From contig NZ_ARWA01000001.1 in NCBI RefSeq assembly GCF_000385335.1, forward strand, positions 3,364,001 through 3,428,000: a stretch of 64,000 bases of DNA, read 5' to 3'. Below are positions 1-64,000 of this stretch, piece after piece. The translations under genes were made by a program, and so were the position numbers. The notes beneath the pieces were generated by a model. It made no database searches, was not told where the DNA came from, and worked only from the letters and a program-made list of their open reading frames with translations. The DNA is from Methyloferula stellata AR4. Its GTDB lineage: Bacteria > Pseudomonadota > Alphaproteobacteria > Rhizobiales > Beijerinckiaceae. Positions within the stretch are counted from its first letter, which is position 1; every line of letters starts with the position of its first letter.

Positions 1-2811
1 AATATCCAGCCATCGATCTCGCCGACGAGCCCGACCGGCGAAATCTATCGCTATCGGATCGTCGGACCGCCGGGATTCAGCCTCACCGACCTTAAGACGC
101 TTCAGGACTGGGTCCTCGACCGCCGCTTTCGCGCCGTCCCTGGCGTCATCGATGTGACGGGCTGGGGCGGCCTCACCAAGACTTATGATGTCTCGATCGA
201 TCTCGCCAAACTCCAAAATTATGGGCTGACGCTCACGCAAGTGCTGACGGCGCTGAACAACAGCAACATCAATGTTGGCGGCGATCTCCTCTCCATCGGC
301 CCACAAAGCGCCGTCGTCCGCGGCCTCGGCTTGATCCATTCGATGGATGATATCCGCAACACAGTGCTGATTCAGAACCAGAACAACCCCGTCCTCGTCA
401 GCGATGTCGCGACCGTCACCGTCGGACATAAGCCGCGCCAGGGCATCGCCGGCATGGACAAGGACGACGACATCGTGCAGGGCATCGTGCTTCTGCGCCG
501 TGGCACGCCCACCCTGCCGACGCTGAAGCTCGTCGAAGCCGAAGTCGAAAAGATGAACACGAGCGGCATTCTGCCGCCTGGCGTTCGCATCGTGTCCTAT
601 TACGACCGCACCGATCTCATCAATGTCACGACCCATACGGTCTTGCATAATATCGTGACCGGCATCGTGCTCATCTTCCTCGTGCAATGGATTTTTCTCG
701 GCAATTTGCGCAGCGCCATTGTCGTTGCAACGACGATCCCCTTCGCCCTTTCCATTGCTTTGATCATCATGACGCTGCGCGGCGAATCCGCCAATCTGCT
801 TTCCGTCGGTGCGATCGACTTCGGGCTGATCGTGGATTGCTCTGTGCTGATGGTGGAGAATATCTTCCGTCATCTCGTCGAAAGCCGGCATCCCCGACCG
901 GGCACAAGCGGTCAGAGCAGCATGCTGCACCAGCTCCGCGACTATGGGCTCTCCGGCCGTCTTGCCATCATCCATGCGGCAGCGAGTGAAGTCGGCATAT
1001 CGATCTTCTTTTCGGCGGCGATCATCATTGCGGCCTTCGTGCCGCTCTTCGGTCTCGGCGGCATCGCCGGACATATTTTCTCGCCCATGGCGAAAACCTA
1101 TGCCTATGCCTTGCTTGGCGCGATGATCGCGACTTTCACCGTCTCGCCGGCCCTCTCCGCCCTGCTCCTGCCGCTCGATCTGGAAGACAAGGAGACTTTG
1201 CCGATCCGGATGCTTCAAGCCCTCTACCGGCCGGTCCTGCACTTCGCCGTGGCCAACCGCATGCTGACCTTGGGCATCGGCGTTTTGCTTGTGGTGACGA
1301 GCATACTTGCCGGGCGTTCGATGCAGCTCGAATTCCTGCCAAAGCTTGAGGAAGGCAATCTGTGGATCAGGGCCACCATGCCGACATCGATCTCGCTCGC
1401 GGAGGGTGATGGCTATGTCAACCGGATGCGCGCGGTTATGCTCTCGACTCCCGAGGTCATTACCGTCGTCTCGCAGCACGGCCGCCCGGACGACGGCACC
1501 GACACGGCCGGTTTCTATAATGCGGAATTCTTCGTGCCTTTGAAACCGCCGTCCGAATGGACGCGCGGCCTCAACAAGGAAGAGATCACGAAAGAGGTCA
1601 TCGACAAGCTGCAGGCCGATTTTCCAGGCGTGGACTTCAACGCCTCGCAAAACATCCAGGATAATGTCGAGGAAGCGGCCTCCGGCGTGAAAGGCGAGAA
1701 TTCGGTCAAGCTTTTCGGCAACGATCTCGAGGAGATGACAAAGACGGCCTTCAAGATCAAAGACGTTCTGAATTCCGTCGAGGGCATCACCGATCTTGCC
1801 GTTTTGACATCGCTCGGCCAGCCGACGGTGACGATCAAGGTCGACCGGGCCAAGGCCGCCCGTTATGGCCTCATGCCGGGCGACATCAATTCGACGATCC
1901 AGGCCGCGATCGGCGGACAGCCGGCGGGCGACCTTTACGAGCGAGGCAGCGACCGGCATTTCCCGATGGTGGTACGCTTGGCGCCGCAGTATCGCGGAAA
2001 CCTCGATGCCATTCGCAATATCACCGTGGGCGCGCAAGGCGCGAACGGGACCATCCAGGTGCCGCTGAGTGAAATCGCGGAAATCAAGCTGACCTCCGGC
2101 GCGGCCTATATCTATCGCGAAGGGCAGGAACGCTACATCCCCATCAAATTCAGCGTGCGCGGCCGCGATGTCGGCGGTGCCGTGCTCGAAGCGCAAAGAA
2201 AAGTCAGCGAATCAATCGTGCTTCCGGCGGGCGAGCGGCTCGTCTGGGTCGGCGAAGTCGAAAATCTTCAAGACGCGATCAAGAGCCTGATGGTTCTCGT
2301 TCCAACCAGCATCGCGTTGATCCTCATTCTGCTCTACGGCATGTTCGGCAGCATTCGCGATACCTTGCTGGCGGCAAGCGTCATTCCAATGGCGGTGGTC
2401 GGCGGCATCTTCACACTGGTCATTACCGGAACACCCTTCAGCGTGTCGGCCGCCATTGGTTTCGTCGCGCTGCTCGGTATTTCGGTCATGGATGGCGTGA
2501 TCGTTCTCTCCTATTTCCGGCGGATCATCGCAGAAGGCCGGGAACGGCATATTGCCGTCATCGAGACGGGCACGACTTTGCTGCGCCCTGTCGTCATGAC
2601 CTGCGTCGCCGCCTGCGTCGGCCTCGTGCCGGCAGCGATTTCGACCGGTATCGGTTCGCAGGTCCAGCGGCCGCTCGCTTTGGTCGTGGTCGGCGGCATT
2701 CTGCTCGCACCAATTCTGATCCTGATCATCCTGCCGGTGATGATCGACGTCTTCACCCCGGACGAATCCCATGAGCCGGTCGGCCACGTCGCACCTGAGC
2801 CGGGAGAATAG
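1..2811 (+). CDS. CzcA-type RND efflux pump, 5' truncated by window edge
   Basis: Inner-membrane proton-driven RND pump of the heavy-metal efflux type, exporting substrate through a tripartite complex. The frame is open from base 1, before the first ATG at 154, so the N-terminus (roughly the first 100 residues of a family protein of about 1040) lies outside the window. About 936 residues are present. The sequence DFGLIVDC before a VEN motif matches the charged TM4 segment of CzcA/CusA proteins, and a second hydrophobic half with the usual transmembrane bundle runs from about base 2270 to 2740. The outer-membrane partner follows on the same strand, and the membrane-fusion protein is presumably upstream. 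Metal specificity cannot be read from the sequence. Confidence 0.9.
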   Translation, partial: NIQPSISPTSPTGEIYRYRIVGPPGFSLTDLKTLQDWVLDRRFRAVPGVIDVTGWGGLTKTYDVSIDLAKLQNYGLTLTQVLTALNNSNINVGGDLLSIGPQSAVVRGLGLIHSMDDIRNTVLIQNQNNPVLVSDVATVTVGHKPRQGIAGMDKDDDIVQGIVLLRRGTPTLPTLKLVEAEVEKMNTSGILPPGVRIVSYYDRTDLINVTTHTVLHNIVTGIVLIFLVQWIFLGNLRSAIVVATTIPFALSIALIIMTLRGESANLLSVGAIDFGLIVDCSVLMVENIFRHLVESRHPRPGTSGQSSMLHQLRDYGLSGRLAIIHAAASEVGISIFFSAAIIIAAFVPLFGLGGIAGHIFSPMAKTYAYALLGAMIATFTVSPALSALLLPLDLEDKETLPIRMLQALYRPVLHFAVANRMLTLGIGVLLVVTSILAGRSMQLEFLPKLEEGNLWIRATMPTSISLAEGDGYVNRMRAVMLSTPEVITVVSQHGRPDDGTDTAGFYNAEFFVPLKPPSEWTRGLNKEEITKEVIDKLQADFPGVDFNASQNIQDNVEEAASGVKGENSVKLFGNDLEEMTKTAFKIKDVLNSVEGITDLAVLTSLGQPTVTIKVDRAKAARYGLMPGDINSTIQAAIGGQPAGDLYERGSDRHFPMVVRLAPQYRGNLDAIRNITVGAQGANGTIQVPLSEIAEIKLTSGAAYIYREGQERYIPIKFSVRGRDVGGAVLEAQRKVSESIVLPAGERLVWVGEVENLQDAIKSLMVLVPTSIALILILLYGMFGSIRDTLLAASVIPMAVVGGIFTLVITGTPFSVSAAIGFVALLGISVMDGVIVLSYFRRIIAEGRERHIAVIETGTTLLRPVVMTCVAACVGLVPAAISTGIGSQVQRPLALVVVGGILLAPILILIILPVMIDVFTPDESHEPVGHVAPEPGE

Positions 2812-2813
2812 TG

Positions 2814-2975
2814 ATGTACCGGCGCACCACGGACCCAAGAAACGCCGCTTCCGGCGAAGAATTTTATGACAAAATCCGCCCGGCGGTTACGATCCGGCCG
2901 TCGGCGTATGGCGTCCCGCGGAGCGGGCTCGAACTCTCCGGCCTCCACAAGGCTGTTCGCAGGCCGGGGGCGTGA
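2814..2975 (+). CDS. small hypothetical protein between pump and channel genes
   Basis: An ATG two bases after the pump stop opens a 53-residue frame (starts MYRRTTDPRN, ends VRRPGA). It stops two bases before the ATG of the channel gene and fills the gap almost exactly, as expected for a translationally coupled gene. The product is basic and has no membrane segment or recognisable motif. It could be a real small protein or a by-product of a short spacer in GC-rich DNA. No family is recognised. Confidence 0.35.
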   Translation: MYRRTTDPRNAASGEEFYDKIRPAVTIRPSAYGVPRSGLELSGLHKAVRRPGA

Positions 2976-2977
2976 CC

Positions 2978-4486
2978 ATGAAAAAGCGACTGCGGATCGC
3001 GCCAGGACCGCTTCCGCTCGTTTTGAGCCTGCTATCGGGCTGCGCGCTCGGCCCCGATTATGTGGCGCCGACGGCGCCGGAGACGGCCGGCTATACGCCG
3101 GAAAAGCTAGGCGCGACCGCCGCGAGCGACAGGCCTGAAAGCAAGTCGCAGAATTTCGTCGACGATCTCGATATTCCCGGCCAATGGTGGACGACGTTTC
3201 GTTCGCGCCAGCTGAACGATCTGATCGAGACCGCGATGCGGCAGAATCCCGACTTGCAAGCCGCGCAAGCCGGCTTGCGCAATGCGCGCGAATTGTCCGT
3301 CGCGCAAAGAGGGCTTTTCTATCCGCAAGCCAGCGCCGGCTATAATACGACGGCCGGTAAGGTCGGCGAGGACGTCGCCTCCCCGCTCGCCTCGAACCAA
3401 GTTTTCTACAGCCTGAACACGGCAAGCGTGACGGTCGCCTATACACCGGACGTCTGGGGTCTGAACCAGCGCCAGGTCGAATCGGTCGAAGCGCAAGCCG
3501 AGATGCAGCGCTATCAGCTCGAAGCCGCCTATCTGACGCTGACCTCCAATCTGGTCCTGGCGGCCGTGCAAGAAGCCTCATTGCGAGGCCAGATCGCCGC
3601 GACGAAACGGATCATCGCGATCGAGAAAGAATTGCTCGATCTTTTGCGCCGTCAGAAGGACTTGGGGCAAATCTCCAATGCCGATGTCTTGGCGCAGGAG
3701 GCAGCGCTCGCGCAGGCCGAGGAGACCCTGCCGCCGCTGGATAAGCAATTGGCCGTGCAGCGCGATCTTCTGACCGCGCTCGCCGGGCAATTGCCGCAAA
3801 ATCAGATCGGGCAGAAATTCGATTTCGCGTCGTTTCATCTGCCGCGCGAACTGCCGCTGTCCCTGCCCTCGAAACTCGTCGAGCACAGGCCCGACGTCAA
3901 AGCGGCGGAATCCAATCTTCATTCGACGAGCGCGGCCATAGGCGTTGCCGTTGCCAATCGCCTGCCCGTCCTCAATCTCTCGGCGGAATTCGGATCAAGC
4001 CCAGCCAATTGGTCCCGGTTTTTCGAGCCTCAAACCCTGTTCTACACCCTGATCGGCAGCGCCGCGCAATCGGTCTTCGATGGCGGGACGCTTCTTCATA
4101 AGCAGCGCGCCGCCGAAGCCGCATACCAACAAGCCGAGGCGCAATATCGCTCGACCGTGATCACTGCGTTTCAAAATGTCGCCGATTGCCTTCGCGCCTT
4201 GCAAGCCGATGCGCGCACGCTCAAAGCCGCGATCTATGCCGAAACGGCCGCGCAGAAGAGCCTCGACCTGACGAGCCAGCAGCTCCACCTCGGGCAGGTC
4301 AACTATCTTGCTCTGTTGAACGCCCAGCAAACCTATCTGCAAGCCGCGATCACCCGCGTTCAGGCGCAGGCCAATCGCTATGCCGACACGGCGGCGCTTT
4401 TCCAGGCACTCGGCGGCGGCTGGTGGAACCGTTTGGACGTCGCGGCAAAGGCCGATGCCAACGACGATCTGCTCGGCATCCGTTAA
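2978..4486 (+). CDS. outer-membrane efflux lipoprotein, NodT/OprM family
   Basis: TolC-like outer-membrane channel that completes the RND pump encoded just upstream. The N-terminus is a lipoprotein signal (LSLLSGC), with acylation expected at the Cys, followed by the ALGPDYVAP motif found in nearly all members of this family. The rest shows two repeats of long alpha-helical, Gln/Ala-rich segments typical of the periplasmic barrel. The length of 502 residues is normal. The ATG at 2978 is preferred over the in-frame GTG two codons earlier because it puts the basic n-region (MKKRLRIA) directly before the hydrophobic stretch. Confidence 0.92.
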   Translation: MKKRLRIAPGPLPLVLSLLSGCALGPDYVAPTAPETAGYTPEKLGATAASDRPESKSQNFVDDLDIPGQWWTTFRSRQLNDLIETAMRQNPDLQAAQAGLRNARELSVAQRGLFYPQASAGYNTTAGKVGEDVASPLASNQVFYSLNTASVTVAYTPDVWGLNQRQVESVEAQAEMQRYQLEAAYLTLTSNLVLAAVQEASLRGQIAATKRIIAIEKELLDLLRRQKDLGQISNADVLAQEAALAQAEETLPPLDKQLAVQRDLLTALAGQLPQNQIGQKFDFASFHLPRELPLSLPSKLVEHRPDVKAAESNLHSTSAAIGVAVANRLPVLNLSAEFGSSPANWSRFFEPQTLFYTLIGSAAQSVFDGGTLLHKQRAAEAAYQQAEAQYRSTVITAFQNVADCLRALQADARTLKAAIYAETAAQKSLDLTSQQLHLGQVNYLALLNAQQTYLQAAITRVQAQANRYADTAALFQALGGGWWNRLDVAAKADANDDLLGIR

Positions 4487-4592
4487 AAGCGGGCAGCGGC
4501 CGGCCACGCTCGCAACGTGCGATGGAACACGCCCTATCGGTGGCACCTATGCCATCTACGAGGGGGGCCCATCAGCGGATGCGAGATTTGGC

Positions 4593-4919
4593 ATGTCCCA
4601 CATTCTGATACAAACCGAAGACCGTCTCGTCGTTAAACTGAGTTCGACGCTCAGTCTGACGTCCGCGCTTTTTACGTTGGACCGTTCCACGCGACGCGTT
4701 CATATCGAGAAAACGAGTTTCCTCACGCCTGCCGAGCCGCTCGACATCGCCTTCTCCGACATCTCCTCGATCGAGGACGGCTCGTACCCCGAGGAAAATG
4801 TCACAGATCACGCGATCCATTTCGAGCTTCAATCGGGCGGCCGAAGACTGATCCGCGGCGGCGACGAGACCACGACGGCAGACGCAGCCGCCCGCATGCA
4901 AGACTTCCTGCACATGTAG
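4593..4919 (+). CDS. conserved hypothetical protein, 108 aa
   Basis: Soluble 108-residue protein with no signal peptide or membrane segment. The frame extends upstream into the channel gene, but the ATG at 4593 (MSHILIQTED) is the first start outside that gene. It is rich in acidic and beta-prone segments (LVVKLSSTLSL, HFELQSGGRRLI), suggesting a small beta fold. It is followed by a tandem palindromic repeat. I do not recognise the family; coding is supported by the regular codon pattern and by the absence of a competing frame. Confidence 0.6.
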   Translation: MSHILIQTEDRLVVKLSSTLSLTSALFTLDRSTRRVHIEKTSFLTPAEPLDIAFSDISSIEDGSYPEENVTDHAIHFELQSGGRRLIRGGDETTTADAAARMQDFLHM

Positions 4920-4947
4920 CAGCTCTATCTATTCGGATCGTTCAGCA

Positions 4948-5099
4948 GCATCCGATCCGAAAAGTCTGCACCTTTTCGGGATGCTCGCTCTTCGCTTGCC
5001 GCATCATCTGATCCGAAAACTCTCCAACTTTTCGGGATGATCGCTCTTCACTTGCCGCATCATCTCATCCGAAAAGTCTGCAACTTTTCGGGATGATGC
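4948..5099. repeat. three tandem copies of a dispersed palindromic (REP-like) repeat
   Basis: Three imperfect copies begin at 4948, 5001 and 5057, with periods of 53 and 56 bases. Each has outer arms GCATCAT/ATGATGC and inner arms CCGAAAA/TTTTCGG around a short loop, so each can fold into a hairpin. The linker TCGCTCTTC-CTTGCC between copies is also repeated. A single solo copy lies at 53122-53164. The array fills the gap between two convergent genes and its last base touches the ribBX stop codon. Confidence 0.85.
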
Positions 5100-6391
5100 T
5101 AGTCCAACGGCTCCCAGGCTGCGATTTCGATCCCGAAACCCGACAGGCCGACATAATTCATCGCATGTGCCGACCGCAGCCGGATCGAGGAGACGCCGAG
5201 ATCGCGCAGGATCTGCGCGCCGAGGCCGACCTCACGCCATTGTTTCGTCCGCAAGGCTTCGGACGAGTCCGCATTGTCGAGCTTCGGCACATTGACCGGC
5301 ACGCCAGCCGTTCCATCGCGCAGATAGATGAAGACGCCGCGGCCTTCCTGTTTGAATTGCGCAAAGGTCTTGCGGATATTCGCGCCGCCGGTGATGACGT
5401 CCGCGATCAGATCGACGCGATGCAGCCGCGCTGGCATGTTGCGCCCATCGCCGATCTCGCCTTGCACGAAGGCGAAATGCTGGACGGGGTCGTAGGGCGT
5501 GACATAGGCATAGCCGAGAAGCGGCCCGCTCGGCCCCTCGACCGCGAATGTGCCGACACGCTCGACGAGTTTCTCGCGCGCCTGCCTGTAAGCGATGATG
5601 TCCGCCACCGAAATGCGTTTCAGGCGGTGCTGCGCGGCAAAGGCCTCGATCTGCTCGCCGACCATCACCGTGCCGTCGTCATTGGCGAGTTCGCAGATGA
5701 CGCCGACCGGCGGCAGGCCGGCAAGACGGCAGAGATCGACGGCGGCCTCCGTATGGCCGGAGCGCATCAGCACGCCGCCATCGCGCGCGATCAGGGGAAA
5801 GACATGCCCCGGCCGCACGAAATCGCTGGCGCCCATATTGCCATTGCCGAGCGCGCGCACCGTATTCGATCTCTGCTCGGCCGAGATGCCCGTGGTCAGG
5901 CCGTGGCGCACATCGACCGAGACCGTGAAGGCCGTGCCATGCGGCGCATCATTCGCCGCAACCATCGGCTGCAGATGCAGGCGCTGCGCATCCTGCGCCG
6001 TCATGGGGGCGCAGACGATGCCGCAACAATTGCGGATGATGAAGGCCATTTTTTCGGGCGTGCAGAGCGATGCGGCGCAGATCAGATCGCCTTCGTTTTC
6101 GCGGTCGTCATCGTCCGTGACGACGACGATCTCGCCGCGGGCGATGGCCTGGATGGCCTCGGTGACGGAATTGGGCATAGCGGTCATCTCCTTCGACGCG
6201 CTCAAACTTAAGAAATCATTCGGCGTGACCGCGCCCTGGGTTTCGCGCAAAATGACGAGCGCGGTCTCGCGCGAGACCCAGGCATCGTCTTGATTGCAGA
6301 TCTGCGAAATGGCGCCTTTGGAAAGGCCAACCCGCCGGGCAAAATCCGTCCGGCTCACGTTATTTTGCTGCAGCCATGCACCGAGTTTCAT
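5099..6391 (-). CDS. ribB: HTH-domain / DHBP synthase / degenerate GTP cyclohydrolase II fusion (RibBX type)
   Basis: Makes 3,4-dihydroxy-2-butanone 4-phosphate from ribulose 5-phosphate for riboflavin synthesis. Residues 1-60 form a Cro/YdaS-like helix-turn-helix (FARRVGLSKGAISQI). Residues 72-280 are RibB with the acidic motif DDRENEGD and the RPGHVFPL and SGHTEAAVDL active-site segments. Residues 285-430 resemble RibA, but the zinc-cysteine motif (normally FGSLRCDCG) is replaced by DVITGGANIRKT at 331-342, so cyclohydrolase activity should be absent. Such RibB-RibX proteins are known in alphaproteobacteria. An in-frame ATG at 6178 (residue 72) has AAGGAG nine bases upstream, so a form without the HTH could also be made. 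A palindrome lies just upstream of the first ATG. Confidence 0.93.
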   Translation of the reverse strand: MKLGAWLQQNNVSRTDFARRVGLSKGAISQICNQDDAWVSRETALVILRETQGAVTPNDFLSLSASKEMTAMPNSVTEAIQAIARGEIVVVTDDDDRENEGDLICAASLCTPEKMAFIIRNCCGIVCAPMTAQDAQRLHLQPMVAANDAPHGTAFTVSVDVRHGLTTGISAEQRSNTVRALGNGNMGASDFVRPGHVFPLIARDGGVLMRSGHTEAAVDLCRLAGLPPVGVICELANDDGTVMVGEQIEAFAAQHRLKRISVADIIAYRQAREKLVERVGTFAVEGPSGPLLGYAYVTPYDPVQHFAFVQGEIGDGRNMPARLHRVDLIADVITGGANIRKTFAQFKQEGRGVFIYLRDGTAGVPVNVPKLDNADSSEALRTKQWREVGLGAQILRDLGVSSIRLRSAHAMNYVGLSGFGIEIAAWEPLD

Positions 6392-6417
6392 AAAGATGAT
6401 CTAGGATCGGCCTCTGG

Positions 6418-6432
6418 TTTAGTCAAACTAAA
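6418..6432. promoter_or_regulatory. perfect 15-bp palindrome, candidate operator between divergent genes
   Basis: TTTAGT and ACTAAA arms are separated by CAA, in the 48-base gap between the HTH-ribBX start (6391, minus) and the DUF2233 gene (6440, plus). Its position, size and AT content suit a dimeric HTH regulator. The HTH domain encoded by ribBX itself is the obvious candidate, which would make the enzyme autoregulatory; this is inference from position alone. Confidence 0.45.
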
Positions 6433-6439
6433 TCCCCGA

Positions 6440-7219
6440 ATGGGCATCATGTTCAAGTTTAGCAAACTCCTGGCTGCGCTCGCATCCATCACATTGATTT
6501 CACTTGGCCTACTGGCTCCGGCATGGGCGGCACCCGCTCAAGCCTGCCGCCCGCTCGTCGAGAATGGCAGCCGCTACACGGTCTGCACTTACGATGCCAG
6601 AACCGACAAGCTCCAGCTTTTCTGGCGCGACCCGGGCGGCAAACCTTATGGCGGCTACGACACGCTGGCCTCAAGCCTGAAACAGGTCGGCAAGACCCTC
6701 GCCTTCGCGATGAATGCCGGGATGTATCACCCGGATTCCTCGCCGGTCGGGCTTTACATCGAAGAGGGGCGTCAGATCATCCCGGCCAATACGCGGTCCG
6801 GCGCCGGCAATTTTCATTTGAAGCCGAACGGGATTTTCTACTTCGGCCGCGGCGGCGCAGGCGTGATGGAGACCGAGCGCTTCTTGAAGTCCGGCATCGC
6901 CGCCGATTATGCGACGCAGTCCGGCCCCATGCTCGTCATCAATGGCGCTATCCATCCGAAGATCGAGCCGACCGGCACATCGGAGAAAATCCGCAACGGC
7001 GTCGGCGTGAAAGATGGGCACATCATCATCTTTGCGATCTCCGACGAACCTGTGACCTTCTATAAATTTGCGAGCCTATTTCGCGACACGTTCAATTGTC
7101 CCAACGCGCTCTTCCTCGACGGATCGATCTCGAGCCTTTACGCGCCGTCGCTCGGCCGCGCCGACCGCTGGCAGCCGGTGGGTCCGATCGTGGGGGTCGT
7201 CGAGAACGCCGGGCGGTGA
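6440..7219 (+). CDS. exported DUF2233 (phosphodiester glycosidase-like) protein
   Basis: Predicted secreted protein of 259 residues. The N-terminus (FKFSKLLAALASITLISL, then AWA-A) is a Sec signal peptide cleaved near residue 31. The mature part carries family motifs: FAMNAGMYHPD, GLYIEEG, NFHLKPNGIF, ATQSGPMLV and LFLDGSISSLY. DUF2233/NAGPA-type proteins include enzymes that hydrolyse phosphodiester-linked sugars. ATG 6440 was chosen because upstream in-frame codons lie inside the divergent ribBX gene; ATG 6449 is an alternative three codons later. The substrate is unknown. Confidence 0.82.
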   Translation: MGIMFKFSKLLAALASITLISLGLLAPAWAAPAQACRPLVENGSRYTVCTYDARTDKLQLFWRDPGGKPYGGYDTLASSLKQVGKTLAFAMNAGMYHPDSSPVGLYIEEGRQIIPANTRSGAGNFHLKPNGIFYFGRGGAGVMETERFLKSGIAADYATQSGPMLVINGAIHPKIEPTGTSEKIRNGVGVKDGHIIIFAISDEPVTFYKFASLFRDTFNCPNALFLDGSISSLYAPSLGRADRWQPVGPIVGVVENAGR

Positions 7220-7312
7220 GAGGCGGATGGATCGAGGCGTCGCTGCAGAAATTTCAGCTGTGTTGAGCGCGAAAGCGCCCGACGAGGATTCCTTTTGTCA
7301 ATCGCTTCAAGC

Positions 7313-8194
7313 CTATTTGACCCCAACCACGCACAATCCAGCCAAGCCGCGTATAATCCGTAGGTGTCGCAGTTTCCGCCGAAGGGATTGGGGAAGAGAC
7401 GTCATAATCTTATCGAACAGACGGCCGAACCAAAAAGGAATTTGAATTTCGCGTCCCCCGCCGGACGCAAATAGCCACACCTTGCGGAATCCAGATTGCT
7501 TGAATGCGGTAACGATGGACGCATAGTCATATTCTTTGAGATGAAAGCCGGTTGCTACATCATCAAAATAGCCGCTCACATCATGCGGCCCGGTCACCCG
7601 GCTCGGCGTGTTACAGCGATACAATCCGCCTGGCCGTAAGATCCGCAAAACCTCCTTCATTTGCGCGATCATGTCGTCAGGATGCAGATGCTCCATGAAT
7701 TGGTCTGAATAGACGAAATCCACCGATTCATCAGGAAGCGGGATCAATATGCCGTCGCATTTTAGATATCGAAAATTCTTCGGCGCTTTGCCATAATCAA
7801 TGACGACATCCTGGACATCGGTGGCGTAGGCGATCCGTACATGCGGCGCCACCATGTAGCTAAGCGTCCCGTCGTTAGCCGCGACCTCCAAGAAGTCGGT
7901 TTGAGGATTGATATAGCGACGGAAAGACTTCAATCGAATCGAATTACGCTCGTCGCGAGCCCTTTCGTGGAGTTCGCGGGCCGTGTCACTTTCGCCTTGC
8001 TCGGCGGACATGACCTCATAGAACTCGCGATAAACATCAATATAAAGTTGAGGCCGTTCCTCCGCGGAAGCGGTGCGCAATTTATCAGACAAGCGGCGCT
8101 CAAAAACATATGCATCAACGATATCTTGATCGGAGCGCTGATCATTGCCGCGCCTGCGTATCAGCATCGCGTCGCTTTGAAATTTATGGGTCAT
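7313..8194 (-). CDS. class I SAM-dependent methyltransferase
   Basis: Rossmann-type methyltransferase of about 293 residues. Motif I is the weak form DFLEVAANDG, followed by an acidic strand end (YATDVQDVV), the LPDESVDFVYS motif and LRPGGLYRCNTPS, all typical of Methyltransf_11 enzymes. HxxP-like DQFMEHLHPDD suggests a natural-product or cell-surface sugar methyltransferase. A GTG start at 8227 would add 11 residues; ATG 8194 is preferred because of the purine-rich GGGGTTCGGG before it. It is divergent from the GH10 gene and its substrate is unknown. Confidence 0.82.
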   Translation of the reverse strand: MTHKFQSDAMLIRRRGNDQRSDQDIVDAYVFERRLSDKLRTASAEERPQLYIDVYREFYEVMSAEQGESDTARELHERARDERNSIRLKSFRRYINPQTDFLEVAANDGTLSYMVAPHVRIAYATDVQDVVIDYGKAPKNFRYLKCDGILIPLPDESVDFVYSDQFMEHLHPDDMIAQMKEVLRILRPGGLYRCNTPSRVTGPHDVSGYFDDVATGFHLKEYDYASIVTAFKQSGFRKVWLFASGGGREIQIPFWFGRLFDKIMTSLPQSLRRKLRHLRIIRGLAGLCVVGVK

Positions 8195-8432
8195 CCCGAA
8201 CCCCAACAACTGGGCGGAACGTGTCACAAAATCGATGACCGGTCTAATGATTTTGAGCTACATACTTAACTCAACTTACATTCTGAGCGGCATTTTTTGT
8301 CGCTATAAACTGGGTAGAAGATTGTGCTTTTTAATAAGAGCCAAATTCATCTGTCGGTTGCTTCGCCCAAGCTAACAGCATCGATCTGGAATAGGCCGCA
8401 TATCGAGGCTTCGGCTGGGAGGAGCGAAGTGC

Positions 8433-9692
8433 ATGATGGATTTGACGAGACGAACGTATCTGGCGGGCCTCGCAACATTGGCCCTCATGCCTCCTAGGCC
8501 AAGCGCAGCGGAGAGTTATTGCAATGACAAGAGCGGCGCCGCGTATGCTGCGCCAAAGCCCGTTTTGCCGCTTGGCGATATCTCGCCGCGGACACTTTGG
8601 GGCGTGGCGCTTGCATCTCCGGCTCTCTACGATGAATCACTTGTTCAGGCAATTTCGGCGGAGCGGCCGAAATTTCTCGCGATTGCCAATGCCTTGAAAT
8701 TCGGCAATCTTTATCCGGAGCCAGCGGATATCGACGCCAGCGAAGGCAAGAGCTGGCGCGAATGCGATGATATTGTCGCGCTTGCAAAACGTCTGCGCGT
8801 ACCTCTCCGCGGTGATTGCCTTGCTTGGAACGAGTGGCTGCCAAAATGGCTTGTCGACCTTGCTCAGCGGCGTGATGAGCGTTCCAAGGACACGGTCATG
8901 CAGATCTATCAGAGGCACTTTCAAAATGTCTTTGCGCACTTCAGGCGGTTGGAGACGTCCAACGACATGACCCTACTGCGCTGGTGCGGCGTCATCAACG
9001 AACCGTTCAATCCGTGGATAGAAGAAAACGGGGCACCAGCTTGGCGTAAAGGCGCGTGGCTGAACGCGTTCGGTCTCGCGTCTGACGGCATACCGCTTTA
9101 CATTCATCAGGCCTTTGTTTTCGGTGAGCGCTTCGGATCAAATGCCATATCGCTCTTTTTGAATGAGACTTATTGCGATAACGACCGGTTCGGCCCGAAG
9201 GTCAGGTTAGCCCTGCTCCGGTTGGTCGATGCGTTGCAACGAGCCGGCAGAAAAGTCGATGCCATAGGCCTCGAATGCCACCTCATGCCGCAATGGATGA
9301 ACGAACCCGATAAGCCGGATTGGAAACCCTTTGTCGGATTTATAAGAGAGCTAGCGCGCCGAAACGTGGAAATTTACATAACCGAGCTTGATGTTAACGA
9401 CTGCTCGCTCAACTCTGTTGCTGAGCGCGACGCGCAGGTCGCTGCTTATATGGACTCTTTTGTCACGGCCGCTTTGCAGGTCCCAGCGGTTACAATGGTG
9501 ACCAACTGGGATCTATCAGACAAATACTCTTGGCTGCGTGGCGATGCATCTCCTTCGGATGTCTTTCCGTCTCTGGGCGGCTGGGCGAATTGCGTTTCAC
9601 ACCCATCCTGTCCTCGCCCGGATCCCTATGATCAAAACATGCATCCGAAAGCTGCAAGAGACGCATTGGCCAGAGCGCTTGGTGTCAGGTGA
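8433..9692 (+). CDS. GH10-family endo-beta-1,4-xylanase-like hydrolase, Tat-exported
   Basis: Secreted TIM-barrel glycoside hydrolase of family 10, 419 residues. TRRTYLAGLA at residues 5-14 is a twin-arginine signal, cleaved near residue 26. The acid/base glutamate is E190 in VINEPF and the nucleophile is E318 in ITELDV; NWDLSDKYSWL near residue 358 is the usual C-terminal barrel motif. The family's WHSQLP loop reads AWNEWLP at 131-137, with the substrate-contacting His replaced by Asn, so the substrate may not be plain xylan. GGAGGAG precedes the ATG. The neighbouring methyltransferase and DUF2233 gene hint at extracellular polysaccharide handling. Confidence 0.9.
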   Translation: MMDLTRRTYLAGLATLALMPPRPSAAESYCNDKSGAAYAAPKPVLPLGDISPRTLWGVALASPALYDESLVQAISAERPKFLAIANALKFGNLYPEPADIDASEGKSWRECDDIVALAKRLRVPLRGDCLAWNEWLPKWLVDLAQRRDERSKDTVMQIYQRHFQNVFAHFRRLETSNDMTLLRWCGVINEPFNPWIEENGAPAWRKGAWLNAFGLASDGIPLYIHQAFVFGERFGSNAISLFLNETYCDNDRFGPKVRLALLRLVDALQRAGRKVDAIGLECHLMPQWMNEPDKPDWKPFVGFIRELARRNVEIYITELDVNDCSLNSVAERDAQVAAYMDSFVTAALQVPAVTMVTNWDLSDKYSWLRGDASPSDVFPSLGGWANCVSHPSCPRPDPYDQNMHPKAARDALARALGVR

Positions 9693-9756
9693 CGATCGGT
9701 CTGTCTTTTTCGCTTTCTTCACGCACACGCAGCCATTCGGCGCCGCTTCGGCCCTA

Positions 9757-11520
9757 TCAAAGATCGAGAGCAATATCACCTTGGGGCTGGCTGCAGCAGA
9801 TCAAAAGATTGCCCTCGGCCGGCGGTTCGATTGGGTCCGGCTGATAGATGACTGAGCCGGAAATCAGCTCCGTCTCGCAGTTATGACAAACTCCGGTGCG
9901 GCACGACCAGCGCACCGGCACATCGCAGGCTTCGGCGAGTTCGAGCAGGCTGTGGAACCCGGAACCCCAGTGGACAGCGAGATTGCTGCGCGTAAAGGAT
10001 ACAATCGGCCCGACCTCCGCGGCTTCCTCCGGCGGATGCGGCGGCCGCCGCGAGACCGCGGCGATGCCCGGCGTCATCGACGGGCCCGACCCGAAATTCT
10101 CGGTGTGCAGGCGGTCACGGATGACCCCCGAGCCTGCAAGGCCGGTGACGAGATCGCTCATAAACGCGGCTGGACCGCAGATATAGACGTCCGCATCGGG
10201 CGGGACGCCGATTTCCTTCAACACGTCCACATCCACGCGTCCCACCCCATCGAAATCGACAGACGGCCGATCGGTTGGGTTTGGCGCACTGTAGCGGATG
10301 TGGCTATGGCTTCCGGGCAAAGACTCGAGAAGTTCGCGCACCTCCGCCGCGAATGGATGCTCGCTGCCGTTGCGGGCACCGTAAATCCACCAAATCTCTC
10401 TCCGAGTTTGCTCGGCGGCCAGTGCATACAGCATTGCGAGGACCGGAGTGGCGCCGATGCCGGCACTGACAAGGAGCACGGGACGCTCGCCTGGCTGCAA
10501 CGTGAAGCTGCCACGCGGGGCGCTTACATCAAGACTATCGCCCGCCTGAACCTGCGTATCGATGTAAGCCCCGGCGGCGCCATGCGGCTCGCGCTTGACG
10601 CTGATGCGATAGCGATCCCGGCTCGGCTCGCCCGACAGCGAATAGCTGCGAAGCAGTGCGCTCCCATCGGGCAGTGGCCCGAGCCGCAAAACGATAAACT
10701 GCCCCGCCTCGGCGGTCGCAAGCGGCTCACCGTCGGCCGGCTCCAGGACGAGCGAGGTGACATTGCTGCTTTCGTGCAGCTTGCGCGACACACGCAACGA
10801 ACGGAAGCCGCGCCACGCGGGGGGCGAACCCGTCGGTGGGCCAAGTCCTGGGTTACCGGTTGTTCCATTGCCTTTCCGTTCCCGGTCGAGCAGCGCCTCT
10901 AACGAGCTGCGCCAACCGGCGCTCAATGCCGGGATACGCAACGCTCGTTCCAGACCGCTCGCCGGGTGACCCGGCAAATAGAGCAGCGCATTGATCTCGG
11001 CGACGGTCATCCCTTCGGGACCGGCCTCGACCTTCGCAATTTCGGCGCCGGCGCCGACTTCGCCTTCCTTCAAAACCCGGAAATAGAAACCGGGTCTGCC
11101 ATGTGAGACGAGCAGTGCTGCCATCTGCGGCTCGTTCATGCGGATGCCGACGCGATAGCAGGTGACGCGCGGCTGCGTCACTTCGAACAGGGCGTCGCCG
11201 ATCTGGTAATGATCGCCAATGCACACTTCAGTATCCGCCAGTCCCTCGACGGTAAAATTCTCTCCGAACTGGCCATAGGTATAGTCATTTCGACCGAGCT
11301 GGTTTTGCCAATAACGATAAGATTCGATCTGATAGACAAAGACTGCCCGGTGTTCGCCACCGTGCCCCGCCAAATCTCCTTGCCCGTCTCCATCGAGGTT
11401 GAGCCGTCGTGCCATCCGCCGGCCCTGAACCGGCGTTTTCCAAACCGCGGAGTGGACAGTTTTCCCTTGCCACTCGATGTCGCGTGGCAGGCCCACATTA
11501 ACTGAGAGCAACCTCGCCAT
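9757..11520 (-). CDS. MOSC domain / ferredoxin-NAD reductase / [2Fe-2S] ferredoxin fusion
   Basis: Predicted cytosolic oxidoreductase of 587 residues with three modules. Residues 1-215 are a MOSC/YiiM domain with the sulfur-carrying Cys121 in QPRVTCYRVGIR. Residues 238-480 are a ferredoxin-reductase unit with the flavin motif RSYSLSG (291-297) and the nucleotide motif GIGATPVLAML (354-364). Residues 505-587 are a plant-type ferredoxin with Cys540, Cys545, Cys548 and Cys575. MOSC-reductase proteins are linked to N-hydroxylated base and nitro-compound reduction, but the substrate here is unknown. A strong GAGAGGAG lies upstream of the ATG. It is downstream of the NIPSNAP gene in the same operon. 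Confidence 0.9.
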   Translation of the reverse strand: MARLLSVNVGLPRDIEWQGKTVHSAVWKTPVQGRRMARRLNLDGDGQGDLAGHGGEHRAVFVYQIESYRYWQNQLGRNDYTYGQFGENFTVEGLADTEVCIGDHYQIGDALFEVTQPRVTCYRVGIRMNEPQMAALLVSHGRPGFYFRVLKEGEVGAGAEIAKVEAGPEGMTVAEINALLYLPGHPASGLERALRIPALSAGWRSSLEALLDRERKGNGTTGNPGLGPPTGSPPAWRGFRSLRVSRKLHESSNVTSLVLEPADGEPLATAEAGQFIVLRLGPLPDGSALLRSYSLSGEPSRDRYRISVKREPHGAAGAYIDTQVQAGDSLDVSAPRGSFTLQPGERPVLLVSAGIGATPVLAMLYALAAEQTRREIWWIYGARNGSEHPFAAEVRELLESLPGSHSHIRYSAPNPTDRPSVDFDGVGRVDVDVLKEIGVPPDADVYICGPAAFMSDLVTGLAGSGVIRDRLHTENFGSGPSMTPGIAAVSRRPPHPPEEAAEVGPIVSFTRSNLAVHWGSGFHSLLELAEACDVPVRWSCRTGVCHNCETELISGSVIYQPDPIEPPAEGNLLICCSQPQGDIALDL

Positions 11521-11572
11521 CGTTTTGATCTCCTCTCAAGAGAAGCCCGTCGCGCGCTCGCCTCAACTCGGG

Positions 11573-11899
11573 CTAAGCCAAGGCCGAAAAGCTCGTCGGC
11601 GTGAGAAGCTGATTGGCAATGCTCGCAACGATTGGGCCGTCCTTCTCGCTCTCTTCGCGCACGCGCAACCATTCGGGGTCGCTCTGAAACGCGGTCCATT
11701 TGGCCTCGCGGTCGGCGAGAGAAGTCCAGCTCAGAATATAGGTCAGTTCGGCGTTGGAATTGCCAATCAAGGTCGTCCAGAATCCGACCTGAACGATCCC
11801 ATGTTTTTTCCAGATGGATGTCGTGTGATCCTTGAAACGCGCGAGCAAGGCGGGCATGCGCCCCGGCACGACGGTATAAACGCGCAACTCATAGAGCAT
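11573..11899 (-). CDS. NIPSNAP-family protein
   Basis: 108-residue dimeric alpha/beta-barrel type protein. MLYELRVYTVVPGRMPALL at the N-terminus and the ILSWTSLADREAKWTAF region are signatures of the NIPSNAP family, whose members are mostly uncharacterised. CAGGAG lies eight bases before the ATG. The gene precedes the MOSC fusion by 52 bases on the same strand, so the two are probably co-transcribed; a supporting role in that redox reaction is conceivable but unproven. Confidence 0.85.
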   Translation of the reverse strand: MLYELRVYTVVPGRMPALLARFKDHTTSIWKKHGIVQVGFWTTLIGNSNAELTYILSWTSLADREAKWTAFQSDPEWLRVREESEKDGPIVASIANQLLTPTSFSALA

Positions 11900-11951
11900 T
11901 GAATGGTCTCCTGCGAAAACAGTGTCCTTTGAACACGGATCGATGCGCCAG

Positions 11952-12385
11952 TCAGCGCTCCAAAAAATCCTGGTGCTCCGGTTCAGCCTCCCAGAACCTG
12001 GCGGCCGGAACGACTTGGGTCACGATCTTGTCCGGCCAATGTCCGGCCGCGTCGAGACCAGCGATCACATCTTCGGCAATGCGCTTCTGATCCTCGCTCG
12101 TATAGAAAATAGCCGAGCGATAGCTCGGGCCCTCGTCATCGCCTTGCCGGTTCAGCGTCGTCGGATCGTGAATCTGGAAAAAATGTTCGAGCAGCATTTG
12201 GAAGCTGATCGCCTTCGGGTCGAAGATGACTTCGACGGCTTCGGCATGCGTTCCGTGGTTGCGATAAGTGGCGTTGGCAACATCGCCGCCAGTGTAACCG
12301 ACACGTGTCGAGACCACGCCTTTACGGCGCCGCAGGGTGTGTTGCACGCCCCAAAAGCAACCGCCGGCAAGAATTGCGACTTCAT
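11952..12385 (-). pseudogene. msrA: peptide-methionine (S)-S-oxide reductase msrA, damaged at both ends
   Basis: MsrA reduces methionine-S-sulfoxide. The catalytic motif AGGCFWGVQ and the [20 protein letters not shown] and [16 protein letters not shown] segments are intact. However, no ATG, GTG or TTG lies in frame before the catalytic Cys: the only candidate, ATG at 12385, is one base out of frame, and adding one A (ATGAAA) would give [13 protein letters not shown]. The C-terminus stops at [10 protein letters not shown], lacking the final 15-20 residues usual in this group. It may be a decaying gene, use a non-standard start, or contain a sequencing error. It follows the 12400-12816 gene with little gap. 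Confidence 0.6.
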
Positions 12386-12399
12386 GCGGAAGGGAAAGG

Positions 12400-12816
12400 T
12401 TAGTGCCGCTTATCCCGCCCTCCCGTTGCCGCTTGGCCGATCCAATAGATCATGGTCACTTCGCCAATTCCTCCGCCGAGAGGATGCGGATCATGCACCA
12501 GTTTGCCGTCTGAAAAAATGACCGCATGGTCTACGCCGCGCGGACTTTGGCCGCGCGCAATATAGAACTCGGGCAATGGGATGTGGTTATCATGGATGTT
12601 CGCCGGACTGTCGTAATGAAAATCCTCTTTGAACATCAGGCTCACCCATTCGACGACTCTGTCCAGCCAATATTCGTTGCGGCGCGCGATCATTCCCTCG
12701 AATTCGGGAACCATCCATAGCGGTATTTCCAACAGAGAGGCCAAAACCGCGGCAAGGCAATTTCCGTGATGCCCTCCGCTGTCGCTATAAAGCTTTGTTT
12801 GCGTAACGGGTATCAT
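12400..12816 (-). CDS. conserved hypothetical protein with papain-like Cys/His motifs
   Basis: 138-residue soluble protein. The segment [19 protein letters not shown] followed by a later GVDHAVIF and [10 protein letters not shown] matches a widespread hypothetical family with a possible cysteine-peptidase fold, where Cys in GNC and the His residues would form the active site; that fold is inferred from pattern only. GGAG seven bases before ATG 12816 sets the start; the frame extends further upstream without a better start. It is the first gene of a run towards msrA. Confidence 0.65.
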
Positions 12817-12914
12817 AGCGCGCTCCGGGATTGGTTGATCCTCGTTAGCGCATGGATATAGGCAGCATACAAGCGGCGCCGCACACGGGTTGCCCCGCAT
12901 GCGGGCGCAGCACC

Positions 12915-13715
12915 CTAATCGCCGTCGATCTGCCGGCCGACGATGGCGATCGCCCGCTCATAGACGGGCGCCGCGTTCCACGCCTGGATCGCGGCGAAAT
13001 TGGCTTCGCCCGGCTGATAGCCCGCACCCGCCTGCCAGCCATGCGCTTTCAGGAAATTCGCCGTCGAGGTCAGCGCCACGGAGGCATTGTCGAGACTTCC
13101 GCCCGTGCCATATTCGAGAATGGTCTTGGGCAGGAATTGCGTCTGGCCGATCTCGCCATGCATCGAACCGCGCGCGCCGGGCGACAACTCTCCGCGGTCG
13201 ATCAGTTTCAGCGCGGCGTAAAGCTGATCGGTGAAATAGGCCGAGCGGCGGCAGTCATAGGCGAGCGTCGCGACGGCCGAGAGCGCATCCTGATTCCCAT
13301 GGACGCGCCCGAAGCCCGTCTCCATGCCCCAGATCGCGATGAGCGGCCCCGGCGGGACGCCATATCGCTGCTGAATCGAGGCAAAGAGCGCCGCTTGGGA
13401 GCGCTTCAGCCCGCGCCCCTGCGCGGCAATGGCGGCGCCGCCGCGCCGTGCGAGAAAGGATTCGAGCGACACATGGAAGCCGCCCTGCCCGCGATCGGCG
13501 CCGATCGTCGCGTGATTGTAATGCGTTGCCGCAAGGGCAGCGAGCGCCGTGCCGCCGACGCCCTTGGCCCGCGCTTCCGCTTCGAATTGCTGCTTCCAGC
13601 TCTCGAAGCCCGCCGAGTTGGTACCGCATTGCGCGGCATTGGCTTTGCCGGCCATGCAGCCGAGCATCAGGAAGGCTGCCACTGCGGCTGTCTTGAACTG
13701 CCTGCTCTTGGACAT
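12915..13715 (-). CDS. lytic murein transglycosylase (MltB/SLT_2 family)
   Basis: Periplasmic enzyme that cleaves peptidoglycan to 1,6-anhydromuropeptides. The signal peptide ends after residue 28 (AGKANA-A). The catalytic glutamate lies in IWGMETGFG, followed by the family motifs LSAVATLAYD and GEIGQTQFLPKTILEYG. The length of 266 residues is short for MltB and lacks a peptidoglycan-binding domain. GGGAG precedes ATG 13715, which is preferred over an ATG 21 codons upstream that would bury the signal peptide. Confidence 0.88.
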   Translation of the reverse strand: MSKSRQFKTAAVAAFLMLGCMAGKANAAQCGTNSAGFESWKQQFEAEARAKGVGGTALAALAATHYNHATIGADRGQGGFHVSLESFLARRGGAAIAAQGRGLKRSQAALFASIQQRYGVPPGPLIAIWGMETGFGRVHGNQDALSAVATLAYDCRRSAYFTDQLYAALKLIDRGELSPGARGSMHGEIGQTQFLPKTILEYGTGGSLDNASVALTSTANFLKAHGWQAGAGYQPGEANFAAIQAWNAAPVYERAIAIVGRQIDGD

Positions 13716-13880
13716 TGAGAACTCCCGTGAGATTCCGTCTCGTCGGACGATACGCTGGCCCGCCAAGCCTGTCGACATGGCCTATCGATGTTGGTTTCCG
13801 TTTAACCTTCAGATCCGAGCATATTTGGTTGGTTAAGACGTTGAGATGACGCCCCACGCCAGGCTCCGGCCGCAGCGGTC

Positions 13881-14573
13881 CTAGGCCGCGATGGCGGCGT
13901 GGATCGCCTTGCAATGCCGGACGAGGTTTTGATGTTCCAAAACGAATCCGCGCAGCGGCGTGTCGATCTCGAAGACGTAAATATTGGCGATCGAGCCATA
14001 AAGCGCCGCATCGAGGCTCGTCGGCTTTGCGCCGAATACGAAGCCGTCCTGCGGTACGAGGCGCGCCAGCACGCCGAGATCGGCGAGGCCGCGGGCATAG
14101 GCGGCGTCCGGTTCATAGCGGCCTATGCCCTGGTAGAAGTAACGTTTGAAATTATAGTCCCGCGCGGCTTCCAAAGCGGCCGTAGTCATGTCCTTATGGG
14201 TTGCAAGAAAAGCGTCGCGGAATTGCGGCCAGAATTGATCGTCCTTCCAGCGCGAATAGGACATCACCCAATAGAGATCGTCGAGCACGCGGCGGACCAG
14301 AAGATGGGTGTCGCGCTGCGCGACGGTGAGCCCATCATCGATCGTAAGACCATAGCGCCGGATCAAATGTGCGATGATGACATCGCTGTCGCCGATCTTC
14401 TCGTCGCCATCGAGGAGATAGGGCAATTGCCCGCGCGGCGCCTGCGCCGTGTCGATGATATGCTCATGCCGGAACGGCAGACCGCAGAGTTTGAGGAAGG
14501 CATAAATTTTCAACCCGAAGGGGTTGTTGTCGGCAACGCCGAAGAGCTCGGGGTAGGAAAATAAGGTCAGCAT
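13881..14573 (-). CDS. glutathione S-transferase family protein
   Basis: 230-residue protein with an N-terminal thioredoxin-like domain (LFSYPELFGVADNNPFGLK, then QLPYLLDGDEKIGDSD containing the glutathione-contacting Asp-Ser) and an all-helical C-terminal domain ending AAKPTSLDAALYGSI. The pattern matches the metaxin/failed-axon-connections-like GST subgroup. The physiological substrate is unknown. It is transcribed on its own, divergent from the ClpP-like gene. Confidence 0.85.
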   Translation of the reverse strand: MLTLFSYPELFGVADNNPFGLKIYAFLKLCGLPFRHEHIIDTAQAPRGQLPYLLDGDEKIGDSDVIIAHLIRRYGLTIDDGLTVAQRDTHLLVRRVLDDLYWVMSYSRWKDDQFWPQFRDAFLATHKDMTTAALEAARDYNFKRYFYQGIGRYEPDAAYARGLADLGVLARLVPQDGFVFGAKPTSLDAALYGSIANIYVFEIDTPLRGFVLEHQNLVRHCKAIHAAIAA

Positions 14574-14659
14574 TCCGGCCTGTCCAAAAGCGGTTCGCCC
14601 TGGAGTATATACGAAGATGCCAGCTTCGCTCTCGATCGGGCCAATGATGGAGACAAATC

Positions 14660-15457
14660 ATGACTGATCGTGATGGGCCGCCTCGTTCTCATGCGGCATC
14701 TTCTGGTCCGTGGGGGGCGCCGTCGCCTGAAGCAGCGGGAGAGCCGCCGGAAGCAAATCATGCCTCCGCTCGAAAGCCATGGCGGTTGGGCTCCTTCGCC
14801 ATACTCGCCGTCATTCTTTTCAGCTACGGCGTCTCTGCCTACAGAGATCTCTCGCGACCCGAAGCCTGGGCCTATTGGCGAGATCTCTATTTTTCGCCGG
14901 GCCTCACCTCTACCATCGTTTCAGACGCTTATACCGACAGCGCAGGTCATCTTCATCCAGGCTTGGCGGTCAGCGGGAAAATAGGAGCCGCAGCCGCAAG
15001 TTGGTTTCGTGACAGAATCGAGGAAGCCCATCTCTCGCCGGGTGATGCCGTGTTCTTGTCTTCGCCGGGCGGATATATCGACCAAGCCCTCATCATAGGC
15101 GAGGTCATTCGATCCAAGGGGCTAGTCACAGCCGTTGGCGTGCCTGATTCCTCCGGTCACATAAAACCGTCCTATTGCGCGAGTGCCTGCGTATTTGCCT
15201 ATGCAGGCGGGACGGTTCGCATCGGTATCCCAGGATCCAAACTGGGTGTCCACCGGTTTACGACTACCAGCACAGGCGGCGACCCGGTCGCCGATACGCA
15301 GAGAACCACGGGTATCGTATTAGGATATATGACGAAGATGGGCGTCTCATCCGCCGTCGTGGAGGCGATGTCCGCGACGAATGATATCCACTGGCTCAGC
15401 GCAAAGGAAACCACCGAAACAGGGCTCGTCACCGATCCCTTGGGGAGCGGCGGTTAA
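14660..15457 (+). CDS. membrane-anchored ClpP/crotonase-fold protein (COG3904-like)
   Basis: 265 residues: a Pro/Ser-rich cytoplasmic N-terminus (1-40), one membrane segment (about 44-60, FAILAVILFSYGVSAY), and a periplasmic domain of ClpP fold. FLSSPGGYIDQALIIG resembles the oxyanion-hole strand and helix, and PSYCASACVFAYAGG carries the serine expected at the nucleophile position; GVHRF supplies a candidate His. This type of predicted periplasmic ClpP-like protein is common but uncharacterised in alphaproteobacteria. Protease activity is inferred only. Confidence 0.75.
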   Translation: MTDRDGPPRSHAASSGPWGAPSPEAAGEPPEANHASARKPWRLGSFAILAVILFSYGVSAYRDLSRPEAWAYWRDLYFSPGLTSTIVSDAYTDSAGHLHPGLAVSGKIGAAAASWFRDRIEEAHLSPGDAVFLSSPGGYIDQALIIGEVIRSKGLVTAVGVPDSSGHIKPSYCASACVFAYAGGTVRIGIPGSKLGVHRFTTTSTGGDPVADTQRTTGIVLGYMTKMGVSSAVVEAMSATNDIHWLSAKETTETGLVTDPLGSGG

Positions 15458-15649
15458 AAATCAAAAATGCCGCGAATTGGCGCTTTTCTGTAGAGATTTT
15501 GATATTCCGTCATATTGCCTTATGGCTTTGATCGTGAAAAGCGGCCGAGTGGCGTAAACTGACGCCCATCACGCAATCGAGATCAGCCGCCGCTCCCATC
15601 GTCGCCAGCGACGTGCTGCGCGGCCTTTTAACTTTCAGGCAATTCATCC

Positions 15650-17377
15650 GTGACCTTGTTCAAGACCAGCCCACCGCTGGCTCGTGCGCTCGCCGAGCGC
15701 AATTATGCCGATGCGACACCCGTGCAATCCGCCGTCCTGACAGAGGAAGCGGAAGAAAGGGACATTCTCGTCTCGGCCCAGACAGGCTCCGGCAAGACGG
15801 TTGCCTATGGCTTGGCCATCGCCGCGACGATTCTCGGCGAAGACGACAAGTTGAGCAAGGCTGCCGCGCCCCTCGCCCTCATCATCGCGCCGACGCGCGA
15901 ACTTGCCATGCAGGTCGAACGCGAACTGGCCTGGCTCTATCAATATGCCGGGGCAAAGATCGTCTCTTGCGTCGGCGGCATGGATAGCCGGACCGAGCGC
16001 CGCAAGCTCGCAGACGGCGCGCATATCGTCATCGGCACGCCCGGCCGCCTGCGCGATCATATCGAGCGGCGCGGCTTGATTGTGGATGAGCTCAAGGCCG
16101 TCGTCCTCGACGAAGCCGACGAAATGCTCGACCTCGGCTTCCGCGAGGATCTCGAATTCATTCTCGAGGCGACGCCCGCCGCCAGACGCACTCTCCTCTT
16201 TTCCGCGACCATGCCGAAAGGCATCGCGGCTCTGGCCAAGCGTTATCAGCACAATGCTTTGCGCATCGAGGTCGCTGGCGGCGAGCGCGGTCACGCGGAT
16301 ATCGAATATCGTGCGATCAGGGTCGCTCCGCATGAAACCGAACATGCGGTCGTCAATCTCCTGCGCTTCGTCGAGGCGCAAAGCGCGATCGTGTTTTGCA
16401 ACACACGCGAATCGGTCAGGCACTTGCACGCGACCTTGCTCGAACGCGGCTTCTCGGCCGTGCTCTTGTCGGGCGAATTGAGTCAGCACGAACGCAATCA
16501 ATCCATGCAGGCCATGCGCGATGGCCGGGCGCGCGTCTGCATCGCGACAGACGTCGCCGCGCGCGGCATCGATCTGCCCAATCTCGGACTGGTCATTCAC
16601 GCCGAGCTTCCCAACGATGCCGAAGCGTTGCAGCATCGCAGCGGGCGCACCGGCCGCGCCGGCCGCAAAGGCGTGAGCGCTCTGCTCGTCCCCAACGCGC
16701 GGCGCCAGCGCGTCGAACGGCTTTTGGCGGAGGCAGGCGTTCGCGCCTCCTGGAGTGGACCGCCTTCCGTCGAGGAGATCCGCAAGCTCGATCAAGAGCG
16801 CATGCTGCAAGATTCGATTCTGACCGAGCCGCCGGCCGAAGAGGATTTCGAGCTCGCAAGATTGCTGCTTGCGGAACGAACGCCCGAAGAACTCGGCGCG
16901 GCCTTGATCCGCGTCTATCGCTCGCGCCTGCCAGCCTTGGAGGACGTAACCGATCCCGGCCAAGGCCCGGAGCGCCGCGAGCCGCGCGGATCGAAAAACG
17001 CGCCGGGGAAAGGTCCATCGGCCAAGACCTCCAAGGCGCCGCGGGCGGCTTTTTCGGGTGAGGCCACTTGGTTCCGGCTCGATATCGGGCGAAGCAAGAA
17101 CGCCGATCCGAAATGGCTTTTGCCGATGCTTTGCCGCAAAGGAAAAATCAGCAAACAAGACATCGGCGTGATCCGCATCTTCGACACCGAAACGAAGGTT
17201 GAAATCGCGGAGCCGGTCGCGGCGCAATTTGCCGCCAATATGAAACGGCCGGGCGGCGACAATATCCGCGTCGAACGGCTGAGCGGCGGCCCTGAGCCCA
17301 CGGGCCCGGACGCCCCGCCGAAAGGCGGTAAGCCGAAACGTGCGAAAGAAAAGCGCGACGGCCCAGCAAAGACCTGA
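15650..17377 (+). CDS. DEAD-box RNA helicase with DbpA-type C-terminal domain
   Basis: ATP-dependent RNA helicase, 575 residues, probably acting in ribosome assembly or RNA turnover. Motifs in order: AQTGSGKT (Walker A, near residue 45), PTRELAMQV, TPGRLRDHI, VLDEADEMLD, SATMPKG, ATDVAARGIDLP and HRSGRTGRAG. A C-terminal DbpA/CsdA-like RNA-binding domain (TWFRLDIGRSKNADPKWLLP) and a basic tail follow. The start is GTG 15650; a TTG two codons later is possible and no clear ribosome site favours either. Confidence 0.92.
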   Translation: MTLFKTSPPLARALAERNYADATPVQSAVLTEEAEERDILVSAQTGSGKTVAYGLAIAATILGEDDKLSKAAAPLALIIAPTRELAMQVERELAWLYQYAGAKIVSCVGGMDSRTERRKLADGAHIVIGTPGRLRDHIERRGLIVDELKAVVLDEADEMLDLGFREDLEFILEATPAARRTLLFSATMPKGIAALAKRYQHNALRIEVAGGERGHADIEYRAIRVAPHETEHAVVNLLRFVEAQSAIVFCNTRESVRHLHATLLERGFSAVLLSGELSQHERNQSMQAMRDGRARVCIATDVAARGIDLPNLGLVIHAELPNDAEALQHRSGRTGRAGRKGVSALLVPNARRQRVERLLAEAGVRASWSGPPSVEEIRKLDQERMLQDSILTEPPAEEDFELARLLLAERTPEELGAALIRVYRSRLPALEDVTDPGQGPERREPRGSKNAPGKGPSAKTSKAPRAAFSGEATWFRLDIGRSKNADPKWLLPMLCRKGKISKQDIGVIRIFDTETKVEIAEPVAAQFAANMKRPGGDNIRVERLSGGPEPTGPDAPPKGGKPKRAKEKRDGPAKT

Positions 17378-17458
17378 ATGACGGCAATTTCGTCGGGCGG
17401 CGGGCGGCTTTATCGCTTGCCGCTGCCACGCCCACGCTTCAAACTGGCCGCCTCAGCC

Positions 17459-17687
17459 GGAATCGTCCCCAGCATCGCGTGGCTGGCACTGTCCGGTGGG
17501 GCGGTGCTGACGGTGGGCTTCACGTTTTTTTTCGAACCTGCGGGCTCAGATCCTGATGACCGGCATATTGTCAGCCCTCGTGTTCCTGGGGCTGCTTGTC
17601 ATCGTATCGATCGATCATCCCTTCACTGGTCCAGCCTTCGTCGGCAGCGAGCCGCTTCAGCGGGTGGTCGAGGACTTTGGAAGTTGA
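17459..17687 (+). pseudogene. DUF4239 membrane-protein gene remnant, frameshifted
   Basis: Only the C-terminal quarter of a DUF4239 (bestrophin-like) membrane protein is present. The first part reads IVPSIAWLALSGGAVLTVGF in one frame, the rest (ILMTGILSALVFLGLLVIVS, ending VVEDFGS) in another. The switch lies at a run of eight T (17525-17532); with seven T the two parts join as TFFSNLRAQIL. No upstream 5' portion exists, since the helicase gene ends at 17377, so this is an orphan fragment left by deletion. Confidence 0.7.
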
Positions 17688-17747
17688 ACGCGCGTCGCAA
17701 GCATTGGATCACGATGATTCGTGATCGACGCTAACGGCTTAAAGACT

Positions 17748-17787
17748 CGAAATAAAAGAACCTCCAGCGTCGGGACAGCGCTGGAGG
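17748..17787 (-). terminator. Rho-independent terminator for the ClC gene
   Basis: Reading the minus strand, a 9-bp stem CCTCCAGCG/CGCTGGAGG (17761-17787, 9-base loop) is followed directly by TTCTTTTATTT. It lies about 120 bases beyond the stop codon of the minus-strand ClC gene, in the right orientation to end its transcript. Confidence 0.7.
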
Positions 17788-17824
17788 CGAGGTGATGCCA
17801 GTTGGAACGAGATGAACCCGAGCC

Positions 17825-17844
17825 GTATATGGTATGCCATATAC
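17825..17844. repeat. 8-bp perfect inverted repeat
   Basis: GTATATGG and CCATATAC are separated by TATG, in the AT-rich gap downstream of the ClC gene. It looks like an operator or a small hairpin, but no gene starts nearby in either direction, so its role is unclear. Confidence 0.4.
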
Positions 17845-17908
17845 TGTATTCTATGTCTATTGTGCCGAAAGTCGTGCTCACCCGCTGATGGGGCTGGAAT
17901 GACCGCGC

Positions 17909-19243
17909 TCATTCTTCGACCTCTGCCAGTTCTTCCGGCTTGCCGCCCAGAGCTCTCACAAAATTCTTCGCCAGTGCGTGATAGAGCCCCTCATTGTAGA
18001 TGAGCTTGGAGCAGGCCGTCGCAATGACCGCTGCGACCATCAAGGGAATGATCATCGCGTGGTCCTCGGTCATCTCGCCGACGATGACGAAAGACGTCAT
18101 CGGCGCCTGCACCACGCCGGAGAGATAGGCGACCATGCCGAGCAGCGCCAAGGCGCCGATCGGCACATTATGAAAGAGCGGGCTTAAGTCGACACCAAGC
18201 CCCGCGCCGATCGAAAGAGAGGGCGCGAAAAGGCCGCCCGGAATCCCGCTGATGGAAGAAAAGATCGTCGCCAAAAATTTCCAGGATGCGAAAGAAAAGG
18301 CCTGGGTGTTCTCGCCATGCACGATGGCGCGGGCCTGCTCGTAGCCCGTGCCATGCACGGTGCCGCCCGAGAAAAATCCGCATATGGCGACGCCGAGCCC
18401 GCAAAGAATGGCAAAGACGATCGGATGGCGCCAGATCCAGCCGCCGACCGTGCCCGGCAGGCCATTGCCGAAGAGGATCAAAATGCGGCTGAAGAGTCCG
18501 CCGCTTAAGCCCCCCGCTATGCCGCAGACCGGCACCACCGCCCAAGCGGGTCCAAGCGGGAGCACCGCCGGCGTCGAGCCGAAATAAGCGTAGTCGCCGA
18601 CGATGGCGAGCGAGGTCAGGCCCGCGGCGATGACCGCTCCGAGCACAAGCCCGTTGGTCTTGGACTCGAACGATCGGCTCATCTCCTCGATGCCGAAGAC
18701 GATGCCTGCGAGCGGCGTGTTGAAGGCCGCTGCGATCCCCGCCGCAGATCCGGCGAGCAGAAGCCCGTTCTGCCGATAGGGTGAGAGCCAGGCGAAGGAC
18801 CCCATGATCGCGGCGCCGACTTGCACACTAGGCCCCTCGCGGCCGATCGAGGCGCCGGAGAGAAAACCAAGCATCATGACGAGGACCTTGCCGAAGGCGA
18901 CGCGCAGCGACACGAGGCGCAACCGCGCCGTTCGGTCGGCGACCTGAGTCGCCGCGATCACCTGCGGAATGCCGCTGCCCTGCGATCCGGGGAAAAAATT
19001 GCGCGCGAGATAAGCGCAGAAGCCGAAGCCAAGCGGCGTCACGAAGAAGGGCACATAGGGCCAGAGGCTCAGCATGTGCCGGAAATAGGACTGCGTGATG
19101 TCGGCGAGGAAGGCCATGACGATCGCCGCCAGACCGACGCAAATGCCGCCGATCAGAAACAGAAACCGGCGGCGCCATGTCTTATAGGCGATCCGCGACA
19201 GGCCGAAGAGATGCTGAATATAACGGCTGTCTATGATCGCCAC
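17909..19243 (-). CDS. ClC-family chloride channel/antiporter
   Basis: Inner-membrane chloride channel or Cl-/H+ antiporter of 444 residues with about ten hydrophobic helices. The three selectivity signatures are present: GSGIPQ (89-94), GREGPSV (134-140, with the gating glutamate E136) and GGLFAPSL in the C-terminal half. There is no C-terminal CBS pair. No proton-glutamate assignment was made. The gene is transcribed alone, with a terminator downstream and aroC ending behind it. Confidence 0.93.
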   Translation of the reverse strand: MAIIDSRYIQHLFGLSRIAYKTWRRRFLFLIGGICVGLAAIVMAFLADITQSYFRHMLSLWPYVPFFVTPLGFGFCAYLARNFFPGSQGSGIPQVIAATQVADRTARLRLVSLRVAFGKVLVMMLGFLSGASIGREGPSVQVGAAIMGSFAWLSPYRQNGLLLAGSAAGIAAAFNTPLAGIVFGIEEMSRSFESKTNGLVLGAVIAAGLTSLAIVGDYAYFGSTPAVLPLGPAWAVVPVCGIAGGLSGGLFSRILILFGNGLPGTVGGWIWRHPIVFAILCGLGVAICGFFSGGTVHGTGYEQARAIVHGENTQAFSFASWKFLATIFSSISGIPGGLFAPSLSIGAGLGVDLSPLFHNVPIGALALLGMVAYLSGVVQAPMTSFVIVGEMTEDHAMIIPLMVAAVIATACSKLIYNEGLYHALAKNFVRALGGKPEELAEVEE

Positions 19244-19267
19244 CGCACGCCCTACCCTACCTCGGCC

Positions 19268-20359
19268 TCAACCGCCTATTTGTCCGCGATGGCGGAGGAA
19301 CTGATCGGCCAGCACGCAGGCGACCATGGCTTCCCCAACCGGCACGGCCCTGATGCCGACACAAGGATCATGCCGGCCGGTCGTCGAAACCGTCGTATCA
19401 TGCCCCGCCCGGTCGATGGTCTGGCGCGGCGTCAGGATCGACGAGGTCGGTTTCACCGCGAAGCGCGCGACGATCGGCTGGCCCGTCGAAATGCCGCCCA
19501 AAATGCCGCCGGCATGATTGGAGAGAAAGATGGGCTCGCCGTCATTGCCCATGCGCATCTCATCGGCATTTTCTTCACCCGACAGAGCGGCGGCGGCGAA
19601 ACCCTCGCCGATTTCGACGCCCTTCACGGCATTGATCGACATTAAAGCCGCGGCCAATTCGCTATCGAGCTTGCCGTAAATCGGGGCGCCCCAGCCGACC
19701 GGCACGCCCTCGGCGACGATCTCGATCACCGCGCCCGCCGATGATCCGGCCTTGCGGATCTCGTCGAGATAGGCTTCGAAAAAAGCCGCCGCCTTGGCGT
19801 CCGGGCAAAAAAACGGATTGCGGTCGATCTCGGCCCAATCCCAACGCGCACGATCGATCTTATGCGGTCCGATCTGCACCAAGGCGCCGCGAATCTCGAC
19901 GCCCGCAATCACCTTGCGCGCGACGGCACCGGCGGCCACACGGGTCGCGGTTTCGCGGGCCGACGAGCGGCCGCCGCCGCGCGGGTCGCGCAGGCCATAT
20001 TTGGCATCGTATGTATAATCCGCATGGCCGGGACGGTATTTGTCCTTGATCGCGTCGTAGTCTTTGGAGCGCTGATCGGTGTTTTCGATCATCAGCCCGA
20101 TCGGCGCGCCGGTCGTGACCTGCTCGGCCCAGCGCTCGTCGACATAGACGCCGGACAGGATCTTCACGAGATCCTCTTCCTTGCGCTGCGTCGTGAAGCG
20201 GGACTGGCCGGGCTTGCGCTTGTCGAGATGGAGCTGAATGTCGGCTTCCGTCAGAGGAATGCCGGGCGGACAGCCATCGACGACGCAACCGATCGCCGGC
20301 CCATGGCTTTCGCCGAAGGTCGTGACGCGGAAAAGATGGCCGAATGTATTGTGGGACAT
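19268..20359 (-). CDS. aroC: chorismate synthase
   Basis: Last step of the shikimate pathway: converts 5-enolpyruvylshikimate 3-phosphate to chorismate using reduced FMN. Family signatures are all present: [12 protein letters not shown] near the N-terminus, RPGHADYTY and [14 protein letters not shown] in the middle, and [15 protein letters not shown] near the C-terminus. The length of 363 residues is normal. The frame is open a further 43 codons upstream, but those codons lie inside a palindromic repeat, so ATG 20359 ([10 protein letters not shown]) is the start. Confidence 0.95.
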
Positions 20360-20378
20360 GGGCTCAAACAGGATGCGC

Positions 20379-20511
20379 AAACCCTCTCCCTGTGGGAGAG
20401 GGTGGTCAGCGGAGCTGACCGGATGAGGGGTTGCGATGCAGCAATTGAGGGACCGTAACCCCTCATCCGCCTCGCATTCGCTCGGCACCTTCTCCCACAG
20501 GGAGAAGGTTT
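20379..20511. repeat. dispersed palindromic repeat (CTCTCCC...GGGAGA type)
   Basis: A roughly 130-base element with outer arms AACCCTCTCCCTGTGGGAG / CTCCCACAGGGAGAAGGTT and inner arms CCGGATGAGGGGTT / AACCCCTCATCCG, able to fold as one long hairpin. A related copy is at 62584-62720. The type is widespread in proteobacterial intergenic spacers. This copy sits just upstream of aroC and creates a spurious extension of its reading frame. Confidence 0.85.
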
Positions 20512-20586
20512 AACCAATCCCTTTGTATGACCCTTAAAGCTCATACGAAAGATGAAGCGCAGCCTGGCCCGAAGCGCAAAAACCCT

Positions 20587-23500
20587 TCAGGCAGCAGCCT
20601 TTACGGGTTCTTTCTGGATTGCTTTTTCAACCGCCTTCGGCTCAGCCGGAGAGCCGACCCATTCCGAATTGGCCGGAATGTGCTCGCCCTTCATGACGAG
20701 GGTCAGAGGTCCGAGCCGCGCATAATCGCCGACATGCGTGTCGTAAAGAACGGTCGAGCCCGCGCCGACCGCCACGCCCTTGCCGACATGGATACGGCCG
20801 ACCTTCATCACCCGGTCCTCGTAAAGATGCGTCTGCAGGGCGCACATGGAGTTCAGCGCCGCATAATCGCCGACGGTCACGCAATCGAACTCGGTGATGT
20901 CGGTCATGTCCATATAGACGCCGCGGCCGAATTTGGCACCGAAAACCCGCAAGATCCAAGGCAGGAACGGGGTGCCGCGCAGATGGTCGAGCAGCACGCG
21001 CCCGACCATGCCGGCATAGATCACCGCGACCGCCTCGGTCCGCATCGCCCACCAGGACCACATGGGCTTCGTCATCGGCTCATAGCGGCCCATGGTCAGC
21101 CATTTGATCGCAACGACCACCGCCGTCAGGCCGAGCGTGATCGCCACAGCCGAGATGATGAAAAGCTTCGCAACCTCGGCATAGTGGCCCTCAATCACGG
21201 CCCGGCTGAACCATTCGACCGCCCAGGTGCCGAACGTAATGAAGAGCATGGTCGGCATCGATATTGTGATCGCCTCGAAACCAGCTCTTGCGAATTTCTT
21301 CCAGCGTGGCGCCTCATAGGTCCAATTGGCATTGCCCGTATCGAATCTTTGCCGCACGGGCAGCTTGATCGGCGGCGAGCCGAACCACGTATCTCCGGGG
21401 CTCATCAATTCATTCGCCGGTGGCTTCGACTTGATGCCGATCAGCGCATTATTGGGGATTTCGGCGCCGGCCGGCACGACGGCGCTGTTGCCGACGAAGA
21501 CCCGCGAGCCGGTCTTCACATGTTTCAGATACATCCAGCCGCGGCGGATCTCCTCGTCGCCGAGCACGACCTCGTCGGCGATGAAACATTTCTCGCCGAT
21601 CTCGACAAGGTCGTAGCGGCCGGACAGATTGGTGGAAATCTCCGCGTCCTTGCCGATCTTGGCGCCCATCAGCCGGTACCAGCCCTGCATATAGATGGTC
21701 GCAAAGAGCGAGGAGAGTGTTTCGAGCGTGATTTCGGACGCGAGCGCAACCGACCATTTGCGGAAATAGAACCAGGAATGGATCGAATAGGTGCCTTCCT
21801 TCACGCTCGGCAAAACGATCCAGCGGAACAGGATGATAAAGCCGACCGTGGCGAGCACGGTGACAAAAGCCGTCGGCCAGGCCATGACCGGGATCATGGC
21901 CATGTAGAGCCCCCGGTCGACATCGGCGATGCCGATCAGATCGTCGATCTTGTCGAAGACCCAGAAGGCTGGAATGATCGGCAAAAGCCCAAGCGGCGGA
22001 ATGACGAGAAGCATGAGCGTATAAAGCGCATTCATCACAGTGCGACGCAGCGGCGACGCCGTGGCCTGCGGATCAAGCGCGGCCTGATCGACAATGCCGA
22101 CTTTGGTTCCCGGCGATCCGTCCCAAACCTCCCAGGCGCCAACATGCGTATTGGCGCCGATCGACGTCAGGTCGCGCAATTCGGCGCCCTCGTCCAGGAC
22201 GACGTTTTCTTCGATCACGCAGGACGAGCCTATATAGGCGTCCCGGCCGATCGTAATCTCGCCGATGATGAGTTCATTGCCTTCGACCCGCGCATTGGCG
22301 AAAGTCGCGAAGGAGCCGATATTGGCGCCATCGCCGATGCTGATCAGGTCAAAGGCACCCGCCTCGATTTCGGCGAGAAGTGTATCCTTGCCGATCTTCG
22401 CGCCGACCACCTTCATGTAAAGCGGCAAAAGCGGCGTGCCGTGAAACCATCTGGTGTGGACCAGTCCTAAAAAGCGCTTGGACAGCCACCAGCGGTAATA
22501 ATAAACGCCCCAAAGCGGATAGCGGCCCGGTTTGGTCCGGCCGATGATTGCCCATTTGGCGGCAATCGCAATCACCAGAATCGCGATATTGATCGAGATA
22601 TAAACGCCGAGCAGCGAGGCCACTTCCTCGAAGATCGACGCATCCGTATCCGTGAGCAGCATATAGCTCACGAAAACCCCGAGCCATTCCGCCGTCACGA
22701 GCCCGAGAATGATCGGCAGCACGATCAATTGCGCGAGGCCGCAGAGGAAATGCCGCAGAAACGGCGGCGGCGTGAAGGACAGATCGCGCGGCGGCCCGAT
22801 ATCGCCCGATTTTTTGTCGAGCAGGTCCGCGAGCAAGCGCAAGGAGCGCGCCGTATAGACGTCCTGCAACGTAATGCCTGCGAGCGCCGGCGTTTCGCGC
22901 ACGATCGAGATGAGACGCGCGGCGAGCAGCGAATGACCGCCAAGATCGGTGAAGAAATCCGCATCGAACGGGATGGCTTGCGGCGGCAAGACACGCTGCG
23001 CCGCGGCAAGCAGCTTGGCTTCGGTTTCGGTGCGGGGATCTTCCTGGACTTCGTTGCTCCCAACGGAGTGCAGCTCGACCTTCTTCAGGAAATTGCGGTC
23101 GACCTTGCCCGACGGCAGCCGCGGCAGGCTGTCCACCGGCTCATACCGGTTCGGCAGCATATAGGCCGGCAAATGGGCGCGCAGAAGATTGCGCATGGTG
23201 GCGGGATCGAGTGCGGCCCCCGCGACGGCGACGACGAAGGCCACGAGTTCTTCGACGCCCGCTTCGCCTCTTTGGACGACGGCGGCTTGCGAAATCTGCG
23301 GCAGATCGGTGAGCTTGGCTTCGATCTCCCCGAGCTCCACGCGAAAGCCGCGCACTTTGACCTGATCGTCGATCCGGCCGCGAAAGATGAGGTTGCCCTG
23401 CGGATCGATGAGAACGGCATCGCCCGACCGGTAAAGCCGTCCGTCCGAAGCCGTCGCATCGAACGGGTTGGCGATGAATTTTTCCGCCGTCAGCGTCTCG

Positions 23501-24717
23501 CGGTTGAGATAGCCCGTAGCAATGCCGGGTCCGCCGATCAGGAGCTCACCCTCGATGCCTGCTCCGAGGAGCCGCAACTCGTCATCTGCCACATAGCAGG
23601 TGTAATTCGGGATCGGCTGTCCGATCGTGACCGGCTCATTCGGATGGACTTCCGAGATCGTCGCAACGACGGTCGCCTCGGTAGGCCCGTAGGAATTGAA
23701 GATGGTGCGCCCGGCCTTGCACCAGCGGGCACCGAGCGCGGGCGGACAGGCTTCGCCGCCCAAAATGATGATCCGCAAGGTTGCGACATCGCGCGGCAGA
23801 AGCGACAGCAGAGTCGGGACCGTGTCCAGCACGGTGACGCCATAGGCTTCGAGAAGATCCGGGAGCTTGTCGGCTTCCGCCATAATCTCCGGCGTCGCGA
23901 CGAAGAGGCTCGCCCCGACGAGATAGGGAAGCCAGATTTCTTCCATGGAGAGATCGAAGGCGACCGAGGCGCCCTGGAAAACGATATCGTTCTCGCTCAG
24001 CCGGTAGACTTCATTGGCGGCGCGCAAATAATGACAAATATTGCGGCTCGAAATGACGATGCCTTTCGGCATGCCGGTCGAGCCCGACGTATAGATGAGA
24101 TAGGCCGGGTGATCCGGCGTCGCGCCGAGCACGCGCGCATCGACCTTGGTGCGATCGGTCGGGTCGATGAGATCGGCCGGGATCACGATGGGGCAAGCAG
24201 CATGCGCGCGCGCGGTCTCGACGAAGGACGGTGCCGTCAGCAGCAGTGAGGCTTGTGCATCGGTAAGGCAGGTCGCGACGCGGTCGGCGGGCGCATCCGC
24301 GTCGAAGGGCAGCCAGGCGGCGCCTGTCTTGGCGATGCCGATCTGGGCGATCAGGAGATCCTGGCCGCGCGCCATCCAGAGGCCGACGACATGGCCGGGG
24401 CGTACACCGCGATGATAAAGGCCGCGCGCTATGGCTTCGGCCTGTGCCTCGACCTCTCCATAGGTGAGCCGAGCCTCGGGCGTGATCATGGCGACGGCTT
24501 GCGGATCGGCGCGGACGGTGGCGGCGAAGATTTCGGACAAGAGCTCGTCGCGGATCAGGTGCGGACGAACCGGACCGCGCAGACCAGCCTTCGCCGCGGG
24601 ACTCTCCGACGCCACAGAAGCTAATGTCACGCCTTCGTCTTTGACCGTCTGGTACAGAGCCATATCGCTTTCGAGGTCGGCCAACGCGTGCGGCGGGTGA
24701 AAACTCGGAACCCTCAT
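20587..24717 (-). CDS. single-module NRPS of Pls (poly-amino-acid synthetase) architecture
   Basis: 1376-residue membrane-bound synthetase. Residues 60-545 are an amino-acid adenylation domain with YTSGSTGMPKG (209-219), FDLSMEEIW (254-262), NSYGPTEATV (341-350), GRIDDQVKVRGFRVELGEIE and PSGKVDR. Residues 560-635 are a carrier domain with phosphopantetheine Ser596 in DLGGHSL. The rest is three tandem units, each a membrane helix pair followed by a hexapeptide-type domain: about 652-880, 890-1120 and 1145-1365, each with a GAKIGK/GAKFGR motif. This A-T-(TM-C)x3 layout is that of epsilon-poly-lysine synthetase and the TIGR02353 terminal domain. Motif alignment suggests D-L-E at code positions 235/236/239; the substrate is not predictable. 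No condensation or thioesterase domain is present. Confidence 0.9.
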   Translation of the reverse strand: MRVPSFHPPHALADLESDMALYQTVKDEGVTLASVASESPAAKAGLRGPVRPHLIRDELLSEIFAATVRADPQAVAMITPEARLTYGEVEAQAEAIARGLYHRGVRPGHVVGLWMARGQDLLIAQIGIAKTGAAWLPFDADAPADRVATCLTDAQASLLLTAPSFVETARAHAACPIVIPADLIDPTDRTKVDARVLGATPDHPAYLIYTSGSTGMPKGIVISSRNICHYLRAANEVYRLSENDIVFQGASVAFDLSMEEIWLPYLVGASLFVATPEIMAEADKLPDLLEAYGVTVLDTVPTLLSLLPRDVATLRIIILGGEACPPALGARWCKAGRTIFNSYGPTEATVVATISEVHPNEPVTIGQPIPNYTCYVADDELRLLGAGIEGELLIGGPGIATGYLNRETLTAEKFIANPFDATASDGRLYRSGDAVLIDPQGNLIFRGRIDDQVKVRGFRVELGEIEAKLTDLPQISQAAVVQRGEAGVEELVAFVVAVAGAALDPATMRNLLRAHLPAYMLPNRYEPVDSLPRLPSGKVDRNFLKKVELHSVGSNEVQEDPRTETEAKLLAAAQRVLPPQAIPFDADFFTDLGGHSLLAARLISIVRETPALAGITLQDVYTARSLRLLADLLDKKSGDIGPPRDLSFTPPPFLRHFLCGLAQLIVLPIILGLVTAEWLGVFVSYMLLTDTDASIFEEVASLLGVYISINIAILVIAIAAKWAIIGRTKPGRYPLWGVYYYRWWLSKRFLGLVHTRWFHGTPLLPLYMKVVGAKIGKDTLLAEIEAGAFDLISIGDGANIGSFATFANARVEGNELIIGEITIGRDAYIGSSCVIEENVVLDEGAELRDLTSIGANTHVGAWEVWDGSPGTKVGIVDQAALDPQATASPLRRTVMNALYTLMLLVIPPLGLLPIIPAFWVFDKIDDLIGIADVDRGLYMAMIPVMAWPTAFVTVLATVGFIILFRWIVLPSVKEGTYSIHSWFYFRKWSVALASEITLETLSSLFATIYMQGWYRLMGAKIGKDAEISTNLSGRYDLVEIGEKCFIADEVVLGDEEIRRGWMYLKHVKTGSRVFVGNSAVVPAGAEIPNNALIGIKSKPPANELMSPGDTWFGSPPIKLPVRQRFDTGNANWTYEAPRWKKFARAGFEAITISMPTMLFITFGTWAVEWFSRAVIEGHYAEVAKLFIISAVAITLGLTAVVVAIKWLTMGRYEPMTKPMWSWWAMRTEAVAVIYAGMVGRVLLDHLRGTPFLPWILRVFGAKFGRGVYMDMTDITEFDCVTVGDYAALNSMCALQTHLYEDRVMKVGRIHVGKGVAVGAGSTVLYDTHVGDYARLGPLTLVMKGEHIPANSEWVGSPAEPKAVEKAIQKEPVKAAA

Positions 24718-24984
24718 CCGAGCCTAACCTTATATCCTGGCAGGTTCTTTGTGGTAAATGACTGGAGGTGGATTGGATGCCTAGCAAGGGATTGTGACAG
24801 CCGTGCCTGACGATGCCGCAGGTGTCAGCTCCCTACAACAACACATTTATCAGATACTTAATCTGAATTTCTGATGAATGGCGGGAGCAAGGGCCAGGCG
24901 CGCCAATCGACGAAGAGCGGCTGAAGAAGCCGGTCGAAGGAATCGCGGCGGCCAGAAAGGAGCTCCCTTTCCGGATCAATGCGC
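24718..24984. other. intergenic region between Pls-like gene and fabI
   Basis: No supported gene. The left part (24840-24880) is AT-rich and is the likely promoter region of the minus-strand Pls-like gene. Near 24955-24974 a short imperfect hairpin (GAAAGG...CCTTTC) lies just past the fabI stop and could end its transcript, although it lacks a T-run. A coding-like stretch (DEWREQGPGAPIDEERL) reads on the plus strand at about 24875-24980 but has no start or family match. Confidence 0.4.
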
Positions 24985-25842
24985 TCAGTCCTTATTGTTC
25001 TGAACCGAAATGTCGGGTGCCGCCGGATTTTTCATGCCGACGACATGATAGCCCGCATCGACATGCAGGATTTCGCCGGTGATGCCGCGTGCCATCGGGG
25101 ACAGCAGAAAAGCCGCGCTTTCGCCGACCTCCTCGATCGTCACGGACCGCCGCAGCGGTGCGTTATATTCGTTCCATTTCAGGATATAGCGGAAATCGCC
25201 GATGCCGGACGCGGCCAGGGTCTTGATCGGTCCCGCCGAAATCGCGTTGACGCGAATGTTCTTCTCGCCGAGATCGGCCGCCAGATAGCGCACCGAGGCC
25301 TCGAGCGCGGCCTTCGCCACCCCCATGACGTTATAATGCGGCATCCATTTTTCGGCGCCGTAATAGGTGAGCGTCAGCATCGAGCCGCCATCAGTCATCA
25401 GCTTTTCGGCCCGCTGGGCGATGGCTGTGAAGGAATAGCAGGAGATCAGCATCGAATTGACGAAATTATCCGCCGTCGTGTCGACATAGCGCCCGGTCAG
25501 CTGATCCTTGTCGGAAAAAGCGACACAATGGACGACGAAATCGAGCCTGCCCCAAATCCGGGCGATTTCGGCGAAAATAAAATCCACGGAGGCGACGTCG
25601 GTCACATCGCAAGGACCAAGGACCTGGGCATTGAGTTCCTGGGCGAGAGGCCGCACCCGTTTCTCGAGCGCCTCGCCCTGGAAGGTAAAGCCGAGTTCGG
25701 CGCCGGCACCGGCAGCCGCCTTGGCAATACCCCAGGCAATGGACCGGTTATTGGCAACGCCCAACACCAGACCGCGTTTCCCCGCCAAAATGCCGTGCTG
25801 GGGAGATCCGGTGACCGTTATTTCCGGCTGCGTCATACTCAA
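24985..25842 (-). CDS. fabI: enoyl-ACP reductase (NADH)
   Basis: Final reductive step of each fatty-acid elongation round. 285 residues. The cofactor motif GVANNRSIAWGIA, the strand GPCDVTD, and the catalytic YNVMGVAK (Tyr-x6-Lys spacing of FabI-type SDRs) are all present. The C-terminal AGPIKTLAASGIGDF segment forms the substrate lid and is close to other FabI proteins. It is divergent from the ECF sigma gene. A second ATG two codons downstream of 25842 is an equally possible start. Confidence 0.94.
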   Translation of the reverse strand: MSMTQPEITVTGSPQHGILAGKRGLVLGVANNRSIAWGIAKAAAGAGAELGFTFQGEALEKRVRPLAQELNAQVLGPCDVTDVASVDFIFAEIARIWGRLDFVVHCVAFSDKDQLTGRYVDTTADNFVNSMLISCYSFTAIAQRAEKLMTDGGSMLTLTYYGAEKWMPHYNVMGVAKAALEASVRYLAADLGEKNIRVNAISAGPIKTLAASGIGDFRYILKWNEYNAPLRRSVTIEEVGESAAFLLSPMARGITGEILHVDAGYHVVGMKNPAAPDISVQNNKD

Positions 25843-26180
25843 TCCGGACCAAGAGGAGGAAAGGCGGGCCAGGAAAGGCCGCGGGGACCTGCCGCGTTTA
25901 AGGGTTGGCTTTGCTTAGCGCAAGTCCGAAGGTTTGTGGAAATACCACCTTCCCTCGCACGAAATGACATGATTTTCATTTACAACCATAGGCAGGCGGC
26001 GCGGAGCGCTCTATGATTAAGCTTTAGAGCTAGGCTTGGCCCCCAGCCAGCTTGCGGCGAGCAGGGATATCCATCCCATTTTGCTCGGGACCTCAAGCGA
26101 TTTGTAGCTGGACTCAGGCGTTTGGAAACCACGGGAATCGCTTTCCGCCCAGATGGAAAGCGCCAGAGCGGAGCGCAGAG
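25843..26180. promoter_or_regulatory. divergent promoter region with inverted repeat before sigma gene
   Basis: 338 bases without a supported gene between fabI (minus) and the ECF sigma gene (plus). The stretch 25965-26010 is AT-rich. A perfect 8-bp inverted repeat CGCTTTCC/GGAAAGCG occupies 26139-26162, eighteen bases before the GTG start. A GGAAAC motif at about 26123, which resembles an ECF -35 element, could make the sigma gene autoregulated; no matching -10 element is obvious. Confidence 0.4.
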
Positions 26181-26720
26181 GTGAGCTTACGCGACGATTT
26201 GGGCCTCCTGACGCCGCGCCTGCGCCGTTATGCGCAGGCGCTGTCCAATGTCGTCCATATCCCGAGCGAAACGGCGGACGCGCTGGTCCAGCGCACCCTC
26301 ATGCATGCGCTGCAGACGGGCCCCTTGAACCCCAGATCCGATATGACGGTCTGGCTCTATTCGCTGCTGACACAATTTTATCGCGACGCACAAAACCGCC
26401 TACATGGCGCGACGGCGGCCGGCGAAAGCCGCAGTCTTTACGGCAGCACGATCAGCGACAAGCCCGTGGGGCACGGGCATCCGCCAGGCGGTTTGGGCGC
26501 CGGGCTCGCCGCCCTCACGCTGGAAGAACGCGAAGCGCTGCTCTTGGTCGTTCTCGAAGGCTTCAGCTATGGGCAGGCGTCGCATATTTTGCGGATCTCG
26601 CGCGGCATGCTGATCATCCGCCTGGCGCATGCCCGCGCCGCCTTGTCGAATTCCATCGGCGCCAAGGTCAGCCCCGGCCCGCAGCCGCGGCGTCCACCTT
26701 ATCTGCGCGTGATCAAATAG
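26181..26720 (+). CDS. ECF-type RNA polymerase sigma factor
   Basis: 179-residue sigma-70-family factor without region 1.1 or region 3. Region 2 is represented by LLTPRLRRYAQAL and the following helices to LLTQFYRDAQNR; region 4 by LTLEEREALLLVVLEGFSY, QASHILRISRGM and a final LAHARAAL helix that forms the HTH. The GTG at 26181 (VSLRDDLG) is chosen because upstream in-frame sequence has no sigma features. It is followed after eight bases by its probable anti-sigma factor. Confidence 0.82.
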   Translation: MSLRDDLGLLTPRLRRYAQALSNVVHIPSETADALVQRTLMHALQTGPLNPRSDMTVWLYSLLTQFYRDAQNRLHGATAAGESRSLYGSTISDKPVGHGHPPGGLGAGLAALTLEEREALLLVVLEGFSYGQASHILRISRGMLIIRLAHARAALSNSIGAKVSPGPQPRRPPYLRVIK

Positions 26721-26728
26721 GAAAAGCC

Positions 26729-27628
26729 GTGGCGACTCTGCCGCTCGTCAGCGAAGAAGATCTCCATGCATTCGTCGACGGCGAGACGGATGCGCAAACC
26801 AATGCGGCCATTCTCGCGCTTCTCGCGGCGTCTCCGGCGGATGCCGCACGCGTCGAAACCTGGCGCTGTCAGAACGAACTCATTCGCGCCAGTTTCGGCA
26901 AGATCGAGCATGAGCCCATCCCGCTCTCTCTGTCTCTGACCCCCACCCGCAACCTGCGCAACGACAGTTTGGTCCGGCTTATCCCCGCGACGGCGGCAGG
27001 TGCGCGCGAGGGCGATGAATTGACGCCGCAAGCCTGGAAGGCATCCGATCTCGCCAAGCTCTGCGCCGCGATCGGAATTGCCTTCGCCGGCGGCATGATG
27101 GCGGCACTCGTGACGCCACATCTCTCCAGCCCGCTTGCGGAGCTGTTTCCAAACCACCCGACTTCGATTGCAAGGACGGCGGCCGACTTGCCTTTGCCGT
27201 TTCAAACACTCGAAATCGCCGGGCTTCGCGAGAAGAGCCCGACAGCGGAGACAAGCCTCAAAATCAGGGACGAGATGATTTCGAAAGGCACCCGCGCCGA
27301 TTTCAATCCTGCTCCCATGCTCTTCCAGGATTTGGCCGCGTTGGAGCTATCGGTCGAGGGCTTTCAGATCGGGACGGCAGCCAGCGATCCGGCTCTTTGC
27401 CTGTTCCTGTCCACCAAAGCCGGCGAGCCCCTGACGCTCTGCCTCGAAAAGGCTTCGTCGGCCCAAAGCTTCAACTACCGCACGACGGAGGTGCCGCCGC
27501 TGCGTTCGGTCGATTGGCCGGAACGGATCGGCCATTTCGCTCTAGGGGGACGCCTGTCCGAGACGGCGCTTCTCGACGTTGCCCAACGCATCCATACGCG
27601 GGTCGGGATGTCGAACCCGGCCCGCTGA
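26729..27628 (+). CDS. anti-sigma factor, single membrane-span
   Basis: 299-residue protein beginning VSEEDLHAFVDGETD, the classic start of alphaproteobacterial anti-sigma factors (the zinc HxxxCxxC motif is absent). Residues 1-105 would bind the sigma factor in the cytoplasm, 108-130 (LCAAIGIAFAGGMMAAL) spans the membrane, and the remainder is a periplasmic sensor domain. AGGAAAA precedes the GTG start. Position directly after the ECF sigma gene supports regulation of that factor; the signal is unknown. Confidence 0.82.
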   Translation: MATLPLVSEEDLHAFVDGETDAQTNAAILALLAASPADAARVETWRCQNELIRASFGKIEHEPIPLSLSLTPTRNLRNDSLVRLIPATAAGAREGDELTPQAWKASDLAKLCAAIGIAFAGGMMAALVTPHLSSPLAELFPNHPTSIARTAADLPLPFQTLEIAGLREKSPTAETSLKIRDEMISKGTRADFNPAPMLFQDLAALELSVEGFQIGTAASDPALCLFLSTKAGEPLTLCLEKASSAQSFNYRTTEVPPLRSVDWPERIGHFALGGRLSETALLDVAQRIHTRVGMSNPAR

Positions 27629-27646
27629 TTTGTTCGCGGGGCGAAG

Positions 27647-28618
27647 CTAGGTCAGATCCTTGCGCGGATCATAGGGCTTCTCGGCTTCCCACTTGCGCAT
27701 CAAGGCGACGAGTTCAGGGTCTGCCGTCTCCGGCAGAACGATCCGCAACGTCACGAAAAGATCGCCGGTTCCACCTTGCGCACTGGGCAGGCCCTTGCCG
27801 CGCAGCCGCAAGGTGCGGCCGCCGCTGCTGCCAGCCGGCACGGCGAGTTCGACGGCGCCGCTCAGCGTCGGCACATTGACCTTGGCGCCAAGCACGGCCT
27901 CATAAAGCGCGACCGGCAGATCGAGCCGCAGATCGCGCCCATCCACTTTGAAGTAAGGATGCTTGGCGATCTGGACGGTCACCATCGCATCGCCCGCTTC
28001 GCCGCCGACAGGCGAGGGATAGCCCTGCCCCTTGAGACGGATCTGCTTGCCGTCTTCCATGCCGGCCGGCACGGAGATGTCGAGTGTGCGCCCGGTCGGA
28101 AGCTCGACGCGCGCTGTAGTGCCTTTCGCGGCCTCAGCCAGACCGATCGTGACACTCGCTGCGGCATCGGCGCCTTTCTGCGGCTGACGCGTTTGCTGGC
28201 CGCCGCCGCCCCGCCGCGCGGCATTGCCGAAAAGATCGGCGAAGAGATCGCTTGGGTCGAAACCGCCGCCGCCACCCCGGCCGCCGCCCCGGCCGAGATC
28301 GAATTCGAAATGCTCATAGCCGCCGCCGGGCGCCTGCTGGCGGAATCCCGGTGCACCCGGACCGCCCGCGCCAAAACCCTCGAAGCCTTGAAACCGCGGC
28401 TTGCCTTCGGCATCGATTTCGCCCCGGTCGAAAGCGCCGCGTTTCTTCTCGTCGCCGATGATCTCATAGGCGGAGCCGATCTCGGCGAATTTGTCTTTCG
28501 CCTTGGCATCGGTGCTCTGGTCGGGATGGAATTTTTTGGCGAGCTTGCGATATGCCTTTTTGATTTCGGCCGCGTCGGCCGTCTTCGGCACACCTAAAAC
28601 TGTATATGGATCACGCAT
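27647..28618 (-). CDS. DnaJ-class co-chaperone (CbpA/DnaJ type III-like)
   Basis: 323-residue Hsp40. The J domain (residues 1-70) has KLAKKFHPDQ with the HPD tripeptide that stimulates DnaK. A Gly/Phe-rich linker follows (about 80-150). The C-terminal substrate-binding region has the two beta-sandwich domains of CbpA (SVTIGLAEAAKGTT, ISVPAGMEDG, VLGAKVNVPTLSG), with no zinc-finger CxxCxGxG repeats. The start MRDPYTVLGV at 28618 fits other J proteins; a 20-codon upstream extension from 28678 is possible. Confidence 0.9.
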   Translation of the reverse strand: MRDPYTVLGVPKTADAAEIKKAYRKLAKKFHPDQSTDAKAKDKFAEIGSAYEIIGDEKKRGAFDRGEIDAEGKPRFQGFEGFGAGGPGAPGFRQQAPGGGYEHFEFDLGRGGGRGGGGGFDPSDLFADLFGNAARRGGGGQQTRQPQKGADAAASVTIGLAEAAKGTTARVELPTGRTLDISVPAGMEDGKQIRLKGQGYPSPVGGEAGDAMVTVQIAKHPYFKVDGRDLRLDLPVALYEAVLGAKVNVPTLSGAVELAVPAGSSGGRTLRLRGKGLPSAQGGTGDLFVTLRIVLPETADPELVALMRKWEAEKPYDPRKDLT

Positions 28619-28767
28619 TGAAAGAGCCCAATTTCCGCGCCCGCCCTGAGTCGGCGCAAGCGCACATGTCTCGCTCATAATTTGGGTGAGAATTTACCGG
28701 CCGCAAGACTCTCATCGCAGGTTAAGCTCGAGTCCGCGCGCATAAAATGAGCGAGATCAAGCCTATA

Positions 28768-29208
28768 TCAGGTCTTCTTCCAGGGCTTTGTGTCGGTGAC
28801 GGTCCAATTGCCGTCCTTGTCGGCGCAGGCCGTACCCTGCAGCGACTTGTCGCCGCCTTTGAGATCGATTTCGGCCAGGAAGGCACGGCAAACACGTTCG
28901 TTTTCGGGATAGGCCTTGCCGACCGGGACAAAATTCCCTTTGGCTCCCGAATCGGGGTTGCTCCAAGCGACGGTCGATCCGGCGCCTTGCGGATCGAGCG
29001 CCGTGGTCATAGCTGCTTTGGCGCGCCGCGCGTCCTCGGGGCCGAGCGACTCGGCAAAAAGCGGCCGCGAAATCGAGGCAGTGACGTCCTCGTCGGTATG
29101 GCTGACAAGCGAGGGGATCGGCATGGAGATGGAACAGCCGGAAGATGCAAGCGCCGCGACAACGATGAAGCAGCCTGCGCCAAAGCCCGGCCACGAGGAC
29201 CGCGCCAA
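28768..29208 (-). CDS. RT0821/Lpp0805-type surface lipoprotein
   Basis: Small exported lipoprotein of about 146 residues. The hydrophobic stretch ends in the lipobox ALASSGC, predicting lipidation. The C-terminal part (TVAWSNPDSGAKGNFVPVG, VCRAFLAEI, GTACADKDGNWTV) matches the rickettsial-type surface-antigen family common in alphaproteobacteria. No ATG fits before the signal; TTG 29208 is the most likely start because it gives a basic n-region (LARSS). Function unknown. Confidence 0.68.
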   Translation of the reverse strand: MARSSWPGFGAGCFIVVAALASSGCSISMPIPSLVSHTDEDVTASISRPLFAESLGPEDARRAKAAMTTALDPQGAGSTVAWSNPDSGAKGNFVPVGKAYPENERVCRAFLAEIDLKGGDKSLQGTACADKDGNWTVTDTKPWKKT

Positions 29209-29308
29209 GCCGTCCCGGCTGCTATAATGAGTCTGGAAAGATCCGTAAGTCCGATTGGGGCGCACGCCCTCACCTGTCACACAGCCGCAGTACCAACGAG
29301 GGGTAGCA

Positions 29309-29923
29309 TTGAAAACGTTAATAGGCAGTGACTTCACCGAAGCAGCGGAGCCCTTCGCTCTCTTCGAAAGTTGGTTCGAGGACGCGAAAAAGAGCGAGCT
29401 GAACGACCCGGATGCGATGGCGCTTGCCACCGTCGATACCACAGGTCTGCCAGATGTCCGCATGGTGCTCCTGAAATCGGCCACCCCCACCGGATTTACA
29501 TTCTATAGCAATGCGGAAAGCGCGAAAGGCCGCGAGCTCGAGGCGAATATGAAGGCCGCCGCGGTTCTGCATTGGAAATCCCTGCGCCGGCAGGTCCGTT
29601 TTCGCGGTCCGGTCGAGCGCGTGAGCGATGCCGAGGCCGACGCCTATTTCGACAGCCGCGCGCGTGAGAGCCGGATCGGGGCTTGGGCGAGCCAGCAATC
29701 GCGGCCGCTCGAAAGCCGCTTCGCGCTCGAAACCGCCGTCGCCAAATTCGCGCTCACCTATGCAATCGGCAAAATTCCACGCCCGCCTTATTGGGTCGGC
29801 TACCGCATCCAGCCGCTCGCCGTGGAGTTCTGGGCGGATGGAACGTTCCGTCTGCATAACCGCATCAGGTTCAGCCGCGACGGGCTCGACGCGCCCTGGA
29901 CCAAAGAGAGGCTCTATCCGTGA
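29309..29923 (+). CDS. pdxH: pyridoxamine 5'-phosphate oxidase
   Basis: FMN-dependent oxidase that converts pyridoxine and pyridoxamine 5'-phosphate to pyridoxal 5'-phosphate. 204 residues. Motifs: [20 protein letters not shown] (FMN phosphate site), [42 protein letters not shown]-like ([14 protein letters not shown]) and the C-terminal [14 protein letters not shown]. The start is TTG 29309 with GAGGGG six bases upstream; another TTG 18 codons earlier has no ribosome site. Its stop overlaps the Nudix start by four bases. Confidence 0.93.
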
Positions 29924-30384
29924 CGCAGACCAAAGAGGACGGACGCCTCTATCCGGCCTACCCGCTCCTTGCGGTCAGCATCGCCTTGTTTCGCGACGAC
30001 GAGGTGCTGCTCGTCAAACGCGCCAGGCCGCCGCTCGAAAATCTTTTCTCGCTGCCAGGCGGCCTTGTCGAATGCGGCGAGCTTTTGGAAGAGGCCGCAC
30101 GGCGCGAATTATGGGAAGAAGTCGAGATGAAAGCGGGTCCGCTCACGTTCAACCGGCATGTCGAAATGATCGAGCACGATACGGAGGCGCGCGTGAAACG
30201 CCATTTCGTCATCGCGAATTTCGCCGGCGCCTGGGTTTCGGGTAGCGGCCGCATGAACGAGGAGGTCGGCGAAATCCTTTGGACCCCCACTGAGGCGATC
30301 AGCAACCTGCCGTTAACTCCGAGGCTCGCTTATGTGATCGAGAGCGCGAAAGCGCTGTCGGCCGGCCAGACGCGAGGGAGTTGA
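29920..30384 (+). CDS. Nudix hydrolase
   Basis: Pyrophosphohydrolase of 154 residues. The Nudix box starts at [14 protein letters not shown] and continues to RELWEEVEM, matching GX5EX7REUXEEXGU with the final Gly replaced. The GTG start overlaps the pdxH stop in GTGA, indicating translational coupling. The NADH-pyrophosphatase-like core suggests a nucleotide-sugar or dinucleotide substrate, which cannot be read from the sequence. The next gene starts at its stop codon. Confidence 0.88.
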
Positions 30385-30956
30385 TGCCAAACGCTTCGAT
30401 GACTCATCGCAGGTCGCGGCGTTTCGCCGCCGCTCTGACCGCCCTCTGCTTGAGTTGCAGTGCCTCACTCGCGCAGGGCTGGCCGGGGGCGCAATCCTCG
30501 CCTTTCAGCTTCGGCGCCCCGCAACCGGCACCCCAGGCCGCACCGCGACCGCATTGGCCGCGGCCGCGCCGGCTGGCGCCGCAGGCGGCCGTGCCGAAGC
30601 CGGACGCGTCGAAAACCGAGGCCGCGCCGGCATCCGGCGCGGACGAGCCACCGCCGCCCTATGAGCCGGAGCTTTTACGGCTCTCCGAAATCCTCGGCGC
30701 CTTGACCTATCTGCGAGATATTTGTGGACATTCGGATGCGGAGACCTGGCGCGGCCGGATGCAGGCGCTTCTCGACTCCGAAGCCAAGACCGCGACGCGC
30801 AAGGAGCATTTGGCCGGTGCCTATAACCGCGGTTTCCACGGCTATGAAATTTCCTACCGGGCCTGCACCCCTAATGCACAGGTCATCATCAAGCGCTTTT
30901 TGGCGGAAGGCGAGAAGATCGCGCATGATGTCGCCAATCGCTATGGTGCGTCGTAA
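30384..30956 (+). CDS. exported TIGR02301-family protein
   Basis: 190-residue protein with a signal peptide (FAAALTALCLSCSASLAQG), a Pro/Ala-rich linker (about 35-90) and a conserved C-terminal domain: ELLRLSEILGALTYLRDICG, LAGAYNRGFHGYEISYRACT. This domain defines TIGR02301, restricted to Rhizobiales and relatives and of unknown function. Two Cys (in DICG and RACT) may form a disulfide. It is the third gene of the pdxH-Nudix operon and is followed by a strong terminator. Confidence 0.82.
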   Translation: MPNASMTHRRSRRFAAALTALCLSCSASLAQGWPGAQSSPFSFGAPQPAPQAAPRPHWPRPRRLAPQAAVPKPDASKTEAAPASGADEPPPPYEPELLRLSEILGALTYLRDICGHSDAETWRGRMQALLDSEAKTATRKEHLAGAYNRGFHGYEISYRACTPNAQVIIKRFLAEGEKIAHDVANRYGAS

Positions 30957-30965
30957 CGCTCACAC

Positions 30966-31008
30966 AAAAACACCAGGGCGCGGACGATGGCCGCACCCTG
31001 GTGTTTTA
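30966..31008. terminator. bidirectional Rho-independent terminator
   Basis: A 10-bp perfect stem AACACCAGGG/CCCTGGTGTT, extended internally by GCGG/CCGC, is flanked by a run of A on the left (30966-30970) and by TTTT on the right. It can terminate the TIGR02301 operon from the left and the minus-strand gene copy from the right. Confidence 0.8.
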
Positions 31009-31031
31009 ATAGATAGCGATCGGACGAGCGA

Positions 31032-31337
31032 TTACTCGTTCATGTGATCCTGTTTGCCACTATGAACTTGGAAAGCAGGCTTCACCTCGCGCCACTTGAA
31101 GCCAGCGCTCGGATCGGCGCATTGAATCTCACGTTCGGGAATCAACTTCTCGCAGAGGTCGATGCAAATCTGTTCGATCGGGGCCTCCATGTCGTTTTCC
31201 TCCGTCATGCGATCGATCGACATTTCGCCGAATTCCTCACCATCGATGAGATGCATGATGAAAATCTCTTCGTGGCCCGGAGCGCCATGCGCGTTGACCC
31301 TGAAGATTTCGCCCTTGTATTCAAATTCTCAAATCAT
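31032..31337 (-). pseudogene. truncated inverted paralogue of the 31839-32321 gene
   Basis: Reading from ATG 31337, the frame matches the plus-strand copy almost codon for codon (EFEYKGEIFR, HGAPGHEE, IDGEEFGEMSIDRMTEEN, EQICIDLCEKLIPEREIQ, ADPSAGFKWR), but codon 3 is TGA (31329-31331) where the other copy has Arg. Restart at ATG 31256 would give 74 residues. The C-terminus ends soon after HSGKQ, lacking the other copy's final 60 residues. Upstream sequence is also shared in inverted form. It is either a recent pseudogene or a shortened protein. Confidence 0.7.
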
Positions 31338-31350
31338 GTTCCCGCCGACC

Positions 31351-31412
31351 CTTCTCAGTTGGGTTAGCGACAATATGGATCAGGATCCATCTGCTGCGAT
31401 CTACGAAGCGTG
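31351..31412. repeat. left arm of inverted duplication (upstream blocks)
   Basis: Two perfect blocks, 31351-31377 (27 bases) and 31393-31412 (20 bases), recur inverted at 31797-31823 and 31768-31787. They precede the minus-strand gene copy at the same order and similar spacing as in the right arm, so promoter and operator DNA were duplicated along with the coding region. A 15-base segment between the blocks differs between the arms. Confidence 0.85.
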
Positions 31413-31767
31413 AGGCCAGTCATAAATGACGGGCTATGGCGACGAAGCAATCCAGTCATCGTCTGAAACTGTTGTTCTAGTCTGGATTCCTTCGCTCCGC
31501 TAAATGCCATGCTCAAACTCATAAGAATAGATACGTATATCTGAGTGTATTTTACAAATCGAGTATTTCAGAATGGTGTTATTTTCGGCGCAGACGGAAA
31601 TGAATAAATACAAAAAACTTGGGTGCCTTTTATATTCTTTATCCATCTATTTATATTCTACTAAAAGATATTTTTTTTGCGGCAAGCTTTGAATGAAACA
31701 TCACATTGCCTGAAAGCAGGGTAGTATGAGCGACTTGACCTCGGTCAAGCCCCATGTTTATGGTCGC
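31413..31767. other. AT-rich core of the inverted duplication
   Basis: 355 bases with no supported gene. The middle (about 31540-31690) is strikingly AT-rich, with runs such as ATATTTTTTTT near 31668, unlike the GC-rich surroundings. It would hold the divergent promoters of both gene copies. No recombinase, tRNA or insertion-sequence end is visible. The composition suggests foreign origin or a regulatory region with nucleoid-protein binding. Confidence 0.5.
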
Positions 31768-31823
31768 CACGCTTCGTAGATCGCAGCGGTCTATTTCATA
31801 TTGTCGCTAACCCAACTGAGAAG
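31768..31823. repeat. right arm of inverted duplication (upstream blocks)
   Basis: Contains the 20-base block 31768-31787 and the 27-base block 31797-31823, each an exact reverse complement of a left-arm block. The intact gene begins 15 bases further on. Identity at this level in non-coding DNA means the duplication is recent or that both blocks are under selection, for example as operators. Confidence 0.85.
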
Positions 31824-31838
31824 AGTCGGCGGGGAAAC

Positions 31839-32321
31839 ATGATACGCGAATTCGAGTATAAGGGTGAAATCTTCAGAACAAACTATCATGGCGCGCCGGG
31901 CCACGAAGAAGTGTTCATCATGCACATCATTGACGGTGAAGAGTTCGGCGAAATGTCGATCGATCGCATGACCGAAGAAAACGATACTGACGCGCCGATC
32001 GAGCAGATCTGCATTGATCTCTGCGAAAAGCTGATCCCCGAGCGGGAAATTCAGGTTGCTGATCCGAGCGCGGGTTTCAAATGGCGCGACGTCAAGCCGG
32101 TGTTCGGCGTGCATGACGGCAAGCAGGAAACCACAATGAAGGAGAAGACGGGCCTGCCGTGTACAGTTACGGGGATCTATTTGGCCCATCACGACAGACA
32201 GCACAAGCAGCCGCATGAAGTGAAGATGGTGAAGGGACACAAGTTCCCGATATGCAATCAATGCGAGGACGGCGGCCCGAAGTACGAGCTGGTCAAGGAA
32301 GATCCCAATCTGATCCGCTGA
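31839..32321 (+). CDS. conserved hypothetical protein, intact member of inverted pair
   Basis: 160-residue soluble, acidic protein. Residues 1-95 are the duplicated domain (MIREFEYKGEIFR to KWRDVKPVFGV). Residues 100-160 form a second part (MKEKTGLPCTVTGIYLAHHD, KMVKGHKFPICNQC) that recalls the small zinc-ribbon-like TGIYxCxxH / KGxxFPxC domain, although only some of the Cys/His positions are kept. GGCGGGGAAAC precedes the ATG. It is followed by a strong hairpin. I do not recognise the N-terminal family. Confidence 0.75.
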   Translation: MIREFEYKGEIFRTNYHGAPGHEEVFIMHIIDGEEFGEMSIDRMTEENDTDAPIEQICIDLCEKLIPEREIQVADPSAGFKWRDVKPVFGVHDGKQETTMKEKTGLPCTVTGIYLAHHDRQHKQPHEVKMVKGHKFPICNQCEDGGPKYELVKEDPNLIR

Positions 32322-32334
32322 GTCTTCTTTGGTT

Positions 32335-32363
32335 TGGCGCGCACTTCTTTCAAGTGCGCGCCA
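32335..32363. terminator. strong hairpin after the 31839-32321 gene
   Basis: A perfect 12-bp stem TGGCGCGCACTT/AAGTGCGCGCCA with a CTTTC loop begins 14 bases after the stop codon. It has no T-run on either strand, so it may act as a Rho-assisted terminator or an mRNA-stabilising hairpin. Confidence 0.55.
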
Positions 32364-32523
32364 CCCTCAAAGATCGGAATGCACCGGATCAGCGAGGCCC
32401 CGCGGAGGCCTGCGCGAGTGAATGCGACAAGGCCGAGCAGTGAGTCTCGGGCGACATCCGGCTGTCACCGCCTAGCGCTTGCGCCGCGGGCCGCCACCAA
32501 GACCGGCCTTTGCAAAATATCGT

Positions 32524-32943
32524 TCAGGCGTGATGCGCGGAAACCGCGGACAAAACCTCGCCGGACACCTGTTTGCCGAGCTTGAACGAAATATCGCCCA
32601 GACTCAGCATGCCGAGGACCGCATTATGCTCGTCGGTCACAGCCAAACGCCGGATCTTCTTCGATTCCATGGTTTGAACGGCTGAATTGATATCGTCCTC
32701 GGGCGAACAGCAGATGGCATTTTTTGTCATGACATCCTTCGCCGTCAGTTGGTTCGAACTGGCGTTATCGGCCAAAGCTCTGCAGGCGATATCGCGATCG
32801 GTGACGATGCCGATCAGATGACCTTTCGATGTCACTGGAATCGCACCGACATCGAAGTCTCGCATCATCTTCGCAATTTCCATGATCGGCGCGGTTTGCT
32901 CAACCGATCGCACGCCATGATGCATGATGTCCTTGACCTTCAT
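32524..32943 (-). CDS. CBS-domain pair protein
   Basis: 139-residue protein consisting only of a tandem CBS pair (about 7-60 and 70-125; motifs VGAIPVTSKGHLIGIVTDRD and IRRLAVTDEHNAVLGML). Such modules bind adenine nucleotides and resemble stress proteins induced by low oxygen. AGGAG eight bases before ATG 32943 fixes the start. A TTGAC-N4-ATCAA box (33012-33025) lies 69 bases upstream, which places it near -41.5 if transcription starts about 34 bases before the ATG, the classical position for FNR/FixK activation. Confidence 0.88.
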   Translation of the reverse strand: MKVKDIMHHGVRSVEQTAPIMEIAKMMRDFDVGAIPVTSKGHLIGIVTDRDIACRALADNASSNQLTAKDVMTKNAICCSPEDDINSAVQTMESKKIRRLAVTDEHNAVLGMLSLGDISFKLGKQVSGEVLSAVSAHHA

Positions 32944-33011
32944 ATCTATCTCCTGGGTCTCTGAGCGCCCCCCGATACGGCAGTCAGCGGGATATAGGGC
33001 GCGTAGCGCGA

Positions 33012-33025
33012 TTGACATTGATCAA
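33012..33025. promoter_or_regulatory. FNR/FixK-type box upstream of CBS gene and hpf-csd
   Basis: TTGACATTGATCAA fits the consensus TTGAY-N4-RTCAA. Its spacing to ATG 32943 suits class II activation of the CBS-domain gene; it also lies 190 bases upstream of the HPF-CSD gene. A second box with the same ATTG spacer occurs at 35183-35196. Confidence 0.7.
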
Positions 33026-33215
33026 ATGCAATCGCGGTAACTTCGCGTCTGATGGTTTGCGGTTGGCTCGGGTTTAAAGGCGAGTTCAAGCTTGATCCGC
33101 CGCGATGGCCAAGCCAGCCTCGATCTGAAGAAATTGAATTGAACTCTACGAATGGCGCGCGATCGACGACGGCATCGTTGCAAGCAAAACATCCCGAGCA
33201 AGGAAGGAAGCCTCC

Positions 33216-33782
33216 ATGCAAGTCCCAGCCGAGATCAGCTTCCAAAACTATGAGCCTTCGGAGCAAATTCGCGCCGAGATCGAGAAGCAGATCAGCAAAC
33301 TCGAAAAGTTCAGCAGCCGCATCACGAGTTGCCACCTTGCCATCATTGGCCCGCACTCGCGCCATCATCAAGGCGAAGCCTTCAAGATCGATCTGCGTCT
33401 GGCAATGCCTGAGCATAAGGATATCATCGTCAACAAATCGCATGGCGATAAGGCCGAAAACGAACATATTCTGGTGGCGATCAGAAACGCTTTCGGTGTG
33501 GCGCAACGGCAGATCGAAGATGCGGCGCGCGATATGCGCGGACAAACCAAGGTGCATGTGCCGGAAGACCATGGCCGGGTGACGAAATTCGTGGTTGGCG
33601 AAGATTGCGGCTTCATAGAGACCGACGACGGGCGCGAAATCTATTTCCATCGCAACGCGGTTCTCGATGGTGCGTTCGACCGGTTGAGCGTTGGCTCGGA
33701 AGTCCGCTTCTCCGAGGAAAAAGGAGAAAAGGGCCCGCAGGCGAGCACGGTCAGCCCGATTGGCAAGCATCACATCGGGTGA
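33216..33782 (+). CDS. HPF/RaiA ribosome-hibernation factor fused to a cold-shock domain
   Basis: 188 residues. Residues 1-110 have the beta-alpha-beta HPF/RaiA fold (MQVPAEISFQNYEPSEQIRA, then DLRLAMPEHKDIIVNK), which binds the ribosomal decoding centre to inactivate it. Residues 118-180 are a cold-shock RNA-binding domain (GRVTKFVVGEDCGFIETDDG, IYFHRNAVLDGAFDRL, EVRFSE), in which the usual KGFGFI is DCGFI. The usual dimerising tail of long HPF is replaced by the cold-shock domain. AAGGAAGGAAGCC precedes the ATG. It lies ten bases before the esterase-like gene in one operon. Confidence 0.9.
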   Translation: MQVPAEISFQNYEPSEQIRAEIEKQISKLEKFSSRITSCHLAIIGPHSRHHQGEAFKIDLRLAMPEHKDIIVNKSHGDKAENEHILVAIRNAFGVAQRQIEDAARDMRGQTKVHVPEDHGRVTKFVVGEDCGFIETDDGREIYFHRNAVLDGAFDRLSVGSEVRFSEEKGEKGPQASTVSPIGKHHIG

Positions 33783-33792
33783 GGAGGCTCTT

Positions 33793-35130
33793 ATGGCGTC
33801 GAACATAGCCGAACTGCTGCGTTCAACCGGCGCCGACGAAGCCGCGGCGATCGTGCGCCGTTATTGCGAACCTTTGCCATCGCTCGATGAGGTCGACGCA
33901 TTCGGCCAGATGTTCGATCGTTTCGGCGACGCGAAAGTCGTATTGCTCGGGGAAGCGACGCATGGCACGTCGCAGTTCTATCGAGCCCGGGCCGCAATCA
34001 CGCGCCGCCTCGTGGAGAAACACGGCTTCAACATCGTCGCGGTCGAGGCCGATTGGCCGGATGCGGCGCGCATTGACCGGCATGTCCGCCACGGCGCGCA
34101 TGAGGCGTCGGCGGAAAAAGCCTTTTCACGCTTTCCGACATGGATGTGGCGCAATGTCGAAGTGCATGATTTCGTCGAATGGTTACGTGCTCACAACGGG
34201 AAAGTGCCTTCCGAAGCACGGGTCCAATTCGCAGGGCTCGACATCTATAGCCTTAACGCGTCCATAGCGGCCGTCCTCGCCTACCTTGACCGGGTCGATC
34301 CGGCAGAAGCCAAGGCAGCGCGCATCCGCTATGGCTGTCTCACGGCTTGGCAAGGCGATCCCGCCCGCTACGGGCGCGCGGTTTTTCACCTCGACAAGTC
34401 GCCTTGCGAAGATGGCATCGTCGCGCAATTGCGCGCATTGCTCGACAAGCGGCTTATCTATATGCGCGAGAAAGGAGACTTTTTCGATGCCGAGCAGAAT
34501 GCGCGCATCGTACATGCGGCCGAGCATTATTACCGCCTGATGTATCGGAGCGCGACCGACTCCTGGAATCTGCGTGACCGTCACATGTTCGATACTTTGA
34601 CACGGCTGCTCGCTGCCCACGGCAAAGATTCGAAGGCGATTGTTTGGGCGCATAATTCGCACATCGGCAATGCCGCAGCGACGGCCATGGGCTGGCAGGG
34701 CGAGTTCAACATCGGCGAATCCTGCCGGGCGGCCTATGGAGACGATGCCGTACTCGTTGGCTTCGGCACCGATCGCGGTACGGTCGCGGCGGCCGATGAC
34801 TGGGGCGGTCCCATGAAAGTGAAGACCGTCCTGCCCGCGCGTCCGGATAGCTACGAGCGGGTCTTTCGCCAGGCTTTCGTTCCCGCTTCGCTTACGGAGT
34901 GGCGGAGCGGGAACAAGAAGGAGCTGCGCGACGCGCTTTCGAAGCCGCGGCTGGAACGCGCGATCGGGGTCATCTATCGGCCGGAGACCGAGCTTTCGAG
35001 CCATTATTTCGAGGCGATCTTGCCGGACCAGTTTGACGCCTATGTCTGGTTCGAAGAGACGGTCGCGGTGACACCGCTCAGCGGCGCCCCGCCGCATGGT
35101 GCGCCGGATACATATCCATTCGGCCTTTAA
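33793..35130 (+). CDS. erythromycin-esterase family protein
   Basis: 445-residue soluble protein of the EreA/COG2312 family. LGEATHGTSQFYRARA (residues 52-67) carries the characteristic Glu and His; VEADWPDA and IVWAHNSHIGN hold further active-site residues. Family members without a resistance role are common in stress clusters next to hydrolase and phosphoribosyltransferase genes, so macrolide resistance should not be inferred. GGAGG six bases before ATG 33793 sets the start. It is coupled to the HPF-CSD gene. Confidence 0.9.
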   Translation: MASNIAELLRSTGADEAAAIVRRYCEPLPSLDEVDAFGQMFDRFGDAKVVLLGEATHGTSQFYRARAAITRRLVEKHGFNIVAVEADWPDAARIDRHVRHGAHEASAEKAFSRFPTWMWRNVEVHDFVEWLRAHNGKVPSEARVQFAGLDIYSLNASIAAVLAYLDRVDPAEAKAARIRYGCLTAWQGDPARYGRAVFHLDKSPCEDGIVAQLRALLDKRLIYMREKGDFFDAEQNARIVHAAEHYYRLMYRSATDSWNLRDRHMFDTLTRLLAAHGKDSKAIVWAHNSHIGNAAATAMGWQGEFNIGESCRAAYGDDAVLVGFGTDRGTVAAADDWGGPMKVKTVLPARPDSYERVFRQAFVPASLTEWRSGNKKELRDALSKPRLERAIGVIYRPETELSSHYFEAILPDQFDAYVWFEETVAVTPLSGAPPHGAPDTYPFGL

Positions 35131-35182
35131 CCCTGATCGCCCGCGGAGCAGCGGCGAAGATCGGCTGCTGCCACGCTTGATA

Positions 35183-35196
35183 TTGATATTGATCAA
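35183..35196. promoter_or_regulatory. perfect FNR/FixK box upstream of alpha/beta hydrolase
   Basis: TTGATATTGATCAA matches TTGAT-N4-ATCAA exactly. Its centre at 35189.5 predicts a start of transcription near 35231, about 28 bases before the hydrolase ATG, typical of class II FNR/FixK activation under oxygen limitation. Confidence 0.75.
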
Positions 35197-35258
35197 TGTG
35201 GACACCCAAGCCATGTCCACTATGGCGCACGGGGGCCTTGCCAATTGGGCGGTGCCAT

Positions 35259-35933
35259 ATGTCGAACGGACCTGAAATCAGCGTTCGTCAAGTCCAAATC
35301 CCACCTCTTGGACTTGACGGTACTTTGCGGCTGCCTCTCCACCCTATCGGCGTGGTTCTATTTGCGCATGGAAGCGGCTCCAGCCGTTTCAGCCCGCGCA
35401 ACGTGGCCGTCGCCTCCGTATTGAATGATGCCGGTTTTGCAACGATTTTGCTTGACCTCCTGGCTCCAGAGGAAGAGGGCAATCGCGGCAACGTATTCGA
35501 CATATCCTTGCTGGCGGACCGATTGATCGATGCGATCAAGTGGATCGACCGCGATCCTGAACTCTCCAAACTGCCACTCGGCCTATTTGGCGCGAGCACC
35601 GGCGCGGGGGCAGCGCTCGTGGCGGCGTCCCGGGTCGGCGACAGGATAAGCGCCGTCGTTTCCCGCAGCGGCCGTCCGGATCTGGCCGGTTCCGCTCTGC
35701 GCAAAGTGCGCGCGCCGACATTGCTGATCGTGGGAGGTCACGATGATGCGGTCATCGATCTCAACCAGCAGGCTTTGGCGCAGCTAAAATCACCAAAGGT
35801 GCTGAGCATCGTGCCAGGTGCCACGCATCTTTTTTCTGAACATGGCGCGCTCGAAGCCGTCAGCAAATTGGCGAGCAAATGGTTTTCCGTGCATCTTCGC
35901 CAGCTTGCCGTCGCGGGCAGCATCGTCCTTTAA
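35259..35933 (+). CDS. alpha/beta hydrolase (dienelactone hydrolase-like)
   Basis: 224-residue cytosolic hydrolase. The oxyanion strand is VLFAHGSGSSRFSPRN, the nucleophile elbow GLFGASTGAGAAL has Ser, the acid lies in VGGHDDAVI and the His in GATHLFSE. This matches the DLH-type hydrolases that neighbour stress genes in Rhizobiales. ATG 35259 is chosen; a longer frame to 35196 would overlap the FNR box. Substrate unknown. Confidence 0.88.
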   Translation: MSNGPEISVRQVQIPPLGLDGTLRLPLHPIGVVLFAHGSGSSRFSPRNVAVASVLNDAGFATILLDLLAPEEEGNRGNVFDISLLADRLIDAIKWIDRDPELSKLPLGLFGASTGAGAALVAASRVGDRISAVVSRSGRPDLAGSALRKVRAPTLLIVGGHDDAVIDLNQQALAQLKSPKVLSIVPGATHLFSEHGALEAVSKLASKWFSVHLRQLAVAGSIVL

Positions 35934-35974
35934 GAAGCCAGCCGCAGTACATTACGATTGCGCGTCTACGCCCT

Positions 35975-37300
35975 TCATAAGGTATCCAGGAAGCGGACCG
36001 GCTCGCCTGTGGACGGCGTTGTCAGCTCGCCTTCCCACATGACCTGCTTGCCGCGCACGAAGGTACCGATGGGCCAGCCCACGACCTCCTTGCCGGCATA
36101 GGGCGTCCAGCCTGCGCGTGACGCGATCCATTGATCCGTGATCGTCTCGCGCCGTTTCAGATCGACGATCGTCAGATCCGCGTCAAAACCAACCGCGATG
36201 CGGCCCTTTCCGGCAATGCCGAAGAGGCGTGCAGGGCCGGCACTGGTCATATCGACGAATCGGGCGAGCGTCAGACGGCCGGCATGGACGTGATCGAGCA
36301 TGATCGGCACCAAAGTCTGCACACCCGGCATACCTGAAGGACTCTGTGGATAGGGCTTGGCCTTTTCTTCCAGCGTATGCGGCGCATGGTCGGAGCCGAG
36401 AATATCGGCGATACCCTGCTCCACTCCCCACCAGATATGGTCGCGATGTCTCGAATCGCGCACCGGCGGATTCATCTGCAGCTTGGTGCCAATGCGGGCG
36501 TAATCGGAGGCATCGAGCGTCAGATGATGCGTGGTGATCTCGACGCTCGCAATATCCTTGTGTTCGCTCAGAAAATCGATCTCCTCGGCGGTCGAGACAT
36601 GCAGCACATGAATGAGGGCATGCTGCTCGCGCGCGATTCGCACGAGACGCTGCGTCGATTGCAAAGCGGCGATCTCGTCGCGCCAAACGGGATGCGACGA
36701 AGGATCATTCGCTATGCGCAACGGCTTGCGCTCGTTCAGTCGATATTCGTCCTCCGAATGAAAGGCGGCGCGCCGCTTCGTGTGGGCGAGAATGGCGGCG
36801 ACGCCGGAATCGTCTTCGACAAGCAGCGTCCCCGTCGAGGCGCCCATGAAGACCTTGATCCCGGCGGCACCCGGAAGCCGTTCGAGCTCCGCCACATGCT
36901 TGGCATTTTCATGCGTGCCACCGACCCAGAAGGCGAAGTCGCAATGCATCCTATGGAGGCCGCGGCGGACCTTGTCGGAAAGCTGCGCCTCGCCCGTCGT
37001 CAGCGGGTTCGTATTCGGCATTTCGAAGACGGCCGTGACCCCGCCGAGGACGGCCGAGCGGGAGCCCGACTCCAAATCTTCCTTATGTTCGAAACCTGGC
37101 TCGCGGAAATGCACCTGGGTGTCGATCACGCCTGGCAGGATATGGAGCCCCGTGGCGTCGATCAACTGCCCGGCCGAAGCCTGCGACAAATCCCCTATCC
37201 CGGCGATTTTTTCGCCGCAAATCCCTATATCTCTTGGACTTTCGCCATCTTGATTGACAAGGGTTCCACCTCTGAGGAGAACGTCGTAAGTCTGCGGCAT
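35975..37300 (-). CDS. dihydroorotase-like amidohydrolase
   Basis: 441-residue protein of the type I dihydroorotase family (step 3 of pyrimidine synthesis). The metal-site strand reads DTQVHFREPG (60-69): the first His of the usual HxH is Gln. The carboxylated Lys (GIKVFMG), His in HSEDEYR and HVLHVS, the MNPPVR motif and Asp in ILGSDHAPH are intact. Loss of one metal-binding His means it may be inactive, a regulatory partner, or act on another substrate. An identical pattern is, as far as I know, common in alphaproteobacterial annotations. No pyrB lies nearby. Confidence 0.85.
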   Translation of the reverse strand: MPQTYDVLLRGGTLVNQDGESPRDIGICGEKIAGIGDLSQASAGQLIDATGLHILPGVIDTQVHFREPGFEHKEDLESGSRSAVLGGVTAVFEMPNTNPLTTGEAQLSDKVRRGLHRMHCDFAFWVGGTHENAKHVAELERLPGAAGIKVFMGASTGTLLVEDDSGVAAILAHTKRRAAFHSEDEYRLNERKPLRIANDPSSHPVWRDEIAALQSTQRLVRIAREQHALIHVLHVSTAEEIDFLSEHKDIASVEITTHHLTLDASDYARIGTKLQMNPPVRDSRHRDHIWWGVEQGIADILGSDHAPHTLEEKAKPYPQSPSGMPGVQTLVPIMLDHVHAGRLTLARFVDMTSAGPARLFGIAGKGRIAVGFDADLTIVDLKRRETITDQWIASRAGWTPYAGKEVVGWPIGTFVRGKQVMWEGELTTPSTGEPVRFLDTL

Positions 37301-37412
37301 GGGCCCTCGCCGGACGCTGGCTTATTGGCAAGCGTCTTGCAGTTGGAAAAGTAACGGTATCGACAGCCCAAGTCATAATGGGCAAGCAGGATCGAAGTCG
37401 AGGGACTCTTAA

Positions 37413-38291
37413 ATGACAAGCGGAGCTAGTCTTCTCACCGACCGGGGCGTGCTTAGGGTAGCGGGCCCGGATGCGGCAACTTTTCTGCAAAAGCTGATCA
37501 CCAACAGCGTCCAGAAATTCGAGCCGGGCGAGAGCCGATTCAGCGGGCTTTTGACCCCGCAAGGCAAGCTTTTGTTCGATTTCTTCGTGGTCCCCCTGCC
37601 GGAAGGCCCGGACGCCGGTTTCTACTTCGACTGCGTCAAAGAGCAGTCGGCCGATCTCGCCAAACGCATCAATTTCCACAAAATGCGCGCCAAGGTGACG
37701 ATCGAGGACCTTTCCACGAGCTTAGGCGTCGCAGCCTTCTGGGGGAGCGAACCGCCGGCGATCACTGACGCCACCGTCTACCGGGATTGCCGGGTGGACG
37801 GTATGGGCTGGCGGGTCATCGCGCCGATTGCAAATCTGGAAAAGGCGGTCGCAACCGACATGGCCGCCTACGAAGCCTTCTGCATAGACAAGGCCGTGCC
37901 GAAAGGCGGCGTCGATTTCGAATATGGCGACACTTTCGTCCATGACGTCAATCTCGACCAGTTGCACGGGGTCGATTTCAAGAAAGGCTGCTATGTCGGC
38001 CAGGAAGTTGTGGCGCGCGTGCATTTCCGCAAATCGGCACGCAAGCGCATCGTGAAGATCCATTTCGACGGTCCAGCGCCCGCCCCTGGAACGCCGGTGA
38101 TGGCGGGCGAGACCAATATCGGCCTCGTCGGTTCGATCGCCGGCTCCGAAGGGCTTGCGCAATTGCGTATCGATTTTCTGGAAGACGCAAAAGCCGCAGG
38201 CACGGCTGTCAAGGCTGGCGACGTGCCGGTCGCCGTCACGGTTCCGGAGGCCCTGATCGAAACAGCTTCCGGCGTCGAAAAGCGGCTCTGA
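37413..38291 (+). CDS. ygfZ: tetrahydrofolate-binding iron-sulfur assembly protein YgfZ
   Basis: 292-residue GcvT-like protein that supports repair or assembly of certain Fe-S enzymes. The defining motif KGCYVGQEVV is present at about residue 190, with the conserved Cys. The N-terminal folate-binding region (FSGLLTPQGKLLFDFFVV) is typical. It is divergent from the dihydroorotase-like gene and convergent with the ACP gene; a hairpin lies between them. Confidence 0.92.
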   Translation: MTSGASLLTDRGVLRVAGPDAATFLQKLITNSVQKFEPGESRFSGLLTPQGKLLFDFFVVPLPEGPDAGFYFDCVKEQSADLAKRINFHKMRAKVTIEDLSTSLGVAAFWGSEPPAITDATVYRDCRVDGMGWRVIAPIANLEKAVATDMAAYEAFCIDKAVPKGGVDFEYGDTFVHDVNLDQLHGVDFKKGCYVGQEVVARVHFRKSARKRIVKIHFDGPAPAPGTPVMAGETNIGLVGSIAGSEGLAQLRIDFLEDAKAAGTAVKAGDVPVAVTVPEALIETASGVEKRL

Positions 38292-38327
38292 ACCTTACCG
38301 GGCTCGCGGCGTATTTATCGATTACGA

Positions 38328-38344
38328 GCGGGCCTGGGGCCCGC
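38328..38344. terminator. GC-rich hairpin between convergent genes
   Basis: GCGGGCC and GGCCCGC arms with a TGG loop lie between the ygfZ stop and the minus-strand ACP stop. There is no T-run, so termination would be Rho-assisted or absent. Confidence 0.4.
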
Positions 38345-38359
38345 ATACGGATGATGCCA

Positions 38360-38617
38360 TCAGAGCTGCGGCCGGCTCGCAGCCGCCGCTTCGATCAGCG
38401 CGACCCAATCGCCGATGGAGCGCAGGGCATCGATTTCGCGGCTGCGAAAGCGGACGTCGAAACGCTCCTCGACGGCGAGCACCAGCATGACCATTTTCGC
38501 CGAGTCCCAGCCGGCAATGTCGCCTGCGGTGGTCTTCATTGTCAGGACGAGTTTTTCGTCGTCGAAATTTTCGCGGAAGATTTCCGTCAGCGCGGCGAGA
38601 AGGTCAGGCTGCGTCAT
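38360..38617 (-). CDS. acyl carrier protein (first of two)
   Basis: 85-residue carrier protein with four helices; phosphopantetheine Ser39 is in GWDSAKMVML. It lies outside the primary fatty-acid synthesis locus and diverges from AcpP, indicating a dedicated pathway. Its ATG overlaps the stop of the upstream 39471-38614 gene (ATGA), so the two are translationally coupled. A second carrier is encoded at 40605-40889. Confidence 0.85.
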   Translation of the reverse strand: MTQPDLLAALTEIFRENFDDEKLVLTMKTTAGDIAGWDSAKMVMLVLAVEERFDVRFRSREIDALRSIGDWVALIEAAAASRPQL

Positions 38618-39471
38618 GCGCGAGCCTGCCCGGCGAGGCTGAGGGCTTTGCGGCATAGAATGAGCCAATATGCTTCTGAAAAATCCGCTGCCGTCTTGAG
38701 GTTGGCGAACCGATCGATATAGGCGTGCATCAAGCCTTCTTTCTCCAGTTCGATTGTGCCCGCAGGCTTGCCCGGCTCCTCGAGCGTTACCCATAGTAGC
38801 CGATTCGGACCGAAGCTCCGCATGAGGGCATATAATTGCTCGACGTCCGATCGCGACGCGATATCGGACTTATGAACAAAAATCCGTTCCGCGTCTTCAA
38901 GATCGTCGAACAGCTTGCGCGCCAGAAAATCGAGCCTTTTTGCGTGAGTGATTTTCAACTCGTCGAACGTCTTGCCGAGGGCCAAGTTGCCGCCGTGAAA
39001 GCGAATGCCCAATAGCGGGACGATCACCGTCAATTGCGGCGAACCATATTCAATCGGCCCATCGAACTGAAGGAGGACATTCTCGGCCTTGCGCAGCTCG
39101 ACCAGCCGCGATTGCAAGGCCCGAATGAGTTTGGCAGCGGAAGCGTCCGAGAACCGGAACAGATCGAGAGGCTCCGCCAGATATTTATGTTGAAGCAGTC
39201 CGAATTCGCAATTGTTGCCGAGACTGTGAAATTTTGCGAGCACGTCCTTACAGAAGGCCTTGCGTGCCTGCTTCAAAGACTGCGGCTCGAAGGTCCTGTG
39301 CCGGAGATAATGGACAAGCGCCGCGATGCCTGTCTCAGGCGCATTCAAATAGCGATCGAGATAGGCCGCGGCATCGATCCGCGCGCCGCCAAGCGCATCG
39401 CTGCGCCCGGTTTGGATGGCTGCCATGTCGCCGTCAGACGTTTTCAGCGACCGAGCTATGTTGAAATTCAT
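38614..39471 (-). CDS. SLGxxC-motif protein, DUF1796-like
   Basis: 285-residue soluble protein. FHSLGNNCEFGLLQHKYLAE followed by PLDLFRFSD recalls the Ser-Leu-Gly-x-x-Cys and PFDW motifs of DUF1796, a putative papain-like peptidase family that occurs in cell-surface biosynthesis loci; homology beyond the motif is uncertain. The start is ATG 39471; a longer frame to 39618 runs into the desaturase gene. It is coupled to the ACP gene downstream. Confidence 0.65.
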   Translation of the reverse strand: MNFNIARSLKTSDGDMAAIQTGRSDALGGARIDAAAYLDRYLNAPETGIAALVHYLRHRTFEPQSLKQARKAFCKDVLAKFHSLGNNCEFGLLQHKYLAEPLDLFRFSDASAAKLIRALQSRLVELRKAENVLLQFDGPIEYGSPQLTVIVPLLGIRFHGGNLALGKTFDELKITHAKRLDFLARKLFDDLEDAERIFVHKSDIASRSDVEQLYALMRSFGPNRLLWVTLEEPGKPAGTIELEKEGLMHAYIDRFANLKTAADFSEAYWLILCRKALSLAGQARA

Positions 39472-39497
39472 GAACGAGCCCGCTCTTGCGGCGTCCG

Positions 39498-40457
39498 TCA
39501 GGTCCCCGGCCTTCGCTCGGAGATGATTTTTGTCTCCTGCGGCAGCTTGATATCCCAGACGAGACCCAAAATCCCCAGGCTTCGGATAAACCAGAAGCCG
39601 GGGTCGAGTTCGTGCCACCTTAGCCCAAAAGCCGCCGAATTGGAAAATGCATGGTGATTATTGTGATGTGCCTCGCCCCAGGTGACAAACCCCAGCCAGA
39701 CATTGTTCCGGCTTTGATCGCCGCGGGCGAAGGCCTTGGTACCGACCAGATGACACAATGAATTGATCGCCGACATCGTCTGCTCGACGACGAAGATGCG
39801 GACAACCCCGCCCCAGAGAAAGCCGGTCAAGGCGCCCTGCCAGCGCCACTGGACAAGCCCACCGATGAGCGCCGGAAGTGCCAGCCCGAACGCCACCCAA
39901 AAATAATAAGAGCGGTTCAACCGCATCAGATCGCGGTTGCGCAGAAGATCGGGAACGTAGCGCGCGACATTTGGATAATCGTGGCGGATCATCCAAGTCA
40001 GATGCGCATGGATAAAACCGCGCATGCGGCCGGACAGAGTCTCGCCATGCAGATTGGGCGAATGCATATCGCCGTCGCGATCGGACAGCTCATGGTGACG
40101 GCGATGCATGGCGACCCAGGAGATCATCGGGCCGCGGGCCGCCATCAGTCCTAAGACCAGGAGTAGATAGGCAACCGGCCGCGCCGCCGTAAAGGCCCGA
40201 TGCGAAAAATAGCGATGATAGCCAACCGTCAGACCAAGCCCGGTCGCAAGCCAGAACACCGAAAACAAAACAATGTCGGTAACATGCAGAGGCAGCCAGC
40301 GAAGCGAGACGAAGGCGGCCAATGTGCCCAAGGCGGGGAGCACATCGAACAGAATGAAGTGACGCAATTGGATGCGATGAAACGCGGCGCTCGAAAAAAC
40401 CGTGCGCGCCGGGCGTTGCGGTTGCGAAGCATCAAGAATGGTCGTGGCTTGATTCAT
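39498..40457 (-). CDS. membrane fatty-acid desaturase (acyl-CoA/acyl-ACP type)
   Basis: 319-residue integral-membrane di-iron desaturase. The three His boxes are HRYFSH (81-86), HRRHH (118-122) and HHNNHH (264-269), between four hydrophobic helices, as in stearoyl-CoA delta-9 desaturases. It shares the strand with the SLGxxC gene (gap 26 bases) and the first ACP. Divergent from the second ACP and FAAL genes, from which it is separated by about 150 bases. Substrate form (CoA or ACP) and position of the double bond are unknown. Confidence 0.9.
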   Translation of the reverse strand: MNQATTILDASQPQRPARTVFSSAAFHRIQLRHFILFDVLPALGTLAAFVSLRWLPLHVTDIVLFSVFWLATGLGLTVGYHRYFSHRAFTAARPVAYLLLVLGLMAARGPMISWVAMHRRHHELSDRDGDMHSPNLHGETLSGRMRGFIHAHLTWMIRHDYPNVARYVPDLLRNRDLMRLNRSYYFWVAFGLALPALIGGLVQWRWQGALTGFLWGGVVRIFVVEQTMSAINSLCHLVGTKAFARGDQSRNNVWLGFVTWGEAHHNNHHAFSNSAAFGLRWHELDPGFWFIRSLGILGLVWDIKLPQETKIISERRPGT

Positions 40458-40604
40458 AGCTCAAGCATGGCAGCGGACAACGGCGAAGACAACAAGCCGT
40501 CAAGCCGAGTTTGGCCGAAATGAACCAAAATCTTCCGTGGCACTTGCAAGGCGGAAGGCTGCTGTATTACTGCAACTACGACCTCGATCGAACAGAGTGA
40601 AAAC

Positions 40605-40889
40605 TTGCCCGAGTTTACGTCCCCATCCGAATTTGATACCGATGCCGTAACGACATATTGTATCAACTTCGTCGCCGAGATGCTTGAGCGGGCTCCTGCC
40701 GATATCGATCCCAACGCGAAATTCAGCCGCATCGGTTTTGATTCAGCAATGTCCGTTCAATTGGTCGTGGCGCTCGAAGAACTTCTCAACATCGAGCTCA
40801 GCCCCGATTTGATCGACAGCTTTCCGACCATCGCAAGCCTGTCGGCGCATCTTGCAAAAGTTCGGGCGCAATTGCCGAAAGACTCGTAG
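40605..40889 (+). CDS. acyl carrier protein (second of two)
   Basis: 94-residue carrier protein; Ser47 in IGFDSAMSVQL is the phosphopantetheine site. No ATG fits; TTG 40605 is the best start. It sits eleven bases before the fatty acyl-AMP ligase gene, the usual arrangement for a FAAL and its cognate ACP, so it probably receives the activated fatty acid. Confidence 0.87.
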   Translation: MPEFTSPSEFDTDAVTTYCINFVAEMLERAPADIDPNAKFSRIGFDSAMSVQLVVALEELLNIELSPDLIDSFPTIASLSAHLAKVRAQLPKDS

Positions 40890-40900
40890 TCACGATAGGC

Positions 40901-42622
40901 ATGTCACATCCTGCTCCGCACACAATGATCGAGCTGTTGGAGATGCGTGCCGCATTGGCACCATCCGACATTGCTCTGAGGTTTCTCTCGGATCGCGGCA
41001 AGGTCGAAGCGGAACTGAGTTTCGCATCGCTGCGCGCGCGTGCAATGGCCGTTGCCGAAGATCTCGTCGCGCGCGGAGCCAAGCCTTGCGATCGCGCCAT
41101 CCTCGCCTTCCCGCCCGGCCTTGAATTTCTCATTGCCTGGTTCGGCTGTCTTTATGCAAACGTGATCGCCGTGCCGATGATGCCGCCGCGCCGCGCCAGC
41201 GCGCGGGATTCGAGCGAGAACATCATCGGCGACTGCAAACCGCGCTTTGGCTTCACGAGTCAGTCCTTCGTGATCCGCGACGAGATGATCGCCCGCTTTG
41301 CGGAATACGCAATCGATTGGATCTTGCTCGACATAGACACCACGCATGAGCCCGTGGGCAACAAACTGCCCGCGCCGGCGCCAGGCGACATCGCCTTCCT
41401 GCAATATACGTCCGGCTCGACCGCCTCGCCGAAAGGCGTGATGGTGTCTCACGCCGATCTCATCGCCAATCTCGATATGATCCGGATCGGCTTCGGCAAT
41501 GGCCCGCAATCGACCTATGTGAGCTGGGTCCCGCTCTTTCACGACATGGGGCTGATCCTGAATGTGCTGGAGGCGATCTATATAGGCGCGCCTTGCGTTC
41601 TGGTTTCGCCGGTCTCGTTTCTGCAGCGCCCGCTCGTATGGCTTCGCGCGATTTCCGACTTCAAGGCCGAAGTCGCGGGCGGTCCCAATTTCGCTTTCGA
41701 TCATTGCGTTTCGCGGTTTCAGGCAAAGCAGATGGAAGGCGTCGATCTGTCGTCCTGGAAAGTCGCGATCAATGCCGCCGAGCCGGTCCGCGCCGGCACT
41801 TTGCAGCGTTTCACCGAGACATTCGCGCCTTACGGGTTCGACGCGCATGCCTTTTATCCCTGCTACGGCATGGCCGAGGCGACCGTCTGGATGACGGGCG
41901 GCACGCGCTGGCAGGACGTAAAGATCAAGAAGGTGAGCAAGGCCGGCCTGCAAGGCTTGAAGATCGGTGCTCCGGTGGATGATGCCGATGCGCAATCCGT
42001 CGTCGGGTGCGGCCTCGCGGGCATCGGGTCGAAGATCGCCATTGTCGATCCCGAAACCATGGCGCGGCTGCCCGCAGGCCGTATCGGCGAAATCTGGGGC
42101 CGCGGCCCGCATATAGCGCAAGGCTATTGGGAAAAGCCGGAAGCGACCAGCGAGACCTTCGGTGCGATGATTTCAGACGAGACCGAAGGTCCTTGGCTGC
42201 GCACCGGCGATCTCGGCTTCCTCGATGAGGACGGCGAAATTTATATCGCTGGCCGCATCAAAGACATCATCATCATTCGCGGCCGGAATTATTATCCGCA
42301 GGACATAGAGCATACGGTCCAATTGACCGATGAAGCCTTACGGCCGGGGTTCGGCGCGGCCTTCACCATCATCGCCGCGGACGAGCAGGAAAAGCTCGTC
42401 ATCGTCCAGGAAGTCGAACGGACCCAGCGTCATCGGGCGGATCTGCCGGACATCGCCGGGAATGTCCGCGAGGCCGTGGCCGAGGCGCATGATCTTGCGG
42501 TTCACTGCATCATTCTCGTTCCGCCCGGCGTGGTGCCGAAGACAACGAGCGGCAAAATTCAGCGCCGTCTGACGCGGCAGCTCTGGCAGGACGGCGCGCT
42601 CGACATCCTGCATCAACTGTAG
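40901..42622 (+). CDS. fatty acyl-AMP ligase (FAAL, FadD32-like)
   Basis: 573-residue adenylating enzyme that activates a fatty acid and transfers it to a carrier protein instead of CoA. Motifs: QYTSGSTASPKGVMVSH (P-loop, 168-184), PLFHDMGL (211-218), PNFAFDHC (262-269), and GRIKDIIIIRGRNYYPQDIE; the catalytic Lys lies in TSGKIQRRL near residue 555. These match FAALs better than acyl-CoA synthetases. The gene overlaps the convergent WcbI-like gene by ten bases. Pairing with the ACP just upstream is expected. Confidence 0.9.
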   Translation: MSHPAPHTMIELLEMRAALAPSDIALRFLSDRGKVEAELSFASLRARAMAVAEDLVARGAKPCDRAILAFPPGLEFLIAWFGCLYANVIAVPMMPPRRASARDSSENIIGDCKPRFGFTSQSFVIRDEMIARFAEYAIDWILLDIDTTHEPVGNKLPAPAPGDIAFLQYTSGSTASPKGVMVSHADLIANLDMIRIGFGNGPQSTYVSWVPLFHDMGLILNVLEAIYIGAPCVLVSPVSFLQRPLVWLRAISDFKAEVAGGPNFAFDHCVSRFQAKQMEGVDLSSWKVAINAAEPVRAGTLQRFTETFAPYGFDAHAFYPCYGMAEATVWMTGGTRWQDVKIKKVSKAGLQGLKIGAPVDDADAQSVVGCGLAGIGSKIAIVDPETMARLPAGRIGEIWGRGPHIAQGYWEKPEATSETFGAMISDETEGPWLRTGDLGFLDEDGEIYIAGRIKDIIIIRGRNYYPQDIEHTVQLTDEALRPGFGAAFTIIAADEQEKLVIVQEVERTQRHRADLPDIAGNVREAVAEAHDLAVHCIILVPPGVVPKTTSGKIQRRLTRQLWQDGALDILHQL

Positions 42623-43494
42623 CGCGCGATATAGGCGCGCACGTAGGTCTCGAAATCCATGACCTGCCCATGGACCTGATAGGTGCGGTCCGCGGTCACC
42701 CATGTCATGCCAAGCGTCTCCGCGATCTTCGGATGAACCGGCGATTGGATCACCTGCAGCTCGTCGAGCTCCGGCATCGGCTGTCGGACGACATCGATCT
42801 TCGAAACGGCGAGCACATAGTCGAGCAGCATCGCCAGCAAGGATCCGCAGGGACGGTTGACCGTATAGAACAATTGGCTCTCGCGGAACCCGTCGAGAAT
42901 GGTCTTGCCGATGACCGTGCCAAAGCGCGCATCCAAAGCCTCGAGCCGCCTCGCTTCGAAATCCAGAATGCGCTCCGGCCGGATGAGGCCTGGAACGTCG
43001 AGCTGCCTATAGGCCTCGAACCGCGCCTGCGGGTCTGGAACGAGCTTGCGCAATTTGCCGAGCGCACCATCGTAATAGGTCGTCGTATGCACCGACGGAT
43101 CGTCGAGGCTGCGCGCATGCGCGTCGCGCAATCCGTTGAAATCGTCATAGGGCCAAGGCGCGGCAAACCAGATGACCGGGAAGCGGATGATATTCGCAGA
43201 CGCCGGGATCGCATCGCGCAGCGTGTAATCTTCGAAATTCTTGACGTCCTGTACGAGGAGATCGTCGCATTGCGCGAGCTCTTCCGCCGCCGCTGCGCGA
43301 TCTGCCTCCGGCACATCGAAGAAATGATAGAAGGACCGAATCTCAGCCCCCGGCGCCACGCGGCTGAAGGCGCGATGCAAAAGCTCCGCCTGGCAATTGC
43401 CGATGAAGCCGATGGTACGGCGTCCGTCTTTCTGCGCGGCGACAGGCCGATCGGCCGAAGACGCCTCGTTTGTCCTGCTACTCGATTGGTCCAT
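42613..43494 (-). CDS. WcbI-like polysaccharide biosynthesis protein
   Basis: 293-residue soluble protein. IGFIGNCQAELLHRAF at residues 28-43 carries the GNCQ motif of WcbI, a putative acetyltransferase of capsule synthesis that binds CoA. The later DDFNG, HTTTYYDGALGKL and RESQLFYTVNRPCGSL segments are family-typical. Overlap with the FAAL gene end argues for a linked history. It could transfer an acyl group to a glycan or lipid; activity is inferred. Confidence 0.8.
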   Translation of the reverse strand: MDQSSSRTNEASSADRPVAAQKDGRRTIGFIGNCQAELLHRAFSRVAPGAEIRSFYHFFDVPEADRAAAAEELAQCDDLLVQDVKNFEDYTLRDAIPASANIIRFPVIWFAAPWPYDDFNGLRDAHARSLDDPSVHTTTYYDGALGKLRKLVPDPQARFEAYRQLDVPGLIRPERILDFEARRLEALDARFGTVIGKTILDGFRESQLFYTVNRPCGSLLAMLLDYVLAVSKIDVVRQPMPELDELQVIQSPVHPKIAETLGMTWVTADRTYQVHGQVMDFETYVRAYIARYS

Positions 43495-43627
43495 GTTTAA
43501 TCCCGGCGGCGCGTTTTTCGATCCATCGGGTTGGTTCGAGCCTCCAATGGTGACCTCATCAAGGCAAACGGCGCGGGCTCCGTTTGGACGAAGCCAGCGC
43601 CGCGTATAAATCCCTCCGTCTAATGGA

Positions 43628-43993
43628 TCAATAAGGCTGCACCACGCAAGACGCGTAGGCGGCGCTCAAAGTGGCCACAGCCGATGAGACCGCGGCCTGT
43701 TGTTCCGGAGTCGTGTAGGCGACGCCGGTGAAGGCGAATTGGTTATAAGTCTGGAGGCCCTGCAACACGGCCACCGCGACCGTCGGATTGGCCGCGATGG
43801 AGGCGAACCCGCGCCGCGCCGTGCAGGCGCAGACGGCCGCCGGCGGCGCGCCGGGCGAAACCGACATGACGATATGTTCGCAGATCGGCATGAAGCGCCT
43901 GAGATAGGCTTGCGCTTCCGCGCCTTGAGTGGCACCGGCGGTCAAAGCCGCGGCAAATGAAATAAGACTAAGACCACGAATAATTGATTTCAT
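43628..43993 (-). CDS. small exported hypothetical protein
   Basis: 121-residue protein with a signal peptide (RGLSLISFAAALTAGATQG, cleaved near EAQA). The mature part has Cys in PICEHIV, VCACTARRG and ASCVVQPY, possibly disulfide-bonded. AAGGAG eight bases before ATG 43993 makes this start secure, although the frame is open a further 200 codons upstream, antisense to the tag gene. Function unknown. Confidence 0.7.
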   Translation of the reverse strand: MKSIIRGLSLISFAAALTAGATQGAEAQAYLRRFMPICEHIVMSVSPGAPPAAVCACTARRGFASIAANPTVAVAVLQGLQTYNQFAFTGVAYTTPEQQAAVSSAVATLSAAYASCVVQPY

Positions 43994-44041
43994 GAAATTT
44001 ACTCCTTGCATCTCCTCTCCCCCCGAACAAATTATCATGAA

Positions 44042-44659
44042 ATGACTGAAAAGCACCCGGTGAATCACGAGGATGGACGCAGCCGCTGCCAATGGCCGGG
44101 CAGCGATCCACTCTATGTCGCCTATCACGATCATGAGTGGGGCGTGCCCGAATATGACGATCGGGCTCTGTTTGAAAAACTCGTGCTCGACGGCTTTCAG
44201 GCAGGCCTGTCGTGGATCACGATCCTGCGACGGCGTGAGGCCTTCCGGAAAGCCTTCGACGGATTCAATCCCGAGAAGATCATCCGCTACAGCGACAAGA
44301 AGATCGAAAAGCTGATGGGCAATTCGGAGATCATTCGCAACAGAGCGAAGATCGTCGGCACGGTGTCGTCGGCCAAGGCATATCTCGCGCTTCAAAAGGA
44401 AGGCGGCTTTTCGGCTTATCTCTGGGACTTCGTGGACGGGCGCCCGATCCAGAGCGACTTCCGGACTCACAGAGACATTCCGGCCAAAACCGACCTGTCG
44501 ATCAAAATGTCCAAGGATCTGAAGAAGCGCGGCTTCGCCTTTTGCGGACCGACGATCGTCTATGCGTTTTGCCAGGCCGTCGGCATCGTCAACGATCATG
44601 TCGAAGCGTGTTTCCGGCGCGAGGAATGCCGCAAGCTGGCGAAGAAGCCCGCGCGCTAG
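44042..44659 (+). CDS. tag: DNA-3-methyladenine glycosylase I
   Basis: Base-excision enzyme removing 3-methyladenine. 205 residues. RCQWPGSDPLYVAYHDHEWG at the N-terminus supplies Cys and His of the zinc snap, paired with His and Cys near the C-terminus (NDHVEACF). GLSWITILRRREAFRKAFDG is the substrate pocket and FCGPTIVYAFCQAVGIVNDH the HhH-like helix. ATG 44042 gives the normal N-terminus. Divergent from the exported protein at 43628-43993. Confidence 0.94.
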   Translation: MTEKHPVNHEDGRSRCQWPGSDPLYVAYHDHEWGVPEYDDRALFEKLVLDGFQAGLSWITILRRREAFRKAFDGFNPEKIIRYSDKKIEKLMGNSEIIRNRAKIVGTVSSAKAYLALQKEGGFSAYLWDFVDGRPIQSDFRTHRDIPAKTDLSIKMSKDLKKRGFAFCGPTIVYAFCQAVGIVNDHVEACFRREECRKLAKKPAR

Positions 44660-44675
44660 AGATTTAGGTCACGGA

Positions 44676-44873
44676 CTAGAAATGCTTGTCGAGCCCTGCC
44701 TGCTTCAAAATGGCGTTGGCCGAAGTTGTCTTGACGATGTTGCTGGGCACGGTGAAATTTCTGTTCGTAATCGGGCTACGCCAAATCTCATGCGAGCCCT
44801 TGCCCTGCCGGACAAAAGTGCATCCGCCGTCTTTCAGAAGCTGGCAAAGCTGCCGGTATAGATCGGCACCCAC
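44676..44873 (-). CDS. hicA: HicA-family mRNA interferase toxin
   Basis: 65-residue toxin with the double-stranded-RNA-binding fold. GKGSHEIW holds the catalytic His; the TVPSNIVKTTSANAILKQAG C-terminus is diagnostic. It cleaves mRNA when free of its antitoxin. The start is GTG 44873, immediately after the hicB stop, so the two are translated together. Order antitoxin-toxin is the less common arrangement for HicAB. Confidence 0.85.
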   Translation of the reverse strand: MGADLYRQLCQLLKDGGCTFVRQGKGSHEIWRSPITNRNFTVPSNIVKTTSANAILKQAGLDKHF

Positions 44874-45077
44874 TTAGGCGGCAGCGGGAAGATGGATCAG
44901 AAAATCATATTCGGCGGCAGCCGCCTGTTCGCCCAAAAGATCGGGACCTACGTCGCGGACGACCTCTATAAGCTGATCCACGCTCGACGCCTCGACCGTC
45001 AAGCCCGCTATGTCGGACTCATGCACGAAATAGAGCTTATGCTCTGGGTCGAATTCGACATGAACCACAAACCTCAT
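44874..45077 (-). CDS. hicB: HicB-like (DUF1902) antitoxin
   Basis: 67-residue protein, MRFVVHVEFDPEHKLYFVHE followed by IAGLTVEASSVDQLIEVV, the partial RNase-H-like fold of DUF1902/HicB antitoxins. It lacks a C-terminal DNA-binding domain. ATG 45077 is chosen over one seven codons upstream. It precedes hicA with no gap. Confidence 0.82.
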   Translation of the reverse strand: MRFVVHVEFDPEHKLYFVHESDIAGLTVEASSVDQLIEVVRDVGPDLLGEQAAAAEYDFLIHLPAAA

Positions 45078-45216
45078 AGCGGACCTCAATCGAAGCAATG
45101 CGCGTTGCTCCGCCGAAAGCTGTCACACTTCTGGAAGGTTGGTCAATGCAATGAATCGTAACGCCATAAGGCATTACGACTCCTATTGAATTCACTCGAT
45201 CAGTTCGAGAGCCAGG

Positions 45217-46944
45217 CTACTCCGCCGCCTGGGCCAGGGTCTCCGCATATTCCGGCGCAAGATCGAGGCCCCGGAAGATCGAGCAGCGGATGAACACATC
45301 GGCCGTCGGCTTAACCTGCTTATGAGCGCAGAATTTCGCCGTGAGTTTCGTGAGGCCCTTGATGTCGCGGCCCGTCGCCGTAGGGAACATATAGACGAGA
45401 TCATCCATCAGCTTCGGTTCGACGGGCAGTTTGAACTGTTCCGTCATGACGCCCCAGATGCGGCGGCGCGCATCAGCCACAGGCGGATGGAACTTGATCA
45501 TGGCGATACAACGCGACACGATGGCCTCATCGATATCGTCGACACGGTTTGTCGTCATGAACAACAGGCCGTTAAAATATTCGAGAACGCGCAAGAACAC
45601 GCCGACGACGGCATTGGTGGCGATATTGTCGTCGCGCTTCTTGATATAGACGTCGGCTTCGTCGATCAGCATGATCGCACCCCAACGTTGGGCGCGGGTC
45701 AGCACGTCTTTCAAGGCCGTTTCCATCGCGGCCACATTCAAGCCGAGCTGGCCGGAATGAACGCGATAGAGCGGCCGCTTGATGATTTCGGAATAGACCT
45801 CGGCGGTCAGCGTCTTGCCGACGCCCGCCGGTCCGCAGCAGAGCACAGTTGTACCACCCGATTTGCCCGCCACAATATCGTCCATCAGGACGTCCATCTC
45901 AGCCGTGAGAATGTCGATCAGATCGGTCTGCTCACGCGGCAGAACGAGCTTATCCTTCAATTCCGGCTTGTATTCGTAAGGCTCCATATCTTCGACATGC
46001 ACCCAAATATAATGGTGCAATTCGAGATGGAACATCAGCACGAAAGCGTGAACCGGGAGCGTCGTGAACATCCCCTTCGGGATTTCCTTCTGCGATTCTT
46101 CGACTTCGTCCTCATTGTCGTATCTGTCGCTTTTCTTAGCTTTGCGCAGATAAGTGCCAAGAATATCGCCCGTGGCATCCATGGTGAGCTGGCGCTGGGT
46201 CAAGATGCCTTCGTCATTGACGAGGCGCGCCGGGGTGCCGCTGGATGAAAGGACGATCACATCCTTGCGGGTCCAATCCGTATCGCGGTGGGTGGAATTC
46301 GGGTCATCGGCGTAAAAGCCTGTGCCATTAGCCGAGAATTGAGTGCCGTATTGCGCGCGCCAATCGAAATATTTCTCGGTCGTCGCATCATATTCGGCGA
46401 GAAGGGCCGGCGTTTCCTTGAGGAAGCCCTTCATGGCGAAAATCTGCGGAATCGTGCGGCCGACGATTTCCGGCCCTTGAATACGAACCGTCTGTGTTGT
46501 GACCGAGCCCTTGACGTTAGCCTTCAATTCCAAAAAGATCTTGGCGGAGGTGTCATCTGCAGGCGGCGTGAAATCAAGACGCGTCAGCACGTAGGGCAAA
46601 GGACGGTTGGTAATGGCCGTGGTGAAAAGCCATCCTCTGACACCATCCTTGATGAGCCAGCGTGCGATCGCCGGAACCACATCTTCCAATTCATCCGCGG
46701 TGAAGGTTTTGCCACCCTCGCTCAAAGCTGCATGCAAAGTTTTGAGCTGTGCGGCACGAAGCTTCAGTCCGGGTCCACCGGCCTCAAAAAGATCGGCGAG
46801 GAAGACCATTTGGGGCAATTTGAGATGTGTGGCGGGAATCTCGACCTTGTTACCGAACCGCAATTGGTCCTTCAGCGGCGCGAGCTCCGGAAATTGCGCG
46901 ACCAGGGTTTCAACAAAAGGCCGCTCGATCTGAAGGTTCATCAT
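45217..46944 (-). CDS. large AAA+ ATPase with uncharacterised N-terminal half
   Basis: 575 residues. The C-terminal AAA+ module has GPAGVGKT (371-378), IMLIDEAD (424-431), sensor TTN (464-466) and the arginine finger in SRC (477-478), similar to classical AAA (FtsH/Bcs1-like) domains. Residues 1-350 show no recognised domain and include a segment (MFTTLPVHAFVLMFHLELHH) that resembles N-terminal parts of fungal AAA proteins of unknown role. GGAG precedes the paired ATGs. No substrate gene is adjacent; HicBA follows downstream on the same strand after 140 bases. Confidence 0.82.
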   Translation of the reverse strand: MMNLQIERPFVETLVAQFPELAPLKDQLRFGNKVEIPATHLKLPQMVFLADLFEAGGPGLKLRAAQLKTLHAALSEGGKTFTADELEDVVPAIARWLIKDGVRGWLFTTAITNRPLPYVLTRLDFTPPADDTSAKIFLELKANVKGSVTTQTVRIQGPEIVGRTIPQIFAMKGFLKETPALLAEYDATTEKYFDWRAQYGTQFSANGTGFYADDPNSTHRDTDWTRKDVIVLSSSGTPARLVNDEGILTQRQLTMDATGDILGTYLRKAKKSDRYDNEDEVEESQKEIPKGMFTTLPVHAFVLMFHLELHHYIWVHVEDMEPYEYKPELKDKLVLPREQTDLIDILTAEMDVLMDDIVAGKSGGTTVLCCGPAGVGKTLTAEVYSEIIKRPLYRVHSGQLGLNVAAMETALKDVLTRAQRWGAIMLIDEADVYIKKRDDNIATNAVVGVFLRVLEYFNGLLFMTTNRVDDIDEAIVSRCIAMIKFHPPVADARRRIWGVMTEQFKLPVEPKLMDDLVYMFPTATGRDIKGLTKLTAKFCAHKQVKPTADVFIRCSIFRGLDLAPEYAETLAQAAE

Positions 46945-47279
46945 CTTCTCCACGCGAAGGTCGCTCAAGCCAGCCCCATGGCGGGACCGACCAAAAGTTA
47001 GGCAATGGCTGCCGCCTCGCTATCCGTGACCAGCACGAAAGCCGCATTCAATGCCGTGAGCGATTTGTCCAAGTCCGTACGTGCGTAGGGCGCAAGCAAT
47101 TGATGTGCCGGGCTTGCCTTGTTCTCGCCGCGATGGTCCGGCGAGTCGGCTTAACCTTCGTTTTCCTTAGATAAAAGCTCCATGCCCCTAATCGTTATGT
47201 AAATCATTTAAATTCAAAAAACGGACAGCGTTTAGCTCGACATGACGTCATCCGCCTCCAAGCGTTATAGTTGCTCAGA
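46945..47279. other. intergenic region with orphan coding-like fragment
   Basis: 335 bases between the AAA+ gene (minus) and the HD-domain gene (plus). On the minus strand, 46998-47150 reads like the end of a protein (HQLLAPYARTDLDKSLTALN, ending SEAAAIA) but has an upstream stop and only a weak TTG start at 47099, giving 33 residues. It may be a remnant. The AT-rich stretch 47190-47225 probably holds the promoters. Confidence 0.35.
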
Positions 47280-47966
47280 ATGAGTCCTTCCCGCCCCTCC
47301 AACCGCTCCCGCACCCCCGACACGCGCAAAACGCCCGCGCCCTCAAAGCTGCCCGCGACTCGCGCCTGGGTCCGGCTGCCTTCCGGCAAAAGGCTCGATC
47401 TCCTCAATCCGACGCCCCTCGATTGGGACGATGAAGATCTCGCCCTCGGTCTCGCGCGAACCTATCGCTGGGGCGGCCATTCGGCCTGGCCGCTGCCTTT
47501 GTCGGTCGCGCAGCATTCACTTTTCGTGCTGGCGCTGCATCGTCTCGAACAAGGCGACGAAGACCCGCGCGCGGATCTGCGCGAACTGCTCCATGATGCC
47601 GACGAAGGCCTGCTCGGCTTCGACTGTATCTCCGTCGTGAAGCCCTTTCTCGGCGAGGGATTCCAAAAACTCACCGCGCAATTGCAAAACGCGGTTTTCC
47701 TGCGCTACGGCATTTCCGACTGGACAGGCGAACAAAGGCGAAAGCATAAAAGAGCCGATCGCATCGCTGCCGCGTCGGAGGCCGTCCATGTCGTCGGCTG
47801 GACCAAGGCTGAAGTGCGCAACACCTTGCGCATTCCTCACGAATCCCTGACTTTCGATCCGCTCGCCACGGTCTATGGTGGGACGCCTTGGGAGCCCTGG
47901 GCTCCGGGGCTGGCCGCCGAGCGGTTTCTCGCAGAGCTTTCACGCCTGTTGAAAGCCGCGACATAG
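47280..47966 (+). CDS. HD-domain phosphohydrolase
   Basis: 228-residue metal-dependent phosphohydrolase resembling 5'-deoxynucleotidase YfbR-type proteins. Metal ligands: His in SVAQHSLFVL and the HD pair in ELLHDADEG; DCISVVKPFLG and RADRIAAASEA complete the site. The basic N-terminus (1-35) is poorly conserved. A TTG three codons upstream is an alternative start. It is followed closely by the DUF1275 gene. Confidence 0.85.
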   Translation: MSPSRPSNRSRTPDTRKTPAPSKLPATRAWVRLPSGKRLDLLNPTPLDWDDEDLALGLARTYRWGGHSAWPLPLSVAQHSLFVLALHRLEQGDEDPRADLRELLHDADEGLLGFDCISVVKPFLGEGFQKLTAQLQNAVFLRYGISDWTGEQRRKHKRADRIAAASEAVHVVGWTKAEVRNTLRIPHESLTFDPLATVYGGTPWEPWAPGLAAERFLAELSRLLKAAT

Positions 47967-47991
47967 ACTTTGAAAAGATGATTTTGCCCTG

Positions 47992-48657
47992 ATGAAAAAA
48001 CTCCCCATTGCCGGCCTTTTGAGTTTCAACAGCGGCTTTGTCGATACGGTCGGCTTTTTCGGCCTGCAAGGTCTTTTCGCGGCGCATGTCACCGGAAACT
48101 TCGTGACGATGGGCTCAAGCCTCGTCTTCGGGACGCAAGGCATCATCGGGAAGCTTCTTGTCCTGCCCGAATTCGTCGCGATGGTGATCCTCACGCGATG
48201 GGCCGGACTTTTCCTGGCAGCCCGGAAATTGCCCGTCCTGCGTCCGCTGCTGTCGCTTGATCTCCTCTTTCTCATCGGCTTTTTCATTCTTGCCAATGTC
48301 TTTGGGCCTTTCGCCGACGCGGATTCGCCCGCGGCTCTGGCCGCGAGCTTTACGGCCGTCGCCTCCATGGCCATCTTGAACGCCGTGCAACGCGTTTATC
48401 TGAGCGACATGCCGCCGATCACGATCATGACCGGCAATACGACTCAAGTCGCGCTCGATGCGGTCGATCTCATGCGCGACCTCGATCCCGACAAGAAAGT
48501 TGTCGTGCGCATGCGGTTTCTGCGCACGATCAACAGTATTTTCTTCTTCTTCGTCGGCTGCGCCGCCGCGATCCTGATGCATTTCCATTTCGGCTTTTGG
48601 GATCTCGGGGTACCGGTCTTCATCGGGCTCGTCTGCGTGATCCTCAGCCACGATTGA
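47992..48657 (+). CDS. DUF1275 (YoaK) family membrane protein
   Basis: 221-residue integral-membrane protein with about six helices. SFNSGFVDTVGFFGLQGLFA and AAHVTGNFVTMGSSL are the DUF1275 signatures, as is the later MTGNTTQVALDAVDL. Function unknown; it is suggested to be a transporter. It lies 25 bases after the HD-domain gene and probably shares its transcript. Confidence 0.88.
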   Translation: MKKLPIAGLLSFNSGFVDTVGFFGLQGLFAAHVTGNFVTMGSSLVFGTQGIIGKLLVLPEFVAMVILTRWAGLFLAARKLPVLRPLLSLDLLFLIGFFILANVFGPFADADSPAALAASFTAVASMAILNAVQRVYLSDMPPITIMTGNTTQVALDAVDLMRDLDPDKKVVVRMRFLRTINSIFFFFVGCAAAILMHFHFGFWDLGVPVFIGLVCVILSHD

Positions 48658-48772
48658 CCGGTGCGGCCGCGCACCCCAACGGCAACCTGTGCTGTTAACT
48701 TGATCGGCTTTGGCGCAGGATGGCAGGAACCGCCATGCGCCTGTCGCACGTCACCAGAGCAAGCCGATTTCG

Positions 48773-51541
48773 ATGGACGATTCCTTTTTCATTTTGCTTG
48801 CCATCCTGGCCTTCGTCGCCTTCCTGCTGGGGCCGATCGGCTTCTTTTTGACGCTCGCCGCGCGGTCTCGTCTCGGCCTAGCCGAACGGCGGATTCTCGA
48901 TCTTCAACAAGACTTGCGAAATGCGCGGGCACAGCTGGCAGTCGAGAGAGCGATGCCGCCAATGCCCGCAACGCCGCCGCTGCCGAGCGAGCCCGTCGCA
49001 GTGACTCCGGCGCCGGTCGAAGCCGAAACAACAGTCGCCGTGCCAATCGAAGAACCTACTGCCGCAGCGGAACCGTTGCCGCCGCCTGCCGCCCCGGCAG
49101 CCCCCCCGCCCTTGCCGCCGCCGTCCGCTGCCGCGCCGTCACAGCCCTCGCTCGAAGAAACATTGGGAACCCGCTGGGCGGTCTGGATCGGCGGCATCGC
49201 GCTCGGTCTCGGGGCTCTGCTCCTCGTGCGCTATTCGATCGAACAGGGCTGGTTTGGCCCCGCCGCGCGCGTCTTGCTCGGACTCGCCTTGGCTGCCGCC
49301 TTGATCGTTGCCGGAGACTATTTGCGCCGCCGCGATCCGGCCCGTAACGCGCCACCCGCCGCGGACAGGCCCGCGCCGTCGCAAATTCCCGCCGTGCTCA
49401 CGTCAGCTGGAACCGTCGCCGCCTTCGGTGCGATCTATGCCGCGCATGCGCTCTATGGATTCATCGGACCCGCCTTCGCTTTTCTCGCGCTCGGCATGGT
49501 CGGTTTGGCGACAATGCTCGCCTCGGCCTTGCATGGCCCGGCGCTTGCCGGTCTCGGGTTGCTCGGCGCGCTCGCCGCGCCAATGCTCGTGCAATCCAAT
49601 GAGCCAAACCCCTGGCCCGTGGTGCTCTATCTGACCGTCGTGATCGGTTTCGCCTATGCGCTGGCGCGGCTGCGTCTCTGGCTTTGGCTGGCACTTTGCG
49701 CAGCGGCCGGCGGCTTCATATGGGGCCTTATCCTTCTCAACGGCCAAGCGATCAATTTCGAGGAAGCAACGCTCGTCCACGGCGTAATCGAGACCCTCAT
49801 GGCGACCGTGCTCTTCGCCATCATCAACGGCGCCGGCGTCGCCGATCAAGATGCCGAAAACGACTCTTTCGCGCTTTTCATTCCGTCGGCCTTCGCTCTC
49901 TTCGTGCTGATGGCCCTGCATGCCCTAGGTGTCTCTGGCCACTTCGGCACGGGCTGGATGGTCGGCGCGGGCGCGACCATCGCCATCCTCGCCATCGGCG
50001 GACTTCTGGCGCCGACCGCCGCCGGTCTCCTGCTCGCCGCAGGCGTGATGCTGGCGCTGACCTTGCTCATCTGGCCCGTTGCCGCGAACCTCCCCATTTT
50101 TCCCTCGGAAGCTTGGCTCTGGACCTGGCCGCACCCGAAGTCAGACTCGACCTTCGCGGCCTTTGCCGGAATAGCCGCCGCGGCATTGGCGCTTGCATCC
50201 GGCAAACGCCTCTTCGATGGTCTGTCGCTGCGCGCACCGATCGCAACGATCTACGCCGGTGCCGCGGGTCTCATTCCGCTCGCCGTGCTCGTCATCGCCT
50301 ACATGCGGCTCGCGCATAGCGAGATCAACCTGCCCTTCGCCGCCATAGCAGGCGGGCTCGCTTTCGCGTTTCTGATTGCCGCCAATCTGTTCTTCAGCCG
50401 CGATGCCGCGCAAACGCATCCGACTTTGCGGCTCGGCCTCGGCGCTTTCGCATCGGCGGCGCTGGCCGCCTTGGCGCTTGGTCTCGTCTTCGCGCTCGAT
50501 CGCGGCATGTTGACGGTCGCTCTCGCGCTCGCCGCTTTGGGCGCGGCCTTCGTCGACCGGCGCCTCGGTATTGGTGCGCTCCGCTGGTGCGTAGCAGGGC
50601 TTGGCCTCGTCATCGCCGCGCGGCTTCTCTATGAACCGCGCATCGTCGGCGCCGATCTCGGCACCACGCCGGTCTTCAACTGGCTGCTCTGGGGTTATGG
50701 CGTGCCGGCGGCTGCCTTCGCTGTCGCGGCGCAGCTCCTGCACCGGCGAGGCCAGGATGTGCCGGTGCTTGTCGCGCAGGCGCTCGCCATTCTCTTTTCC
50801 GCGCTGCTCTTCTTTTTCGAGATCCGCCACGCGATCAACAATGGCGATCCCTTTGCGGACACATCGAGCCTTATCGAGCAAGGGCTGTTGGCGACAACGG
50901 CTTTCGGATTCTCGCTCGTGCTCACAAGGCTCGATGTCACGCAGACGAGCCCGGTCTTGCGATATGCGTCGCTCGGCTTCGGGATCGTCTCGTTTGCAAC
51001 AAGCCTGTTCGGTCTCTTGATCTTCGAAAACCCGCTGTGGAGCGGCGGGCGTCTCGAGGGCGGCTTCATCGTCAATTCGCTCTGGCTCGCCTATGGCGTG
51101 CCGGCGCTGATGGCCTATTGGCTTGGCCGAGTCGCGCAAGGCGTCAGGCCCAATTGGTATTGGCAAGGCGCGCGCATCGCGGCTTTGGTTCTCATCTTCG
51201 CCTTCCTCAACCTGGAGCTGCGACACCTGTTTCAAGGTGCCGATCTCACCTGGACGGCATCCCGCCATACCACCGATACGGAGGTCTATTGCTATTCGGC
51301 GCTCTGGCTTTTGCTGTCGATCCTGTTTCTCGCCTATGGGCTCTGGCGCGCTTCGGTCGTCGCGCGTATTGCTTCGGCGGTTTTGATGCTAATGACCATA
51401 TTGAAGGTCTTTTTCTTCGACCTCAATGGCCTCACCGGCGCGATCAGGGCTTTGTCCTTCATCGGGCTTGGCCTTGTGCTGATCGGCATCGGCCTCGTCT
51501 ATCAGAAACTGGTTTTCGCGCCGCGCCGCCCGCCCACGTGA
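48773..51541 (+). CDS. DUF2339 polytopic membrane protein
   Basis: 922-residue protein: one N-terminal membrane helix (MDDSFFILLAILAFVAFLLG), a coiled-coil-like segment, a Pro/Ala-rich linker (about 75-145), then EETLGTRWAVWIGGIALGLG, the DUF2339 signature, and more than twenty hydrophobic helices. Function unknown; such proteins are proposed to act in envelope processes. ATG 48773 is chosen because the upstream extension has no features. It is followed by xseB after 30 bases. Confidence 0.88.
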   Translation: MDDSFFILLAILAFVAFLLGPIGFFLTLAARSRLGLAERRILDLQQDLRNARAQLAVERAMPPMPATPPLPSEPVAVTPAPVEAETTVAVPIEEPTAAAEPLPPPAAPAAPPPLPPPSAAAPSQPSLEETLGTRWAVWIGGIALGLGALLLVRYSIEQGWFGPAARVLLGLALAAALIVAGDYLRRRDPARNAPPAADRPAPSQIPAVLTSAGTVAAFGAIYAAHALYGFIGPAFAFLALGMVGLATMLASALHGPALAGLGLLGALAAPMLVQSNEPNPWPVVLYLTVVIGFAYALARLRLWLWLALCAAAGGFIWGLILLNGQAINFEEATLVHGVIETLMATVLFAIINGAGVADQDAENDSFALFIPSAFALFVLMALHALGVSGHFGTGWMVGAGATIAILAIGGLLAPTAAGLLLAAGVMLALTLLIWPVAANLPIFPSEAWLWTWPHPKSDSTFAAFAGIAAAALALASGKRLFDGLSLRAPIATIYAGAAGLIPLAVLVIAYMRLAHSEINLPFAAIAGGLAFAFLIAANLFFSRDAAQTHPTLRLGLGAFASAALAALALGLVFALDRGMLTVALALAALGAAFVDRRLGIGALRWCVAGLGLVIAARLLYEPRIVGADLGTTPVFNWLLWGYGVPAAAFAVAAQLLHRRGQDVPVLVAQALAILFSALLFFFEIRHAINNGDPFADTSSLIEQGLLATTAFGFSLVLTRLDVTQTSPVLRYASLGFGIVSFATSLFGLLIFENPLWSGGRLEGGFIVNSLWLAYGVPALMAYWLGRVAQGVRPNWYWQGARIAALVLIFAFLNLELRHLFQGADLTWTASRHTTDTEVYCYSALWLLLSILFLAYGLWRASVVARIASAVLMLMTILKVFFFDLNGLTGAIRALSFIGLGLVLIGIGLVYQKLVFAPRRPPT

Positions 51542-51571
51542 GCGCGCGCTCAATTCGGTGTATAGGAATCC

Positions 51572-51847
51572 ATGACCAAGCCTAAAAAAGAGCCGGATGT
51601 GACCGAGAAAAACACCGATATTGCCGCCCTCCCCTTCGAGCAGGCCATGGCCGAGCTCGAAGGAATCGTCGAGCGGCTGGAAAAGGGATCAGTCGCTCTC
51701 GAAGAGTCGATTGCGATCTACGAGCGCGGCGAAGCGCTTAAGAAACATTGCGAAACGCTGCTGAAATCGGCCGAGCAGCGGATCGAAAAGATCACGCTCG
51801 GCGCGGACGGCAAGGCGACCGGCACGGAACCGCTCGACGTGGAATGA
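51572..51847 (+). CDS. xseB: exodeoxyribonuclease VII small subunit
   Basis: 91-residue helical subunit that wraps the catalytic XseA. The core [39 protein letters not shown] and the AEQRIEKI end are diagnostic. The large subunit is not in the window, so the complex genes are unlinked. The ATG is well separated from the DUF2339 stop. Confidence 0.92.
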
Positions 51848-51943
51848 GGCCGCTGCGGCCACGCTTCTTGGTTATATAATTCTTTTATATTGATAGGGCT
51901 TTTGCTAGAAGCGCCTCAGCGTTCCAGACGTTGGGGAGCGATC

Positions 51944-52420
51944 ATGAAGTCTGTGCGTCTTTTCACGGCCGCAGCTCTGCTGTTGGCTTCTCCCTGCACA
52001 TTCGCCGAGCCCGCCGCGCCGGACAGCACCATTATCGACTACCGCCAGCCGGCGCCCCGCACGAAAATCGAAAAAGCCTATATTCTCGAAGAGATGCGCC
52101 TCTTGTTCGAATCGATCCAGACGATCAACGAAGGGCTCGCCACCGATCATATGGAAGATGTCATCGAGGCCGCGGCCAAGGCTGCGCGCGGCATGCGCCG
52201 CAACCCGAGTGATCCCGCCTATCCGGCCTCCATGCATTTCAAGGAAACGCCGGCCTGGAAACAGATGGGCGGCGATGTCGGCCGCGGCTTCGATGCATTG
52301 GCCGACGCCGCGAAAAACGGCGCCTCGAAGGAGAGGCAGCTCGCGATCCTCGCCGACACGATGAAGAATTGCGTCGCCTGCCATCAGACCTATAGGCTCG
52401 CCGAAGCGCCGCAGCCATGA
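51944..52420 (+). CDS. cytochrome c'-like periplasmic heme protein
   Basis: 158-residue exported protein. The signal peptide (FTAAALLLASPCTFA) ends near residue 21. A single heme-binding CVACHQTYR lies close to the C-terminus, the position found in class II (c') cytochromes with a four-helix bundle. Start at ATG 51944. The heme ligand in the c' family is this His alone, so the iron may be five-coordinate. Role unknown. Confidence 0.82.
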   Translation: MKSVRLFTAAALLLASPCTFAEPAAPDSTIIDYRQPAPRTKIEKAYILEEMRLLFESIQTINEGLATDHMEDVIEAAAKAARGMRRNPSDPAYPASMHFKETPAWKQMGGDVGRGFDALADAAKNGASKERQLAILADTMKNCVACHQTYRLAEAPQP

Positions 52421-52543
52421 CGGGTGCCTGCCTGCACCGCAAAGGTCACCGTGATTTTACGAATTTGATCGCTTCCGTTTAAGGGGAAAATTAGAAAGAC
52501 CGGCTAGCCTCAAGCCCGCATCGGAAAGATTTCAGGACCGGTC

Positions 52544-53089
52544 ATGTTGCGTTTTCTGGGCATTTACCCCGTCGCCATTGTACTGGCGCTCGTCGCCGTG
52601 GGCTATGTCTCGAAACATGGCCTTATCGCGCCGCAAGCCAAGCCTGCCCCTACCGCCACGGTCGACGCGGCGGCCGTCCGCAGCTATGCCGCGACGCCGG
52701 CAAAAGCCGCCTTCGTGCCCGCCACCCAGGCCATCGAGGGCGACCGCAGAGGCCAATATACGGCCTCCGTCCAGATCGATGGCCGCGACATTCCCATGCT
52801 AATCGACACCGGCGCGAGCTTCGTAGCGCTGACCAACGAAGCCGCCAGTGAACTTGGTATCCGACCCACGGCCGCCGATTTCACGCTGAAGATGCAGACG
52901 GCCAATGGCATTTCCTCCGCGGCGCCGACTTGGCTGAAGCAGGTGCGCGTCGGCATGGTGGAAATCCATGATGTCGAAGCGGTCGTCATGGAGCCGGGTG
53001 CATCGGCCACGAGCCTGCTCGGGATGAGCTTCCTCCGCAAGCTCCACCATTTCGGCGTTTCCGACGGCAAAATGCGGCTCGAGCAATAG
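52544..53089 (+). CDS. retropepsin-like aspartic protease, TIGR02281 family
   Basis: 181-residue membrane-anchored protease. One N-terminal helix (LGIYPVAIVLALVAVGYV) is followed by a linker and a clan-AA domain with the catalytic Asp in PMLIDTGASFVALT and the flap region QTANGISSAAPTW, ending SLLGMSFLRKL. It would act as a dimer on the periplasmic side. Common in Rhizobiales; substrates are unknown. Confidence 0.88.
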   Translation: MLRFLGIYPVAIVLALVAVGYVSKHGLIAPQAKPAPTATVDAAAVRSYAATPAKAAFVPATQAIEGDRRGQYTASVQIDGRDIPMLIDTGASFVALTNEAASELGIRPTAADFTLKMQTANGISSAAPTWLKQVRVGMVEIHDVEAVVMEPGASATSLLGMSFLRKLHHFGVSDGKMRLEQ

Positions 53090-53121
53090 AGCCCGAGCGC
53101 TTTACGATCGCGCGATTAAAC

Positions 53122-53164
53122 GCATCATCTGATCCGAAAAGTCTGCACCTTCTCGAGATGATGC
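53122..53164. repeat. solo copy of the 43-base REP-like repeat
   Basis: Same unit as the three tandem copies at 4948-5099 (GCATCAT...ATGATGC arms, inner CCGAAAA), with two changes in the right inner arm (TTCTCGAG). It lies between the convergent protease and YdhR-like genes. Confidence 0.85.
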
Positions 53165-53503
53165 TTAAGCCGGTATGGCATCCTTGGCGCGCTCGTAGAA
53201 GGGCGAGTCCATCCCGCGATTCGCATCGGCCGTGATATCGCCGTTGAAGAGCTTCACCGTGAGGCTTCCGCCAAGCTGCTTCGCCGCGGCGGCGAGATAG
53301 CCAGTGGCATAGGCCTTGGCGTTTTCCAATGAATCGAATTCATAGAAGCCACCAATCGTATTGGTATTGATGCCGGCGAGCCATGTCTTGCTTTTGAGGC
53401 CCGGCTCCTTCTGCATCGCCGCGTTGATCGCGCGCCAATCGATCTCGCCAAAGGGGATTGCAACCTGGATTTCGGCATAAAGGAAGGTCTTGTCGATGCT
53501 CAT
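53165..53503 (-). CDS. YdhR-like monooxygenase-fold protein
   Basis: 112-residue dimeric alpha/beta-barrel protein. INAAMQKEPGLKSKTWLAGI followed by TIGGFYEFDSLENAKAYATG matches the YdhR (putative monooxygenase) family pattern of EPGL...GGxYxF...A.AY. AAGGAG lies before the ATG. The SDR gene follows upstream on the same strand with a 32-base gap; the two may be co-transcribed. Confidence 0.78.
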   Translation of the reverse strand: MSIDKTFLYAEIQVAIPFGEIDWRAINAAMQKEPGLKSKTWLAGINTNTIGGFYEFDSLENAKAYATGYLAAAAKQLGGSLTVKLFNGDITADANRGMDSPFYERAKDAIPA

Positions 53504-53535
53504 GTCATTCTCCTTAGCTTGGAAATGATACGGTT

Positions 53536-54291
53536 TCAGAATGGCTCCTTGAACGGACGCAAATCCAATTCATGGGTCCAGGTACTTTTGGGCTGTCTGT
53601 GCAGAGCCCAATAAACGTCCGCGATTTGATCGGTCTTAAGTAAGCCGTCTTCGCCTTTGGCTTTGACGAAATCGGGAAAGCGGCTTTTGGCGTAATCCCC
53701 CTCGATCACGCCGTCGATCACGACATGCGCGACATGGATCCCCTGCGGTCCGAATTCGCGCGCCAGGCCTTGCGCCAGCGCCCGGAGTGCCGCCTTGGCG
53801 GAGGCAAAGCCCGTGAAGGGCGGCCGCGCTTTAAGCGAGGCCGTGGCGCCCGTGAAGAGGATCGTTCCCTGCCCTTGCGGCAGCATACGCCGCACGGCTT
53901 CGCGCCCAACCAGAAATCCACCAAGCGCATTTTGCCGCCAGAGCGTTTCGAAACTGTCCGACGTGAGCTCCAGCAAAGGCGCCGCGAGATTGTTGCCGAC
54001 ATTATAAGCGACGAGGTCGAGGCTCGCATTGCCGCTGGCTTCGTCAAGCAAGGCGATCACCTCTTTCTCGCGCGTGACGTCGGTCACTCTCGCCTCTGCC
54101 ATGCCGCCGGCCCGCCCGATCTCCTCCGCGACGGTCTTCACCTTGGCCTCCGTCCGGCCGGCCACAAAGACGCGCAGGCCCTCGCATGCGAAACGCCGCG
54201 CCAGCGCCGCACCAAGGCCCGTCGCGGCCCCGACGCCGAAGACGACGGCAGTCCGCGCAACTGAGGCCTGCCTCTGGTTCTCTTCAGCCAT
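53536..54291 (-). CDS. SDR-family protein lacking the catalytic tyrosine
   Basis: 251-residue Rossmann protein. VVFGVGAATGLGAALARRFA is the nucleotide motif and VAYNVGNN the NNAG-equivalent. At the catalytic YxxxK the sequence is FASAK within FTGFASAKAALRALAQG, so Tyr is Phe while Lys and the preceding Thr/Ser strand (LFTGATASLK) remain. A subgroup of SDRs with this change and a GIHVAHVVIDG end is known; activity is unclear. ATG 54291 is used; a GTG four codons earlier is possible. Confidence 0.85.
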   Translation of the reverse strand: MAEENQRQASVARTAVVFGVGAATGLGAALARRFACEGLRVFVAGRTEAKVKTVAEEIGRAGGMAEARVTDVTREKEVIALLDEASGNASLDLVAYNVGNNLAAPLLELTSDSFETLWRQNALGGFLVGREAVRRMLPQGQGTILFTGATASLKARPPFTGFASAKAALRALAQGLAREFGPQGIHVAHVVIDGVIEGDYAKSRFPDFVKAKGEDGLLKTDQIADVYWALHRQPKSTWTHELDLRPFKEPF

Positions 54292-54399
54292 CGTGCTTTC
54301 CACCCCGTTCGCAACGGTTCCAATCCAACCATGCTACCGAAGCGTTTCGGTGCAAGCAAAAACGCACTACGACTGTAAATGCGCTACCCGCATATCGGC

Positions 54400-55077
54400 T
54401 CAAGCGCGCGCGAATTGAAGAATGAAATTATTGGCCGGCATGTCGAAGCGATGTTTCAGGGCGAGGCCATGATAATTCGCAGCCTTCTCCAAATCCCGTG
54501 CGTCCTTTAATCCCCACTCCTTCACGCCTGCCGCGAGAATTTCCTTGTCGAAGGCTTCATTGGAAGGGGTCGTATATTCGCCTTTCACCTTGAACGGACC
54601 GTAGATCGCGACGAAACCGGCAGGGCTTAAAAGCTTCGCGCCAAGCGCCGAAATGCCGTCGATGATCGCAAGGGGTGCAACCTGAAAGATGTTGATGACG
54701 AAGATCGCATCGTAAAGGCCGTCCTTCGGATCAGGCCATGTCTTTTCGTCGGTGAGATCGATACGGACCGGATCCGCGACGTTCTCATTCCCGCTTTCCG
54801 CGCGCTTCGCCTTGATGGTTTCAAATACATCCGCGTCGTAGTCAGAAGGCTGAAACCTGATCTCCGGGAAATGCGGCGCGAAATAATTGATGTGCAGCCC
54901 GGCGCCGCTCGCAAGCTCCAGAACATTGCCGGTCTTCGGAAAAACGCCCTTGAAAACCGAGAGGATCGGATCCTTGTTGCGGTTGCCGGCCCAGGCGACA
55001 TAGGGGCTCAGCGGATTGGGATCGATGCAGGGCCTCGGATCTGCGATTTGCACTTCGGATGTCTGGGTCTCTGACAT
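54400..55077 (-). CDS. DUF938 SAM-dependent methyltransferase
   Basis: 225-residue protein. NVLELASGAGLHINYFAPHF is motif I, FQPSDYDADVFETI the acidic loop, and DAIFVINIFQVAPLAII and FVAIYGPFKVKGEYT are diagnostic of DUF938. Substrate unknown. It is transcribed on the same strand as the MetX-like gene, which starts 41 bases upstream of it. Confidence 0.88.
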   Translation of the reverse strand: MSETQTSEVQIADPRPCIDPNPLSPYVAWAGNRNKDPILSVFKGVFPKTGNVLELASGAGLHINYFAPHFPEIRFQPSDYDADVFETIKAKRAESGNENVADPVRIDLTDEKTWPDPKDGLYDAIFVINIFQVAPLAIIDGISALGAKLLSPAGFVAIYGPFKVKGEYTTPSNEAFDKEILAAGVKEWGLKDARDLEKAANYHGLALKHRFDMPANNFILQFARA

Positions 55078-55117
55078 TTGTGTTCCTCATCTTCTCGGTT
55101 GAAAGATCTTCGCGCGG

Positions 55118-56158
55118 CTAAGCCGCCAACAAGTCCTTGAGATGCTGATCGACGGCCACATTGAATCCGGGGTCGGTGCCAAACAAAGCGAGATGTCCCC
55201 AGATCGAGGACACACGTTTCAATTCGCTTCCAGGGATCAGCTTTTGCTGAAGCGCTATGTCCTTCAGCGGGAAGAAGGCATCTTCATCGATCGCGATGAC
55301 GAAGGTTTTCGCCTTGACGCGGGCAAGCGCCGCCACGAGGTCGCCGCCTGCAATGCGGCTCACATCGCCATCTTGCCATTTGCGTGCAAGCAGGATCAGA
55401 TTGTTCGGGTCTTGCGGCAGAAAGTGACCCTCGACGAAGCCGGTGACGAAATCGTCGACATTCGTAAATCCGAGATCCCTCCAAGCGGCTTTGTTGAAGA
55501 GATCCTGCGTGAAGCCCGAGGCTGCGAAGATACGGGCATGGTTACGCAGTCCGCGATGCACGGCGCCGTCCTGATACCAGCCGTCATCGAAAGCAGGATC
55601 GGCACTGATCGCGTCAATGAAAGTCTGAACCAGGAAGCGATTATGCGGCGTCGCTGTCGCGGTGCCGGCGATAGGTGCCGCGCGTTTCACCGCGTCGGGA
55701 AAACGCACCGCCCATTCGAAGGTCTGCTGCGCACCCATCGAGCCGCCGAGCACAAGGGCGAGTTGCTCTATGCCGAATTTCTCGCTGATCAGCCTGTGCT
55801 GCGCGCGGACGTCGTCCGCGATGCCGACGCGCGGAAATCGCGCGGCATTGAACGGCAATGGCGCATTGCTCGGCGCGCTCGAGAGCCCATTGCCGATCTG
55901 ATTGACGAGAATGATGAAATATTTTTCGGGGTCGAGAGCCCGGCCGGCCCCGACATAGGCCTGTTCGAGAATTTTGGACGTTCCGGAATACCAGCTTGGA
56001 AACAGCACGGCGTTGGATTTGTCCGGTGACAAAGTGCCGAAGGTCGCAAAGGCCAATGTAAGGCCGCGGATCTTGTCGCCGCTCTCGAGGTCGAAATCGC
56101 CGAGATCGAACGTCTCGAAGGGTCCGTGTCTCTCTTGCGCGTAATAAGAAAGGCTCAT
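55118..56158 (-). CDS. homoserine-acetyltransferase-like alpha/beta hydrolase
   Basis: 346-residue protein of the MetX-related alpha/beta fold. The nucleophile Ser lies in LVLGGSMGAQQTFEWAVRFP, the Asp in VIAIDEDAFFPL and the His in SIWGHLALFG. True MetX has GGSMGG and further acceptor residues, so acyl transfer to homoserine is doubtful; hydrolase activity is equally likely. Expression is driven from an AT-rich region 56170-56250. Confidence 0.82.
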   Translation of the reverse strand: MSLSYYAQERHGPFETFDLGDFDLESGDKIRGLTLAFATFGTLSPDKSNAVLFPSWYSGTSKILEQAYVGAGRALDPEKYFIILVNQIGNGLSSAPSNAPLPFNAARFPRVGIADDVRAQHRLISEKFGIEQLALVLGGSMGAQQTFEWAVRFPDAVKRAAPIAGTATATPHNRFLVQTFIDAISADPAFDDGWYQDGAVHRGLRNHARIFAASGFTQDLFNKAAWRDLGFTNVDDFVTGFVEGHFLPQDPNNLILLARKWQDGDVSRIAGGDLVAALARVKAKTFVIAIDEDAFFPLKDIALQQKLIPGSELKRVSSIWGHLALFGTDPGFNVAVDQHLKDLLAA

Positions 56159-56281
56159 CCGATACCCCGCTGCGGAGAGCCGTAATTACATTTAGTACAT
56201 GGAAATAGTCAAATAATATAAATACTTGTATTTACAGGAGTAAATAAGTCTATGCCCGATGCGATCGGCTAGAATAAATTT

Positions 56282-56611
56282 TCAGGCTCCAAGCGAAACG
56301 GGAGACGCGACATCCACGAGCACAAGGCCGTCCTCGATCCGCAGCGCATATTGCGCGAGCTGACAAAAATGCGGTGCGATTCCGCGCCCATTGCATCCAT
56401 CGAATGCCCAGCGATGCGCCTGACACATCAAGATCCGCCCGTCGAAGAGCGCGTCGGCCAGTGAAATCTCCTGATGCGGACATAGGCCCTGAAAGGCTTT
56501 CAACGTGCCATCATAGGGCCAGAGCAGAAGAACCTCGCGTCCGTCCAGCGCGAAAGCAGCACTTTTCCCTTCGAGAAGATCGGCGAGTTTGCAGAGCGTT
56601 GTGAAAGCCAT
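56282..56611 (-). CDS. Rieske-type [2Fe-2S] ferredoxin
   Basis: 109-residue soluble Rieske protein. The cluster ligands lie in GLCPHQEISL (Cys, His) and LMCQAHRWAFD (Cys, His), with the spacing of dioxygenase-type ferredoxins such as TmoC. It would pass electrons to an oxygenase, but none is encoded in the window. The upstream region 56612-57021 holds large palindromes. Confidence 0.85.
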   Translation of the reverse strand: MAFTTLCKLADLLEGKSAAFALDGREVLLLWPYDGTLKAFQGLCPHQEISLADALFDGRILMCQAHRWAFDGCNGRGIAPHFCQLAQYALRIEDGLVLVDVASPVSLGA

Positions 56612-56705
56612 GGCCGCGGCATCATCGGGATGAATTCAGCGCTGATCCTTTCCGACAAAGGTTTACGCGGCGTTTCGGCAAACAGCCGAACATGCCCCTA
56701 TCCAA

Positions 56706-56789
56706 AGCGGGATGAGGAAAACTGTGCTGCGGTTTTCCGGCGCAGATAAGTTTGCGCGGATTGCGTAAACTTATCTGCGCCATCCCGCT
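56706..56789. repeat. branched palindrome (three-way junction type)
   Basis: Outer arms AGCGGGAT (56706-56713) and ATCCCGCT (56782-56789) enclose two separate hairpins: GGAAAAC/GTTTTCC (56716-56738) and a perfect 15-bp stem (56739-56753 with 56767-56781). The three stems could form a cloverleaf-like junction in DNA or RNA. It is upstream of both the Rieske and the FAH-family gene. Related AGCGGGATG repeats occur in other Rhizobiales. Confidence 0.8.
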
Positions 56790-56805
56790 CTAAACTTTTG
56801 GAATC

Positions 56806-56876
56806 GATCACGTTCATGATTTTGGATTACCCAACTCGGGTTTGCCCGAGTTGGGTAATCCAAAATCATCGTGATC
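56806..56876. repeat. long near-perfect hairpin, 25-bp arms
   Basis: Perfect 25-base arms (56816-56840 and 56845-56869) are separated by only TTTG. They extend outwards by GATCACG/CGTGATC after a three-base TTC bulge. It lies 17 bases after the branched palindrome, so 56706-56876 is a composite repeat. Such GATCACG...CGTGATC elements look dispersed rather than gene-specific; a terminator or protein-binding role is possible. Confidence 0.85.
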
Positions 56877-57021
56877 TAATGGCAAGGAGCTTGCATCCTT
56901 TTTGACGCCTGACCGGCGCGCACCGCGCTCGCGGGCCAAACCGGCGCTTGCTTTCGCTGAAACGAGCTACTACCCCTTCGCGGCAAGATACGCCGGCAAG
57001 ACTTAAAACGAGGTCTGTTCC

Positions 57022-57705
<684 letters not shown>

Positions 57706-57752
57706 AGCCTTGGCCTTGGATCACGACCCAATCATTGCGTGATCGAAAGACC

Positions 57753-57826
57753 GTCATTGCGAAGCAATCCAGGTGACCGCTCAACTGGCGGCATGGATTG
57801 CTTCGGAGCAAAGCTCCTCGCAATGA
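57753..57826. repeat. CATTGCGA...TCGCAATG palindromic repeat, copy 1
   Basis: Arms beginning GTCATTGCGAAGCAATCC and ending GCAATGA form an imperfect hairpin. A second, better-matched copy lies at 58203-58282. This repeat type is widely dispersed in alphaproteobacteria and obligate intracellular relatives. Confidence 0.82.
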
Positions 57827-57870
57827 GGCTCGAAGGCAATAACGGTCGGTGATCGTTCCCGACCCTTCGC

Positions 57871-58101
57871 CTAGCATGGCGGAATTTGAAACGGCGAGAC
57901 GCGCGTCACGAAGCGCACGGCGTCTTTGCGCCAGCCGGTTTCCTCATAGGCAAATTTGAGAGCCGCGGCCCGGTCGGCGAAAAAGCCACCGCACAGCCCA
58001 TGAACTTCGACGGCGACCCAGCGATCTTGCTCATCGCAACCAACAAGAAAACTAGGAGGCTCCTGGGCAGGAGCCACATCGATCATATCCGTTCTGAACA
58101 T
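57871..58101 (-). CDS. small conserved hypothetical protein
   Basis: 76-residue soluble protein. FLVGCDEQDRWVAVEVHGLC followed by GGFFADRAAALKFAYEETGW resembles small proteins common in Rhizobiales with a D.xGRWVx..GL.GG.F....A..FA pattern; function unknown. It lies between the two copies of the CATTGCGA repeat, so its flanks are repeat DNA. Confidence 0.65.
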   Translation of the reverse strand: MFRTDMIDVAPAQEPPSFLVGCDEQDRWVAVEVHGLCGGFFADRAAALKFAYEETGWRKDAVRFVTRVSPFQIPPC

Positions 58102-58202
58102 GGAGGGTCTCTTGGAAAGGGTTACGCGTGGCGCATGACTTCGATGATTGACACATCATCGAAGCCGGTCGGCTGGCCTTTATCGCTTATGATCGGAGGA
58201 TC

Positions 58203-58282
58203 GTCATTGCGAGCGAAGCGAAGCAATCCAGGGACCTAAGCAATAATCTGGATTGCTTCGTCGCTTCGCTTCTCGCAATGAC
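58203..58282. repeat. CATTGCGA...TCGCAATG palindromic repeat, copy 2
   Basis: GTCATTGCGAGCGAAGCGAA is mirrored by TTCGCTTCTCGCAATGAC, and the inner GCAATCCAG by CTGGATTGC, giving a hairpin of nearly 30 bp with short bulges. It separates the 76-residue gene from the 41-residue gene. Confidence 0.85.
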
Positions 58283-58305
58283 AGCTCATCGATTGAATCC
58301 TTAGC

Positions 58306-58431
58306 TTAAGGCAGCATCAATCCGATAAGCCGGACGCCGAAGCCGATCACGAGCGCCACGAGGATCACGCCCGCGAAAATCAAGTCCGGGCGAAGCGTGC
58401 TCGTGTAAGCGGATCTCGATCTCGTTCTCAT
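58306..58431 (-). CDS. 41-residue single-span membrane protein
   Basis: ATG 58431 has CAGGAG eight bases upstream, an almost ideal ribosome site, and opens a frame of 41 codons: a basic start (MRTRSRSAYTSTLRPD) and one hydrophobic helix (LIFAGVILVALVIGFGVRLI). The size is below usual gene-calling cut-offs. It could be a regulatory small membrane protein; a remnant of the C-terminus of an ABC permease is an alternative, since such ends look similar, but the perfect ribosome site favours a real gene. Confidence 0.6.
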   Translation of the reverse strand: MRTRSRSAYTSTLRPDLIFAGVILVALVIGFGVRLIGLMLP

Positions 58432-58784
58432 CTTTTTTCTCCTGACCGCCCGAAGCATGATCCTGAGGAAAGCCGTCCCCGGAGGGACGCGCGGGCGATG
58501 AGAGAAGAATGGGCTTTATCGCATATAGGATCGATGGTTCCCGCAGCGCCGCAACATAAAGACCGCATATAGGTCAAAACGCGAAAACGGCGCATGGCCA
58601 CTCCAACATAACCACTATTAAACAATAGCTTAGTTAAATTTCAGGTTAGAACTTAAGCTTTTATCATCCCCGTCAATCCAGCTCTGCGGGCTGGCTGCCT
58701 CCCGCTTACGCGGGTTCACCCTTTCTTAGGGCGGCGGCGCCAAAGTCCACCTGTCGAAAATCCGCTTCGCAAAGGATTGTTCTC
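58432..58784. other. intergenic region, no supported gene
   Basis: 353 bases. The left part is GC-rich with fragments recalling dispersed repeats (GAAGCATGATCCTGAGGAAA). An AT-rich stretch at 58605-58670 is a likely promoter region. A small hairpin CCCGC-TTAC-GCGGG lies at 58701-58714. Nothing coding is visible. Confidence 0.4.
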
Positions 58785-60056
58785 TTGACGCTCGCAGCCG
58801 GGAGACCGCTTCGCTTCGCCTCCAATGAGATCAACCTCGACGCCGGGATTCTCTTCGCCGTCATGCTGGCGGCGCATATATTCGTCGCGAGCTCGGTCGC
58901 CCTCTATTCTTTCTTTCCCTCGAGCTATGACGAAATCGCGCATATCTCCTTCATCAAGGCGATGGCCGATGCACCGGTGCTGTTTCCGCATTACGGCGAT
59001 TATCGCCTTCTCGATCCCAAGGATCTCAGCCTCTGGACGAGCGAACCGAACTATCTCGCGCATCCCTCGCTCTATTATCTTTTCATGGCGCCGCTCTGGA
59101 GCCTCACTGGCGGCAATGTTCTGGCGCTTCGTTTCGCCGACGTCTTCTTGTCGAGCCTCGGTCTCGCACTGACGGCCGTGGCCGGCACGAAATTGATCGA
59201 GGCGCCGCGCACAAAGCTTCTCTTCATCCTGCTCGTCTTCTGCTTTCCGAAAAACCCGGTGATCGGCGGCATCGTCAGCAATGATAATTTCGTTCTGATC
59301 GCAGCGGGCCTGTTCTTCTGGGGCTGCGCAAGCGAACGCCATCGCACTTTGTTTTTATGCCTCGGGCTTATCCTCGCGGGCTGGACCAAACTGACGGCCC
59401 TCGTCGGGCTCGGCGCCGCGGCGGGCTTTCTCGTTCTCTATTCCACGCTGCATGACCGCGAACCGCTTTTCCGGCGCACGCATCTCGCCTTGGCTTTCGC
59501 TACGCTTCTGGGATTCGTGCCTTACGCGGTCTATTGGCTGCGGACCGGCCATCTTCTCTATGTGCCTCAGAACAGCTTTTGGGTGCTGCCCGCCGATCAG
59601 CGCCCGGACCTCAACATCTTCACCTTCGCGTCCGTGTTTTTCTGGCGCATCGCCGATAAATTTCCGGCCGTGGACCGGATGATGAACGACACTCTGCCCT
59701 TGGCCCTTCTCGTTCTGGTCTCCTTGGCCGCACTCGCGAGCCAAGGCGAAGAGAAGGCCCGCCGCGTCGCCATGAGCTTTCTGTTTGCGCTGGCGGTCTT
59801 CGTGCCGATCCATTTCTTTTATGCTTGGCAGACCTTTCTAACGGCGGGACAGACCATCGATGCGCAACCGCGCTATTATAACGAACTCTGGCCGGGCTTC
59901 GCGCTGGCGCTCGCTTTAGCCTGCACTACGATCGACCGGAAAAAACTCCCGCTCGCGACGATCGCCGTCGTGATCCTCTGTCTCTTGCCGACAGCCGCGG
60001 GCCTGTTGATTTTCACCCCGCCGGTCTCGCAACCAAGCTCTACGGGCAGGTCGTGA
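58785..60056 (+). CDS. polytopic GT-C-like membrane glycosyltransferase
   Basis: 423-residue integral-membrane protein with about ten helices. The acidic pair in the first periplasmic loop (FPSSYDEIAHISFI) and the overall pattern resemble GT-C/DUF2142-type transferases that use lipid-linked sugars. The TTG at 58785 has AAAGGA upstream and is the only reasonable start. The 3' end converges with glyS. Acceptor and sugar unknown. Confidence 0.72.
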   Translation: MTLAAGRPLRFASNEINLDAGILFAVMLAAHIFVASSVALYSFFPSSYDEIAHISFIKAMADAPVLFPHYGDYRLLDPKDLSLWTSEPNYLAHPSLYYLFMAPLWSLTGGNVLALRFADVFLSSLGLALTAVAGTKLIEAPRTKLLFILLVFCFPKNPVIGGIVSNDNFVLIAAGLFFWGCASERHRTLFLCLGLILAGWTKLTALVGLGAAAGFLVLYSTLHDREPLFRRTHLALAFATLLGFVPYAVYWLRTGHLLYVPQNSFWVLPADQRPDLNIFTFASVFFWRIADKFPAVDRMMNDTLPLALLVLVSLAALASQGEEKARRVAMSFLFALAVFVPIHFFYAWQTFLTAGQTIDAQPRYYNELWPGFALALALACTTIDRKKLPLATIAVVILCLLPTAAGLLIFTPPVSQPSSTGRS

Positions 60057-60099
60057 CCTGATTGGAGCATAGGCCGCCGACCCAAGCCGGTCCCGACGT

Positions 60100-62547
60100 T
60101 CACCCGGCGATCTTCGAGAAATCCGCGACCGTGTGCACCGCGCTGCGCAAGCCATTCAAGAGCCGCAAGCGGTTGAGGCGCAGCTTGGCATCGCTCGCAT
60201 TGACCGTAACCTTGTCGAAGAAGGCATCGACCGGTGCGCGAAGCTGCGCCAGCACCTGCATCGCGCCTGAGAAATCATTCTGGTCGATCGCGCTTTCGGC
60301 GTCCTTGGCGGCTTGTTCAAGCGCGCTTGCAAGCGCCTGTTCTTCGGGCTCGCTCAGAAGCGCAGCATCATAGGGCTCGCCGAAAGACGCGATATCTTCT
60401 TTCGACTGCTTCTTTTCTTCCGCCTTTAAAATATTTGCGGCGCGGCGATAGCCGGCCAGCAGATTGGCGCCTTCGGGTGTATCGAGGAAAGCGCCAAGCG
60501 CTTCGACACGCCGCACGATCATCAAAAGATCGTCCTGGCCCTTGAGACCGAAGACGGCATCGATCAGATCGTGCCGCGCGCCCTTGTCGCGCAGATAGAC
60601 CTTCAGGCGATCGGCAATGAAAGCCAGAATCTCGTCGAACAGGACGCTTCGTTCATCCGCGAATTTCGTCAGTTCCGCCGTGAACTCGAGCTCGGACTCG
60701 GGTGTCGACGAGATCTTCTCGCCTTGGCGTACGAGCTGCAATTCATGCACACGCTCATAGGGTTTCAAGACGGCGGCGAGATCCGAGAACCGCGCGAAAT
60801 CAGCATCGGACGGCTCGCCTTCACCCGAGAACCGCGCTTCGACATAGCGATGGACGGCTTCATAAGCGCCTTTCGCGGGCTCGCGCGAAAATTCCCAGGC
60901 CCAGGGCCCGCCGTGCACGAGCGTCTCAAGCTCATGCTCGTCGCTGTCGTCCTGGTCCTTGATGCCTTGCAATGTATGCGTCGGCACGGCCTCGGCGATG
61001 CGCGCATGATTGACGAAGCTTGTCGCAATCATCGCGCGCAAGGCGAGCCGCAGATCGTTCTCGAGAATCAGGCGAATGATGCCGAGCGCGGCACGGCGCA
61101 AGGCGAAAGGATCCTTGCTGCCGGTCGGCCGCTCGTCGATCGCGAAGAAGCCGGTCAGCACATCGATTTTATCGGCCAGAGCGACGGCGATGGAGACCGG
61201 CTCGGACGGCACGCGGTCGCTTGGGCCTTGCGGCCTGTAATGATCCTCGAGCGCCGCCGCGACCGCGGCAGGCTCGCCTTGCGCCGCCGCGTAATAGCGG
61301 CCCATGAGACCTTGCAGCTCAGGAAACTCGCCCACCATTTCGGAGACGAGATCGGCTTTGGCCAGATATGCCGCGCGCTCGCAGGGCACCGGATCGGCGC
61401 CGACGAAGGCCGCGAGATCGCGCGATAAAAGCATCAGCCTTTTCACCCGCTCGCCTTGCGTGCCGAGCTTTTCGTGAAACACGATGTCGTCGAGTTTCGG
61501 CAACCGGTCTTCGAGCTTAATGGCGAGATCCGTCTCCCAGAAAAACTTCGCATCCGACAGGCGCGAGCGCACGACACGGCCATTGCCGGCGGCAATTGCC
61601 ACGCCGCCGTCGCTCGCAACGAGGTTCGACACGAGGATGAATTTATTGGCGAGTTTGCCGTCTTGGCCGCGCAGCACGAAGCATTTCTGATTGACGCGGA
61701 TCGTCGTGCGGATCACCTCCGGCGGGATTTGAAGAAAAGCCTCTTCGAAGGCGCCTGTGAGCACGACAGGCCATTCGACGAGGCCCGCGACCTCGTGCAA
61801 AAGCGCCTCGTCCTCGATAAGATCGAGGCCTTGGGCCTGCGCCAATGTGCGCGCGTCATGCAGAATGATATCGCGCCGCCGCGCCGGATCGAGCACGACT
61901 TTCGCGGCATCGAGCGCGCTCGCATAATCGTCGAAGCGCCTGACCTTGAATTCCTGCGGCGCCATGAATCTATGGCCGGAGGTCATATTGCCCGCGGCGA
62001 TGCCGTCGATTTCGAAAGGCACGATGTCCGGCTCTTCGCCTTCCGGCCCGAAGGTCGCGACGATTCGATGCAGCGGCCGCACCCAGCGCAGAGCATCGCT
62101 GCGCACGGAGGCAGCCCCCCAGCGCATGCTTTTCGGCCAGGGAAAGCCGCGGACGATCGACGGAATTAAATCGGCCAGGACGGCGAGCGTTTCGCGCCCC
62201 GCCCGCTCGACGACGGCAATATAGAATTCGCCTTTTTTGGCATCCTTCTGGATGGTCGCCTGATCGAGCGAGGTGAGGCCCGCGCTTTTCAAAAAGCCCT
62301 GCACGGCGGCCTCCGGCGCACCGACGCGCGGGCCTTTCTTCTCTTCGCGCGTATCGGGCTGGCGCAAGGGAATGCCAGCCACATGCAAGGCGAGCCTGCG
62401 CGGCGTCGCAAAAGCGCCTGCCCCTTCGAAGACGAGACCATTCTCCGTCAGGCCGGCCGTCACCAGCCGTTTCAGATCCTCGGCGGCCTGGGCCTGCATG
62501 CGGGCCGGGATTTCTTCGGAGAAAAGTTCAAGAAGCAGATCTGGCAT
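60100..62547 (-). CDS. glyS: glycine-tRNA ligase beta subunit, with internal insertion
   Basis: Beta subunit of the alpha2-beta2 enzyme that charges tRNA-Gly. [20 protein letters not shown] at the N-terminus and [20 protein letters not shown] at the C-terminus are diagnostic. The length is 815 residues, about 125 more than E. coli GlyS. The extra material lies at roughly 515-630, between [17 protein letters not shown] and [20 protein letters not shown], and begins with a Glu/Asp-rich segment. The alpha subunit gene glyQ is not adjacent. Confidence 0.94.
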
Positions 62548-62583
62548 GGGGGATTCTTTTAAGGGGCAAGGACCTGGCGCGCC

Positions 62584-62720
62584 AACCCTCCCCTTGCGGG
62601 AGAGGGTGGCCAGCGGAGCTGGCCGGGTGAGGGGTTACAATCCCTGCGAGTTATAAAAAATCATAACCCCTCATCCGGCCCGACTTCGTCGGGCCACCTT
62701 CTCCCGCAAGGGGAGAAGGA
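62584..62720. repeat. dispersed palindromic repeat (CTCTCCC...GGGAGA type), copy 2
   Basis: Same family as 20379-20511. Arms CCCTCCCCTTGCGGGAGAGG and CTTCTCCCGCAAGGGGAGAA are mirrored, as are GGCCGGGTGAGGGGTTA and TAACCCCTCATCCGGCC, around an AT-rich loop (TTATAAAAAATCATAA). It lies just upstream of glyS and the YeeE pair. Confidence 0.85.
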
Positions 62721-62834
62721 ATGCCGACCGCCGTCTATAACTGCCGATCCCGCCGAAAGAAACGAAAAGGCCTGCGACATTGCTCTTTGCCGAAGTTAAG
62801 TCCATAAATTTAGTGGATTTAACATGAGAGCGCT

Positions 62835-63257
62835 ATGACGGAATTCACACCTTTCTCGGCCGCGCTCGGGGGCGCCCTGATCGGGTTTTCGGCTTTGATC
62901 CTGTTTCTGCTCGACGGCCGCATCGCGGGCATCAGCGGGATTCTCGGCAACCTCCTGGCATTCCGTCCAGGCGAGATCGCATGGCGGCTGGCTTTTCTCG
63001 CCGGGCTTGTGGCCGCACCTGCCCTTTATGCCGCGGCTGGCGGGCGTCTGCCGCCGCTGACGGTCGCGTCTTCGATCCCGCTTTTGCTGATTGGCGGCTT
63101 TCTCGTCGGATTTGGGACAAGACTCGGAAATGGCTGTACTAGCGGGCATGGCGTCTGCGGCATTGCTCGGTTCTCTCCCCGATCGATCGCGGCGACGCTG
63201 ATCTTCATGGCGGCGGCAGCGGTCACGGTTTTCATCATGCGTCATGTGATTGGGTGA
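62835..63257 (+). CDS. YeeE/YedE-family sulfur transport protein, first half
   Basis: 140-residue membrane protein with four helices. GFGTRLGNGCTSGHGVCG is the signature, with the Cys that binds thiosulfate-type sulfur in characterised YeeE. Together with the next gene, which overlaps it by four bases, it makes a two-protein version of the single-chain transporter. Sulfur import is the family role; the exact species is unknown. Confidence 0.88.
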   Translation: MTEFTPFSAALGGALIGFSALILFLLDGRIAGISGILGNLLAFRPGEIAWRLAFLAGLVAAPALYAAAGGRLPPLTVASSIPLLLIGGFLVGFGTRLGNGCTSGHGVCGIARFSPRSIAATLIFMAAAAVTVFIMRHVIG

Positions 63258-63685
63258 GCGAAATGCCGACAATTCTCGCAGCGCTTATCAGCGGCCTCAT
63301 CTTCGGCGTGGGCCTCGTCATTTCGCAGATGATCAATCCTGCAAAAGTGCTGAACTTCCTCGATGTCACGGGAACCTGGGACCCGAGTCTCGCCTTCGTC
63401 ATGGCCGGCGCCATACCCGTCGCCGCGCTCGGCTTTTACTTGGGCCGAAGGCGCGCGGCCCCGGTCCTGGCGCAGAGCTTCCATGGGCCCACGCAAACCA
63501 AAATCGATTTCCGCCTGATCGCAGGCGCAACGCTTTTCGGCATCGGCTGGGGCCTTATCGGCTTTTGTCCGGGGCCAGCGCTCGCCGCGCTTCAATCTGG
63601 CCGGCACGAGGTTTTCATTTTCGTCGCGGCAATGATCGGGGGGATGGTGGTGTTTCGGCTGATGGAAAAAGCCGACACCGCGTGA
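63254..63685 (+). CDS. YeeE/YedE-family sulfur transport protein, second half
   Basis: 143-residue membrane protein with four helices. The signature GFCPGPALAALQSG contains the second conserved Cys of the YeeE pore. The GTG start overlaps the previous stop in GTGA; ATG 63263 three codons later is an alternative. It probably forms a complex with its upstream partner. Confidence 0.88.
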   Translation: MSEMPTILAALISGLIFGVGLVISQMINPAKVLNFLDVTGTWDPSLAFVMAGAIPVAALGFYLGRRRAAPVLAQSFHGPTQTKIDFRLIAGATLFGIGWGLIGFCPGPALAALQSGRHEVFIFVAAMIGGMVVFRLMEKADTA

Positions 63686-63720
63686 CGATGAGAACGAGAC
63701 GGTGCTTGTTAGGGCACCAG

Positions 63721-63999
63721 TCAGTTTCCGGATAGCTGCAAATGATTCTCCGCGTACAGCTTCATGTTAGCAGCGTCCTTGGCGTCGAACTCCTTACCCC
63801 TCGATTGAATTTGAACGAACGCCGCGCTGCTTTTGCCAGATCGCAAGAATGTTCCAGCGTTATGTTCCTTTTGGAGTCCCTCACCAATCTCATATTCAAT
63901 GAATAGTCGAGGATCACCATTTTGCTCTGTATAGGTAACTTCACTGACGATCTTTCCGTTGGAGAAGCCTCCTAATAGGCTCGCTTGTATCTTCATCAT
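63721..63999 (-). CDS. hypothetical protein at the window edge
   Basis: 92 residues from the ATG two bases inside the window edge (MMKIQASLLGGFSNGKIVSE); it may start further upstream. Codon use is AT-richer than the neighbours, and the product has no membrane segment or recognised motif. It could belong to a transferred region that continues beyond the window. Not identified. Confidence 0.5.
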   Translation of the reverse strand: MMKIQASLLGGFSNGKIVSEVTYTEQNGDPRLFIEYEIGEGLQKEHNAGTFLRSGKSSAAFVQIQSRGKEFDAKDAANMKLYAENHLQLSGN

Positions 64000-64000
64000 T

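What the first reader, a model, noticed from the sequence alone, without database searches (positions are those of the whole stretch)
38360..43494. FAAL, two carrier proteins, membrane desaturase, SLGxxC protein and WcbI-like protein in one cluster
A fatty acyl-AMP ligase sits next to one ACP, while a desaturase is coupled in a divergent operon to an SLGxxC-motif protein and a second ACP; a WcbI-like protein overlaps the ligase. FAAL/desaturase/ACP trios (as in JamABC-type terminal-alkyne pathways) load and modify an acyl chain on a carrier. Here no PKS or NRPS module follows, so the acyl group may be transferred to a glycan or lipid, with WcbI-like or SLGxxC proteins as transferases. The set is not a described pathway to my knowledge.
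Basis: partly seen in the sequence, partly recalled or inferred. Interest (0 to 1): 0.7.

Follow-up and report, generated by a model that had tools for sequence, protein, structure and literature searches.

The report
Two-carrier fatty acyl transfer gene cluster
A bacterium carries six neighbouring genes that probably load a fatty acid onto a carrier protein, desaturate it and hand it to another molecule; relatives of these genes, found elsewhere in smaller sets, suggest that the poorly understood capsule enzyme family WcbI works with carrier proteins.

Summary
Two divergent gene runs, desaturase-SLGxxC-ACP1 (minus) and ACP2-FAAL (plus), lie beside a convergent WcbI-family gene. All six were found together only here and in one sister species, but subsets recur. 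(1) FAAL, ACP2 and WcbI form a unit in seven genomes of three genera of the family; their FAALs group together (90/94). (2) The closest desaturases sit near an ACP and a FAAL in Thalassospira, Pseudonocardia, Rhodococcus, Polaromonas and Tistrella. (3) SLGxxC proteins sit within 6 kb of ACP1-class carriers (22 of 79 loci) and FkbH-like proteins (16 of 79). The two carriers belong to different classes by profile score, so cassettes have been merged. Eight of 15 WcbI-bearing genomes examined have a carrier gene near WcbI, three as ligase/ACP/WcbI runs. WcbI was crystallised with CoA, was inactive alone and was said to need a partner; an acyl-ACP donor is my inference. Best reading: FAAL loads ACP2, the desaturase acts on the carrier-bound chain, WcbI and perhaps SLGxxC transfer acyl groups to a glycan or lipid hydroxyl. 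Acceptor, substrates and SLGxxC function are not shown. The FAAL/desaturase/ACP trio is a known kind (JamABC); the polyyne cassette is not met.

The parts
38360..38617 (-). ACP1: carrier protein of the class linked elsewhere to SLGxxC, FkbH-like and WcbI proteins; attachment motif GWDS
   Evidence: PP-binding 1.8e-4; 92 bits to an HMM of 16 SLG-linked ACPs built without window or sister, against 34 for the genome's AcpP
38614..39471 (-). SLGxxC protein (285 aa), distant DUF1796-like; invariant F81, S83, G85, C88, E89, G91, Q94, R106 in 60 rows
   Evidence: alignment A2; DUF1796 in 2 of 60 members at E<=1, best 0.0079; AlphaFold2 mean pLDDT 81, Rossmann-like (my reading) from residue 79
39498..40457 (-). 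Membrane fatty acid desaturase with three His boxes (HRYFSH, HRRHH, HNNHH)
   Evidence: FA_desaturase 4.9e-16; SCD1 4ymk 1.8e-25; closest relatives 49-53% in clusters with ACP and FAAL
40458..40604 (.). 147-bp intergenic region between the two divergent runs, presumed promoter region
   Evidence: sequence; no sigma-70-like site found by the simple scan
40605..40889 (+). ACP2: carrier protein of the class linked to FAAL and desaturase (JamC-like); motif GFDS
   Evidence: PP-binding 2.2e-15; 74 bits to an HMM of seven ACPs from desaturase/FAAL or WcbI/FAAL loci, AcpP 29, ACP1 13
40901..42622 (+). Fatty acyl-AMP ligase (FAAL)
   Evidence: AMP-binding 2.7e-64; PDB relatives 7r7e, 3kxw, FadD32 and others; FAAL-type insertion; groups with six other WcbI-linked FAALs, 90/94
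42613..43494 (-). WcbI-family protein; invariant Cys34 in GNCQ; the near-invariant His of the HP motif is Arg here
   Evidence: WcbI 3.7e-29; a profile of 14 family members finds the B. pseudomallei capsule protein 4bqn/4bqo at 7.7e-10; motif columns

Best explanation
The cluster makes and delivers an unsaturated acyl group. The FAAL adenylates a free fatty acid and loads it on ACP2 (known chemistry of the family; loading here inferred). The membrane desaturase introduces a double bond, or a triple bond as in JamB, into the ACP-bound chain (inferred from JamABC-like linkage). The WcbI-family protein binds the phosphopantetheine arm of an acyl-ACP as it binds CoA in the crystal, and passes the acyl group to a hydroxyl of a surface glycan or glycolipid (inferred). 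SLGxxC with ACP1 forms a second carrier/transfer pair, drawn from a cassette in which FkbH-like or FAAL-type enzymes charge the carrier (inferred). Shown: gene content, FAAL type by sequence, two carrier classes, conservation in the sister species, independent recurrence of each sub-cassette. Inferred: substrates, acceptor, transfer by WcbI and SLGxxC.
For: Six-gene locus kept in the sister species. FAAL-ACP2-WcbI unit in G000, G001, G026, G862, G899, G927, G940 (in G001 split over two contigs that share the FAAL); their FAALs are one group, 90/94 (not a starred branch), 0 of 500 shuffles as low, while none of the 11 other FAAL loci fetched has a WcbI. Carrier classes. Of 15 genomes with a WcbI, 8 have an ACP in the fetched stretch, including ligase/ACP/WcbI runs in G442, G496 and G545 whose ligases carry the FAAL-type insertion; about 0.02 ACP per 12 kb would be expected from the 7 PP-binding stretches in this 4.2-Mb genome. 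Niveispirillum run FkbH-like, ACP, WcbI, SDR. Proteins with WcbI, TPR and SLGxxC parts. SLGxxC loci: ACP class 22, FkbH 16, WcbI 7, FAAL 4 of 79. Glycan context: glycosyltransferases around ligase-SLGxxC-ACP in Acidiphilium and an SLGxxC/GT61/methyltransferase protein; glycosyltransferase and ABC-2 genes in g11. PMC4104973 (passages read): WcbI binds CoA, Cys14 adduct, no activity alone, partner proposed.
Against: No glycosyltransferase or export gene was seen next to the window cluster (35-46 kb). The desaturase and the SLGxxC/ACP1 pair are joined to the unit only in this genus. Seven of 15 WcbI genomes show no ACP in the fetched stretch. In the window and its sister the otherwise near-invariant His of the WcbI HP motif is Arg, so this copy may have altered or lost activity. 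Most SLGxxC loci (53 of 79) have none of the partners within 6 kb, though 50 of 79 have cut flanks; with full flanks it is ACP 9, FkbH 6, FAAL 3, WcbI 1 of 29. In g11 a PKS accompanies the unit, so WcbI might act on another substrate there. The HMM of SLG-linked ACPs was built from SLG neighbours, so the 22 of 79 count is partly circular; the window ACP1 alone finds 17 of 79 at any distance within the loci. The SLGxxC fold gave no enzyme match that I could use.
Confidence: 0.45

Rival explanations
1. The cluster makes a modified (olefinic or alkynyl) acyl-ACP2 starter, JamABC-style, for a synthase encoded elsewhere in the genome; WcbI and SLGxxC only help or tailor.
For: FAAL, desaturase and ACP meet the domain criterion used for alkyne cassettes; the genome has a 2627-aa PKS-like ORF at about 2.71 Mb and an AMP-binding/PP-binding/hexapeptide protein at window 20587-24717; two of four g11 loci hold a type I PKS by Pfam, and the Polaromonas cluster has ketosynthase/PKS genes.
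Against: Neither synthase is near the cluster; of a polyyne-type cluster only FAAL, one desaturase and ACP have a counterpart in the window.
Confidence: 0.2
2. Acyl-ACP made here feeds membrane lipid or hopanoid remodelling; SLGxxC and WcbI are binding or assembly factors, not transferases.
For: SLGxxC has no enzyme family match, its fold match is weak (2g6t, Z 7.1), and WcbI of B. pseudomallei showed no transferase activity alone.
Against: Recurrent runs of ACP with WcbI or SLGxxC and a putative carrier-charging enzyme.
Confidence: 0.2
3. Two unrelated neighbouring functions: a FAAL-ACP2-WcbI unit and a desaturase-SLGxxC-ACP1 operon that merely lie side by side.
For: The two halves recur separately and are divergently transcribed.
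Against: The desaturases nearest in the tree (Rhodococcus, Pseudonocardia, Thalassospira) lie with a FAAL and a JamC-class ACP, and SLGxxC recurs with FAAL-type ligases (Acidiphilium, Methylocystis) and in one protein with WcbI, so the halves are cross-linked.
Confidence: 0.12

Closest known systems
JamABC alkyne cassette (PMC8406139, passages read; FAAL review PMC11837247, passages read)
   Same: Stand-alone FAAL, membrane desaturase and an ACP at one locus
   Different: No PKS/NRPS follows; a second ACP of another class, WcbI and SLGxxC are added; the product is unknown
Bacterial polyyne cassette (jamABC, two more desaturases, thioesterase, rubredoxin; PMC8406139)
   Same: FAAL, desaturase and ACP without a PKS
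   Different: No second or third desaturase, no rubredoxin, hydrolase or P450 match in the 64-kb window, while the same queries find all but the P450 and the TE-family protein in G585
Desaturase-ACP-methyltransferase-P450-hydrolase-FAAL clusters of Thalassospira marina and Pseudonocardia alni plasmids
   Same: Closest desaturases (about 50%) with an ACP and FAAL
   Different: They hold P450, methyltransferase and hydrolase genes and no WcbI or SLGxxC match
WcbI of Burkholderia pseudomallei (PDB 4bqn/4bqo; PMC4104973, passages read)
   Same: Family match and the conserved Cys after the first strand
   Different: Linked here to a FAAL and ACPs; Arg in place of the conserved His
Mycobacterial acyltrehalose pathways (FAAL, PKS and acyltransferases; recalled, only the listing of PMC4183827 seen)
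   Same: FAAL-started acyl chains end up on a sugar
   Different: They go through a PKS and other acyltransferase families; no WcbI or SLGxxC that I know of
FkbH-ACP loading pairs (glyceryl-ACP chemistry recalled, not tested)
   Same: ACP1 is of the class that follows FkbH-like genes beside SLGxxC or WcbI
   Different: No FkbH at this locus; the single FkbH match of the genome lies far away
BtrH, ACP:aminoglycoside acyltransferase with a papain-like domain (PMC10318531, passages read)
   Same: A precedent for acyl transfer from an ACP to a sugar-type acceptor by an enzyme of a Cys-peptidase-like fold
   Different: The SLGxxC model looks Rossmann-like to me, not papain-like

Membership tests
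FAAL | AMP-binding protein whose solved relatives are FAALs | tested here: met
   the three best chains are named 'Polyketide synthase', the next ones include FadD32, FadD23, 3pbk fatty acyl-adenylate ligase and FadD28
FAAL | FAAL-specific insertion, absent in acyl-CoA ligases | tested here: met
   87 residues in the region after YGMAE, against 64, 67 and 51 in three own-genome AMP-binding proteins; the fourth (L005, 81) aligns unclearly. The place of the insertion is recalled, not measured on a solved FAAL
FAAL | Transfers acyl to holo-ACP rather than CoA | not testable with these tools
   Needs an enzyme assay
JamABC-type alkyne cassette | FAAL, fatty acid desaturase and ACP at one locus (domain criterion of PMC8406139) | tested here: met
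JamABC-type alkyne cassette | Desaturase/acetylenase activity on acyl-ACP | not testable with these tools
   Needs an assay
Polyyne cassette | Two further desaturases at the locus | tested here: not met
   Three Streptomyces desaturases as queries find only 39498-40457 in the window, but three desaturase ORFs in the control G585
Polyyne cassette | Rubredoxin gene at the locus | tested here: not met
   No match in the window; control G585 9.4e-23; no paired CxxC motif
Polyyne cassette | Thioesterase gene at the locus | tested here: inconclusive
   No match to the Streptomyces hydrolase or TE-family protein, but another alpha/beta hydrolase lies at 35196-35933
WcbI family (PF18588) | Profile match above cut-off | tested here: met
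   102.3 bits, cut-off 29.2; 4bqn/4bqo found by the profile
WcbI family (PF18588) | Conserved Cys and conserved His of the HP motif | tested here: inconclusive
   Cys34 kept in 23 of 23 rows; His is Arg in window and sister, His in the other 21 of 23
DUF1796 (putative papain-like) | Pfam profile match | tested here: inconclusive
   No match for the window protein; 2 of 60 rows at E<=1 (best 0.0079)
FkbH-ACP-SLGxxC cassette | FkbH-like gene beside the ACP | tested here: not met
   The single FkbH match of the genome is at 203976-204935
ACP class of that cassette | Profile score well above housekeeping AcpP | tested here: met
   ACP1 92 bits, AcpP 34

The most novel reading that the evidence does not exclude
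WcbI-family proteins, and separately the SLGxxC family, are carrier-protein-dependent acyltransferases for surface glycans: dedicated ACPs charged by FAAL-type ligases or FkbH-like enzymes are the donors, and the missing partner of WcbI is an acyl-ACP rather than acetyl-CoA plus an unknown protein. The window cluster is a two-carrier form that adds a desaturase, so that the transferred chain is unsaturated.
Probability: 0.35. Interest if true: 0.72.

Novelty: new variant of a known kind. Interest (0 to 1): 0.58.

Why it matters
WcbI was solved in 2013 as a CoA-binding protein of new fold without detectable activity, and its authors proposed an unidentified partner (PMC4104973, passages). Recurrent ligase/ACP/WcbI and FkbH/ACP/WcbI runs in several lineages offer a concrete candidate, an acyl-ACP, that can be tested in vitro with proteins of harmless bacteria. 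If right, it would define a route by which bacteria put fatty or hydroxy acids on surface glycans from carrier proteins, give a functional lead for the SLGxxC family, and show how a JamABC-type acyl-modifying cassette can be used without a polyketide synthase.

Tried and rejected
SLGxxC and WcbI as one superfamily (both have a Cys after a first strand): profile-profile comparison gives probability 0.1%; no support on sequence. SLGxxC as a papain-like peptidase: DUF1796 is matched by only 2 of 60 rows, and the model's best solved match is 2g6t, an uncharacterised protein (Foldseek E 4.1e-4; VIA Z 7.1, 174 residues, rmsd 4.8), within the range that the tool calls a common arrangement; I recognised no papain-like chain in the rows shown, which does not exclude one. 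PDB sequence searches with SLGxxC found nothing useful.

Polyyne pathway: set aside on desaturase number and rubredoxin, with a control. In the desaturase tree the third Streptomyces desaturase is a very long branch on the window's side of the starred branch, its place unsure; the other two fall on the far side. A shared sigma-70 promoter between the divergent runs: none found by a simple scan. A synthase partner in trans: the PKS-like ORF at 2.71 Mb sits with ORFs that look Rieske-dioxygenase-like and SDR-like from their first residues only; no link found. The genome's FkbH has no match to any of the six proteins in 19.5 kb around it.

Wider distribution: SLGxxC matched in 3 of 60 relatives (the third, G035, has six matches at 26-34% identity) and 1 of 289 class genomes; among the 79 named loci only the sister has the desaturase. 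The window-type WcbI was found in 3 of 385 class genomes. Literature, all from listings unless said: DUF1796 0 papers; FkbH + acyl carrier protein + glycosyltransferase + glyceryl + polysaccharide 0 papers; five of six terms on FAAL, ACP, polysaccharide, acyltransferase, desaturase, glycolipid 31 papers, 12 listed; FAAL + capsular polysaccharide 5 papers, one on mycobacterial acyltrehaloses; WcbI 11 papers, of which only PMC4104973 has it in title or abstract. 'Not described' rests on these searches of an open-access library alone.


Full report
The locus. The window is bases 3364001-3428000 of a one-contig, 4.24-Mb genome, G000. The six genes of the finding are real. On the minus strand run the desaturase (39498-40457), the SLGxxC protein (38614-39471) and ACP1 (38360-38617), the last two overlapping by 4 bp. 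On the plus strand run ACP2 (40605-40889) and the FAAL (40901-42622). The WcbI-like gene (42613-43494, minus) converges on the FAAL with a 10-bp overlap. The flanking genes on the left (GCV_T/CAF17-like, amidohydrolase, alpha/beta hydrolase) look unrelated. Both ACPs keep a DS attachment motif; the desaturase keeps three His boxes (sequence).

Conservation. A sister species, G001, whose contig C161 matches the MAG contig JAATEW010000383 in length and content, has ACP1, SLGxxC, desaturase, ACP2 and FAAL in the same order, the contig ending inside the FAAL; a second contig starts inside the FAAL and continues into WcbI. Protein identities are 82-92%. SLGxxC is otherwise rare near home: 3 of 60 relatives and 1 of 289 class genomes.

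The ligase is FAAL-type. Its solved relatives include FadD32, FadD23, FadD28 and 3pbk. In the region after the YGMAE motif it has 87 residues, as other FAAL-type proteins do, against 64, 67 and 51 in three own-genome AMP-binding proteins; a fourth, with 81, aligns unclearly. The insertion is the accepted FAAL mark (PMC11837247, passages); its exact place is recalled. Activity was not tested.

Two carrier classes. An HMM of 16 ACPs found beside SLGxxC genes elsewhere (window and sister left out) scores ACP1 at 92 bits, the genome's AcpP at 34 and ACP2 at 25. An HMM of seven ACPs from desaturase/FAAL or FAAL/WcbI loci scores ACP2 at 74 bits, AcpP at 29 and ACP1 at 13. The cluster therefore joins two carrier systems.

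Cassette one, desaturase-ACP-FAAL. The desaturase's closest relatives found are on plasmids: Rhodococcus opacus 53%, Pseudonocardia alni 50.5%, Thalassospira marina 49.8%, Polaromonas 48.8% and Tistrella 43% (13 records at E<=1e-25). In Thalassospira, Pseudonocardia and Polaromonas an annotated ACP follows the desaturase and a FAAL lies in the same cluster; in Rhodococcus and Tistrella the same genes were found by search. In the tree the window sits with Rhodococcus, Pseudonocardia and Thalassospira on one side of a 96/98 branch; the first two desaturases of a Streptomyces polyyne-type cluster lie on the other side, the third is a very long branch of unsure place, and 5 of 13 inner forks are open. 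The trio meets the published alkyne-cassette criterion; [quoted passage not shown] Nine proteins of the Streptomyces cluster as queries find in the 64-kb window only the FAAL (and, weakly, the protein at 20587), the one desaturase and ACP2; as a control they find FAAL, three desaturases, ACP, hydrolase and rubredoxin in G585. So the polyyne cassette is not met.

Cassette two, FAAL-ACP2-WcbI. In G026 of the same family a WcbI gene is divergent from a FAAL followed by an ACP2-class ACP. A family-wide FAAL search (28 of 199 genomes at E<=1e-130) then gave four genomes of genus g11 with the same unit. I fetched the context of 13 of those 28 genomes (with G000): 7 have the unit, 6 do not. The seven WcbI-linked FAALs form one group, 90/94, not a starred branch, none of 500 shuffles as low. 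None of the 11 other FAAL loci, five of them outside the family, has a WcbI. Around the g11 units lie, by Pfam, a type I PKS in L235 and L238, a GT4-type glycosyltransferase in L235, L237 and L238, ABC transporter genes in L237 and L238, a CDP-alcohol phosphatidyltransferase in L235 and L237, an aminotransferase and a sub-threshold Wzz match in L238; in L236 I saw none of these, though most of its genes were not scanned.

Cassette three, SLGxxC-ACP1. A named genome scan gave 79 SLGxxC loci (best 80 of 138 confirmed), mostly titled Acetobacteraceae or Rhodospirillales. Within 6 kb, 22 of 79 have an ACP of this class, 16 an FkbH-like protein, 14 both, 7 a WcbI, 4 a FAAL (sister included); 26 have at least one; of the 29 loci with full flanks the numbers are 9 (ACP), 6 (FkbH), 1 (WcbI) and 3 (FAAL). 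The ACP profile was trained on such neighbours; the window's ACP1 alone, as query, hits in 17 of 79 loci at any distance. FkbH_N was matched above its cut-off in three such proteins and below it in three more. Proteins with WcbI, TPR and SLGxxC parts occur (L060, L100). In Acidiphilium (L071) a FAAL-type ligase overlaps the SLGxxC gene beside an ACP, among glycosyltransferases; another SLGxxC protein (L125) carries GT61 and methyltransferase domains and overlaps an ACP gene. A Paracoccus plasmid has an SLGxxC gene between sulfotransferase genes beside a glycosyltransferase gene. The L052 ligase lacks the FAAL insertion.

WcbI and carriers in general. WcbI occurs in 8 of 60 relatives and 11 of 269 phylum genomes at E<=1e-10, 15 genomes in all. 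In the fetched stretches 8 of 15 have an ACP: G000, G001 (two contigs that share the FAAL), G026, G008, G442, G486, G496, G545; G016, G017, G019, G045, G452, G560 and G567 do not. Leaving out the three that led me here, it is 5 of 12. With 7 PP-binding stretches in this 4.2-Mb genome, about 0.02 per 12 kb would be expected; no random-gene control was run. G442, G496 and G545 have ligase, ACP and WcbI genes in one run on one strand, and the ligases fill the FAAL-type insertion. A Niveispirillum plasmid has FkbH-like (HAD-IIIC), ACP, WcbI and SDR genes in one run. A Leisingera plasmid WcbI has glycan genes and no ACP. PMC4104973 (passages) reports CoA binding, a Cys14 adduct, no activity alone and a proposed partner; the terms 'acyl carrier' and 'phosphopantetheine' do not occur in its main text. 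That acyl-ACP is the donor is my inference.

SLGxxC function. Invariant Cys88 and a conserved His159 (90% or more of 60 rows) suggest an active site. The model (mean pLDDT 81, residues 1-33 under 50) looks Rossmann-like to me, with Cys88 after the first strand of the domain; fold matches are weak. It is not detectably related to WcbI. A transferase role rests on neighbourhood alone.

Points against. The full set was found only in this genus; no glycan genes were seen beside it; the window's WcbI has Arg in place of the near-invariant His of its HP motif, so this copy may be changed or inactive; about half of the WcbI genomes show no carrier; most SLGxxC loci show no partner within reach. The acceptor is unknown.

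Verdict. A real, conserved cluster that merges a JamABC-like acyl-modifying cassette with two carrier-linked, probably glycan-directed modules: a new variant of a known kind. Its main value is the testable lead that WcbI-family proteins use acyl-ACPs.

Noticed in passing
window 20587-24717 (-): AMP-binding, AMP-binding_C, PP-binding and hexapeptide-repeat protein of 1376 aa (NRPS-like), followed by chorismate synthase and a ClC channel gene.
   Followed up: partly
G000:C1 about 2710058-2717941 (L250:10059-17942): PKS-like 2627-aa ORF with two carrier domains, no link to the window cluster found.
   Followed up: partly
L252:7344-9676 (G000:C1 about 3217 kb): Another small ACP, followed by ORFs that look acyl-CoA-dehydrogenase-like and amino-acid:carrier-ligase-like to me (untested).
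   Followed up: no
L168, L169 (Thalassospira marina, Pseudonocardia alni plasmids): Same gene order desaturase-ACP-methyltransferase-P450-hydrolase-FAAL in two phyla, product unknown to me.
   Followed up: partly
L120:3996-7284 (Methylocystis MAG): FAAL-type ligase, ACP and an AlgX-like SGNH acetyltransferase with TPRs in one run: a possible third kind of carrier-linked acyltransferase.
   Followed up: partly
L235, L237, L238 (genus g11): FAAL-ACP-WcbI near PKS, glycosyltransferase, ABC transporter and lipid-type genes: looks like an unusual glycolipid or capsule-lipid locus.
   Followed up: partly
L068, L097, L100, L125: Very long ORFs (1100-1370 aa) with SLGxxC matches; one adds GT61 and methyltransferase, one adds WcbI and TPRs.
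   Followed up: partly
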